Shown here: in pieces, positions 1-64,000 of the stretch
How the letters are laid out: each line of letters starts with the position of its first letter
Numbering within the stretch: the first letter of the stretch is position 1
From: Prunella strophiata
Lineage: Eukaryota > Chordata > Aves > Passeriformes > Prunellidae
Length of the DNA: 64,000 nt
Assembly: GCA_036583965.1 (NCBI GenBank)
Contig: JAZBQD010000019.1
Span: 15,763,585-15,827,584 of the forward strand
Direction: 5' to 3'
Notes under the pieces: model-generated
Seen by the model: the letters and a program-made list of their open reading frames with translations, nothing else
Told to the model about the DNA's origin: nothing
Databases searched by the model: none
Position numbers and translations under genes: made by a program

Positions 1-1041
1 GCTGACTGTTCGTTACACCTGTGTCTCAGCAACAAGTGCAATGGCTAAAGTTCAGGAATGTCATGTGGCCACTTGCCTGGTCCCACTCTGGTGCACAAGG
101 GCAGAATACTGTGGGTTACATCCTGACACAGAGCACAGGTGCCTTAGGAGAGAGAGAACTGTATGGTCCCACATGTTAATTACTGACACCTTCACTCCCA
201 CACCCAGGAAGATGAGTTCTAGGAGCTTCCTAAATTAGACAATTTTAACATTTTTTCTTACAGGCTGTCACTTTGCAACAGTGCTTCTAAGCCTGCCAGC
301 CTCAGAGGAGAGAGGATGCCTGATGTCTCTTTGCTAAGGGGAGGCTTTCTGCATTGGAAGGGGAGACTTGGGGCTGGGTCCCTTCAGGTGGACCCTGCTT
401 CAGTACAGGCTGATGCCAGGAATGGACAGTGCTCAGGGTCAGTTCTGGCCCTGTGCTCTGCAACTGGAGCCTCAGGAATTCTACATTTGAACTCACTCCT
501 TCCATCACTGCTATATTTTCTCAAGCACAGCAAGGCTGGCCATAAAGCATTTTTGTGATCACTGGGGCCTTTCACTGCTTTTTTATTTCCTGTGGAAGAC
601 ACAACTGCCTTTGGGTACCCTTTCCCCCACTTCTTCAGTGAATTACAGAAAATGCAACACAGAGGGAAACACGACCCTGTCCTGCCCTGAACTGTACTTG
701 CCAGCAGGCTGCAATCCCTTGTTTCACACCTGGGTCAGGTAGAAACAAAGGTCTAGGAATCCTAGAGTAGCCCCCACTGTACACCTTGGTGGCTTGGCTA
801 ACAGGTCATCACTGGGCTCCCTGTGTCTGCCTGGATCGAGGATGGAAACAGTACAGAAGCACCAAGAGAAAACAAGACAGTACACAGTGAACAGTTCTTT
901 TAATCTTTTTATATTGTAGTTAGATGTGCAGTTACAGCTCCTGTAACAGTTGCTACCAAAAAAAGAGCATGTACAATACCCAGAGTTAAATTAAAAAGCA
1001 GAGAGGAAAGGGCCCTGGGGTCGATGACACATGGAGCAGGA
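1..1041. other. Unassigned flank, no gene seen
   Basis: I see no conserved coding exon here on either strand, only short open frames of 65-97 codons without recognisable content. By the human gene order, BTBD7 would lie to the left, converging on UBR7, so part of this stretch could be its 3' untranslated region. Nothing in the sequence proves that. The region around 900-1000 is A/T-rich. Confidence 0.5.
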
Positions 1042-1652
1042 GTCAGCAGTGCCCTGGCAGCCTGGAGGGCCACCCATGTCCTGGGGTGCATCAGGCCCAG
1101 CATCCCCAGCTGGGTAAGGGAGGGGATTGTCCCACTCTGCACCGACCTCACCTCGAGCCCTGGGGGCAGTTCTGGGCACCACAGTATAAAATAGATACAA
1201 AGCTGTCAGACAGTGTCCAAAGGAGGGCCAGGAGGACCTTGAAGGGCCTGGAGAAGAAGCTGTGTGAGGAGCAACTGAGGTCACTTGGTCTGTTCAGCCT
1301 GGGGGAGACTGAGGGGAGACCCCAGTGCAGTTACAGCTTCTGTGAGGGGAGGAGAAGGGGCAGACACTGATCTCTGCTCTGTGGTGCCCAGTGACAGGAC
1401 TGAGGGAATGGCCTGAAGCTGTGTCAGGGGCAGTTTAGGCTGGTATCAGAGAAAGGTTTCTCACCCAGAGGGTGGTTGGGCACTGACAGGCTCCCAGGGT
1501 CCCAGCAGGAGCCTGACAGAGCTCCAGAAGCGCTGGACAGCGCTCTCAGGCACAGGGTGTGACTCTGGGGTGTGCTCCTGTGCAGGGCCAGGAGTTGGGC
1601 TTGGTGATCCTGATGGGTCCCTTCCAACTCAGCATAGTCTATGTTCTATGAA
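1042..1652 (+). mobile_element. CR1 LINE, 5'-truncated
   Basis: The segment reads like the 3' portion of an avian CR1 non-LTR retrotransposon in sense orientation. Landmarks are the phrase near 1140-1190 (cctcacctcgagccctgg, then ttctgggcaccacag), 'tcacttggtctgttcagcct' near 1281, 'ctgaagctgtgtcagggg' near 1413, 'cacccagagggtggttgggc' near 1462, and the terminal 'gtcccttccaactcagcat' followed by 'ttctatga' at about 1645-1652. This is what is recalled of the CR1 family; subfamily was not assigned. The element is 5'-truncated, as most CR1 copies are, and carries no intact reverse transcriptase. Confidence 0.9.
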
Positions 1653-2255
1653 ACTCCTCAGCTGAGCATCTATGCTAAACTACTGTTTGTAAATAAAATG
1701 GTCAGAAACAGTTAATAGTGAGAATGATAAAAGTCTACCTTTGCTTTTCAAAAACCATTAACATGGAAAAGCAGAAGAGTACCCCATGATATAGAAATCC
1801 TCAAAAACTAGAACTTTAATGTATGTTTTGGGGTCTAACTACATTAGGCTCCAAACTTACAAAATCTTAATTTTTAACTGCAGCTAAGTGTAGTCTTAAA
1901 AGTCAGTGAAACATCTCCTGTCCCATGATTATCACAGTGGTTATAAAAAGAACATTCCATACTGTAGCAAAATATCAGGATGCTGCAGTGTTTTCAGCAA
2001 CATTTATAAAGTAGAAGAATTTGCTGTAGGCTAGTTTTTAAAATCAAAGCATATAACAAACCCCCCCATGCCTAGTTTGTAATTTAGTACCTCCTCCTAG
2101 CTCTTGTTTATGTTCCAATGAGTGAATTAAGATAATCCGAAAATTTTTTTACCACAGAAATCATCCCTGTCCAATACTAGAAGTAAGTTTTTTTAATGTA
2201 TAAAACCAGACAGAACACTCTGTTGCATCAAGCCTAAGCTCTAATTTCCCATCTG
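1653..2255. other. A/T-rich interval between CR1 and GC-rich block
   Basis: No exon is seen. A plus-strand AATAAA lies at 1692-1697 and could serve a transcript entering from the left, but no gene supports it. On the minus strand an ATTAAA (plus-strand tttaat, 2192-2197) is the nearest candidate poly(A) signal downstream of the UBR7 stop codon. Confidence 0.4.
2192..2197 (-). terminator. UBR7: Candidate UBR7 poly(A) signal (ATTAAA)
   Basis: Reading the minus strand from the UBR7 stop codon at 2815, I found no AATAAA before this ATTAAA variant, about 620 bases downstream. If used, the UBR7 3' UTR would include the GC-rich block at 2256-2600. This is a motif match only, with no transcript evidence. 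Confidence 0.25.
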
Positions 2256-2600
2256 TGAGCAGCCCGGGGAGTGCTTCCCCCGCAGGAGGGGGCAGGCAGC
2301 AGTGCTGGGCTCAGCCACAGCCCCCGAGGAGCCGCGGCAGGGCAGGAACGGGCAGCTCCTGGGTGCTGGGGCCCTCGCGGGAATCGCCACAGCCCCAAGG
2401 GAGGAGACCGAGCCATTGAAGCAGGAAAGCCGGGAGGGAGCGCGTTCCCTGCCACCAAGGGCAGGGCAGGGCAGGGCGGGGTTAGCACAGCACGGCTCCG
2501 GGCCCGGCAGTAACCAGGGCAGCGAACGGCAAGCAGCAGGACCCGCTGCTCCGGTACCCGCCCTCCTCCCCTGGAGACAAGGCCGGCTTTCCCGGGAATG
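2256..2600. other. Isolated GC-rich block with G-quadruplex motif
   Basis: A roughly 345-base stretch is much richer in G+C and CpG than the A/T-rich DNA on both sides. It contains a run of five G-tracts (2459-2481, gggca repeated, then ggcgggg) that fits the four-tract G-quadruplex pattern on the plus strand. No conserved protein is encoded in any frame. It lies just downstream of the UBR7 stop codon, so it may be 3' UTR or an unrelated GC-rich insertion. Confidence 0.5.
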
Positions 2601-2814
2601 CCAAATCGATGCTACTGATAATCCCTCTAAGTGCAATGGAAGGATTTGTTAAGAGCATGTTTTAGGTGCTACAAATGAAGGACGTATAAGACAAAATGAT
2701 GATGTTTCTTGGACAGCTGGATTTTGATGAGAAGCCAAAAACTGAAGATGCCTTTTCTGTTTGCCAGTGAACATGGTTTTGCCAGTTGTCCTCTCAGACC
2801 CAAACCCTCTCAGT

Positions 2815-2907
2815 CTAACTACAGTAGTACTGCATCCTGTTAGTCCGTCGCCTTTTCCGAGACTGAAACTCTTCAAAGAAGTGCTGAATGTCTTCTCTTT
2901 TAACCAC
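2815..2907 (-). CDS. UBR7: UBR7 exon 11 (last coding exon)
   Basis: Encodes [20 protein letters not shown] and ends RMQYYCS with a TAG stop at 2815-2817. The basic KRRR stretch may be a nuclear localisation signal. The acceptor is TTCTCCTAG|GTGG. Confidence 0.95.
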   Translation of the reverse strand: MVKREDIQHFFEEFQSRKRRRTNRMQYYCS

Positions 2908-5900
2908 CTAGGAGAAGCAGTATGAAACCCAAGTTGTGGTACAAGAGCTTAATTAAAGGATCCTGTTTTATCTCCACACATAATACATAAAGCACAGAAA
3001 AGCAAATACCCTGAAATATCTCTGGTACAGCTTTCCTGTTGCACCTGAAGGAGAGGATTAATGCCCAGATTCTATTGTAAATAATACAAACAGGGAAATG
3101 AGTTCCCCAAAGGCAGAACAAAGACATGGAGCAAAGCTCCTAATAGTATTTTAATAACTTTGACCTCTTGCTTTTATCATCAGAAAATTTAACACAAAGC
3201 AAGATTTTCACTAGGCTCGCTTCAGGGTCATTCCAATGTAACTAAGAATGGCAATACAAATAGCAAGTCAGCCAACAAAATGCAAGTGTTACTTAATAAT
3301 GGCATGCAAATTCCTGCAGGAAAACAGCTAACAAGAATCACAATCACAGTCAGTCATTCTTCCAAGGGTTTAGATTCAATCTAAGAAAAACCAGCAAAGT
3401 TAGGAGCTTTTCTTCCTGAATATCTTACCTAGAGCAACAGAAGTTTCATTTTAATGTAAGAGCTGCTCTCACTACATTGCAGACAGATTTCTGTAAAGTT
3501 ATCCTATTATCTCTCAACAATGTCATTAAGGAATTGTTAAACTCAAATGAAATAAGGGATTTCTGATTTCTACTGCAGTACCAGCAACTCCAAGAGACAA
3601 GAAAAAACATTACAACAGAACATCATGGTATTCACCACCCAGCCCTCAGCAGTTCTTTAAAACACATTTTCTGGCAAACAAATTCTGGAAGTTGCACCTT
3701 ACCGTTCCCTCATCTGCAAACCTCCTGAGATAGTCAGTCAGTTCTGTCTTTAAATCATTGTATTCTGGATGGCAAAGCAAAGGCAAAGAAAAAAACAGTA
3801 AGATACCCAGTTTTAGTTTAACATTGGCTCAACAAGACAACTTGTTCTACTTCTTTTTGTCTTTTATTAGGTTTACTTCAGACAAATCTAGGTTTGAATT
3901 AGATTATAAACAAAAATAATGTAAACATGAGAAGCCTAATCATTTATGAGACTAACCTAGTGTTAGTGTCTGTTTGGACTGATTTCAGAGAAAGGTATAG
4001 AGATCAGTGAGTGAATTAGTACAAGTTAGTACAAGGAACTGAAAGACTGCCCCTGCTCCCAGCTTCCCCCCACAAAGGCAAGTGTGAGGTGTGGTGGGAA
4101 GGCCCAGCCTGTAACTCAGGACTGGGACACTGTCCTTGCCAGAGTGCAGAACCCTGACTGGGAGAAACACAGCTCCAGGTACAAAACACCTCAGCACTGC
4201 CCTGTCACTGTGCTCTGCAGCAGAGCCACAAAGGACACCTGGCTGGCATTCCCCAGCCAACAGGAGATTGCCAAACAACAGAACAGGGCAAGATAAATCA
4301 GCCAGACAGCAGAAGTTCAAACTAATGTTCAAATATTCACGTTACAATAAATCACTATCATTACAGTATCTAAGATGTTAAACAGGGTGAAAGTTCACAC
4401 ACCATCCAGTCAGTGTCTCACTGTAAATTAAAGCTGCAATGGTGGGCCAGAGAGGACCAATCCTGACTGAGGTGTGCAACCTGTCCTACAGTTGTCTGCA
4501 TGTTACTTCAAAAATAGTTTGACACTACACTACACTACAAGGCCTGATATGAATCTCTTGTGGCAAACTGTTCAGTTAAAGTGTGTTAAGGGAGACTCTA
4601 AAAAAGAAATTGTATTTACCACAGATGAGTTCCACTTGCTGGACTCTGTTCATACTGTTAAGGGTGTCCATTAAAGGATCTCTCCTCTCTGTCTCTTGGT
4701 CACTGGTACCCTTATTTTCATAAGCCAAGACAGTGTCACATTCAGTCTGTCAGGAACTGGACTTCAAGCTCTGAATACATTTTCTGGAGAATAAAGCAAC
4801 ATTTATGTGACAAAACTTCTCAGATGGAGGTGCTCTCCCCCAATCCTTGTTGTGTTCAGCATCACAAATAACAACAATAAAAATAATAAGGTGAATCTGT
4901 ATCCAGTGCTTCAGAATCTCCTCCTAACAACTTCCAAGCAATACTGGATCAAAGCAGCAAAGAAAATACAAACATCTAGAAGCCCTTTCCTGCCAAATTA
5001 ATTCCACAGGATCCAGTGTGAATCTTTATGTGGAATGAAGGGAGGTTTCAGCATTAAGAATATTCCCCCAGATTTTACCTAAAGCTTCTCCTCAGTGATT
5101 GTCTGGGAGCTCCTCCCTGCCTGTCCCACATCTGTGATAGTAATGAAGAGAACATACATACCAAACAGTCTTCACAAGTGCATAATTTGCTCCTCCAGTT
5201 CGATGGCCAAAAGGTGGCAGTATCTTTTTTTACAAATGGCTTGCTTTGGAGCTCTTTCAGCTTGCAGATGGGCTCCTCACTCTTAGTAACTACCTGAATT
5301 AAAAGGAGAGTGCTCAGTACTCCATAACATCACTTCAAATGTTCTTTTTAGCAGGTCCTTTTCCTTAGGCAAGAATTTTCTTTTGTCTCAAACATATTTA
5401 TTTTTATAAACTACCTATATTACCATCCACATGAGAATTCTGATGTGGTTTCAGCAATTTCCATGGGAAATTTCTGTAGAAATTTCCTGCAATAACTTTA
5501 AGTATTTAAGAACTCAGAGCTGGACCATCATGCAAGTGCAGCTACACCATGTACTGGAACAAACAGAAGTCACCTCAGTGTACTGGCCAGGTGGCTGAGA
5601 AGAAGGGACAGATGTAGCCCATCCACAAACAGACACTTGCACCTCTGGACAGCCCTGCTCCACAGCTCACACTGTGCTGCACAGAGACTGCAGGTCTGAA
5701 AGGTCAGTGACTGAAGAGGAACATGGGAACACACTGGCACAGCACCTTCCCTGAGCCTGTGCAGAGTGAGGTGGGCTTCACTTCAACTATCAGCAGCATG
5801 AAGATGTGCAGGTCAGAACAGAGGACACATTTTACCTCAGGACAGGCAGACCCAGAGCTAGTGGATGGTTCATTGAATTGTTCCAATTGCTTTTCCTCCT

Positions 5901-8900
5901 TTGTGTCATGGTGTTCCACTGCACCTTCTGTTTTTATTTCTTTCTTCTGCTCTTCACTTTCCTCTACCTTCAGGACAATCCCTTCATCTTCAAGGGAGTT
6001 TGCTTTGGTCAAAGGAGGAACTGGAAGATACATACCCACAAGTAAAAATACTGTGCCAGAAAAAGTACAGGTCACTACAGACATTCTCTCTGTTTCTCCT
6101 ATTCTAAAACACTCTGCTTCCCAAAATCTAAGTCCTAGGAGAGAGAAGAGAGTATCACAATTTGAGAGCTCTTTACTAAGACACTTGTCCTTCCTGGCAC
6201 CCCTTGCTAGCTATCACAGTTTCAGTAACTGTCTCAGCGCTTTTTGCTGACTGTACTGGAGTTTTTCATTTTCTCCAAACACACCTCAAAAACACCACCA
6301 CAGATTAACTATGCTAATCTCTTGTTTATTTACAACAAGTTTCTGTCTGATGTCAATTCAAGTATGTGCCCTGTGACAAAGCTCATTAGAAGGAGGAAAA
6401 CCAAAAACAGACAAACACCCTGTTCTGTACTTTCCTTCTAATGTATTTACATTAGAAGGAAAAAGGTAGCCATCCTTGAAAATACCATTGAAATTCTGGG
6501 CACACAAGAAATCTATCAGCAGCAGATACAAGCTGTATTTTTAGGAGACTATGACAAACTAGCTGTTTCCACAGAAATCAAGTCATCTATTCTTTTAAAT
6601 CCACAGAGCTGGTGTGACCACAGGGAACGTGTGTCCTGAGCACAGCCCCAGCCCTACCCACATTAATGTTAAACATATTAATTGCAGGTCACTCTATCAT
6701 TCACTTTGCTGCTCAGAGCATCTGTAAGAAATGTTTGTTTCACTGCTTCCCTTAGCATGGCTCTTCAGTTCTTTGATCCAGTTTAGAAATTAAGTTCCTT
6801 GACTCAAATATTAAATCTTCATCCATTTTGTGCTAGACATCTTTGATAAAGTAACTAGAAGCAAGCAGCATTAAATCAAGATTTAAGAATGAAAACTGCT
6901 TTTTATTTTTTTTACACAAGTTACTGTCATCCCCCATGTTCCACTGCTGAAGGTGATTGTCCAATATAATTAATGAGTATCATTTTTCCAACCACTTAAA
7001 ACCAGTATTATGTCATTAACCAACCATGTATGAGAAATACATGCTCACAAAATAGTAGCTCAGATCTCTAAACTTTCTGTACCTGCTAACTGTGATGCAT
7101 AAGCCCATAGGAAATGGCAACGTTTCATGCAGGCCTGGCACACCATTTCATGGAAGTCTCCACTTTCAGGGGGAACTGCACCAAGATGCTGTCAGAAAGA
7201 AGTAAGCACACAGTACTGAAGCATCTATACTGATCACATACTGAACTCGAAAAGAATTCAGTACCAAAGCTGCCCATAAACTGATGAGAATTATTTGGGC
7301 ACTTAAAAGCACTTAGTGGCTTTCTTCTGAAAAAGCATTCCTGCAAAGCTCATAGTATGCAGCACAACACTCCTCATTCATACACTTAATACAAAAGAAG
7401 TTTATCTACAAGAACCCATAACTGAAGCCAATCATATTTTTTTTTTTACTCTTTGATCCTGCAACTTCAAGCATAGAATTTCACTTGTGCCCTTCAAGGC
7501 ACAAGAGGCTGAATCCTTAATGCCTACTCATTAAGTAGGGCACCCACTACAGTGCTTGGCTGCTTTCAAAAGACCTCCCCAAAGTTTGAAATAAAGAATG
7601 AACAGCACAGTCTGTTCCTTGCTACTTGAAGGAAGGAATTAAAGAGTTTAAAAGGCATTCTTTTGAAAGAAGAACTATTCAGGTAGTTCCATAATATGAT
7701 AATGATGTGCCTCAGTAAGAATCTTTTTCTCACCAACTATACTGATTAAGAGTTTTCTAATTAAAGAAACAGTTATAAAGTTATTACTTCATTCTGCAGT
7801 AGTAACCTTCAAAAAGCTAGGACTCTTCCTCAGTATTTTTTAACTGCAGTGGACAGCAGTGCAAGATTAGACTTTCAATGCTCCTTTGCATAAGCTGAAA
7901 ACAAATACCTTGGAACTCCTGTAATAATCTCTTGAGAACTACAGCAAACTTCCCAAGTAAGAACTACCATACAAATCTAACCAACACCAACTCCATCCTG
8001 TGCAAATGGCAGTTCTGCTGTTTGTAGTTTCCTTACCCTTCCATGGAACCAGTCTTCACAAACTATGCATTGGATCATCTCATCTGGAATCTAGATGAAC
8101 AATCATATTATGAGCATTAACAGCAACCTCCAGAATCTCTCACCAGTCTCAAACTGCAGTATCATGCAAATCCTGCTCAGTGAATTGCATTTCCCTCTTC
8201 ACCCCTCACAGGGTGCTGCCATTAATAAGTAGTCAGTGATTTGTTAGTCAATTTGCTTCCCTCAGGTTCAACAGCACACGTCACCTCTCATACAACTGAG
8301 GCTGTGGAAATCCCATTTATTACTACAAAACCAGTCTTCCCAGCAGGGCAAGACTTTCTCACAGAAAGCTTATAAAGTTAATACAGTACTGGTATCCTTC
8401 TTCCTATAAGGAGAAATGCATGAACAGACAGCTCAGCAGAAGAAAGACTACTGATATTCACACTGTCATCAGGTCTGTGAAAGATGCCAGAACCCAACTA
8501 CACTGGCTCATCCTACAGGACAGTATGAAGTGCTTTGTTATGAACAACTATTAATTATTTCTTCAGAAATGTTTTCAGCTGTCTCTGAACTTGAGGGAGG
8601 GGAGCTTATACAATGCCTTATGTTTTTTGTATTTGAAAGACTTGTGCCTTCCCTGCTCTTTGAAGCACCTGATTCCTGTGACATGCAAACAAGAGCACAC
8701 ACGTGCAAACCCAGTGCTGTGTTTCAGTGTTTCACAGAGACAAGAAAGTGTTCTGGCTACCATCCAGGACTGTAGCTAGTGCTACAGGACAGACTCTGCC
8801 CACCCCAGAAGCCTTCTTAGAGCATTTCTGCAGGCACGGGGAAGCACATTCTGGTCTCTCCTAACACGTGCAATGTGTTTATTCTGCACTAGGCCACATT

Positions 8901-11020
8901 TCTCAAGGTTATGATAACCCTGTCCCCTAGGGGAACTCTGCAACTCCAGGGAACTGCAGCACCATTTTGTCCAAATGACAACTTGTCCTCCTTATCTGTC
9001 TCTAAGGCATAAACATACTTTACCACTAAAAAAATTATCAAGTAATTACTTCACACAACACATGAAAACCAATATGGAATGTAAGATTCCTTGAAGTGGG
9101 ATCTTCCTTGAAAATGAGCTCAGTGATCACCCTTTACACAATATCTACCACAAATACCATCTGTGTATGATTACTACTGGATTTTGCATTTCTTACCTCA
9201 TCTTCAGGATCAGGGTAAGGTCTTTTACATGTACAGTACAATCCGTAGAAGTTGTCATTGTATTTATTTCCTGAATTCACCTTGCCCTTTTCCTAGGAGA
9301 AAAGGGGAAAAAAAGACTCAAAAGACAACACAGTAAAAAACAAAAGACAGTAAAAACACAGTTTTTGTTCCCCCTTAATTCCTAAAACCATCATTATTTT
9401 CATCAGCCTGAATATACAAAAAGAAAGGTATTCTCCAGACATCTCTGCTTTACACTGGGCAGCAGATAGGGCACAAGAGGAATGCTAAAGTTCAAAACTA
9501 AAGAGGAAAAACAGTCTGCTCACCTTTGTAACAAAAGGTAACCTGTGGTGGCAGACAGATTAATGGACAGCTGCTGAAGCTCACTTAACCTGTACAATTG
9601 AATTTTCACTGAACTGAAGCAGAAGGAACAACCATTTCATTGACTCAAATGAGAAATGGTAACATCTTTAAATTGTCACAGGTGTCTCTGTAGGGACTAC
9701 TGCACTGTGACTTTGCTGACTAGCTCTGGATCCATTTCAATTCTCCCAGAACAAAACAGCCATACACAAAACCACTGTCTGTTTCAATGTTTGGGCTGCT
9801 GTTATCCTGGGAGCATCAGTGCAAGCAAGTCAAGCAGCAGTATGCTGCTGCTTCCCAGAAGACTGAGATTGCCAGTTAATTGAAAAGTTCAAAATGCCGA
9901 CCAAGTAGAAAAGTATAGGCAGCTTAATACAGTAAAAAACCATCCCATCAGTAGGCTCGGGTGACAAACTATTAGGGCACTAATGCCACCACAAAGAAGG
10001 AAAGAGAACTGTCCCTCTGACAGCAGCACAGCCCTAAATTTTCTTAATGTGACTGCAAAATTGCATCCCAAAAGGTTATTCTGAAACAGCTTGAAGTGAA
10101 TGAGATGTATTAATGCAGAAACACCCCAACCTGCCTCTGGAAGTGTGCTGACCATGGATGCAGAACTGCTGCACTCACGGATAACAAGGACCAAATACTC
10201 CTTCTCCTCCTATTTCCCTCTGGTCCCTCAACAGTTTTGTTCCTTGCTGTAATATTCCCACCTTCTTTAACTTCCTGGGAAGACCGGAGGAGTCGCACGA
10301 GTCAGCACTGGCTGAGGCAAGGCACCAACCTCCCAAGAGTGTTATTTTGACTCCGAATGCCTGAAACTTGTCTGAAACTTACCGGGAGTAACTTGCACTG
10401 CAGATTTTTGAACTTGCTATTCCCACAGTCACAGCGGAAATTCCTGGAAAGAAAAACGTAGCGTTTCAAGGTTTACATGAAGTGAGAACACGCTGGGTTT
10501 CGTGCTCTTATCAACTCCCAGCAATTTATCGGGAGCCACGGGAGCTGTGAGGGTCCTCCCGTCCCCCGCCCGTACCTCTTGGTGTAGAGCTCGAAGAGGC
10601 GGTGGGTGCCGTGGCACTCGTAGCTGCAGGCCAGGCAGATCCCCGCGGGCTCGGCGCCGGGCGGCGTGCAGGTGCTGCAGGCGTACAGCGCCTGCCGCTT
10701 CACGGCGCCCTGCGGGAGACACGGAGCGGCCGCGCCGTGAGGGGAGCGGGGGCGAGCGCGGCCGGGCTGCCCCGCCCCGCCCTGGCCCCGCCCCCGGCCC
10801 CGCCCCGCGGCCCAGGCCCCGCCCCCGGGCCCGCGGCCGCCGGCCCCGCCCCCACCTGTGAGTAACTGCAGCGCTCGTGGTCGCTGCCCCCCAGCACGGC
10901 CCGCGCTTCCTTCTCCAGCTCCTCGTTCTCCGCCAGCACCTCCGCCAGGGACACCACGGGTTCCTCCGCGCCGCTCCCGCCGCTTCCCGGCTCGGCGCCC
11001 TCCGGAGCCGCCGCCTCCAT
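2815..11020 (-). CDS. UBR7: UBR7, UBR-box and PHD-finger protein (11 exons)
   Basis: The spliced product is about 416 residues (human UBR7 is 425). Exons on the minus strand are 11020-10856, 10709-10576, 10443-10383, 9292-9197, 8090-8037, 7188-7083, 6020-5836, 5293-5162, 4783-4620, 3764-3703 and 2907-2815, all with AG/GT borders and matching phases. UBR7 is a candidate N-recognin-type E3 ubiquitin ligase, reported to act on histone H2B. Visible domains: a UBR-type zinc finger (residues about 44-117, Cys/His rich, with [16 protein letters not shown] and CDCGNSKF), a PHD finger (about 138-200, with [17 protein letters not shown] and [10 protein letters not shown]), an acidic variable linker (206-267), and a conserved C-terminus ending MQYYCS. 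The start [10 protein letters not shown] leads into the conserved [11 protein letters not shown]. Exon 9 carries one base too many near 4744-4745, which stops the literal frame after about 324 residues. It is head-to-head with GON7. Identity is certain; intactness is not. Confidence 0.96.
3703..3764 (-). CDS. UBR7: UBR7 exon 10
   Basis: 62 bases encoding [20 protein letters not shown] and a final Thr. The acceptor is GCCATCCAG|AATA and the donor GGAACG|GTAAGG. Confidence 0.94.
4620..4783 (-). CDS. UBR7: UBR7 exon 9, with a one-base frame break
   Basis: Begins [13 protein letters not shown], after which the literal frame meets TGA. Omitting one base at about 4744-4745 gives the expected [12 protein letters not shown] and, further on, [20 protein letters not shown]. 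The length of 164 bases is one more than the phases of exons 8 and 10 need. The acceptor TCTCCAG|AAA and donor CTGTG|GTAAAT are good. Confidence 0.93.
5162..5293 (-). CDS. UBR7: UBR7 exon 8
   Basis: 132 bases encoding [20 protein letters not shown] and then [15 protein letters not shown], a Cys-containing block conserved in the family. The acceptor is TTAATTCAG|GTA and the donor TGTTTG|GTATGT. Confidence 0.95.
5294..5835 (-). other. UBR7 intron 7
   Basis: No further exon or repeat is recognised. The other UBR7 introns longer than 300 bases (2908-3702, 3765-4619, 6021-7082, 7189-8036, 8091-9196 and 9293-10382) likewise hold only A/T-rich unique-looking sequence. A T-run lies near 7438-7446. 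Confidence 0.6.
5836..6020 (-). CDS. UBR7: UBR7 exon 7
   Basis: 185 bases encoding the Glu/Lys-rich linker from [15 protein letters not shown] to GSACPE. The family varies most here, and identity rests mainly on position, phase and acidic composition. The acceptor is ATCTTCCAG|TTCC and the donor CCTGAG|GTAAAA. Confidence 0.9.
7083..7188 (-). CDS. UBR7: UBR7 exon 6
   Basis: 106 bases encoding [20 protein letters not shown] and then [15 protein letters not shown], the end of the PHD finger. The acceptor is TTCTGACAG|CAT and the donor TTAGCAG|GTACAG, phase 1. Confidence 0.95.
8037..8090 (-). CDS. UBR7: UBR7 exon 5
   Basis: 54 bases encoding [18 protein letters not shown], the central Cys-x2-Cys and Trp-Phe-His part of the PHD finger. 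The acceptor is CATCTAG|ATT and the donor GGAAGG|GTAAGG. Confidence 0.95.
9197..9292 (-). CDS. UBR7: UBR7 exon 4
   Basis: 96 bases encoding [20 protein letters not shown] and then RPYPDPEDE, the start of the PHD finger. The acceptor is CTCCTAG|GAAA and the donor GATGAG|GTAAGA. Confidence 0.95.
10383..10443 (-). CDS. UBR7: UBR7 exon 3
   Basis: 61 bases encoding [20 protein letters not shown], the last Cys pair of the UBR finger. The acceptor is TTTCCAG|GAAT and the donor CTCCCG|GTAAGT. Confidence 0.95.
10576..10709 (-). CDS. UBR7: UBR7 exon 2
   Basis: Encodes [16 protein letters not shown] through HRLFELYTK, the core of the UBR box with its Cys ligands. The acceptor is CCCGCAG|GGC and the donor AAGAG|GTACGG, leaving phase 2. 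Intron 1, between this exon and exon 1, is only 146 bases and is packed with CCCCGCCC-type GC boxes. Confidence 0.95.
10856..11020 (-). CDS. UBR7: UBR7 exon 1
   Basis: Encodes residues 1-55, ending CSYSQ just before the donor AG|GTGGGG. The length of 165 bases leaves phase 0. The first half of the UBR zinc finger begins here at [10 protein letters not shown]. The ATG at 11020 is chosen because the conserved PVVSLAEVL motif follows in frame, although the frame stays open further upstream through the repeat array. Confidence 0.95.
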
Positions 11021-11226
11021 CGCCGGGACGCGAAGGCCGAGGAGCGCGAAGCGAGGCGGGAAACTCGGGCCCGAGGAGGCGCCAGGGGGCGCCACAGCGG
11101 ATGAGCGGAATGCGCGCGCGCCCCACGTGACCGTGGGCGGTGCGTCACCGCGGGGCGGGGCGGCCCGCGCGGCCGGCACGTGACCGGCGGGCGGGCGCAT
11201 GGCGGCGGCGGTTGGCGGAGCCGGCG
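11021..11226. promoter_or_regulatory. Bidirectional UBR7/GON7 core promoter with paired E-boxes
   Basis: About 200 bases separate the UBR7 ATG (11020, minus) from the first in-frame ATG of the GON7 array (11227, plus). Two CACGTGAC E-boxes lie at 11124-11131 and 11177-11184, 53 bases apart in the same orientation, with an NRF1-like alternating GC run (tgcgcgcgcgcc) near 11111-11122 and a CRE-like tgcgtcac at 11141-11148. No TATA box is seen. Factor assignments are motif inference. An out-of-frame ATG at 11199 would open an upstream frame overlapping GON7 if transcription starts before it. Confidence 0.7.
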
Positions 11227-12050
11227 ATGGCGGAGCCGGCGATGGCGGAGCCGGCGATGGCGGAGCCGGCGATGGCGGAGCCGGCGATGGCGGAGCCGGC
11301 GATGGCGGAGCCGGCGATGGCGGAGCCGGCGATGGCGGAGCCGGCGATGGCGGAGCCGGCGATGGCGGAGCCGGCGATGGCGGAGCCGGCGATGGCGGAG
11401 CCGGCGATGGCGGAGCCGGCGATGGCGGAGCCGGCGATGGCGGAGCCGGCGATGGCGGAGCCGGCGATGGCGGAGCCGGCGATGGCGGAGCCGGCGATGG
11501 CGGAGCCGGCGATGGCGGAGCCGGCGATGGCGGAGCCGGCGATGGCGGAGCCGGCGATGGCGGAGCCGGCGATGGCGGAGCCGGCGATGGCGGAGCCGGC
11601 GATGGCGGAGCCGGCGATGGCGGAGCCGGCGATGGCGGAGCCGGCGATGGCGGAGCCGGCGATGGCGGAGCCGGCGATGGCGGAGCCGGCGATGGCGGAG
11701 CCGGCGATGGCGGAGCCGGCGATGGCGGAGCCGGCGATGGCGGAGCCGGCGATGGCGGAGCCGGCGATGGCGGAGCCGGCGATGGCGGAGCCGGCGATGG
11801 CGGAGCCGGCGATGGCGGAGCCGGCGATGGCGGAGCCGGCGATGGCGGAGCCGGCGATGGCGGAGCCGGCGATGGCGGAGCCGGCGATGGCGGAGCCGGC
11901 GATGGCGGAGCCGGCGATGGCGGAGCCGGCGATGGCGGAGCCGGCGATGGCGGAGCCGGCGATGGCGGAGCCGGCGATGGCGGAGCCGGCGATGGCGGAG
12001 CCGGCGATGGCGGAGCCGGCGATGGCGGAGCCGGCGATGGCGGAGCCGGC
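11214..12050. repeat. Perfect 15-bp minisatellite, about 56 copies
   Basis: The unit ccggcgatggcggag repeats without any mismatch from about 11214 to 12050 (837 bases, 55.8 copies, 55 ATG triplets from 11227 to 12037). Because 15 is divisible by three and the unit has no stop codon in any of the six frames, very long spurious open frames result on both strands. In the GON7 frame each unit reads Met-Ala-Glu-Pro-Ala. Each unit has three CpG. There are no spacers, so this is not a CRISPR-like array. Zero divergence points to very recent expansion, ongoing homogenisation, or an assembly artefact. Confidence 0.98.
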
Positions 12051-12494
12051 GGCCGAGGCGGGCCCGGTCCGGGAGCTGGTGGCGGAGCTGCGGGGCCGCG
12101 ACGGGCGGACGCGGACCGTGCGGGTGCCGTACCGGCGGCGGAGGAGAGCGAGGAAGCCAAGATGGAGAGGGCATGAGGGGGCCAGAGCGAGCGGAAGAGC
12201 GGGTGCAGGAGCTGCTGGCGCCGCTGGTGCAGGAGGAGCGGGCGGCGGCGGGCGGCGCGCGGCGCGGTGAGTGGCGGGGGCGGCGCGGAGAGCGGGCTCC
12301 GCCGGGCCCGGGGCGCCGCCCGCGCCCCGCACCGTTCACCCGCGCCCGCCCGAACTCTGGCAGGTGGTGGCGGGGATGACGACGACCTCTACGACGACGA
12401 CGAGGAGGATGCAGGCGAAGACGAAAACAACGTGGACGCGGCGGCGAGCGGCGATGACCCTCCCGTGAAACGGACGAAGGTGCAGCAGCCGTGA
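11227..12494 (+). CDS. GON7: GON7, KEOPS complex subunit (two exons, frame broken)
   Basis: GON7 is a small, largely disordered subunit of the KEOPS complex, which makes N6-threonylcarbamoyladenosine at position 37 of ANN-decoding tRNAs. Exon 1 runs to the donor at 12266/12267 and exon 2 is 12364-12494 (TGA 12492-12494). Similarity to human GON7 (100 residues) is seen in three blocks: [18 protein letters not shown] after the array, [13 protein letters not shown] before the donor, and the acidic tail [14 protein letters not shown] with the basic end VKRTKVQQP. The first block is in a different frame from the second, so a net one-base excess (or two-base loss) lies between about 12130 and 12200. 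The start is uncertain because the array offers 55 in-frame ATGs. The last one (12037) gives a protein of about 120 residues, close to the family size, while the first adds about 270 residues of Met-Ala-Glu-Pro-Ala. Poly(A) signals follow at 12827 and 12835. Confidence 0.85.
12037..12266 (+). CDS. GON7: GON7 exon 1, non-repeat part
   Basis: Starts at the last array ATG ([18 protein letters not shown]). The last 60 or so bases encode [19 protein letters not shown] in the frame that joins exon 2 correctly through the phase-1 donor GCGCG|GTGAGT. Between the two blocks the middle frame reads [14 protein letters not shown], so either two one-base losses or one one-base gain would explain the break. 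Confidence 0.8.
12364..12494 (+). CDS. GON7: GON7 exon 2
   Basis: The acceptor is ACTCTGGCAG|GTGG. It encodes a Gly- and Asp/Glu-rich tail ([20 protein letters not shown], then NNVD) ending KRTKVQQP and TGA. The DAEDENNID-like motif of human GON7 is clearly matched. The intron before it is only 97 bases. Confidence 0.93.
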
Positions 12495-12826
12495 GGGCGG
12501 CGCTGGAGGCCGGGCCCGCGCCTGGACAGGCTGTGCCGACTGTAAGTGCCCCGGGCCCGCTGCACGGACCGGCTCCTGCGGCGCTGCCGCTCCCGTTTCA
12601 AGTGCGAAATGTCCATCCCGACACTGTTTTAACACGGGAGCCTTTCCGAAAGGATGCGCCTGGGTGTGAGCAGCGGGTTGCTTACGGGGTGCCAGTGTTA
12701 TGCTGACGCCAGTTTTTTGGTAAACTAGTTGGCAAGTATATATTTTTCTCACAAATCTTCTGATTGGTATGTTTTTTAATAACTTATTCCGAGTCACAGT
12801 ATTTCTTCATGTGACACCACTTTTAA

Positions 12827-12840
12827 AATAAAGCAATAAA
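12827..12840 (+). terminator. GON7: GON7 poly(A) signals
   Basis: Two AATAAA hexamers at 12827-12832 and 12835-12840 lie about 335 bases after the GON7 stop codon, a normal 3' UTR length. A good donor-like gact|gtaagtg at 12542 could allow a 3' UTR intron, but no partner was sought. Confidence 0.7.
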
Positions 12841-15800
12841 ACCTGAAAAGAGTTATTTTGTCAAATATAATCTTTAAAAATACAATACAGCTTGTGTTTG
12901 TATGGAGAAAAAGCAATATAAGACTACTATAGGTATCAAAAGTAACAAGCATGTTTAGGACTGTGCCTGTTCCTGTACAATCCTGCAGTGGAAGATTATT
13001 TTTTGTCTATCATCTACAAGGTTTAGTCACCTATCAATCAAGCAGCTTCTGTGAACAGGTATAAAACACTCTTGATAGTCACTCCATAGAGCCTAAAGCC
13101 TAAGAGTGTTCTTTAGCAGAATTTAACTTCCTGAATGAGTACTGTAAAAAGCATTTTGGGGGGAGTTATTTTCATTTTCTTGTTTTCTCCTGGCACAGTT
13201 TGTTAATATATTTTGGAACCTGAGCAAATCTTGAGACTTGCATATGTAGGACAAAATGTGGAAATAAATGAACTTTTGTGAGGACAAAATTGTCTGCATT
13301 TGTTTGAAATGCAGGGAGGAGTCAGAAATGAGGTCCAGTAAATGTATCCTTGACATTTATGTACTCTAAGATATCCTGTTGGCAGGTGGGGTAGAGGCAT
13401 AACTGAAAAGACCAACTCAGGTTGTACACCTGTTTTCCCTTTTCCTCCAGACAAACCTTCCAGAAATCGTATGAACTGTGTAATGGCTGAAAAGCAGCCT
13501 TTAACATTAGGCAAGAATTTGTGGCCTTTAGCTATAAACTGTAAACAGTCCACTGGCATGTCATGGACTGAAAATGTTTGGTCTAAAGCAACAGACCCTA
13601 ACTTAGCACAAGAGGAGGTGCAGGTAACATTCCAGTAATGGGATACTTATTTTTTTTGGTCAGCCTGGACACAGGAATATGCTGCACCTGAGCATTGAGT
13701 CAAAAACTAACACTCAAATTTCTGCCTTTAAAGAATCCTTGCTAGTCCTTGTAGCTACCAAAACTTTCAAATGACAAAAAAAGCACTGGAGTTTCAGGGC
13801 CTTATGCATGTCTACATTGCAGGTTTGCTTGTGGCAAAAGTGCCCTAATTCAACAGACTTCATTTTTGAGTTGCTGTGAGGTTGCCAGGCAAGGAAGCTT
13901 TAGTGTGATGTGGTTCCCCACCCTCCCAATCCCCTACAGCTGTGTTCTGAACCCCATCTGGGGAGCCCCTAAGTCAACTGTGGCCCTGAATTTTAGGCAG
14001 AGGAGGTAAGCCTTGATGGAAAAAAAGATGCTGTGTTCTTCACCTCAGAGAGATGTAGTATTTTTGCTACCTAACCAACCTTCAAGAGGTCACAGAACAA
14101 GCTGAGTTCACCACATCTGCACTGTTCAGTGCAGTTTGTATGTCTCACTAATAAAACTTGGTTTTACTGGCCCAAGGGAACTCAGTGGATTTCCTCACTA
14201 AAATAAAGGGGAGAATGCTGGTGTTTTTGTATGGAATTAAAAGAGCTGATGTGATACTAAATTCTTGGTAGTATTTAGATGAGAACCAACTGCTTTTACT
14301 AATTGCAAAACATTACAACAAAAATGTCAAAGCATGTCTCCTTCACAAAGACTGGGATTATATGACATACATTTGTTACTGTTGTGAAATACTGAATTGC
14401 TGGTTCAAACAACTTTGAGGCTAAATTCATGAAGGAACTTAACAGGTTGCAGTGTTCTGTGTTAAAAAAAAAAAAGCTTTAAGTCTCAAGTATGCAAGGC
14501 ACTCAGATAGTTCTGTGAGGGAGAGCAGGTAATCCCATTATGCCCAGTAATGGTGCATTGTCTAAAAGTGCAGTACCTTTTCTATCTCCCAGGAGAGGGA
14601 TCTACAGTCATCATTTTCATTAAAGGATCTGACTGTCATTCACCCATGGCAGCCCATTTAAGTCCCACTCACTCCATCTTAAAAGCTAACTTATCCAGAA
14701 GCTATTATGAGTATCAGATTCTCTGTAAAATACCCAGTAGTCTGGCAGCTGGGACATCCTGGGGCCTAACTTGTGGTGACTAGGTCAGCACTCAGCAGTG
14801 TGAATGCACCAGTCAAATGGCCTAGACATGGGCCCTGAGGACTGAGCTGAGCAGAAGTTCATTCTTATGGCTGTAGCATGTTCTTTCTTCCCAGAAGAAA
14901 CCTGGTATCTTTAAGGAGAGCTAAGATAAGTCAGTTCTTAAAATGTAACTACATAATAAAATTATTAAACTGCTTTTCTGCATTAGGTCATTTGTAGAAA
15001 AGTGGTTCTCATCAAAGACTGTGACATAAAAAGCAGGATTTTTAAAAAACTAGTAAGAGAAACTAGAGAGTATCCTTTTAAGAAAACAATGGACCAGGCA
15101 AGAGAAAATAAGGAGAGTTAGTATGTATTCTGCAACAACTGGAACATTTTATTCCAGGGATAAGTCAATCCTCATATTTTTAATTTTAAAAATGAATCAA
15201 ATTTGCAGTCCTACTTTGCTGCTGGAAGAAACGTGTCATAAGGAACACATTTTCTTGTAACTTACTTTTGTCCAAGTTTGAAGAGCTGCAGCCTCATGTC
15301 ATGCTCTTCATTGGACCCACTCCCCCGTGGCAGGAAATGAAGAACAGGCTCAGTAGCACTTAAAAATATGTGGCAGACTCATTCCTGAGATGGGAAGGGA
15401 CTGTCAGGTAAAGGTCAAGCAGCTAAAGAAACTAACACTGAGACTGCTCAAGTGATGTTCAAGCAGTCTGACAATGCTTTATCTTGTGACACAAATAAAA
15501 AGAAATCCAGGGTAAGTGGCATACAGATGATCATTAATCACCCTTGTGTTACAGCTACTCACTTTGTTGGCAGAACATTAAAGCTCAGAACGTTGCAAAA
15601 CTTCAAGCTTGATTATCCCAAAAGTTTGTAGATGATGTCATTTTCTGTTACAGACAGGTCTTTGGTGACTCAGATAATCAGCCTTGACAAAATCTATAAA
15701 TTTTCAGAATAATCAAGCTGAAAGTTATTTCACTACCTTTTTATTTTTTTTTTTTTCCTATACTACAGTAACAACCACTTTATCATTATTTTTTATAGTC

Positions 15801-18298
15801 TTTCCTTCATTTACCCCGTTGGTAAGATTTCACCTGTTGATGTTGCCCTGGTGTCAAAAATGCTGGAAGCACCAGCAGAGCTAACTTACCTCTTCTCCTA
15901 CTTCCATTGTCTAATATTTCTATACACTATGTTAAAAGTTCTCCACTGCTGCTTTCCACTCCAAGCTCAAATCCTTACACCCATGGCATTTGCTTGAATT
16001 AGACTGTGTGTGTTGTTTTTCTGCAGTTAGTTGCAGAACACATGCCTGTCAAAGACTGGAATCCAAAACTAGGCTTGTGATGGAAAAGTCTATGAACACG
16101 AGTCTCTGTTCTGCAAGTCTCCACCATGCCCAGCACATGCTCCACATCCAGACAGCTTGGGTCATCCCACCAGGCCTGCTAGTGAATTTCCTAAGGGTCA
16201 CATGCTTGCATGACAGAAAATTAGGTAGTTCTTCCTATCATTTTCTATTTTTGATGCTTCCTCTTATGCGTTTGGCTCTTTAAAAAATTCCATCTGCATA
16301 CAATGTAACTGTTCAGTTTAAAACTACAGTGTCAAGTTGAAAACAGTCCAGTCAGAGGTATTCAGTCAGGGGATTCAGTTTCATCCAGCAAGCCCCAAAA
16401 TTTCAGGCTACAAACAAGTAATTGGGGCACAGAGCATAAGAGGACAACGAAAGATGAACTGAACAAGCAAGCACACTGAGGGAAGGACACGAGTACAGAC
16501 TAAAGCAACTGATGGCCAGCACTGCTGTCTGGCACCAAACACACAAAAAAAACCATTAAACCAAAAACAAAAATGAAAAGCTATTGATAAATATCTGCAT
16601 TAATAGACTTGTGTTTATAAACATTGAAAAGTTTTTATTTTATAGATAAATAGCATGGTGATTTTAAAAGTTGAGAAACAACACAACTTAAAAGCTCTGA
16701 CTCCCCAAGATACTAACTACTCATCAGAGTTTATAATTTACTCTTACTCCAGCACACTAGGATGGCAGCTTCCTCCTTTTCATATTGCACTTAGAACTCA
16801 AACCCTTCTTGCAAAGGCTACATTGTTTTCAGGTCCTAGCACCAATGCTGACAACTGAAACCAGTGTCTCAAAGTACCTCCAAGTGCAAACAGAAAGTTT
16901 AAGGTGTTGGAACTGCCATGCTTAAACACAGCAACAGTGAAAACAGCGTTCTCTTTCCAAAGCAAGAGAAAGACAACACTCTCCAGGATTCCCTTAATGG
17001 ATTAGCATTTGTGATTATTAGGTATGGACAATCACATACAGTTGAAGTTACAGTCAAACAGTTTAGCTCATCATTCTTTTGAGCCTACTGCTTCTGAGAA
17101 GTGTATTTTGCACTGTTTTCGTATTTGTTACTTCCATCATGGCTGGGACAAAAATTTAGTTATTCTCAGAACAAACAAAAATGGACAGAAAGTAAGAACA
17201 GATTCAGTTATTCAAAATATGCTATTCCAAAATAGCACTGAAAAATAAGAGGTTGAAGCTATGGCAAAGAAATCTCAATGGAATTTCAGTATGACTGAAG
17301 AAATTTACATTCATTACAAGAATGAGAAGAAGGTATCTTCTTTGAATTTCTGGAAGAAACATGATTATCTGTCTTACAACCTGTTAGTAGCATCCCCCAA
17401 ACAGTTAACTTTCCCAAATTCAAAGTTTTTACTAATATATCAGTTCTCTTGGAACAGTTTTGCATGATGTCTGGAGTGAAATTTGAATGATCATAAATTT
17501 CAGTAACTTATAATTTTATCAAGCGAGATGATAGGAGAAGGAAACACAAAAGAATTTTTGTGCAGACTACAGGCCAATGCCAGCATAGGCTGCTTTAGAT
17601 GTTGTAGGAACAGTTTAAAACATCAAGCTCCAGGCCTATGCCACTCCTCACTGCCTGTCTACTACAGTGAGGGACTGTTGTGACTGAAAATAAGTAGGCT
17701 ACCACAGAAAAAAATGTACTTTTTCCCTTTAAAGGTTTGCACAAACTTTATTCTTTGCTTCCTGTTTTTGTATCTAAACTTATTTTTTAAAAATTCATTT
17801 AAAACAGCACTGATGTAGATAATAAAAAAAAAAAAAGAAAAAGCAAAGAATTGTGTTAAGTGCAGCTTTTATAATCACGTTCTTAATTTCTTTTTTCCTT
17901 TTACATTTACCACAAAAGAATATATTTTCATTGATTTCACTCCAAGTGAAAACATAGGAAATCACTTTTTTGCACAGAGGAGTAAAGTTGTGGACCAGAA
18001 ACTTGTTTCCCCACAGGACATTTCAGATGGAGAGTTGCAATTTTGCATCATTAAGGCAAAATGAGGAATACTTCCATCACGTGTCACACAGGTCTCTCCC
18101 ACTCTGGCCACTCGATAGATCCATAATTAAAAATCTTTGTAGTTACTTGTTTGTTTTAAATAGAAAACAGTCATTCTCTTCATTGCTTATCAGTTTGAAA
18201 GAAAAGGCTCTTTCCAGCCTTCACTCAGAACTTCAGTCTTGTGATTAGATCAAGCCTATGCAATTGCTTCAAATCAGCAACAGAAACTAGAAGTCGAG
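12841..18298. other. Gene-free interval between GON7 and LYSET 3' ends
   Basis: The two genes converge here, so both 3' UTRs may enter the interval. No conserved coding exon and no confident transposon were recognised. A/T-rich unique-looking sequence dominates, with short A- and T-runs (for example about 14464-14475 and 15741-15757). Confidence 0.6.
17747..17752 (-). terminator. LYSET: Candidate LYSET poly(A) signal
   Basis: Minus-strand AATAAA (tttatt on the plus strand) about 550 bases after the LYSET stop codon. Others lie further on, for example near 16634, so the used site is unknown. Confidence 0.35.
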
Positions 18299-18694
18299 CT
18301 AAGTGTCAATTAGCTGTAATCTACTGATCTGATTAGAGGCCTTCACAAATGTTTGGTGACGATTGCAAATAACAGCCAAGCAGATAGGAATGATGCAATA
18401 CCCAACAGTTTTGGGGTCAGCTCTCGTACAGGAATAGAGGAACAAGAACATCTGTAAGTACGGTATTAAAAATATTATCGTCCACAGCCAAAACGGCAAG
18501 GACAGCAGGCGTACTTTTAAGGAGTGTGTCCATGTGGTTCCTTCCTGTGGCTCCTTGGGGTGTTGCTGAATGTGCTCCAGTGCTAGTTTGTTGTAAGTCT
18601 CGTTGATTTCAAAGACATAGTAAAAAGCTGCAGCACTTGCTAGCAAGTACAGCCCCACACCAATCCAGCCCATCCTCTGGCGGAAGTTCATCAT
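18299..18694 (-). CDS. LYSET: LYSET (TMEM251), lysosomal enzyme trafficking factor
   Basis: A complete 131-residue protein, the same length as the shorter human TMEM251 product and nearly identical to it along its length (MMNFRQRMGWIGVGLYLLAS at the start, NQISRLQLIDT at the end). LYSET is a Golgi membrane protein that stabilises GlcNAc-1-phosphotransferase, which tags lysosomal hydrolases with mannose-6-phosphate. Two membrane segments are visible, about residues 10-31 (hydrophobic, GVGLYLLASAAAFYYVF) and 66-91 (LPFWLWTIIFLIPYLQMFLF), joined by a hydrophilic loop with HIQQHPKEPQEGTTW. The coding part is a single exon whose acceptor TTGTTGCAG|GTGC lies at 18711/18710. The tandem ATGATG at 18694-18689 is taken as the start because the frame runs back into the splice site and then meets a stop in the predicted first exon. 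An out-of-frame ATG lies just before it. Confidence 0.97.
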   Translation of the reverse strand: MMNFRQRMGWIGVGLYLLASAAAFYYVFEINETYNKLALEHIQQHPKEPQEGTTWTHSLKVRLLSLPFWLWTIIFLIPYLQMFLFLYSCTRADPKTVGYCIIPICLAVICNRHQTFVKASNQISRLQLIDT

Positions 18695-18710
18695 TCTCCA
18701 TGCTCTGCAC

Positions 18711-20557
18711 CTGCAACAAAAGGCGACATGAACATTCACTACAGCTCGGGAAAAAGGGGAACAGATGAACCTTGGTTTTCATTAGTTAACTTTCTATAAC
18801 TTTTCATTACACATTAGTTAAAACACACACGTCAATTTCTGAGAGAATCATTACTCTGCCAGCAACAGGTTAATGGCAGCAACATGAGAAGCTCCACTGA
18901 TGGCTCTGGATAGTTTAGGGCCTGCTGGGTATCAGGATATACCTGGCTTAAGTCAGATACTCAAGGAATAAAACAAAAGTCATCAATTGGGTAAGTGACT
19001 TACCCCATCTGCCCTCAAAGTCTCTAAACACAGAGTGGGGATAATGTAAGATTTTCTACAAATATGTAAAGCTTGGAAAGTTCTTTGATGCCTGCAAGAC
19101 AAACATGCTGTTAGACAGCCAGTAATGATACCATCACTGCTTGTCTGTGGTGCAGCAACATCCATTTGTATTAAGCTCTAGCTGAGTGCCCATTTATGAA
19201 CCACAGAAAGGGGTGTTTTCAATTTGAACATGAGGTTCAAGGGTTAGGCTGTACTAAAGGTATGTACCTGCACAAATTATTGGAGCCCCACAGACACTAA
19301 TGGGCTCAATTTGAGCTGCTTCAAATCTCCAGCTGGCCACATGGGTCTAGGTGACTGGAAACACTCTTCAAACCAGTCACAAACACTTCAGCTGCAGTGT
19401 ACCTCCACACAAATGAAGTCATCACCTCTTTCCCTCCAAACAGCCCTTGCACAGGGCAGGGAGAACCACTGCTTCTCTGCACCTGATTAGGGTTCTCAAA
19501 AAAAAAAAAAAAGCTTTTTCAGACCTCTGGGCTTTTACCTTTCCCTTTCCTAGAGAGGGGTAAAATCCATTTACGTAGTGCTGTTTTAAGAAAATATATC
19601 AGGCCTTTAAAATAGCAGGCAGAAATGCTTATTGAAAAATGAATTATGCACAGAAAACAGTAACAATTCATGGAAGCATTAGAGAATTCACCATAAATGA
19701 TACAAAATCATTACACCATTCCAAATCACCCTTTTTGAGCCAGACTAATCTGCCAGTTTCGTTGGCAATCCCACTTCCTGATTTTCTATAACTGAGGGAT
19801 ACTCTCAATCCTGACATGACAGAATCTGATCAAGGCAGCTCTAGAGAAATTGTTCTGGCCCCTCAGACTCCTGCATTCATGGTGGCTAAAAGAATCAAAC
19901 ATTCAGGGACATAAACACCTGAGCAGGAACAGTAAGTACCTGAAAAGGAACAGTAAATACTTGAGAAAGCTATTGCAGACTTAAGTAATATCAACTTCTC
20001 GTTCAGCTGATCCTTCTAAACAACTCAGCTGCACGTTTCGCTTTATTCCCCCGAGTCAATACGTTTAATAGGACAACTGAAAAATTGTTGAAAGGAACTG
20101 CTAACCTCTAAGGTAAAAACTTGAAACCCAGGTCTGCCTTTACCCACTAAATAAGCCGCTGTTTTTTCCAGCAGTTCGGCATATCCGAGCTGGCTCACGA
20201 GTTGTCGCCTTCGAGGAAAATAAACCGTCACAAGGTATGTACATACTGAAAACAGAAACACTGTCAAAACAGCAGTAGATTTAAAAAGGTAAAAGCGCGT
20301 TTTGATCCTGCCCTTGAGCAGCAGCCACAAGAGGAGCCTTAGCTCCCGGTTATATCGAAATAAGCTGAGCTATCAGAGTCTTCTCACTGTTATTCTCCGT
20401 TTTCAGACCCAACTCCAACTTGCAGCCTTTGGGCACACCCGCGATGGTTCTCGGACCCCTTCAGCCCGCCGGGGCTCTCCTCCGGCGACCCCCGCGCACA
20501 CCGCCCGCCGGACCCGCGCTCCGGGCCAGACGCGCTTGGCCGCCGGCAGCTCCTTAC
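18711..20557 (-). other. LYSET intron 1 (inferred)
   Basis: This is the interval between the coding-exon acceptor (AG at 18712-18711) and a consensus donor in the upstream CpG island (AAG|GTAAGGA, exon end 20558). No exon was recognised inside. A poly-A run lies at about 19499-19513. Confidence 0.6.
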
Positions 20558-20930
20558 CTTCCTCCGGCCGAGAAGGAGGGAGCGGGAGGGCGGCGGCGGG
20601 CGGCCCGCTCCCCTCAGCCCGCGCCGCGGCGCCGGGAGGCGGCGAGTCCCGCGGGCCCGCCCCGCTGCCCGCCCGCCGCCATGGCCGCCCGCGGCACCGG
20701 CACTTCCAGGCACGGGAACGGCTGCCGGGGCGCGCGGCCGCATCCGGGGCGGGCGCCTTGGCCGGCCGCCATCTTGGCTCGGGCGCGCGCCCCTCTGTGG
20801 CCGGAGTGGCCTCGCCCAAAATGGCGGCGTCGCCCTGAGGCGGCGCTCGGCTCCTCCGCGGGGACGGACCCCAAGTGCCGCGTTCTGGCACAGAGGCGGC
20901 GTGAGCCCGCCCAGGGAAGTAACAACAAAC
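20430..20930. promoter_or_regulatory. LYSET CpG-island promoter with two YY1-like sites
   Basis: A sharply bounded GC- and CpG-rich block in A/T-rich DNA. YY1-type motifs occur in both orientations: gccgccatcttgg at 20765-20777 (minus-strand sense) and aaaatggcggc at 20818-20828 (plus-strand sense). YY1 sites of this kind typically sit just downstream of the start of housekeeping genes, so a minus start near 20780-20800 is likely, and a divergent plus-strand noncoding start is possible. No conserved protein is encoded on the plus strand. Confidence 0.7.
20558..20780 (-). other. LYSET: Predicted noncoding first exon of LYSET
   Basis: The donor GGAAG|GTAAGG at 20558/20557 is in a CpG island with a YY1-type element just upstream. 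Reading the frame required by the coding exon back through this exon meets a TGA near 20614 and no ATG after it, so the exon is probably 5' untranslated. The 5' limit is approximate. Human TMEM251 has a longer form with extra N-terminal residues; I cannot find that extension here. Confidence 0.55.
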
Positions 20931-21087
20931 ATTACTAAGGACGTTACAACAGAGACTGAAACAGGCCAGCAAATGGCAAACGTATAGTCAAACCCCAGTA
21001 TATGCTTAGACGTAAACATGACGTAGTGGATTATTTCTATTAAATTATTAGGAGATCTTATAGTGCTTATTATCCCATGGCAACCAA

Positions 21088-21133
21088 GGGGGTTGGGATC
21101 AGGTGATCTTTAAGGTCCGTATGTTTCTATGAT
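21088..21133 (+). mobile_element. CR1 LINE 3'-end fragment
   Basis: The text ggttgggatcaggtgatctt, then taaggtcc and tttctatgat, is a degraded copy of the CR1 3' terminus in sense orientation. Only about 45 bases are recognisable. Confidence 0.7.
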
Positions 21134-21779
21134 CTACTGGGGAAAAGCTTTTAATGACTCCAAAAGATCTTTTGAATTGACAGCAAAATTATACGGTCAG
21201 GTGTGTGCTGTTCAACGACGGCGATGATTTTGGGAGAGTTCGTGCAGAACGTGTTTGCCTGAATTCAGGAACTGTGACGTGAACACCGTGCCGAAACTGC
21301 ATCGCCTTACATATGAAGGGAAGCCTGTTACTAAATTGTATCCTAAAGGCATCAGAAAACTACCATTTCTTACTGTGAAAGCAGCAGTGGCCACAAAGTC
21401 ACTCTCATTCAGCTGTCATTAAGAAAGAGGCTAAAAAAGGATTTTTAAATGAATGCCCAATAAGAAATGAAAGATGCTAAAGCAATGGCTTTTTTTATGT
21501 CTAAATACATAGGATCTTCTGCCACTTTTCTTGGGGATGTAGTAGGTGCATGTGACACAGGATATAAGAGCTGCTGCTAAATCAAATCTATGATGGCTTA
21601 TCCTGCTATGTTTGGTGTTTCAATGAAAAGTGTTAGAAGCTGGTGTTTTGGGTTATAGTCAGGACAGCTTGATGAAGAAATGTATTGAGCTACAGATATC
21701 AGTAGAGAAAAGGGACACTGTTGAGAGCCCACAAATCCCCTGGCATGGAGCAACTTCAAATTAAGTCGTACTGTTTCAG

Positions 21780-21845
21780 GTTTTGTTTTTTGGGTTTTGT
21801 TTTGTTGGTTTGTTTGTTTGGGGGTTTTGTTGTTGGGGTTTTTTA
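21780..21845. repeat. T/G-rich simple repeat
   Basis: A run of interrupted GTTT and GGTTTT units, probably a decayed poly(A) or simple-sequence tract read from the other strand. No element body was recognised next to it. Confidence 0.8.
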
Positions 21846-24800
21846 GAATTATTATTATGGCTTGAATGCTCATTGAACTAAAGGCCCAAAAGTGACACAA
21901 GATGGCGCCCAGAACCACAGGCAGAGCCAACCTGAGCAACACCCTGACTCCCAGGTCAGAGATTTTACACTTTACTTCAGTTGAATGAAGATTTCATTAT
22001 CTTTCCTGAAGTTTAAATAAACCATTAGTGTAGTTCTGATGACAGGTGTAGATATGAATAGCTACATACAGCTAATTACCCCTGGGACACTTCTCTCAAC
22101 TAAATGCCATTCTTTCCATTCTTACAGGTGGTGAGGTCCCAGTTGATCTAAAAGTGAATAAAGCTCCTGTGTGGCTGACAGACCTTCCACTCAAGCATTG
22201 CAATATTGCATTTTCTTAGATTGAGGTTAGAGGTAATGGTGAACCAGTTTATTTAAAAAAAAACCCACCTAGATGTCAAAGAGAAGGCTTCCAGTACAAA
22301 TTAGTGTGTGACTGTGTGAATGTATGGCTTGGCAGTGGATACATGTGCTAAGTGTAAAGTCTGCATTTGCACTTAAGATTCTGAAGAAAAATCAGTGAAA
22401 TGTGGACCTTATTCCTACTTAAGAAGTCTGTCTTTTCACTGAATGGCTGGAGTTGGAAAGAGAGGATGGTTTAGGATTTAACCTGCTTCTAAACCAAGTA
22501 GGTTAAAAGACTCAACCAAGGGTCCTCTGTGATAAACACAGAGCCTGAGATTGTGGCTATAAAGAGAAGGATCTAAAAAATTTGATGAGTTATAACAATC
22601 ACAAGCTGCATTTGAAAGCTAAGGCATAACACCAGACAGAGTGATTTGTAGTATTTTTGGGCTAGATCTCAATCTGTATAAATTCAGTGTTATGCTTAAT
22701 CTCTGCCATATTGAAGGAAGGGACAGAGCAAATAACTGAGGGTTTGTTGGTTAGTTAGTTTTAGCAGCAGGCCTCTGAGGGGAAGGGAATAATACCAAAA
22801 TTAGTTGAACAAAAAGCAACTGTTCTCAGCTTTAGACAAATTCCAGTCACAAGTACTGGTAATAATAAGGGGAAAGAACTCATAACTCTGCATATTGAAA
22901 TGAGAACATACACCTGGTGAGACTCAAAAGGGTAATATTCAGCTTGGGAAACCAAAGGAGAAAATACAAGTCTGCTGAATCCAAAGGAAATAATATTTAA
23001 TGAACAGAATCAAATAATTAATCAAGGGATTTTGTAGCATTAAAAAAGAAGTGTTTGACCTAGTTTTGACATGCAATGTATTTTCATAGAAATATTTGGT
23101 TTATTTTGAAGGTAAAGCAGAAAAGCAGTGGAGCAGCCAGAGCTAGCTGCATACATAGAGACAGGAGCCAAGCATAACAACACAGGTGATGGGCCAGAGC
23201 CTCACTGCCCAGGCCCAGCCCCACAGAGCCTGAGCAAGGCAAGCAGGGAACACTGGGTTCACACAGGAGTGCAGAGCATCAGGCAAGTAGCAAGGCAGGT
23301 CCAAGGACAAGCTGTGAAGGCAGCCCACAGGCTAGGGTCAGATCCAGTGAGAACTGGGTCAGACATCACCTAGCAATTGCCATGAAGGTCCATACTGATG
23401 AGAAAAGACTGAGGTCAAGCTAGGAAGTCAAGTCTGTGACTCCAGATCCAGGTAAACATGGCTTGGCACAGTCATGGCTGAGCTGTGGACACGTACTGAT
23501 ACAGGTCAGGCATGAACTGAGAGCACAGGGCTCGGCTAAACTGGGGCTCCTGAGCCCATGGGAGGGGTCAGGTGAGGGTTGTTGGGGCTGTTAAGGCCTG
23601 TTAGGGTGCTCAGGGGTCCTGACAGAGAATAAATGAGGGTTGACAAGAGGAATCAGAAGGGTTAGTTGTAGTCTTTAAGTCAAACAAAGTTTTTATAATT
23701 CAGTATTAATAGAAAGTCTTTTCTAGGCTTAGATTTTGACCAAAATAGAAAAGCTAAGGTAGAATACCTGAGATGATTACAAAACCAAAATTAGCTGGCC
23801 TTCCAAATGGAAGGCAGAAGCTGAAGGACAGAATGTATCTCACATCCTTTTGGGTGGATCTTATGTTTATATTTAGCAGAGTTGTAGTAGGTTCTCACTG
23901 ATAAGTAATCAAGAAGTGAGAATCTAATAACAGAGACATTTCTGATAAGATGGCATTTGCCTTCCACTTTGTATGGTACTGATTTTTGATTCATCTAGAA
24001 CATCACCTTCCTGGATCTTTTTCTTCTTGATCCTAACTCTAAACCAAACTTTTGGCTAGAGAACTAGGATCCTTACAGACTGCATATATGTTGGGATTCC
24101 AAGGAGAAAACTGATTTTTTTATCAGTGAGTTCATGAACGCCCAGTGTTTCTGCAGCTTGTAGCACCTTTATTTATTAGATGTAGTTACAGTGAATTTTG
24201 TAGTATCCTGTTGTGGTGTAATAAGTTGTTTCAATCAGTTTCTTATAATTCAGTGTGAGTCCAGAACATTCATTTGCTTCAATTCATATGTTTTATTTTA
24301 TATTTTATGAATCTTTAGTTTGTGTTTTAGAAGTTTTGTTTTTTCTGAAAATAAGGCTATAATCTGATTCCCTTTCTTTTTCCTTGGGTGGTTGTCTTGT
24401 CTGTACTGCTGTCTTTTAACTTTTTTGTTGGAGATATCTGTTTTCTTACAGAGTGTAGCACATTCATTGGAGAACATGCAAGAAACTTTTCTATAGGATT
24501 GAATTTTTACGTTTTATTTTTTCTCATTTCAGATTGAAATACTATATTTGCTTGGTTTGGCTACATTGACCACATGAAGAAGAGCTAGTCAGTGAGCTGA
24601 ATGGTGATCTTTATCACTTTTGACTTGCTTTGTATACTTTGAATTTTTGGGACCTTAAATTACCTGAATCTTAAATTCTCAGTTCCTGAAATTCTGCTTC
24701 TACTGTTTGTCTTTTGGCAGCAGCCACATCTGAGTTAAGCTTCAGGCAATCATGTTAGCCAGCTTCTTTGAATACCATCCATACTTTGTTCTTAGTTGTA

Positions 24801-25005
24801 GAAATATTTATCATCTTTCCAACAAACTTTTTGGTATTTACAAATGGAATAGCTATCTCATTCTCTCAAATATCCAGAGTAAAACATCTGCCAAAGGAAG
24901 AATTACACACTACAACCCTTTGTCAAAGTGCCTATAAATAACTGAGTCTTTTATGAAGAAGGGCTTTGGTATTTTAGACAGAACTCTTCACTAGACTGAT
25001 GCTCC

Positions 25006-25108
25006 TTGTTCATTATTTATCTCTGAATGTACCCCTCATGGCTGCATTGTTCATTATTTACCTCTGAATAATACCTTGTTCATTATTTACCCTCATTGCT
25101 GCATTGTC
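25006..25108. repeat. Degenerate tandem repeat (ttgttcattattta)
   Basis: The 14-base motif ttgttcattattta recurs exactly at 25006-25019, 25047-25060 and 25076-25089, with partly shared intervening sequence (ctcatggctgcattgt at about 25036 and ctcattgctgcattgt at about 25092). Spacing is 41 and 29 bases, suggesting duplication followed by deletion. Confidence 0.75.
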
Positions 25109-26112
25109 TCTGGTAAAACAATTCCGGCCAGAAAGAGATAAAATCTTTGCTTTTGCCTTCTCCTTTTCAGCCAATTACAAAGTGGCTTCAAAGTTGAGCA
25201 AGAACTGACAAAACATACTGAAAGGATATGGGCAGAGGTGTCTGGTAACTGCCTCTCTGTGACATTTATTCCAACAGAGGACAAATACAAATTATGCAGG
25301 AGCAATGCAGATATTGATCTCACAGCTCCAGTGATATGACCCAGCATTGTACTGGCCTTGGAGGAAAGAACTTTCCTGCAGAATTTTTGTCAAACAGTTT
25401 ACAGTTATAAATTGCATTTCAACAAAACCATTATCCATTACAATTTATTGTTTTTTATTAAATCCCCATAAATAATATAAAAAACCACCTCAAGTCCACT
25501 TCCAAAGTCACCATTAAACTCCTGAGAATTCTGCTTTTCCATGTTTTCAACTAAAGTCAGTTCACACTACCAGAAAGGAACAGTTATTGAATTTCCATGC
25601 TGAGTTTGGTGCTGTCAATATGTTTGGTCATATAAACAAGTTAACTGAAAAATGACCCATGTTAAAAAGAAAAACAGAATCCTTCCTCTGTCTAAGTAGA
25701 CAGTCCAAGAGAAACATCTGACCATCTCAGAGAGTGACTGCTCCATCCTCACAAGAGGAGTGATCTTTTTTTTTAAAATTTCTACTAATTATCTCTGCTT
25801 CAGTGGTGCTTATGTGAAGCAAGTCAGTAATACCATAGAATTATTTTAGAGATTTAGTTATTGCCTCTTCTGTGATTCCCAGTTTCCAGGGTGTACTTAT
25901 CATGCTCTAGACTGTAAACTGTATGCAGCAGGGAGTATCTATATTTAGATTTTCCAGAAACACAACTTCTTTTGCTAAACAAATAGTGAAAGAACTCAGC
26001 TTCAGATTAGGCCTTTTCCCAAATTCAAAGGATCCCAACTTTTGTGCATAGACAGGATGGAGGTTTGGAGGAGGTAGACAGCATATTGTTTAAGATTTGC
26101 AGAATCTAACCT

Positions 26113-26162
26113 TTCAAAACCAAAACCCAAAACAACAACAACAAAACCAACCAAACAAAAAG
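26113..26162. repeat. A/C-rich simple repeat
   Basis: Interrupted CAAA and CAACAA units. No flanking transposon was recognised. Confidence 0.75.
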
Positions 26163-29100
26163 AACTTTATGTGTGTGTCTTTTAGGAACCTCTTCCCTCT
26201 GTCCTGTTAGAGCTTAGGAATTACCCATAGTTACTAACATTAAAATGTACTGCAAGAGGCATATGTGTAAGATATCCACCCATATAATGTGAGGCTTGAT
26301 AGGTTCTTAGGCAGAGAATGTCTGCATAGATTATAAAAAAACCAGAACTTGTCTGAGGCAGTGGGGAATCACTGTCAGAGGTAGTCTGAATGACAGAAGT
26401 CCCTGATGGTTTATCCAAGCTCCAGATGTGTAGAGCACCTCATTTCTCATTGAAGTGCTCCATGTCAGCTCAGCTGTCACAAGTCACACTGTCAGCTCAA
26501 CTGAGAGGCCAGTGTGAGAAGGGAGGCTTTCATACAAATGTCATCAACTGGAAGTAAATCTTCATCCTCATCTGTATGGAGGGCTCCTGTTGTTGTCCTG
26601 TTGTTTATCTTTAGTGAAAGATAAAAGTCTGTTCACTGTAGCTGTGAAGCTTTTAAGTACTCACCTAGCCTTTTACCTGAATTTGCCTTTTTCTGAAGCC
26701 CATGCTGGAGGTCTGTACCAGAAATCAGCACAGAGATCCAGAATGACTCAAACATTCAGAGATATTAACAGTAGTTGATGGTTGCTCTCAAAGGGAAAAT
26801 TTTAATAATTTATTAGTAAGTAAGTATTTGCATTTCATTTAACAAAAGCACATTAAGCAGTATTTGCAAATCTTTAAAGCAAAAGTCATCACATTTTTTC
26901 CTTACTGTTCAGAATTTTTAAGCTGCTGCTCTGTGCTATATAAAATGAAATTTCAGTAATGCCTACTGTCATACTCTGTCATATAATTCCAAGTGAATAT
27001 TTAAATGTCTCCAGCCTAAGCACATTTATTACTGCATTATTTGGGATTTTTAAAGAGGGGAAATGTCCACTTCACACAAATGTATGCTTGGTTTGCCTTT
27101 CAGCAACAGGATGTAAACATAGTCATCATAAAAACATGAAGGTACTGGAAGGGTAAAGAAATACACTGCTATGAGACTGTAACAAGTCTAAGTGCATCCA
27201 AGTCAACACCTTCTCCACATGAAAAAGTATCTGGCTTAAATTAGTGTATCACAGTAGGTGCATTTCTGCACTGCTTTGTTTAATAGGAGGTAGAGCACCT
27301 CCATTCTAAAATGATGCCCCTACACAGTGCAGAACTTGTTTGCCAGGAGTTTATATTGTTCTGGGTAACTGTTACCAGTTGAAGTGTTTCACCAGTGAAT
27401 CCAGTGCATAAATGATGATGTTGCAATGGATTGTGACACAACTTAAACCTATCCTGATCTGGGTGTTGAAGCAGAGGTTACCATTTCAAGGTTTTTTCAT
27501 CTTCTATCCTGTCACTCTTTTTTCACTAGCTAAAAACTGTAACTCTCAAGTTGTTGGCAAGTTTTTTTAAGTACTAGTTCTCAGTGCTCTGGCAAAACAG
27601 CCTCTGAAGCAGTGGAAAATCTTTAGCTTGGTAAAATTAGGCAGCCTGATACTTTTCTGAAGTGGCTTCACATAGTGAAAATGCTTAGAGACTTGGTTAG
27701 CCAGCACTGCACTGGTGAGTGAGAGGAGCCACCCTAACCCAGGAGGATCAGAAAGAACAGTGGAATAGAAGGTGTAGATGCCCCTTCTCTGGAAATCTGC
27801 ACAAATAAGGCCCCCAAAACCCCACCAGTGTTAGCCAGCAACACAAGAGTTTTGTAACTGTAGAAAAGTCTGTGACAGCTGCAAGTTCTCCTTTCCCCAG
27901 CTGTGTGGAGTGATGGTAAACCACTCTTTTGGGTCTGTTGTCATTGATAGCAAGTGGAGATGATTAGCAAAGAGGAGTTCAGGTTTGAATTCTCTCAAGA
28001 TTGAGTAGGTGACATCCTTTGACAAGACCCACATGCCTATTATTCTTCCCCACCCCAATCCAGGCTTCATCATCTTCAGAAGATGTCCTACAAATTGTGG
28101 TCAGTCCTTCTGGCAGGTTCTTTTGGTTTTGCAGAGTACCCAAAATCTAACCTGAAACTACTATCAACTTTACCCTCAAGACATCTGGTCTAACTTCTAA
28201 TTCTCTGGCTTATAAAACCATTTTCTTGAGAAAACTCTATAGTCTAAGTAGCTGAAAAATTACTTAAGTGCTTGAAACACTTTTATGAGAGCTCCTTGGT
28301 ACATCCTGAGGCCCCTGGTGGCATGAATGCTTTCCTCTGGTTTAGGGTGTTCCTCAATCTCTTTGACTTCTAGCAGACCTCCATGTGAAAAAGAATCCCA
28401 CTTCATAGGCTCGGTGCAAATGGAGCAGAAATAACCACTACACAAAGTGCTGAGAGTTCAAGAACATTCTTCTAACTTGTCCTTCATCTGATTTGTTTAG
28501 CTTGTTTTCACAAATAAATAAAAGAGGAAGTGTGTATGTATCTGTATTTATTGCACAATTTCAAAAACAAGTACATAGACTTCTTTTGGACATTGAGCTT
28601 CTATATGTACTGGGACAGTTGGCACTTGGGTAATGGAAATTGGGTTCTGATGAAGGGAATAGGTACAATGTTAGCTCATCCCTTATCAAACAATGGGAAT
28701 CTTCATAGGCATGGGTTAGGACAAACTTTTCATCCATGTGAAAATTTTTCTTCAGAGGTCACCAGAAAACTGAGGCTCAAGGCAAGCAGGCTTCATCCAT
28801 TCAGTTACTAACATTCCTTCCCCTCTCCAGAAGCTCTGAGAGAAGGGAAAATCCTAAAGGGCAGCATTGGCATTGTATGTTCAACTCTAAAGGCTGCTCT
28901 TGTACATTAATATGAAGCACAGAAGTGGCCTGTTCAGAACCACTAGGAATATTTGCTGTGATCCTGCCTATGGAAGTGTCCCTTTTAGCTGTCAGAAAAG
29001 TGATTGGGAAGCAATACCTGTGCAGGCAGCTCCAAAATGACACTGTGGGATTACAAGTCCTGCATTCACATGTGCTCATTGCCTAAGCTTTATTTAGAGA

Positions 29101-30042
29101 CTGTCAGGCACTATGTGAGATAATAAATTTAATATCACAGTGACACAACAAGTATTAATGGAATTTATCATCTATGCAACTACAAGTGTCTTACAGGATC
29201 TAGGCAATCTGAAATGTCTGCAAGTTTGTCATTCTAAATGAACTATCTGTTTCACTTTACAAGCCTGACCATCTAGTAAATGCTCAGAGCTATAAGCAAA
29301 TTGTGGTCTCAGTTGATTTATTCCAGCTCTTTTTGTTGATGGTGGTTTGGCTTGGGTTTTTCCCCTTTTTCCTTTTACACCACAACTGATTCGCTCCTGT
29401 TTTCTATAACTTGTCTCCTGAATTTCCAGTTCTTTTCTACATGACCTTCTTCTTTCTGAAGGGCTGCATGTAGTAGGAGGCAGCAATGGGATGTTACAGG
29501 ACAGAGTGTTGGTAATGTGGAGGAGATGTATATGTATAGTTTAATCTTTGTATATGAGACTGGTACTTGAGCAAAAGGGAAAAAAAGCCTCTTTTGGTTA
29601 TTGAGTGTGGAGATTAGATATTGTTTCAAAATGCACTCTGAGTGGGAAAAAGCCAAGGATGGGGGGTGACTGCTGGAGCAAGACAGGTTATATTGCTGTC
29701 TCTAGGAGAGTAGTAAGTAGGAGTCAAGGCAGTGCACTACTGATGTGTAAGTATGAAAGGTTTGTGAGTGCAAGAGGAACAGCACCTGACTCAAAGCAGG
29801 GCTTTCCCAACTGTGTCTCTAGATTATCATCCAGAAGCATCATAGTTAACTTCAGGATAGTTGTCCAAAAGAACTCCTGTCTGTCCAAGGGAAGCTCATT
29901 TTGGTTAGGATTGGGGTTGTTTGCAAAAGCTTTTTTACATCTTGTTGATGAAGCTTGAGTTTCCTCTGTGTGTCACTGGCAAAAATGAAGTGTGTCCTTC
30001 TGCAACATCCTCATATGCTCAGGATACTATCAGATGGATTTG

Positions 30043-30062
30043 GTTTGTTTGTTTGTTTGTTT
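30043..30062. repeat. (GTTT)5 microsatellite
   Basis: Five perfect GTTT units followed by a T-run. Confidence 0.9.
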
Positions 30063-33000
30063 TTCCTTTAATACACTAAAGTTAGTTGGCTTTGAAATAC
30101 TGCTGGCATGGGCTTTGGAAATGCTTTTCTGCATCTATTCTTTTTGCACTTGTAAGACCATACCACACATTGTGGTAGCTTTTGAAAAAGATGGAAATTG
30201 CTGCCCTTCCCAGAGAAGAAAGCCAGTGTCTCCTGATGGGGCTGTACAAAATCAGCAAGCACAATGGCCTGTGAACTGTTGGTGAACTCTAAGGAAGCAT
30301 TTAAACAAAACAGGAAAAGGGTCCTCAATCACTGGAGGCATGAGAAGAAAGTGCAAGTGATGGTGCAGCCCACACCGGACTTGTATCTTTCCTGTTTTCT
30401 CAGTTTTAGCAATTTAAAAGGTTCAACTGTAGCCCCAAACAACTCATGGAAATGGAGAACCACTGGAATGAGGACATGTTCTTTAGGTCACCTTGAACAT
30501 GTTCTCAACAGGAGAAGCAAAGACAGATGTAAGCCAGCAAAATATGGGACAATAGTGGTAGGATTCCTATATGTCCAGGTCACTTTATATGAATTTATAT
30601 ACATGAGTTATGTGTCCATGTCAGTCTGATTTTCATTCATTATATTAAAATAACTATGTTGCTTTTTTAAAAAATAAATTACAGCAATGCAAAATATGTG
30701 GTAAGATGGCTTATTTTGCTGTAAGCATGCTCCCAGAATTGTTATAGGTACTTAAAACCAACTGATCAAAAAAAATCACAAATAGCTATAAGCAAAATAA
30801 CTCTCCTAGCATGAAACTGTAGGTAGAGAAAACCTCACTGCAGCCTAGTCCTTATCCAAGTCTCAATCCAGGCCTTAATAAACTGTGAGGTCACCCAAAT
30901 CCTTCAGAGAACAATCTTTCAGGATTTCCATGCACATAAAGTTTGAATAATTTTAACTACACTGAAGCAATCACCAAAGTATGTATCTCCATATGTCTGA
31001 ATTGAAAGAGTTTGCATGAGCATTATTTTCACGAAGCTGCTTGCCATAGTAAAAGGCAAGAGAGCTACAGTAATGTAGCTGTGTGTCTGTGTCCACAGTT
31101 GGGTTTTGACTAGCAGAAGTTATTCAGTTTAAAAAAAATACTGCTCCTACTGACATAATTATACTGGCACAGGACTTTGTCATCTTTTGTCTTGGCCACA
31201 TAGGTTTTTTATGGCTTTAAATTCTTTATTCACTGATGAAATGCTTTCCTTGGCTTATGAGCTTATGCAGAGTCTGTCCCCAGCATGCTACATGACAAGC
31301 AAGCAAACTTGGCAGCCAGACCTTCAGACCTTTTCTTACTTTCCTGTAGCATATACATTCATCAGAGCTCAGGATAGAAAACTTTTTGAGCTGTATATAA
31401 AGTAAGATATACCTTTTCATAAAGGTGATTTCCTTGCAGTTTCAAAAAACCCCATCGTTATCCTGTTTTCCTGGCTGGAACAGAAGAGCTGGCTGTGCTC
31501 TCAGTGTGACAGGTAGCCATCTAAGCAGCACTCCATTGGGGCTGATGTGAGCTCAGGAATCCTTGAATGGCCCTGCATGGGCTGGTCCTCTGCCAGGCAT
31601 TGTTACTCTCTTTTGGAAGGTTTTTGAGCTCTTCTAGCTGAATTCCTTCTTCTGATCTCTAAAAGATCAGAAATACCAATGAGCCTCAGGCAGTACTCAT
31701 TAATCCTTCTTTTCTTTATAAAATCAGAATACTGAAGCATAAACTGCATAGGTTGTCAGGTGAGTGGGGGAGTAGAGGTGAACCACACCTTCCCCATCCC
31801 TGCTGCTGCTGTGAAATAGGATTTACCACCAAAAGAAGCAGTTTGATGCCTTCTCTTCCTGGCTTTTTTTTTCCCAACCTGTTCACTGCCTTGTGCCACT
31901 ATAAACAGGTAGGAAAAAGAATGGTGATCCAGATTAAGGAATTGGTTTAGGCTAAGACTTAAATACTGTTGTCAACTTTCTGGGTTTGTTTAAGTCCATA
32001 TAAGTTCCTGGCTCCCTTATTCTGTTCTTGCACAGCCACCTAAGCACATGGACTGTTGTGAAGGAGGGTGTGGCAGAAAGTGAGAATAAGTGTCAGTTTT
32101 TGGAGGGATTTTGACTCTGAACAGCAGCAGCTGATTTAGCTGACTGTACAATGACTGATTTCCAGCTGGCAAGACCTGTCCTGTGCCATCTCCATGGGCA
32201 CCCAGTCCTTCAGAGCAGAGCAGAGCAGCTGGGCAGCATCAGGTGCTGGAGAGGGTCCTTCCTGGGAGCCGTGACCAGAGCCCCCCAATGGGCAGGTCTC
32301 GTGTGGCCCTTGGCAAGGGATAGCCGTGGTATGTTTGAATTCTGACATCAGAAATCAGCTTTCACCCCCAGGACTAACCTTCACTGATTTATCATTTAAA
32401 AGCTGCTGGCCAAGAGCATATTCAGGAAAGTTTCCAGACAATAGATGCAGGTATGTGTTTTGCTAGAAATTAGGCAAAAAAACAACCATAAATTGTCGAA
32501 AACTCAGCTTCTGTCACACACATCCTCTAGTGAACCACTGTGGAAAGTGGTTCTATCTGTCCTTTTGATGAATCTTGCAATGATGACTCGGTTGTAGATG
32601 TAGCAGAGACCTGAGGAAATGGCAGCCCACCATGCTTGTCATACATTTCTCTCTGGCTGCCTCACTGGTGATGACAAGTTCCACATACTGTGCAGCACCT
32701 GGTCTGCTCTTTGAGTCTCTCTCTCAGGGCTCAGAAGCTGCAGTGCAGTACATGCAGAGTTTTCCATGTGTTCCCTCCTACCTACAACCTCATTCCAGCA
32801 GTGCTGTGTTAGCACATGATCTGACTTGGTGGTTTGACTGACTGGAAAAAGGGGAGACCTGTTCTGATACAGAAGGCTCAGCCCACCCCCTTGCCCATCC
32901 ACAGCAAAGCAATAACGATGCCGTAATAACAAAAAATGCAAATGAAAGTAAAAACCCTAAACTGCAGGCAATGTAAATCACTTTACCACCTTCTTTCTGC

Positions 33001-35525
33001 TCATTGCAAAAGATCCTATTGTGACTTCTGCTGGGTGCTGAAAAAATAATTAAAAAAATACTGAGAAAATATACTTTGATAACTAATTAAGTGGAGATGT
33101 CTCATATTATTCTAAAATGAATTTCCATGGAATTTCACTAACTTGTGCCACATTGAAAGTATCCAGCTTTGTCAGAGCCCCTGCATTTGTTGAAAGGGTT
33201 AGAAGACAAGGTATGAGAGGTTCCAGCTAAACAAGGGAAACCTGCTTTGGCCTGTAGCTGAAGCTAAGATGAAGAGGAAGATAGTTCTGATTGCTGGAGG
33301 GCTCAAGATCCTAATCAACCCTTACCCCTTTAATTAGCATGAAGCAGCTCATGAGCTGCAGCTTCCAGAGTTGGGCCACAGAAAGTCACAGGAATAGTCA
33401 GCTTGCTCCTGATGAGGAATTGCATAAATATTACCCTGGGGCTCCCTGTGGTCACAGGTTTGGCATTGCCTGAACAAGCTCTGCAATGTAAACAGAGGAT
33501 TGTAATTTATTTAACAACATTGTACAGCAAGATGCAGTACAGAGGCACATCAGGTGAAATATGTTTCCCACATCTGCAGTTGTTCAAGGGTTAAGATTCA
33601 AGAAGTATAGTTTAAAATGAAGGCATTTACCAGCTTTCTCCTTCCTGAGATTGAACCTGATCTTTGATATCTGTCATACAAGTTTGTCTATATTGGAGCA
33701 AAGCAAATTCCTCCTTTTTAGTGCATGTGCTTAATTTCCACAGGAGCTAGGAATGCACAACACCTCTAAAAACCTGCTCTCCCATATCTGGAAAAAAGTA
33801 CATAAATATTTCTGTCTCTGCATACTGTATTTTAGATTGGTGTGAAGCCGTGACATTTCTTAAAGAAAAAAGCATTCAAAAAGAAATAATTTCAGAAGTT
33901 GGCTTCAATAATTTCATGTTTCAATACAGTCATATGCCTTTCTGATACAAATACAAATTTTGAGCTAAATATACTGATGCAAATTTTAATAAAGTCTAAA
34001 ATAAGTCCAGTGAAATGATAGCTAAAATAAAGCACTGATATTGGCAAGACAAAGCACTTCATAACAAGAAACACAAGTCAATTTGCTTCAGGATTATTAT
34101 AGTAATTTGATAATGTTGATAAAGTCTTGTATTTTTGAGTTACAAATTTTTCCAAAATTACCATGCTCCCATAAAATGTTCAAATATCAGTGGAACATTC
34201 TGCAACAGGAATCATGCTATCAAAATACATTTACTAATTCTAATTACATTAATTAATAAACTGTGAAAAAATGTGTGAATATGATTAAGATAAAAAGTGT
34301 TCTGTAAAATAAAGGTTAGAACATATCAGTGGCAAATAAGATGAAGGAGAAAAAGAAAGATATTCATTCCTCAGAGCAACCACAAATGGAGAAAAAACAC
34401 TATGATATAAATTTTCAAAAGCCATTGGTATGAGCTGTTTGCAGGTGGTTCCATTCCTTGCCTATTTTCCAATATACCCTTGGGTCAAGATGACTGCACT
34501 GTTCATGTGAGTAATGACAGGAATGTAAAATGCTTTCTACCAACTCCCTAAATCAATTACCCCCTTTCATATTTCTTAAGGCTTTCACCCTTCTTTCCTT
34601 TGCATGGATACTTCTATCAATTTTCCAGTACTCTGCTGAAGTTATAAAACCGCATTTGTTGTGGCACTGTGAGTCAGCAGAACTCGCTGAGCTCTTCCCA
34701 CTGCACAGGGCTCCAGGGCTGGTTCACAGAAAGCGTCATCACAGAAGCATCATCTGCACCTCAGCTCAGGATTGCAGGTGCTGCAATCCAACCCCTCTGT
34801 GAAGGACATCGTTATTGTAAAGGCCATGCTTTCCATTCCTGGAGAAACAGAGAAAAATATTCAGGCTGAAATTATGATTGTTTCAGATGAAGGGGAAAAG
34901 CAAAAATGGAGAAATGACACTTTGCTGTGAGACAGCACAGTAATTCAGACTGAAAGATTCTTCCTCTAAAATGAAGCACAGAACAGCTGCCTCAGTGTTT
35001 AGGGATGCACAACCCAAAAATTAGAATGTCAGTCCATGCTTGCATTGCCTGCCTTCTGCCTCTTGCAAAAGAAAGTTAAATATCAGATAGCTATTATTGC
35101 AAACTCTGGTTAATCCCTACAGATACTTGCAAATTCTGGAAGAAGGCTTTGCAGTGAAGACTCATGTTTACTTGGAACATTTTTTTCTGTGAAAGATGTA
35201 CTGACCGAGCACTTAGTAGCACCGTAGGAATGGTAAGTACTGTGTAGAGCCGTTCCTCCCTAGGAAACCAAAATCCCCCGGCGCATCCGCGGGCCCCGCC
35301 CCCGGGCCCAGGCAGGGGCGCTGTGTCTTTAAGGCGGCGGCGCGGGCGCCCCCTGGCGGCGGCGGGCGGAGCCGGGGGCGGGCGCGGCCCCGCGGTGCTG
35401 CGGCGGGGCGGGAGCGTCCCGGTGCCCGCCCCGCGAGTGGGTGGGAGCGGAGCGGAGGGGACGGCCCGGAGGAGGAGGAAGTGGAGGCGGCTGTGAATAG
35501 CGGGCAAATGGGGAGCTGAGCGGCT

Positions 35526-35553
35526 GCAGCAGCAGCAGCAGCACCGCGGCCGC

Positions 35554-35584
<31 letters not shown>
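35526..35584 (+). repeat. Paired CAG/GCA trinucleotide repeats in the ITPK1 leader
   Basis: Six GCA units at 35526-35543 and ten CAG units at 35555-35584, separated by an 11-base CpG-rich spacer and followed by GGC-rich sequence. They lie about 400 bases upstream of the ITPK1 ATG, probably in the 5' untranslated exon. Confidence 0.9.
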
Positions 35585-35586
<2 letters not shown>

Positions 35587-35890
35587 GCGGCGGGCGGGCA
35601 CGGAGGCGAGCTCGGCGGCGGGGTCCGTGCGGGCGGGCGCTGCGGGCGTGCGCGGGGCGGGCGGCAGCGGCGGCGTGCCTGCTCGGCTGGGCGCTCCGCG
35701 GCTGGTGCGGGGAGCGGCTCCTCTGTGCCTCGGCGAGCTGCCCGCCGGTGCGGGGAAGGGCCTGTCGGGGCTGCCTGCCTGCCGGGGGCTGCCCCTGGCG
35801 CGGCGCGGCTCGGCCGTTCAGCGGGGCGGGCGGGGGGCAGCGGCCGCCGCGGGGAACCGGCTGATCCTCCTTTCTCTGCTTCTCTTCCAG

Positions 35891-35974
35891 CCGTCGTTTG
35901 GCAGGCGCCGAGTGCGAGCGGCAGCCGCGCTGCCCCGCCGCCCCGGACTGGTCGCCTGCTCGCGGGGCGGCACC
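35891..35974 (+). other. ITPK1: ITPK1 5' UTR part of the first coding exon
   Basis: The acceptor ttctctgcttctcttccag at 35872-35890 has a strong polypyrimidine tract, so at least one noncoding exon lies upstream in the CpG island. Several weak donors exist there and I could not choose one. Confidence 0.7.
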
Positions 35975-36069
35975 ATGCAGACCTTCCTGAAGGGGAAGCG
36001 GGTGGGATACTGGCTGAGCGAGAAGAAGATCAGGAAACTGAATTTCCAGGCCTTCGCCGAGCTGTGCCG
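35975..36069 (+). CDS. ITPK1: ITPK1, inositol-tetrakisphosphate 1-kinase, first coding exon
   Basis: Encodes the first 31 residues and two bases of codon 32: MQTFLKGKRVGYWLSEKKIR, then KLNFQAFAELC, nearly identical to human ITPK1 (about 414 residues). ITPK1 is a cytosolic ATP-grasp kinase that phosphorylates inositol 3,4,5,6-tetrakisphosphate and 1,3,4-trisphosphate, feeding synthesis of higher inositol phosphates. This exon supplies only the N-terminal lobe; the ATP- and inositol-binding residues lie in later exons outside the window. The ATG has a good context (GGCACCATGC). The exon begins at the acceptor CTCTTCCAG|CCGT (35891), with 84 bases of leader, and ends TGCCG|GTAAGG. Confidence 0.97.
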
Positions 36070-39000
36070 GTAAGGAGGCGGCCCTCGCCGCGGGGAGCGC
36101 CGGGGCGGCCGCCCGGGCAGGCGGCGGCGGCCCCGGGATGGGGCTGGGGACGCTGCGTGGCCCGCACCGCACTCGGAGCGTGGCTCCGCGGAGCCGGCTC
36201 TGCCCGCCGGGAGCGGGCCGCGGGGCTCGCCGTGCCCGGGCACCCCGCCCCGCTGCCGCCGGGCCGGGCTGAGCGCTCCTGCTTCCCGCTCACCTGGGCG
36301 CTGCTGCTCGCTCCAGGCAAACACTGTCCGGCATGGTGCAGCGTGCCCCTGGGTGTGCCAGGGCCCGGCACAGCCCCACGTTACTGCTGCCCGCCTGGGC
36401 ACATTTCTGCCCTCTGCTTCCAGAGAGGTCTCTGGTGTTCCCGTTGAAATAGGGTAATTTGGGATCTTTGTGGATTCGCTTCCAAAGCCGAGTTATTATT
36501 AGAAAGAGTCAAACGTTTGGGAAGAACTTTCCTTCAAGTTGTGTGAAAACACGTGAAATTAGGGTCTACAAGCCCCTGAGTAAGCTTCATAAGTAAATGT
36601 ATTCATTTGGGATGTGAATGAGACATCTGAAGATGGTATAACTGTCTGAGTTATGCATCTATTTTGTGCTGTCCCAGAGGTAAAGGTTAGTTTGATAAGC
36701 TGTAATTAGACTTTATCTGAATAGCTTCGAGGATAATTTTTGCAGTATATTACACAATTTTATTATTTAATTGGGAGTTTAAACTCCATGTGAGTCCAAG
36801 GTCTTTTGACACATGCATTATAAGCTATGGGTACTGAATAATAGCTTTTTATTACTTCATTCTAATACTAACTTTATAACAAGGAGACTAAATCAGTTTT
36901 GATAATTGAAAAATATGCTGCAAACTTTACAGAATATATTGTATGAGACTTCAAATACACTTTATTTAAAGCATGTCATGCTAAAAACACCAGTCCCTGT
37001 GAAATTTCTGTTGACAGCACTTGCTTCTTTTTGTAAAGATGAAGGAGGCAGAACAGAAAACTGTTTCAAGAAAGTGACAGAAACTTTTACATCAGTTTTT
37101 GTACTTGGCATTCTGTATTCCCTCTGTCAAACTTCAGCAAAACTTACTAGACTTTTTTAAAGTATAGCAAGGGCCACAAGTTCTGGTTTAATGTCTGATT
37201 TCATGTGGTTCTCCAAGCAAAATTATTGTTGATGAATAATGCTAAATTTTGCCATTTTGTGAGATTAGGTTCGTTCTGTGATGCTCAGAAATACACTTTT
37301 CCCTCTATTAGGCATACAAAAAGTATAAGTTTTAGGGCCTTGAGGTATGATATAGGCTGTTTTTCATGCCTGGAAACTACAGTGAATCTCAGAAAATCTA
37401 TTACAAACTTCTTGGTGTTATGTTCTGAACATTGTTATATTTAGCAAACTCCAAAACAGACTTTTTCTCTTCCATTGTCCTTGTTTCTCTTTTTAACTAA
37501 GTGCTTTGCTTCCTTTCTCTCTACCTTAGAAATTCCTTATACTTGTGTTACGTAACATGGATCTACAATTTCTTTGTGTACTGTACAAACTTATTAATAG
37601 TTTTGGGTCATCGTGCTGCTGTGAAAATTGACCCCAAAGTGTCTCTCTTGCTACACTTTACTAATTTCTTGGTGAGAATTAGGCTACCTCATCCTGTACA
37701 GGCTGAGCTCAATTTGAATAGCATTTACAGATGCTGGATAGGGATGGCTGTTCATACATGCTTTGATATGTTTAAAAGCATTATTAGCATTTCTGTACAA
37801 GCAGAGATAAATGTTTGGTTTAAGTATCAGTACAGTCATTGGAGCACATTCTGCTGATAACTTGGATGCTCTGTTTTCATTCCCAATAACTTCTATTGAC
37901 ACCAAAGGGAAGTTGCATTCATTTAGGCAAAGATTTCAAGTATTTTATGGATAATATCTACTTGATAACTTCTGTGCCTGTAAACTTTTTTTGCTGTAGA
38001 AGAAGTTATGCCAAGCTTAACATACATCTTACTAGAAATCTTGTGTATGGTAAAAAACAAGACAAGCATACTCATTCCTGTACAGTGATTCATGTGTTAG
38101 AGTGGACTATGTGTCTGTCTGTCTACTCTATGTGCTTTATGGTGACTGCTACTTGGAATTTATTTGCCTGTTGCCTAGGGATATACTTTCTGGATGACTA
38201 CAAAGTTCAGATTTGTTTGTACGAGTTTGTAATGAAGCAGTTATATAGTCCAGGAGAGTAAGAGGAGCCTCCTGATGAACTCGTGAAGCATGCTGGGTTT
38301 AAACCAGGGGAATTATTAGGATAAGGAGAATCTTTATTTCTTTACAGTTAGCCAGGGCAGTCCACTTCTTGTGCAAAGCACTGACATCGTAAAGAGGTCA
38401 TGGACAGATATCTCAAAATATGTTCAAAGCATTCTCTGAGAGAAAGACTCTAAGTGCTAGACTGCTTTCTTAAGCATGGCTCCAGGTTTTAGGTTAGATT
38501 GTCTGAGCTGAGATGAGACATTAGCCATTGTGAGTGGGCCAGAAGCTAAGGTGTAGCTCATGGCTTCAGCTTTCTGCTCTACAAATACTGGGTGGGAACC
38601 TTAAATACTTTCCTCATGTTTGTATCCATCTTGAAACTATCGGTACAACTGACAAGAGAGCTGTTCTGCCTAAACATAGTGTCTTGGGACTTTTGCCTAA
38701 TCTTTTTATCCACAAGGGAATCTTCCTCATCTCAAAGGCCTTTGAGTTCACCTGCATGTTTGGTCCTCACTGCGACAGACGAGATATGTCCTACTTGAGC
38801 TGTATTCTTTGTAGAGATAAAGGTAGTGCCTGTGGTTGTATCTACCTTCACATTTATAGCCCAGACCAGTGATCCCAAATTGTTGAGTTGCACCCCAGTG
38901 CAGACCTTAATGCTTCTGCATCTCCTTGGGGGTTCTGAGCAGAGTGATGAGCAAAAAGGCAGTGTGTTTTCAAGGCCTGTTTCAGAGAATCAGTGACTTC

Positions 39001-42000
39001 TGAATAGTGCCTTAAGAGCTGTTGACCTGGAGGATAGAACACATGGCCTATCACCTGGGAAGCCTGGTTTCAAGTCTGTAGCTGATGTCTCTCAAGGCAA
39101 ACCAAACCTGAAGATGGGCCAAGCTCACTCTGATCCTCTGGCTGAACCTGCCTCTGTGTATAGAGAGGGATGTGACTTTGCTCCCCAGTGCCAGGTTAGT
39201 CATTCTCCCTGCTATGTCTGAAGCACTATGGCAAGGGCATTCCTTTGGGATGAGGTGTGTCCTCAGTTCTGGTCTGTTCCCTGAAGGTGGTTTTTGGTTT
39301 TGCCCAGCAGCTTTTTTCTATGTACGCTGCTTTGTAAGCTGACATTGGAGCAAGACTTTCATGTTCTGTTCCACTCATCAGTGCAGTTCCAGTGGTGAGA
39401 AGAGAGTTTCTGTCTCAGCCTTTCTGATAGGAGGGCAGTTCGTGTTTGAGTTGTGATACAGGGTTGAGCTCTTTTTTGTGGGACAGGGCACTTGATACAT
39501 GTTTCTTATACTGTCAGTCAATTTATTAGTCAGGCAATTTTCTACTATTGCCAAGTTGTCCTGTACTTTTAGTAAAGCTGCTAGAACACCATGCTTTGTC
39601 TTGCACTTGAAATTGTCTGCAGTCCAGCATATATACTGTGGCTGATGTTCCCTGAGTGTAGGGTTCCTGCAAGACTGCAGCATGCAAATGTCTGGTTGGT
39701 GCATCTCAAATAGACTTTCTTGTGAACTTTTATGTTCTGTTCCTCTAAGATGGCACAGCCTGAGTCTTTAGGTTGCTGTCTGTTGTCAAAATACAGAGTA
39801 TCTGTGCCCTGCTGAAAAGTAAAGCAAGGTTTGTAGGCATTCCTAACAGAGAATTTAGGAGCCTGTGATACAAGTGTGTAGTTCTGATGTTGCCATGTTT
39901 CTCTGCTGCTGCTGAGAGGAACAGTTCCTCCTTTCTCTAGCTGCTTGGTCTCATCTCCTGTCTCAAGCTGGGTTTAATGGTAATGCAGTTGGCAAAGACT
40001 CTCAATCTCATCAGTTCCATGCTCATCACATTGACCTTGGAATGGCTGTCACTGTGCAGGTGCATGAACACTAATATGAGGTTAGGGAAATGGAGATGCC
40101 ACATTCCATTATAGAGATGGAGAGCTGTTGTGTGAGTGTCAGGTGGTGGTAAGGACTCTTGGATGCCCATGTCATCATTGTGTAAAACAGGCATGCTGCT
40201 GGGTCTCTGTGGACATTGTGAATTAAAAGACTCCTGCTTGTGCCATATGAGGAGTGGCATATATGTGTAAAAATGCATATATTTACTCAGAAAATGAGTT
40301 GTGTGTGTTTGGCACAGTTAAGATTAGTGACGTGCAGCCATTTACAAATGTTTCTTTGCTCTGTAAAAGCCTCCATTTCCTTGGAAGTTGTTCTGCTTGT
40401 CAGCTGTTACTGTGCTCTCTTCTGGGAGCTCTGGAGATACGAGGCAGTAAGGTCACAGCAATATGAATAAGTTATAGTGATGTGAAGTGAAACACACTTC
40501 ATCCAAGAGGAGATAATTTAGTCACCCAATTCTAAATGATGAAGCTATTTCTCAGTTACTTTGGACAAAAGCATTCATGTGTGCAGCTTTTAAGTTTGCA
40601 TGGTAATGTGGTAGCTTTTCTGTGTAGCCATATACATAAAAAGTCAGAATTTTATCTTAAAGGCATGTAGAAAGCAAATAGAAAAGGAGTTTTGAAGAGT
40701 TGCCTGAAGATGTAATTCGTGTCATAATAAATCCCACAATTTGACTGATAGAAGAACTGTGCTTGTGCACTCTAATGACCAGGTTATTTATGGTAAGATT
40801 TTACTCTGCTGTGGCCTTTGTTGCTGTTGTTTTTTTTCATAAAGCAGGGTGAGCATCTGGGAGGAAGAAGTTCCTCAGGAAATGATAGACATGCTGAGAA
40901 ACTCCAATTCTGCACAAGCAGGCTGATTGAGTTATGCCTTCTAGTAAAGGCAGGTTGTCTTGGTTTTTAGTGAGCAAGCCAAATTGTCAACTTCCCTCCT
41001 TGTGAGATCATCCATGACAAACTGATAGCATCCCCTGACACACAGGAAACTGAACTGTTTTGGTCCAGTCTGGATTTCCAGGTGCTACGCACTGGTGAAC
41101 ACTCTTTTGAAACTTGAGGCCATGTTCTTGAATTGTGTCCTGCATCAGTTCAGCAGGCCTGGGATTTAGCACAGGATTTTGGGTATGTAGCTCCAACAGA
41201 GCATCTGTCACCTGTGCTGAAGACAGTTTGCTTATGACAGGTCACTGTGGTGTGTTGCTTTGTTGGGCTGTTTTCATTGAGCTATGATGAAGCTATTTTG
41301 AGGCTGATACCAGGTCAATCTGCTGAACATAGCAACCAATGATTTTTTTTCCTACCAAAATATTAGTATGCCTAATGTAAATTTCTGTGTGGCTTGAACT
41401 TTTTTGGGGTCTTTTTCCTTTTCTTTAGGCTAAATTCATTCTTTACCTTCTGTCCATTTAATTTTTGTGATATACTTAAGTCTTTCACACTATCTAGTAA
41501 TCTACCATAACATGGTAAGTGCTGTTGTCAGTGCTGTAGATCTGTATGGTTCTCTTTTTCTCTTCTAAACTTTGTGGTCCCTTGTGTGCCATGACCTGTG
41601 CACAAGAACCTAAACATGAATTTTAAGACAGATTTAAGAATAATGCTGGTTTGAGGGTATTAAATTAATCTGTTTCTTTATATAGCAGGCAGGAAGTATA
41701 TTACATATTTTTTCCAGGAAGAACTCAGGGGATTTTCTTTAACCCCAATTCCCCACAAAAAACCTAAATACTACTTTTGTTGAATATCTGGCTTGTGCCA
41801 GTTAGCTTTTACAACCTTAAAATCTGTAAAAACAGAACGTATGTGTGTTGATCAATAGCTTCCATTGTTGGTTGTGTTAGTCTGAAATTCTATATCATGA
41901 GAAGTAACTGGTGGCTAGATGGGTGGGTAGGTTTCTTTGACATCAATTCTTAACAAAGACAACTGGCCTAATGGTAGAAATTATACTAAGCCATGAAAAA

Positions 42001-43924
42001 GTGTTGAACATACTAGCAAAGAAGGGTGTATTTTTTGGAGGAGAAGCTCACTCTATTTCTGGATTCCTGCTCCTTCTTCCTGTAATGCATAGAGACTTTA
42101 CATTCCAGAAGAGCTGGATATGTGTGCATTTTCTTAATCTCTGAGAGCACCTACTGACAGGCATTCTTCTCACACAAAGCTTACGGTGTTATGCTTGCAG
42201 AACCATTTCATGGGAACACAGCGCAGCTGCTGGACAACAGAAGTGGCTCTAACAATCACCCTTTCATAGCAACTCAGTTTTGTGGTCTAGCAATCATTTA
42301 CCTCAGGTTCAGGAAGTTTGTGTGTTCCTTATGGCACATCCCTTTACCACAACCTGTTGGAACTGATACGCAGCAAGGAACAATAATAAGCCTGGTCAGG
42401 TGGCAGCTTTTCTGAGAAAGATCTGCATTCTTTTGCAGATCACAGGCTGAATACAAATTGACAATGTTGCCAAAAAAAAGCTGTAAAAACCCCAAGCAAA
42501 TGTCATCTTGGGGTGCATAAGTTGGAACAGAGCCTGCAAGGCACATGAAGTAATGTGTCCATTCTGCACAGCACTGATAATGCTGCTTCTGCTGTAGCCT
42601 CACCTACTGCCATTGGTCTAGGGCATTTCAGGGAAAAGGGCAATCAGCTGGGAAATGTCCTAAAGAGAGCAGTGAGAAGAATCAGAGGTTTTGTAAATAC
42701 AGTGTATTGTACTGTGCTGTTCAGCATAAAGAGGAGGCGGGAGATCATCTTGACTGTAAAAAGCTGTTGTAGGAAAGAAAAAAAACCAGCACATACTCCC
42801 CCCTCTTCTGCCAAGCTTATTCCCCAGTTCTGTTGTAGATGGGAGAAAAAGCAGTGGCCTTCCACTGTGTCAAGGAGGGATGATAGGTAAGTGAAAAAGT
42901 ATAATTGTGCAGGTAGGCAGTGGAATTTTTTCTTGAGACCTCTACAACCACCGTGGACAAATATGCTGGGAATGATACAGGCCTGTGGTGCTGTTTCAGA
43001 CCAGAGATGTTGACCTCTCTTGAGGTCAAGTGCTGTCCTTGGTTTGGTTCAGTCTGTAATAGTGCAGAAGGTACCTTAGAAACCATTCTGAGTGTGCATT
43101 AAGTAGCTTGAAGTCCCTTTATTATTTTGGGAGTCATGACAGTCTAAATGTGTGCAGATCTCTTGAATATAGAGGCTTAGTGTGAGTAGGGTATCAGAAA
43201 TGATAGAAAGTGTTTCCTCTGCCTTAATGTGCTGCACCTGGAAATTGATAGCATGTCTCCTGATATTGACCAGATAAAGTGCTGTTCATCTCAACAGCTG
43301 ACACTTTTTGGTGAGATGACTTTCTTGATCGTGTTCCAAAGAAAGGAGGAAGAAGTGCATGTGAAACACACTAAAATAAGTGTGATAATAGATAAAATAA
43401 GCACCTGGGCTGGTCACATCTGTGGCACAGTGTTGTAGAACAAACCCTCTCTTGTCTGATTATCTTCCGTTTTCTCATTTTTGGGTTCAGTGTTCAGTCC
43501 TTGAAACAATGGCTTGTTTTGTACTGATGGAATTTAACTCTGCTCAGAAGGAGTTATGTGCTTTATATGATCAAGGAGAAGCTGCTGATACTTCCATACT
43601 ATCCAAATACTACAGAAATGCTAGTTAGTATTCTGTCTGTCTGCAGAGAGAAATCCTATTTGGAGGATTGCTCTTCAGGAATGGCTTTCAAAATGACCGA
43701 GTTTCACTGAAGGAGGTGTCCTTTATTTCCAAGCAGAATGTCCTTACTTGTAGTTCTTTCCTCCTAGCTTCAGTGCTTGGGCTAATTTGACTGGGGTGTG
43801 ATTGCCACTTATGTAAAATAATTCCTGTGAATTGGGAACCAAAGCAGAAGTCTGCTCTTTCCCACAGTCAGGGCAGGAAGCAGGGTGTATGCACAGTGAG
43901 AGGTTGCTCTGATCTGTAGAGTGG

Positions 43925-43992
43925 AGAAAATCATGTTTCCAGATCTAATGGCACTTTCAGAAAATCATGTTTCCAGATCTAATGGCACTTCT
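43925..43992. repeat. 34-bp tandem duplication
   Basis: Two adjacent copies of a 34-base unit starting agaaaatcatgtttccagat; only the last base or two differ. It is a recent local duplication inside the ITPK1 intron. Confidence 0.95.
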
Positions 43993-46900
43993 AGGAAAGT
44001 AATTGGCAGAGTCAGGCACAAGACTTGGAAGCAGGTTCAGTTCACATCAAGCTGTTTAATCTTCTCCTCTCTGATGCCAGTTAGTGAAGATTTGTAATAT
44101 GTCTTGTCTTATAAGATACTGCTGAGTCAATTTTCCTTGCTTGGAAAAATGTGAAGTTGGTCCTTCCTCCTCAGAAGCAGGCTTATTTTTGCTATTCATC
44201 ATATCCCTCACAGACTTTTCTTCCTTCTTGTCAAAAAGATATCTTTGGTTCTTTCCCTTTGTTACACACTGGTTCTGCATGTCCAGTCTGGGTCCCGAGG
44301 CACTGCCTCGTGAAACTGAATTCTCCATAGTGCCACTGGCAAAGGAGGAAAAAATAAGTGAATGAGACATGTCTGTAGCAAAATACAGAATACTAAATCC
44401 TGAGCTGTGAAGTCATGATGCTCCTGCCTGTTGTTTTGAAGCCCCATGGCTGTCTCATCAGACTAGCACCACAGACATTCATGGATATTGACTGTCCCTC
44501 CTCAGAGAGCAGTAATGAGCTAAAAATCAGTGTTTCAAGAGACCTGGTTTGAGTTAAATGTTTTGGCCATAAACAACATAGATGTCCTTTTCTGAAATCT
44601 GTTTTTTAACATGCTGGTGATTCTTTGTACTTTCTGTAATTTTGTCCCTGATGTGAGGTATGGATAAATACATGTAATATTGCAATGTGCTTTGTTACAG
44701 CAGGAAGAAATAGTTTAGAGGATTCCCTGGAAACCCTGCCCTTGGCACTGTATGTTGTAGGGCTTAGTAATGACTCTTGCTGCCTAACCTTGATAAAGTT
44801 ATCTTCATGTTGGGGTTGGGGCAACTGGTTAATAGCTGATAGAACAAGTGATGTCTGGGGTGATTAATGGTGCTGGTAGGAAATGATACCATAAAGGTTC
44901 ACTTACGAAATGCCACGCCTAACCTGTTGGCAGCCACAGTGCTGCAGTCCTTTCTCCCTGCTGTTCTGAAATTACTTTTGTCATTTGGTTAAAAAAATTG
45001 GTGGTATGACTAGGCTTATTCCTTATCTTGTCACCTTGCTTTCCCTACAAGAATGATAACTGTCATCATTTTCACCTGGTGGGCTGGGAAACACTGCCTG
45101 CTTCAGCAATGTGGTATGTTTTAGTGAGTCCAGCAGTGACCACTTAAACCCAATAGGGTATGTATGTTTCAAGGAGAAACTTGGTTATTTTCTTGTAGTT
45201 AAAATACAATCCACAGAGATGAACTTAATACAGAACACTGTTGTTCTCTAGCTCTGCGTGTCGTGCAGCTGCATGTAGATGCCGCTTTGTTCAGGAACAT
45301 GCTGTTCCTTTGATTACAGAATCTCATCTCAGTTTTTGGGAATTTACAGGCTGAGGATCCAGCCCCCTGTGCCTGCTGTCACTGGAGTGTGGTACCAGTG
45401 CAGATGGAATGGGCTCTCCTTGCTGCAGTTTGAGGGATGAGAGGGTGGCAGTGGTAATGGCAAGGGTACTTCCACCCAAGATTCATCAGTATGTCTTGCT
45501 TTGTAACAGAGGCTGTAATTGTTTGGAGCTGTTTGGGGTGACAGGCCAGCTGAAGAATGTCAGGTCAGCCAAACAGACCTGTACTCAGCCAGCCAGGACC
45601 TGAAGGGATAGTTACAGCAGATGTTTAGGGAAAGTATGAGACACAGAGCAAATGTGTTCACCTTCCCCTTGGCAGACCCTCTTCTGTCAGTCACTTTTAG
45701 AGACTTTGGTGGCAGCAGTTGTGTCCATGGTACCACATTTAGTAGCCACAGATGGATCTGCTCCACGTAAACCTTTTAATGCATTTTTGAACCCACTTTC
45801 ATTTCTGCCATCACAGGAACATAGAGAGGCTATTGGTGTTTGTTAGCAGCTCTCTAGTTTGGCTGTGAGTAGAAACATAAGCAAATACAAAGTTGAATTT
45901 GCTGTGTTGTTGGGGGTTTTTTTGGTTGGATTTTGATTTTAGTGTGTCTGTTTTTTTAAGCCTGTAAAGGAGTAGGTATTACTTATTTCTAAGTGTATGA
46001 GTAGGTATTCACTTTACAAAAACACCCTGACTGTTGAATAATTTTAAAAAAAAAATTTGGTCAAGTTGTCTTGCAAAGTTCAGATGTCAAAAGTTCTTCC
46101 CCAAAAAGAAAATGCTTTCCTGCTAAAAATAAAATAGCTTCTAGAAGAGGGAGGAGGAACTAAGATTTAGTTCAGTTTAGAATCCATCTTCTAAGCTTAA
46201 TCTAGTGCATGGTAATCTGTGACTTGAAACCAACAGTGGAGGGGTTTGTGGAACCTAAAAGCCCCTTGTAACTGAAGAGAGAAGAGTGTCCAGATCCTTG
46301 TTTGCCTGATGAGCTTGAGTGCTAACATAGCAGAGGGACACTCAGAAAATGAAGCACTGTATTAGTACTGCAATAGCAACAGAAGCATTTATGCCAAATG
46401 TGCAATTCATTTTTTAATAAAATCTGCACCTGACTTTCATCTTATATTGAGAGTATTGAGTTTTTCTGGCCTTCCTATTGATTTTTTCAGTTAACATTGC
46501 CTTTCTCTGGGGTAAAGTATGACTTTAAGAGTTGCTTCAACTCTGCATTCTTTCACCCTGCTACCTAAAATGGATTTTCTTTGCCAGTCAGTCTTTAAGC
46601 ACAGATGTGCATGCCCTCAGCCCAGCCTCATGGTTTTAGAGTTACTGTGCTGTCTGGAACAGGTATATGCTGATAATGTGTTGAGTCATGGTGTTCCCAG
46701 CATGTGTAGCTTTAACATAAGTGTCCTTTGAGATAGTCTGGGTAAACTGTGTTATCAGAGACTCTGTACAAGGCACCCTGGCATGACAGAGCTGTGTGTG
46801 AAGCTCAGCATTCAGATACACTTGCTAGTTGGAAGGGTGGGAAGAGAAGGATAGAGGGAGCTTGTTCTGAGGTTGCCTGTGGTGCTGCTCTTGTTTTGTT

Positions 46901-49900
46901 GACAAAGAGGGAGCTTAATTCACTGGAGCTGTCAATCTGGTAGTTTTCAAGCCTTGAAAGAAAACTCCTGTGAAAACTGTGTGTAAGAGGGAGGAAAGGG
47001 AAAAAGAAATAAGCAAGACTACTATTTTGATGAAAGATTAATGATCTAAAATTCCCCCCACAATTGTAGTTGCTGACCTCTGCACTGTATCTAGTGGAAA
47101 AGGGGAAAGCATAAGAGTAAAAGGGAAGTATTATTGCTGGCATGTTGGGTTGGAGCACTGTGCACTGGGGAAAAAGTATGTGATGATAGAATTGAGCAGC
47201 ACCCTTTGTCCCTTGCTAGAAGTTTTATTTTTCAGAACCTTATAAAGCTTGTTTAATCTGTGGAGAAAAATAGTTTGTGCTACACCTTTAGTTGTTGCTG
47301 GTTGTGTTAACTGCAGGTGGGAACTGGGGCTATAGGAGGAGAAAAGGTCTATTTGCAAGTGAACAAGCACTGGATGGGGTTATATTTTTTGACTTTGTGG
47401 CTTGATGTTTTGGTGTAACCTTTCTTTCTGCCTCAAGAAATAGGTCAAAGTTCAGGGACTTTGTCCAGCTTGAAGTGAATTTTGAAAAGAGTTGGTCTTT
47501 TTTTGATGTTCTTCCTGAACCAAAATTTTAACACACTTTAAATACAAAGTACCAGCTTGCTACTAGATAGGGGATTGAAACTCCATTTTGTTTTTCTTTC
47601 TCTTTCTAATGCTATTTTAGGCCCTCAGTTTGCAGCATCTGGAAGGATGTGTGCTTCAAATTTTGGTTTCTGTTTTTTTGGGGTTTTTTTTCTATGATTC
47701 AGTAGACTGAAAAATCTTTGGTCACAGGCATCCACCAGTCTAAATTACTTTTGTTTGGGGCTAGCTTAGTTTCAAGAACTCTCTAGTTAGTTTCCTTTCA
47801 GATTCCTTTTTTAGTGCAGTGTGACTTGCTTTACTCTTTACCTATGCTATAGGGCATTGATCTTCATCACTTTTGTTGCTTACTAGTGATGGATTGCCCA
47901 TTTTCAACTAGTATTGCACCTCAGGGTAGAGCATTCTTGTGGATCAGAACTTGCTTTTCTCAGTAAAAACAGTGGATCTTGCTCTTGTCTGGTCTAAATG
48001 TAATTTAAAGGCTCTCTTAGATATCTTTAAGTATCTGACAGGTTATCATTGCTTGTGGGCATTGTAATCAAACCACATGGATCTTTAGTATATAGCTCAT
48101 GTCTCCCTGAGGAGGCTCTGGAGAGTAGAGAAGACTTTGCTTGATTGGTGCTGGTCAGCTGCTGTGTTTTAATTGTGAATATTTCTAAGAGACTGGGGGG
48201 GTGTAAGTGCTCGTTTGAGTCAAATAGGAGTGGAGCCCACAATGTGAGGAGTGAGAAGTGATGGAATGAGCAAGGCATAGGGTCATTGGTGAATTCTGTC
48301 TTTTTCTCTATGTGAAATAAGCTCAAGTGCACAGCAGAGAATTATGATTGCAGCAGACTATTGCTTCCACACGTGCTGTGCTGACCACCACCTCTTGTAG
48401 TAAAAGTCTTTCTTCATTTTTGTGCTACTGTTTTCAGTGGTTTCCTGATCAGTGAAGGGCTGCACTTGGCTCACAATAGGTATTGTTTGGGTGGGGGTTG
48501 GCACAGTATTTTTGTGCTGTGATTTGATCCCTAGTTTGTCTTGAATAATCTATTAAAATGTAATGCTTAATCCCTTTCCTTCTTGGCAGGTTTTCCTTTA
48601 GTATTTTTGCAGTAGTAATGAAACAGTGTAGCTCTGCTTGCAAGAGAGTCACTGAAGAAAAACAGTGTTTTGGGATGTTTCTTTTGTGACTTTGGCATAG
48701 AACAGAAAGAACAGCCAGAGGCAGAGCAGGTTAGACCTTCAGTCTGACGTGCTGTGTCTGTTCATATGTTAACAAATAACTTCCCCCATTTTCCCTGGTT
48801 CCTAGTTTCTCCTGTTTGTCATTGTGAATAAGTTCTGTAGAAACAGATATTGGGAAGTTTCTTCAAAAGGGAAATGTTTCTGAAATCACAGAAGCATGGT
48901 TAGAACATTTACTACAGCTAATGTGTGTTTTTAAAGTCACTTTGGTAGCACCAGAATGTGGAAAAGCATGTTTCTTCCCTGCCCCCTACCCCAAATTACA
49001 CTAACTGCAATTAGGAGGCCTTAATTAAAATGCTTGGTTGGTAGCTTGGGCAGGACTTTGGAAACAAATTAATTTATTCTAAGACAGCTCTACCAAAGAT
49101 TTCTTCTGGTGCAAAGCTGTTTCCTGATGTGTAAGATCAGGATCTCTAAATCTTGTTCCTTAGATGAATTAGATGGTGTACAAGTTCTTTGTGCAAGTGC
49201 TTATTCCTGAAAAAGTAATCCTTGCATATGAATTAGGCTGAGATTCAGAAAAGCTCCTACTTTTTAAGATGTTGAGTTTCTTTGACTTTGGTGGGAACTG
49301 ATCATGTTTGCAAATCTTGGCCTAATCCAGCTGCCTCTGAAGCTATTAGGAATCTCTGTAGTTGGATTCCTTGGAAACTGGATATTCTGAACTAGTGTTC
49401 AGCTATTTTTTTTTTTTTTTAATGGAAAGCCTGAGAGACTTGGAATGGAATGGAAATTGAATTTGTTCATGTTGGCACAAATTTGATGGCAAACCTGGAT
49501 CACCACATGGATTTCTTTTACTGTCTTATTCTTGCCTTGTTGTACCATAGCTACTGACAGCAGGCACTTAGAAGATGCCATAGCTTGATAACAACAATTG
49601 ATGGCCAAAACCCAAAAATGTGGTAGGTAGTAATTAAAACATTCAACCACGATTCCATGAAAGTACACTAAGTGCCTGCTTGGCCCAGGGAAGTACCTGG
49701 TAGTGTAATTTGAAATTTGTTTTTGTAGGACCAAGTGTAGTATTTGAGTTTCCTGTTACTTGTTCGTGCTGTTGTCACCTTTTTCTTATGTTGACTGATA
49801 TGTGGGTGTGAAAGCTCTCTGGCAGAATAGACTTTTTAGCACACTTGCTTCTGGGGTGAAACCTAAAACACAACATGTTTGTTTCTGAAAATGTGCATGG

Positions 49901-52758
49901 TCCATGTGAAATCTCCCAGTTCCCTCTCCCTTTAACTGGAAGTAGATTTCCAGTTGTTCAGGGCTGATCCAGGCAGAACGGAGCAGCCTAGCAGTGCTGT
50001 TAATATTACAGTAAAAGGCTTGTGCTGGAGAATGTTTCTGGTTTTATATTTTTTGGTCTTTGAAACAGTAATGTCTGTGCAGGGCTGTTTTAAGCAGCTG
50101 CTTTGGCTTTGAGAGGATAATTGTTGGAGCCTTCCATAAGAGCAGGGGTGAAGGTTCTCTTTCAGTAAAACTTGACCTCCTTTTGATAAAATAAAAAAAT
50201 TAACCTTTTAATAGTTTTCTCATTCTTTGTATGTCTTTGGAAGTGAAATTTTTTTCCTTGGCCTTTTTCCTCCTGTCCAACACTTCAGGAAATTAAATTA
50301 TTTATTTAAAATGGCTGTTGTTGGTGTTGGATGGCTACAGGAACTCAGAGGTATTTCTGCAAGGCCAATCCCCAAAAAACCTGAGAGATGGCTTTTTCCT
50401 GCTGTACTGTAAATGTATAGTTTTTGAAGAGTTTTTGAAGCATGCTGCCCAGTTTTGAAATATGAGCAGAGTGCTAGGTGTATGTTGATGAGCTGGGAAA
50501 AATTGAAATGTGTTTAAATCTTGATGTCTTCCATGTATTCCCTAGGATGGGGGAGTTTCCAGATCAAGGAATAAAGAGACTGAAGACCCTTGAATCAGAC
50601 ATAGGCCTGGCAGCCAGAGCAGGGTTGGCTTTTGGCTCAGTAGTGGGCTTCACTGTAATTTAAGTAAATTAGTGAATTTTCTAATATACTTTTTCTGCCT
50701 GTCTGAAATAATACAAACCTGTTTGAATGCTGTTCAGTGGCTGAACACTTGTATGTGCATTGCTCATAGATCATTGGATCTCAAGGAGGAGCCAAGTGTG
50801 TGTATTACTTCATCTTGTTTTTCAGTGGCTCTTGATTCACATTTAGCTATTCCAACACATGGTTCAAAATTAAAAATGAAAGTTGTTAAAATTTATCTCC
50901 TTCTCATTGATTTCTGTAAAGAAATATCATTGGATGTAGTTGTTGAGGACACCAAGATGCTTTAACAATTTTAATTCATTCAACTGCTGTTCTCTTTCAG
51001 ACCTATTTAGCTTATAAATGTTTTCAGTTCATATGCAGAGTAAGTAACTCAGTTTGTGCCAAGCTAAGATTTCATCTTCTTGCATTGACTTTCCTAATTT
51101 GGTAACTTTAATTTGTGGTGAAAATAAAACTATGGTTTGAAAAACAAAGAGCAGAGAAGGAGTCAGGAGGCTATGTACCAATCCAGTGCAGAAGAGACAG
51201 TGATAGTGATAAGGGTTGTTTTCTTGCTTACATTTTGCTATACTTCTTGTGTGGCTGCCTGAGTTCCAAGAAGGCCTTTGTCATTCTGTAGAGCAAGTAG
51301 CTGCCATTTTCCAAGTGCACATGAAACCTGCACAGGAAAATGAAAACTCTGGAAGCTGCAAATGAATTTGAGCTTGAACATAAACCTTATGAGTTTTATG
51401 GGAAGGTTTACCTAACACAGGAAATTTGGAAAAAAAATAAAAACCCAAAGTAGGAGTCTCTTATTCTTTTTATAGCAGCTTATATATGAAGGTGCTATAT
51501 AACTTATCTAGCTGTAAACTAAAAAAAAAAAAGAGAGAAATAATGAGTTATCAGAAATTATTCATTTTCTTTCACATCTGTGTGTTGTTTACTGGGACTG
51601 GCTCTTCAGGAAGTCTGCACTCCTCTGTGTTTATTCTACACAGTTTTACTTGTATTAAACATCTGAAAGGCTCAAATGATTGCCTGCTTGGGGTTTGTAG
51701 TCAGCCATGGTAACAGCTTGGTTTTGTCATGCTTATTTAAAAATTAAAAGATAGGTATGGTCTGCAGCTTTTTTTCCCTAAAAGAGGCTGCTGTTCACCA
51801 TTGTACCAAGAAACTATTTTTTCCCTTCTAAATGAGGCCTGGATCTCCTAGGAGATTTGAAGACTGCACGGTTATTTTCTGAAATATAGGATCATTTGAT
51901 GCATCTTCTGAAATGATGTTTGAGAAATAGCACCATACCTCTTTCCAGTGACCAGCAAGCAGCACTCCGCAGTGTTTCAGTCTTCCCTTACAGGTGAGGA
52001 TGTAGCTGTGTGAGCCTCTGGCCTCAGATCCCATCCTAACAGTGACAGTGGAGCAGTGTAATCTAAACACTTCCAAGTGGAAAAAAAGGGGGCAGTTAAT
52101 TTGCTTTAGAAGAAGGCCTGTATTTTAAGGTGAGCTCTTGTATGTCTGTTGTCTCAGTCACAGGACTGAAAACAGTATGTCTGCAGAACACACTGTGTTC
52201 AGGTAATCTCTGGGTATGTGGAGGTTTCAAGGAGTGCTCTCATGGGAAAGAATAAAATGCCAAACTAGAATGAAACTTTTATAGACTACAAGGCCCTGTG
52301 CCTCCTCTCCTGGCTGCATTTCAAATGGACAGCTGTGAGCCATATCTAGGATAGAAGATGGATATGGCAGTCAGAGTGGGCTGCCTGCTGTGATGCTCTG
52401 AGCTGGTCTGAGCACCCTTTCTGATCTAATACAAGTGTCATGCATGCACTTAAGTTGGGATCTTGTTTCTAATTCTTCTGAAGAAAGTTCATGTTGTTGA
52501 GTTGTCCTGGTTGTGAGACTATTTTCTTTTTACCATGATTTTGTGGATTATTTGTGGACAAGTACTGGCTTCTGAAACTTCATGTTTGCATCAGGGAAAG
52601 GAGATCCTTACTGCATGTGTTCTTATTTTATACTCAGACTGGCAGTATGCCATAGATTTCCCATGCTGTTGATCTGTTGGAGAGTGCATTTCTGGTCTCT
52701 TTCTCTTGCTTCTCTAAGGTATGCTTTTTTTGTCATTTGTTTGTGGGGTTTTGTTCGG

Positions 52759-52810
52759 GTTTTTTTCAAGGAGGAGATTTTCCTTGTTTTTTCAAGGAGG
52801 AGATTTAAAT
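52759..52810. repeat. 26-bp tandem duplication
   Basis: The phrase ttttttcaaggaggagattt occurs twice, 26 bases apart, with a short ccttg linker. It lies just upstream of a CR1 copy. Confidence 0.85.
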
Positions 52811-52904
52811 GTGGTCTTTTTCCTTTCGGCTTTGTAAATCCTTTGGAAGAATTTCTCTATGGTCCCACTTGTGTTGAAGAAATTATGTTAAGCAAAGCTG
52901 TGAC

Positions 52905-53140
52905 TGGGTGCCAGGGGAAGTTGAAGTTAGGCATTAGGAAGAAATTCTTCACAGAATCGGTGTTTAGATACTGCAGTGGGCTGCCCAGGGAGGTGGTGGA
53001 GTCATCATCCCTGGAGGTCTTTAGGGAAATATTGGACAAGGCACTTGCTGTCATGGTCTAGTTAATGTGGTGGTATTCAGTCACAGGTTAGACTTGATCT
53101 CAGAGGTCCTTTCCAACCTAATTGATGCTGTGATTCTATG
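52905..53140 (+). mobile_element. CR1 LINE, 5'-truncated
   Basis: Sense-strand CR1 3' region. Landmarks are gcattaggaagaaattcttc near 52930, gggctgcccagggaggtggt near 52978, atccctggaggtctttaggg near 53008, and the end gaggtcctttccaaccta followed by tgattctatg at 53131-53140. It encodes no intact protein. Confidence 0.93.
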
Positions 53141-56100
53141 TGTGATTTGTCCATTCTGCAGCTGTGTGGTAAGTGGTAAAGGGCTGCTAGAGTAGTTTCT
53201 ATTCTGGATGGAGTACTTGGGGATGGTACTGGCCCACTGTCCAGCTAATCCAACTGTTGTCCTGAGCATATGAACAGAAGTGCTGAAATTCAGGATCATT
53301 GTTGCTATGCAGGTACCAGTTTATGACAATGCCCAAAATGTTCACTGATGTTCAAAAACTTGCTGCTGGTTGCTTTGGTCTGAAAGCAGGTGGATTTTCT
53401 TTCCCCCAAGACCACCATGTGGAGGATAGAAAAGGACACCACCACAGCTGCCACCTTGTCTTGTATCACTGGTGTGAGAGCAGCAGGGTTGGCTGCAGTA
53501 TTGCAGTGCCCTCCCAGGCAAGGGCTGAGGGCTCTTTAGCTGGCTGTCTTTGGGTCCCTGAGTGCACAGGGGTCACAGTCAGGGTTTCTATAACAGCAAA
53601 TGAAGGCAGTAGGTACTGCAGGATGAACATGGAAGGACTCAAGAGGAGTTCCTTCCTTTTGTGTGGAGTAGAGCATAGATGGGCCTTTGGAGGGACATGC
53701 AGACATAGCCTGCGTAGCTGTTGAGCCTGTGGGATGCAGCTAGTGGAAGCCTTGGTGTGATCCAGGTGAGAGCAGTGAGGAGAGGTGAGAGAGTAGAGCA
53801 TCATCAGTAAAAGTGAGGTGCTCTTTTTAACTGTAACTGAGGTTACAGTCCCTGAAATGGGTTTTGATTGAGACACTGATGGGACTCAGTACATCCTCCT
53901 CAGAGGCTGCAGTTTTAAAACCCATTTCATGTAAAACCTCTCCACTGAAAAACTGAATTCTAACTTTAGCTCTTTAAAAATACCTTTTTATCTGGGTTTA
54001 TAGGAGCAATACAAACTTCTGTTATGTGTGTGAAGTGTCTGCAATGGCAAGCTTCACATCCACAGCTTCTGTTGCCTGCATTTTCTGAGCATGTTCATCA
54101 TCAGTGGAGGTGTTTGGTACTTGACAGCATAAGCATGCCCTGCCTACTTACACTACTAGAAAGGTGCAAGACCAGTGATGTTGGGCTTGGTGCCATTAAA
54201 TTACAGCACCAGGTCTGTATGGCTGTAGGTAAACAGACATTAGTTCTTGAGCAAGCCTAGTGCCTGAGGAAGTGGTAAACTTTCAGGAAGAAATGAAAAG
54301 CAACGTGCTCTTTGGTGTTATGTTCTCTCTAGTTCTCTCTTGTGTATGAGCAGAGGGAGAAATTTAATGGGAAGTGTAGCATGCAGGTTATCTTTGGAAT
54401 CATCTATAAGCAGTTTACTGTAAGATAGGATGCAAGACTTTGTGGGTTGGGGCCTTAGTTATAGTGACATATTTTACAGAGAATTACTTGAAAAAGAGAA
54501 ATATTCCTGCTTTTAAAAATCTTAAAATTCTGTTTTGTTTTCACATAAAGGCTTATTCGTTCTTTCTCAGTTCATAGCCTTAAATGGCCAAAAATGCAGT
54601 TTTACATTTTTTTCCTTTCATTTCCCAATCGTTTGTCTGTAGGATTTTTTTTTTTTTCAGTAGTGGTGTGAGTAGAGAAGATAATTTTCACCAGGGAAAG
54701 TCTTCTGTAAAAAGTCTAGGTATGACTTTACTACAGAGAGCAACACAATATGAAAAAAAGTGGAATCATAATTAAATGATCTTTTTTCCAGTGTCACTTC
54801 TGAATGAATGTGCTGAAGACAGACAGGGACATAAATGAAGCTGTAGTGTACCTCTGTAAGCAGGGTGTGTGGTTTAAAAGTGCCCTGGAGCACTTGGCTG
54901 CTGCTGTAAACTCCATTGGAAATTAGTAATTGGAGCTGTAGGTATTATGTCTGACCAATATGTAGGTCAGTGCTTTTGTCAGTTCATAAAATTTGCACTT
55001 TAGTACTTTACACTGGAACTGGTCATCTCTTAAAGCCAGGCCTTGAGAGAGGGTCCTGCAGAAAATCAAGGCTGGCTGTGGTGCTGCTGGACTGCCCTGG
55101 TGGGCTGCTGTCAGCTGTGCTGCCTGGTCTGCAGCCTTCCAGGTCTGAGAGCTGTTTGTGGGGTTGGGGGATGTTTGCCTGGTGTCTGCCTTGGGGCACT
55201 GGTGTGGAGACATGCAGGCCAGGCTGGAGGAAGATACTTTTATGCAACGTGGATGTTGAGGCTAGAATTCAGATGGAGGGGAAAATGCAGATGTTCCAAT
55301 TATTCTTGCAAGAATATAACTAACCTGGCAATTTAAAAAATGTTATCTGGAAACTAGAGGAGATAATTAGGGCTGATGTAGTGTTTCATTGAGATGTGAA
55401 GGAGCCGTTCAAATAATACAACAGTTTGCAATCTCTTAAGTGCAACTTTTGTAAGGTTCTGATTCTCATTTTATAGGCATCATGACAATATTATGGTCAA
55501 CTGGGCTGATTTTGAAGAGGAATGTCTTTTGCTAAGTTGGATTAGCTTTTGCCCTTCTTTAAGGTGATGCCTGTGTATTTGGCACCTTGGACTGTGTGCT
55601 GACCAAGAACAAAACCCTGCCAGTGCATCTAGGCAGAAAATACCCACCCAGAGCAAGAGTGAAGTCAGCAAGGCTGAGCAACTGCGTGCAAGGGGGTTAT
55701 GTAAAGCTGGGTGTGGAGCAGCCTCCTTCGCCATGAAACACAGCTGACTGCAGGGATCTGATGTGCAAGGAGCTGTGAAAACATGCTGCCAGGGAAAAAG
55801 ACTTCATGGAATAAGAGATCCTGCTGTTGCAGATAGATGTGCTAGTAGAGTGTAAAAGCAGACACTTGTTCAAGGATTTTCTTTTGTCCTCACAAACAAG
55901 AATTCGTGGAAATATCCTGAGCAATTTTTCTTTATTTACTAAGAGATTTGGAGGTGAATGTACACATTTGCAAATTTTAGTAGTATGATACAGTTCAGTC
56001 ATTTTAATTAACTCTTACTTGATAACTTAAGTAACAGCAAATAGGATGAACAAAAGTTATATTACTTATAGTTCAAAGCTCTAAGACATTCAGAATTTGT

Positions 56101-59100
56101 TACATCACTAGAAGCTGTTTTTTAATGCAGATTTTTTCTTATTTGTAGTGATTTTTCAAGTTCTTATGTATGTTTTGGAATTAAAACAGTTTTAAAGTTG
56201 TAACAAGTCCTTTTGCTTTATGTTGATTGTATCTCCAATTAACCTGTGATGTAATTCTGGCAGTATCTTTGAGCTGATTCTGTATATAACATGTTGAATG
56301 TGAAAACCCTGAAGAGAGGGCATGGGGTGCAGCAGTGTGCATCCAATAATGAGCAATGTGAAATCAGTCTGAAACAGCAGAGGAGTGGGCAGCTTCTCCT
56401 TGCCTTGTGTGGTGCAGTCACCTATAGGCTTGAAATCCCAGTGCATGGTACAACAGCATCTCCACAGTGCTTATCTCTTGTGTCTACAAACAAAAGAAGT
56501 GAGCAAGAGAAAATGGCTATGCTTGTCCAAGGGCGATTGGTTCTGTGATCATGTGTAATCAAACATGTAATCAAACATTTAATAAACTACTTGTATTTTT
56601 CCTTCTAATTAGTTGCTGCCAATTATTGGGATTGAAGTGTGAGTTTCAGGGTGGAGATGAACAAATATAACCCAGAGAAAAACAACTAACTGCTGCTGTG
56701 CCTTTGTGTGACTGCCTCTCCAAATCCCTCTCAAAAGCTGCATCAGCTGTTTATATGTCCACCCCCTAAGTGATAAAGGACAATGGTAATTTGGTAGATT
56801 AGAATAGAAATGCAGCTTTTCCTTTTCCTGCAAGGGGAATTTAGGTTATCTTTTAAAGTCATCTGCATGTTGTGATCACAGCAGTCTTGTAGTGGGGAGG
56901 GGCAGGTACCAGAGAATCTGGAGAAGTCCATAAAGGGAAGCAAATGTAAAAGATGCAGCTGAACTGTTGGCCTAAGGCTTTTTTTCTGAGAGGGAGAAGT
57001 AGGATATGAGTAACAGAGCTCAGGTATGAGGTAGGATTTAGCTTGTTGAGGCAGCTTCTAGAAAATCTGAGGAGGCCCAAGAAATTGTCTGGCTCTCCCA
57101 GTTATGGGGTGTAGCAGACCTCCCAGCAGATTTGAATCTGGGTTAAAGCAGAGTCTGGTTAGAAAATGTAATAGCATTTGCAGGGTTGTATATCAGCTCC
57201 TGCATGCCCTGGCCAAATTTGGGAAAGTTGTCATCTCAAAATATGTGTTCAGTCACTGATGGAAATGATGGGTGAAACAGCTGCTGTCTAGGCTAAGTCA
57301 AGATAAAAAAGCAAGGCCAGGATTAGAGGGCCCTCTGTGTTTGTGTGTACCCCAGAATCAGTGTGAGAGAGAGGAGCAGCAGCATTGTGCCATGGAAGTT
57401 CAGGGGTGTGAGAGACAGCAAGGCACGTGCTGTGGGTACTGGCTCATGGCAGAGCTCTGAAGGGACCTCTTGGGCAGAAGTCATGCCTGGAGAGGGGCTG
57501 AAGCTGATCAGAAAAAGAATGTTTGGTTCACAGAGGTGGGATGCTCTAAATTTCTTGCAAGCAAACAGGATTTGCGTTGAACTTCTGTCTTTATCACTCA
57601 CTTCACCTTTCAGACAGATGTATGCTTTTCTAACAGCTTGGATAAAAACCAGGCAGTATTTGTGGTTTATGATTTATCAGAGGGTTGGGTTTTTTCCTCT
57701 TACTGCACTGTTAACAATGCACTGAAGCAAATAAGAAAATGGGTGTTCTGGCAAACCTATACATATGTTATTGCTTAAAGCAACAACCCTATGGACTGAA
57801 AGAAATAGGGACAATTTTAATCTTTCTCTGACAGCAAACTTCAATGTAATCTAGAGTAGATAAAATGCATGATAAAATAGATGTATTTATAGCACATACA
57901 TAGACGTGCTTCTCTGAAGTGGTCTAGTCACCTTGATGGAATTTTCACCAGCTAGGGTGGAGATTTCTTGAAGATACTGTGTTGTGCTTTTCAGGTGCAG
58001 AAGCTGTGGTAAACAAGGAAGACTTTTCATCCCACTGTCTGATCTCTGGTCCAACTTCAAGTGTGTACTTTATGACCTTGGCTGATCCTGTGCATAACAA
58101 TCCTATGCCTATCCCTGCTCAAAGCTTTTGGTGTATTTCTGTGAATCTTCATGGTCTATATTGTCTTGCTATTAAGAAGTTAGCAGCAGTACCTTGTTTT
58201 ATATGTTGGATTTCCAACTCCTCAAACTGCAGCCCTATCCAATGAGATCAGTGGAAAACTCTGTCTCTTACCTGAACATTTTTGCTCAGGGTGTGTGTGT
58301 TAGGGGTTTTTAAAATTATTTTTGATCTCCACCCCAATTTTCACATTAGCTATAAAAATTGTTCTGTATGCTTTATAATAAAGAACATTTATTAAATTAC
58401 TGTCTCTCCATTTAGGTACTTTCTTGTAAGTACCATGCTCAAATATTGTATGTTGCAGAAATTTTATTTCATTTCCAGGATCATGTGCAGACCATGAAGA
58501 ATATTCACTGCAGCACTGTCAAATGCTCTGTCCTATTGCTTCTCATGGAAGCTGGCTACGTGTCAATAAATGGAATGTTTTCAAACAATATGATCATCAC
58601 TTGTTGGAAGCCAAGCTTTCATTTTATTGTGAACCTGTCTAGTGAGGCTTCCAAATGAAATAAAATTACTTTGCTTTGATCTATGTTGATGTAAAATTGA
58701 GCAGAAGAATCAGTTACAGTGGAGGAAAATTCCCATTATTGGTATTGGCATCTGCATCTGTTCAAATGGAGAAAAGCAATTCAGTTCACATTTCTTTAAT
58801 TAGTACTATGTATTTTCTGCTGAACATCATTTTCCTCTCAAATAGAGTACCAGACTGCAGAAGTACTACTTCTCAGATTCTAAGTGCTTGTCATTTCCAC
58901 TGATGTGGTTCATACAGTGTTTGGGGAAGCTGCATAGTGAAATAAAGGTGAAATCTAGTTTCAGATGATACTGAACTGCTTTTAACCAGCTTTTTATTTG
59001 GGGCTTGACCAGCCAGTCCTCTTTAAAATAACAGCTGTATTCATAAGTGCCCTGAAATAAAAGGTGAAGCTTGAAATGCATCTCAAAGGAACAAACAAAA

Positions 59101-60057
59101 CAGGAGCTGATTGAATAAGTTATGTGAGCCTGAACTGATGCAGAGTTTGAAGGGAAATGCTTTCTAGGAATGCTAAACCTTTGCATGGATGTCCTTTTAA
59201 CCTGATTGTTATTTGTGCCATTGCATTTATCTGGCCACAGTAACTTCCCTGCACAGGCTCCTGTTCTTGCTTCTGTCTGTGAATCTATGGCTGATTCCAG
59301 TTCCATAGAGGAAAATTTGTTCCTTGCATATGAAAACAGTGGTCACTTGGTGAGTGTAAAAGACAAGAAATCACAGGGGTTTCAAAGGTGATGAAATTTA
59401 AGGAAGGCTTGGTGTCTGACTTGTACAGTGCCAAAACGCAGTTCCTAATGGGGAGGAAAAAGGAGTTGCAGTCAGATTTCTTCAATGAGCAGCCATGCTA
59501 ACTTTCTCTTGTTTGTGTAATGAGGTTTTGCACAAAGGAAAAAGCCCCAGACACCTATATATCTTACTTGAAGCCTGGCTGGAGATGAATAGTCATTTTT
59601 GCGTGGCAAGTTGCTGAACTTAAATACGCCTGTAAATTTCTGCCAAAAAAAATGCCCAATCTCTTTTAGAGATCCAAGAATTTAAAAAAAAAATTTGCAT
59701 ATTGCACATTTCTCATGCATGTCTCAGTGGGTGTCTGGCCTCTATAAAAACTCCCAAAACGTTTATTCAAGGCTGTTTGCCAAAGTCTTGGGAAGAGGAT
59801 ACACAGCCTTTGGTTTCAGAGTTAGTTGATTAAAAGCCCTTTCTAGATGAAAGCTGGCTTGGCAGATGTGCCTTTCTCTCTGTACCCAGTTGGCTCTAGC
59901 ACAGTGCAGGTGTGCACTTGTGGTGTGCAGGAGATCTGCAGAACCTGCAGTACCAGCCTGGGGCCCAGCAGAGCCTCCTCTCACTGGCCATCCTCAACTG
60001 GTGATCTTTGTGCAGTGAAGATGAGAGCAGCTGAAGCTTCTTCTCAGAACACCAAGG

Positions 60058-60530
60058 CACATTTCCAGTTTAGAGATAAAGATGTCAAGTGGAGCAGTGT
60101 CAAATGCTTTGCACAAGTCCAGGTTGATGGCAGCAGTTGCTCTTCCTTTAGCCACTGAATCTGTCAGGCACAATTTGCTAGCTGTCCCAAATCACCTCTG
60201 TATTTCCTCAGAGTCTTAGTATAGTTTCTAGGAGCATCTATTCCACAATCTTGCTGGGAGGTCCCCTGTGAGCTTCAGGTGTTGTGAATGTGAGGTTGTT
60301 CCAGTCTGTCTACACAGGGCCTCACCTGCTTGTTCTCCCTGGTCAGGTGGTCTGTGTCACCTGTCCTGATCCATAAGCTCTCAGTGTGCTCCTCATCCAT
60401 TCCAAAGCAGAGCTCTTTGCCCTCTAGCTGCTTATTGATATACAGAGGGTGACTCCCTTGCCTGTCCTTTCTAAAGAGATGGAACTCTCCATTCCAGCTC
60501 TCCAGTCATAGGAACCTTTGCACCTTGTTC
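60058..60530 (-). mobile_element. CR1-type LINE fragment, antisense
   Basis: The plus strand reads as the complement of a CR1 reverse-transcriptase region: caaatgctttgcacaagtcc, then aggttgatggcagcagttgc and ctcttcctttagccactgaa, and later atctattccacaatcttgct. The stretch near 60400-60500 (cagagggtgactcccttgcc) also resembles a CR1 internal region. The reading frames are broken. Ends are approximate, and the join between the two parts may mark more than one insertion. Confidence 0.7.
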
Positions 60531-63500
60531 ATGTGTTTCTAGAAGCTTCTAATAGCTTCTGCAGCAAGTTTTTTATATATAAAGATGAATACCATGTCTG
60601 TCCCTGGAAGGAATATTGTCTTCTGCCTCGTGACCTTAGAAAGACTTCTGAAAGGGCTGGGTCATGTGTTTGCTTTCTGCAAGTTAAGGGTCATTGGGGT
60701 GCCTGGGGTCATGAGGAGACAAAGGGAACTGGGAGCAGCTGAGGACATGTGTGCTCTTTGCAGTGCTTAAGGAAGCAAGCAGTTTATTGAAGCCAAAGGA
60801 TGGTGCTAGAGCAATTTAGCCTGCAAATTTGAAGGACTCTGACCTTTGGGAAATTAATGTCTTGTAATGGAAGATGCAGTTCCAAAACAGCTTGGTTTGA
60901 AGGTGGTTTTTAATAAGGCTATAAAGAGATCACTGTGGTGTGGCTGCTTGCCATAGCTGGGAACTTGGATCTGATAATGTCTGGTGGGGTAAGCCTAGTG
61001 GCTAAAGGCTGAACCCTTGCCCAGTTACTTATAATTGTCATCAGTTACTAAATCCATCTCTGAATGTCTGGTAGGATAAATAACTCATTGCCTTTAATAT
61101 TTTTTCTCTGCAGCTGTTAATCACTCCTTCTTCCCACTGATGATTTTTCAGGGTTTTTTCCCTCTCTAAAGACTGTGGTTAAAGGTTTTCTATCCTTGCT
61201 GGGAAAGTAGCAAGTAGAGGCTCCCAGAACCTGGGGTCACTAGTTCCAAGAAAAGAGTCTGGCAGAGCTCAGCAGTGCTGATCCATCTTAAATGCCTAGT
61301 TTAAAAAGAAAACAGATTCTTTTGAGTTTGTATTTACTGGCTTTTTGGTTTTTATAACTTGGGATACACAGATTTTATTTCCACGCTAAGTGGGTTTTTT
61401 TAGTGCTGAAATTAGGAGCCCTGTAATGTTTCATTAAACAGACTGAAACTTTGTGTTAATATTTAGTGACTAAAGGCATTTTATTTCCTTTAGTTACTGC
61501 TTGCAGTGCCTGTTTTCTTTCTTTCATGGCTTTTTCTGCCCTTCTGCTTGAATGTCTGAAGCATTAATGTTGGATGCTTCACTTTGTCATTGCTCTTTCA
61601 GCATAAAGGGTTAGTGGGTTTCCAGCTGTATCTTTGCTGTGAAATGCTGGTGAGTGTTTGTGTGTGTTGTAGTGGGAATTTATGGCACTGCAGGTGAATA
61701 CCAGAGCGATGCTGCTGCTGCTCTACTGAGATCCTCTTATTTTCTAGTCCCTTTCAGGGCACTTTGTTCTGATACATCACTCTTAAGAAGCATTTTTGTG
61801 GCTGTAAATGGGATGATATAATGCTTTGAAGATGTGGAGAACATCAGATGGTTCTACCAAATGCCATGTGTGAATGGGGTGGTGGTGTGAAAATCACTTA
61901 TGGTGTTGTAGCATCTGATGTATGAGGGCTCCTATTACTTGGACCAGTCCCTGTTTATATAAACAAGGAGGAAATGCACAAATGTGGCTGCCTTCTGTGG
62001 AGTTTTATCCTACTTGAAAGGTCTTTCATGACAGCCCAAAGTCTTGGGGTTTTTTCAGCCCACCTAAAGAGCACTTAGAGTTTGAAGTGAGCTGTTTTCT
62101 CTTCTGTACTACATTAGCTGTACCTACCAGACTGTAAAGGTGCCATTCTTCTTTGGATCTGTGATGCTTTACAGACGGAGGAAATGGAGAACTCCCTCCC
62201 CCAAATGCCAGCTTTTGATCCATTTCAGACATAAAACTTTGCGAGAGTACAGATTAGTGGGGAAAAACTTGCTAAAAGGTAAGCATAGTTTGATATAAAT
62301 TGGTAAAAATAACTGATTAATTTCCTGCTTGATAATCTGTGTCCAAAAAACCAAACCACAAAAGGTCCCCCTGTTACAGCTGACTCTGGCCATGTTCCAC
62401 ATGCACTGGATGGCTGTGGCTGCTAGCTGGAGCCCCTGGACAGCAAGCTCCCCAATATTGGAGTTGCTGCTTGGTTGCTTCCCTGATAGACAAGAAGGTG
62501 GAATTCGTCAGTGATGAAAAATAATAAAAGCAAGGATTGTCACAAATATTTAATAAAAAAAATGCAGAGTATTCTGCTGATGGAAAAGCTAAGGCAATTG
62601 AGCTGAGCTTGCCTTTATGCCAGGAGGGGAAGGTTGTGGCTGTCCAGTACTGGCTGGTTTTCAGTGTGGTGGAAAGTCTTAGTGGCTACAGGTTTTTGCT
62701 CTGATGCATTAATATTTATAAGCTCCCTTTGATGCCAGTGTATTGCTTTTCTGTGAAAATGTTTTTTTTTTTTAATATTAGAGTAAAACATTCTTCTTAA
62801 TTTTCTTCATATTATTTGCTACTTCTTTACATGTGAAATTTTCAAAGTATCATCTGAGTAATATTAACTTCATTGCATGTATGATAGAAAGATTGGCTTT
62901 TACTTTTGAAATTGTAAATTCCATTTGGCATTTTTCAGTCCGTCACTCAGACCATACAGAAAAAACTATTTGCTTAATTTGACCATGACTATGATATACA
63001 ACCTGATAGTAATTTTTTCTCTTTTAACTATCATTTACTATGATATTCAGGTCCTAGATGCTGTGGGGAGTTGGTCCAAACTGTTTACTTTGAGTGTTTA
63101 AAAAAACCCAATCCCAACTCCAAAAGCCAGCTATTCTACATAGTTTGAGGCTGTGGTAAAACATCAGTTTCAAGACATTGATTAATTTGCTTTTAGTAAC
63201 TTGATATTGAATTCTTCTTTATATCCATACATCATTCCAACTTAAACATGAAGTCAACTAGCATGGTAATTATTTTAATTGCTATTGCGTACAGGGAGGC
63301 TTGCATTATCCAGTAGAGTTATTCACTGGTTTCAGGTGTAGAACTAGTAAGTTGGAACAAGCTTTTGGGTTTTATTTGTTATTGCAGACCAATGCAGCAG
63401 TTACTTAAATGTTTCTGGTTTTCCTGTAAATGTTGCAGTGTGTAGATGATCTTTGAAATTAGATGTATTTTAAAATTAGCGACCTCTGGGAATGTAGTTT

Positions 63501-64000
63501 AGAACTGGCCATTTTTCAAATGTCTATTCAATGAAAGTAGGCAGACACAGTCTCTCTTTAACATAGCTGAGTTGCCTGTTTGGAGGCAGAAGGGAAATAC
63601 AGCTAATAATGACCTTTCTTTTCTCCTCAGAAAGAGAGATTTGTCAGGAGGCAGCTAGGCCAGCTGGGAATGGGAGCCCTTCCCCTGGTAGGCAGTGGCT
63701 CACTTTCAGACTGCATGGGAAGCTAGAAAGTCATGGACAGCACCATGAGGGACACAAGAATAGTGGTCAGCACATCAGGTGAAATAGTCATCCCATCCTG
63801 TCCTGTCAATCATACCCTGCCTGTCCTCTGCTAAAGAAACAAAAGAATGTACATGAGAGTTGTAGGATGTATTTTCTTACTGGCTTTTTAAAGCACAATA
63901 GGAAGATGTGGTAATTGGAAACCATGGCTCTGTTGGACTCCCAGCACCTGTTCATTCAGCAACTGTCTTGTCTCCATTGTGTGTCCTGCACAGGCAACCC

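Follow-up and report, generated by a model that had tools for sequence, protein, structure and literature searches.

A 15-bp minisatellite that repeats the start-codon segment of GON7 in an assembled passerine genome

The first exon of GON7 in the window (i.e., the whole stretch of 64,000 nucleotides that was analysed) carries 55.93 head-to-tail copies of a 15-bp unit, with 100% match and zero indels over the run from 11213 to 12051, and a start codon in all of its 56 units except the opening one. The explanation that we favour, with moderate confidence, is a real, recent, lineage-specific and frame-neutral minisatellite expansion in passerine GON7 exon 1, next to which the assembled consensus contains indels. 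A perfect array of about 56 copies had been described in an earlier note on this DNA and is borne out here, the ends given there being one base off on each side. The region is laid out as follows.

10856 to 11020, minus strand: first coding exon of the diverging neighbour UBR7, frame open, exon ends by inspection.
11021 to 11198, no strand assigned: putative common UBR7/GON7 promoter; CACGTG boxes start at positions 11124 and 11177.
11199 to 11201, plus strand: upstream ATG in the GGAGD-repeat frame, with C at -3 (poor context).
11212 to 11226, plus strand: variant opening unit in which TTG replaces ATG, as read from the sequence.
11213 to 12051, plus strand: 15-bp tandem array, unit TGGCGGAGCCGGCGA, encoding (MAEPA)n; maximal period-15 run, 839 bp.
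12037 to 12266, plus strand: final array ATG and the remainder of GON7 exon 1, ending at the donor.
12130 to 12195, plus strand: apparent frame changes in GON7 exon 1, from frame-aware alignment to seven bird GON7 proteins.
12267 to 12363, plus strand: GON7 intron (GT...AG, donor GTGAGT at 12267), from inspection and protein match.
12364 to 12494, plus strand: coding part of GON7 exon 2, frame open to TGA.

The array contains 55 complete ATGGCGGAGCCGGCG units, each of which reads as the codons ATG GCG GAG CCG GCG, or Met-Ala-Glu-Pro-Ala (MAEPA). Its 55 ATGs, from 11227 to 12037, share a single frame. The claim that every unit carries an ATG therefore holds for 55 of the 56 units and fails for the first, which has TTG. 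The favourable context that had been proposed for these ATGs, a purine at -3 and G at +4, was found as G at both positions in the printed contexts of the ATGs at 11227, 11242 and 12037, and the units are identical. With a 15-bp unit in the 10-60 bp range, head-to-tail order and 55.9 copies the array is a minisatellite; its GC content is 80% and it has 168 CpGs (observed/expected 1.40). The window contains 59 copies of the heptamer ATGGCGG, with 55 of these in the array, whereas 100 shuffles average 1.83 (SD 1.26). The locus is present once in the assembly, and the 30-mer made of two units was found 54 times across the 1.05 Gb, every time within this array. Three features had been overlooked in the earlier note: the upstream ATG at 11199, the opening of all three forward frames across the array (the other two encode GGAGD and WRSRR repeats), and a frame break 3' of the array. 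The GGAGD frame, read from the ATG at 11199 and spliced, stops after 325 residues. Elsewhere in the window, away from the GON7 region, there is a perfect 34-bp tandem duplication of 1.9 copies (43925 to 43990).

The assignment of the gene to GON7 is supported by what follows the array on its 3' side, in the frame of 12173 onward and through exon 2. The helix and exon 2 match Pfam PF15387 (E 4e-9, 37 bits against a cut-off of 32.1) and the human GON7 structure 6gwj_D (E 1.8e-5), and the last 29 residues of the exon 2 product are those of the bird GON7 protein P0001. On its own, the N-terminal piece had no match in Pfam, but it aligns closely to bird GON7 proteins; a match to Extensin_1 was below cut-off and was taken as composition noise, and one to PBP1_TM was likewise under its cut-off. 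The period-15 run passes straight into exon 1, so that the array joins GON7 sequence directly, as had been claimed. According to the human study, GON7 is a subunit of the KEOPS complex that makes t6A, LAGE3 is its binding partner, its structured parts are a hairpin (Met1-Ser20) and a helix (Gly25-Pro50), and its mutation leads to disease (PMC6722078). A protein search of the genome for a second GON7 gave only this locus, as two exon pieces, and a chance match on contig C60 that was rejected (E 9, three stops). A DNA search from the tail of exon 1 to exon 2 gave, besides the locus, a weak match on contig C171 (76% over 95 bp), and no second copy or haplotig with a different unit count was seen in the genome. 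A family search with PF15387 had no match anywhere, the 14 control genomes included, and is thus uninformative on copies.

UBR7, identified by a zf-UBR domain match in its next exon on the minus strand, is the diverging neighbour of GON7, and LYSET/TMEM251 and ITPK1 lie downstream; the comparison was made with what we take to be the human gene order around GON7 and UBR7. When UBR7 exon 1 was compared with solved structures, two weak matches (chains RBL7_C2_3 and RBL4) were set aside as unrelated. A bacterial promoter and terminator scan, a method unsuited to bird DNA, returned nothing. Matches to the TISU element were scored against a 12-base consensus, with AAS and AAGAUGG taken from PMC2518114. 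About 2-3 kb from LYSET there is a 12/12 match to this consensus, CAAGATGGCGGC, at 20776 on the minus strand, and 11/12 matches lie at 20817 and 21898 on the plus strand; the frames that start from 20776 and 20817 are short (52 and 5 residues).

The origin of the unit can be read from the GON7 proteins of other birds. A protein search that scored only proteins of about 66-210 aa yielded 74 of them. None has two or more MAEPA motifs and three have one, always at the N-terminus: P0008 (Lonchura striata), P0014 (Corapipo altera) and P0065 (Manacus vitellinus, flagged low quality). It is for this reason that the array is regarded as an amplified start-codon segment, in agreement with the earlier note, which had read it as a multiplied GON7 initiation region. 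The 17 best matches (P0001-P0017), every one of them named as a passerine, have 8-16 residues ahead of the conserved core. An M-ELVAEL start is instead found in 34 of the 39 matches P0018-P0056, and the other five comprise three partial sequences that contain MELVAEL, one partial that begins with ELVAEL and one protein with a six-residue lead. We take the former group to be passerine and the latter non-passerine, and the remaining 18 of the 74 matches, most of them partial or lacking a name, are outside both comparisons. These sequences show that the start codon has shifted upstream, to 8-16 residues before the core, throughout the passerine lineage, and suggest that the new start was subsequently multiplied in the lineage of the window. 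The TTG opening unit is likely a remnant of an older two-unit state. At a substitution rate of 2-5e-9 per site per year, the lack of any error over 839 bp sets an upper limit of about 0.7-1.8 million years on the age of the run (95% level), unless exchange has homogenised it.

Other arrays of this kind were also sought. Among proteins of 132-420 aa, 3920 candidates were scored and gave three relatives, none with an array, and a query with the MAEPA open reading frame found no relative among 7987 scored candidates; an array-bearing GON7 may escape such searches, as low-complexity proteins may go unannotated or be scored down and longer proteins fall outside the range. Neither a GON7 array nor a start codon multiplied by a minisatellite is described among the literature matches listed, mostly non-subscription.

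The reading frame is not continuous beyond the array. The MAEPA frame is GON7-like through ...TRTVRVPY, then departs, and stops outside GON7 after 351 spliced residues. Frame-aware alignment places two frame shifts between 12130 and 12195 relative to P0008 and P0015, and four relative to the other five aligned proteins. The conserved PY and ELLAPL codons are 76 nt apart, compared to 78 in six of eight relatives and 75 in two, and an in-frame TGA separates conserved blocks. As a consequence of these changes no single open frame runs from hairpin through helix to tail in the assembled sequence. Among 58 ATGs between 11150 and 12300, only that at 12173 is in a frame that reaches the native C-terminus, with a product of 74 residues. 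The array as assembled does not lengthen a working GON7, and the earlier expectation of about 270 added residues is not upheld; a start within the array would, as assembled, give a hairpin without the helix. When X is placed at two breaks, the translation has 8 identities in 26 columns with the Lonchura helix, in an alignment register that was chosen by hand; this score is matched by 17 of 10,000 shuffles. Such a resemblance across the breaks is as expected for a gene maintained until recently. Indels of the consensus in difficult sequence are the most likely cause of the breaks, given that exon 2 keeps an open frame and ends in the same 29 residues as P0001.

The favoured expansion may be pictured as follows. 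The 15 bp around the passerine start, probably present as two units beforehand, would have been multiplied when this hairpin-forming DNA of very high GC content slipped or underwent unequal exchange. For six units the RNA has a folding energy of -52.9 kcal/mol (z -4.3), with nested GCCGGC hairpins, compared to z -1.8 for the reverse strand and z +0.6 for 78 bases upstream. As the unit is five codons long and has its own well-placed ATG, gain or loss of copies always leaves a start in frame with the beta-hairpin of GON7, and this frame neutrality may be what allowed the expansion to be tolerated. Should transcription begin in the short intergenic stretch between UBR7 and GON7, the array would lie within the mRNA, and ribosomes that mostly use the first good ATG would then add a disordered MAEPA tail of up to 275 residues. 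Alternatively, transcription or initiation may start inside the array, with ATGGCGG acting as a YY1- or TISU-like core. It is tempting to go further and speculate that GON7 is alive, with tens of frame-neutral copies of its start, a length that varies from bird to bird, and either an allele-specific MAEPA tail or a family of internal starts. The instability would then escape selection because each copy is a start. We regard this extension as tentative and rather unlikely.

The strongest competitor is a somewhat doubtful yet serious one, namely that the locus has only one to few real units and that an assembler, gap filler or polisher cycled or homogenised the repeat. The quality of the assembly gives a mixed answer. 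There are no Ns in 250 kb sampled, 240 kb of which are from the contig of the array, and the sampled stretches contain imperfect tandem arrays that reach 3.5 kb, so that a long-read-type assembly is likely. In the first 200 kb sampled all other arrays of at least 500 bp, poly-A aside, are imperfect (TRF matches of 87-96%), which argues that the assembly does not homogenise everything and counts against inflation. Furthermore, no copies of flanking sequence were seen within the GON7 array, and a homopolymer error would leave the array unaffected as its unit has no homopolymer longer than 2 bases. On the other hand, perfect A-runs that end in G number 169 with at least 153 bases and 265 with at least 60 bases genome-wide. 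This tail is far too heavy for the spectrum of the 250-kb sample, which lacks A or T runs with a length between 39 and 870; the mirror pattern, G followed by at least 153 A, occurs 181 times. Measured homopolymers include 871 A (locus L021, 4920 to 5790) and 1501 T (locus L039, 1502 to 3002). Locus L040 (1396 to 2408), with runs of 258, 395 and 332 A separated by an identical 14 bases, looks stitched. In locus L010 a 40-bp array (6075 to 9583) is perfect over its first 1784 bp and has variants in the rest. With homopolymers of this length and perfection, neither the perfection nor the copy number of the GON7 array is safe at face value, and together with the perfect 1784-bp stretch they make inflated repeats a live possibility. 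The same holds for the array itself, which is flawless over 839 bp despite its 168 CpGs, and for the frame breaks about 80-145 bp from it, which point to a weak local consensus. Against this, long homopolymers by nature conceal indels, so that a perfect run of this kind says less than it seems to, and of the 100 A-runs of at least 153 bases that are listed (169 in total), 28 lie on contig C116, a clustering that may reflect regional biology. The exact copy number of the GON7 array is not reliable.

It is also conceivable, though quite unlikely, that the array is regulatory DNA, in which the expansion has amplified a transcription or initiation element and transcription starts are spread through 55 YY1/TISU cores, and this would be compatible with the favoured expansion. 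The 55 tandem ATGGCGG copies are located just inside a likely bidirectional promoter, and TISU is presented as a YY1 element that bears an ATG, lies close to the start of transcription and is a strict initiator on short 5'UTRs (PMC2518114). The array units nevertheless reach only 9/12 of the consensus and fail at -3, -2 and +8, i.e., they lack AAS before the ATG and GCGGC after it, while the ATG at 11199 scores 10/12. With 9/12 the unit is not a TISU, and it may still act like one. It is very unlikely that a real array is growing in the decaying exon of a GON7 truly lost from this allele or species, as the frame changes, the in-frame TGA between conserved blocks and the lack of a second GON7 beyond the rejected genome match might suggest, for exon 2 is open with its final 29 residues intact relative to P0001, the PY-ELLAPL spacing is two bases short of that in six of eight relatives and one base longer than in the other two, and the gene serves KEOPS and t6A and causes human disease when mutated (PMC6722078).

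If the expansion is real, it shows that a coding expansion can escape selection when the initiation codon is copied in a multiple of three, and the locus offers a natural series for the choice of ribosomes among identical tandem start sites. If it is an artefact, this assembly inflates simple sequence within genes and the annotations of its GC-rich first exons become suspect.

The GON7 array would be a case of a known kind, GC-rich minisatellite expansion, and several systems resemble it in part. Coding VNTRs such as MUC1 are in-frame, length-variable tandem repeats of an exon; we know of none of this type whose repeat holds an initiation codon, unlike the GON7 unit, and to our knowledge the CSTB dodecamer unit has no start codon either. 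The CSTB expansion (PMC9655992) is similar in that a small gene has gained copies of a short unit at its 5' end, and differs in being a promoter repeat and a human disease allele. The likeness to TISU is an ATGGCGG core on the start codon near the presumed transcription start; the array units lack the upstream AA and the C at +8, and TISU is a single element (PMC2518114). GC-rich avian genes that are missing from assemblies also have structured tandem repeats that are hard to sequence. Their repeats are mainly non-coding, yet G/C-rich motifs reach exons of the leptin gene, and a multiplied start codon is not described in the accessible part of that paper (PMC6792250).

Among described phenomena avian sequence stuttering comes closest; it is a local and length-variable expansion of gene segments that are sometimes derived from exons (PMC12954441). 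The GON7 array has in common with it that a short, once-unique, GC-rich gene segment has expanded locally in tandem in a bird, and that some stuttering starts from exons. Local origin is seen here as well, as the unit corresponds to the N-terminal codons of the relatives and the two-unit 30-mer exists nowhere else in the genome. In chicken introns stuttering forms imperfect blocks that are less regular and tens to hundreds of bases long, and the authors state that no case crossing into exons was observed, whereas the GON7 array is perfect, lies in exon 1 and covers the start codon (PMC12954441). Moreover, stuttering is typical of dot chromosomes, with 190 of 236 exon-stuttering introns located there and 36 on macrochromosomes (PMC12954441), whereas the GON7 array is on a 59-Mb contig (59,158,785 bases). 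The array thus departs from avian sequence stuttering in two features, and if real it would extend the phenomenon from the introns of dot chromosomes to an exon on a macrochromosome.
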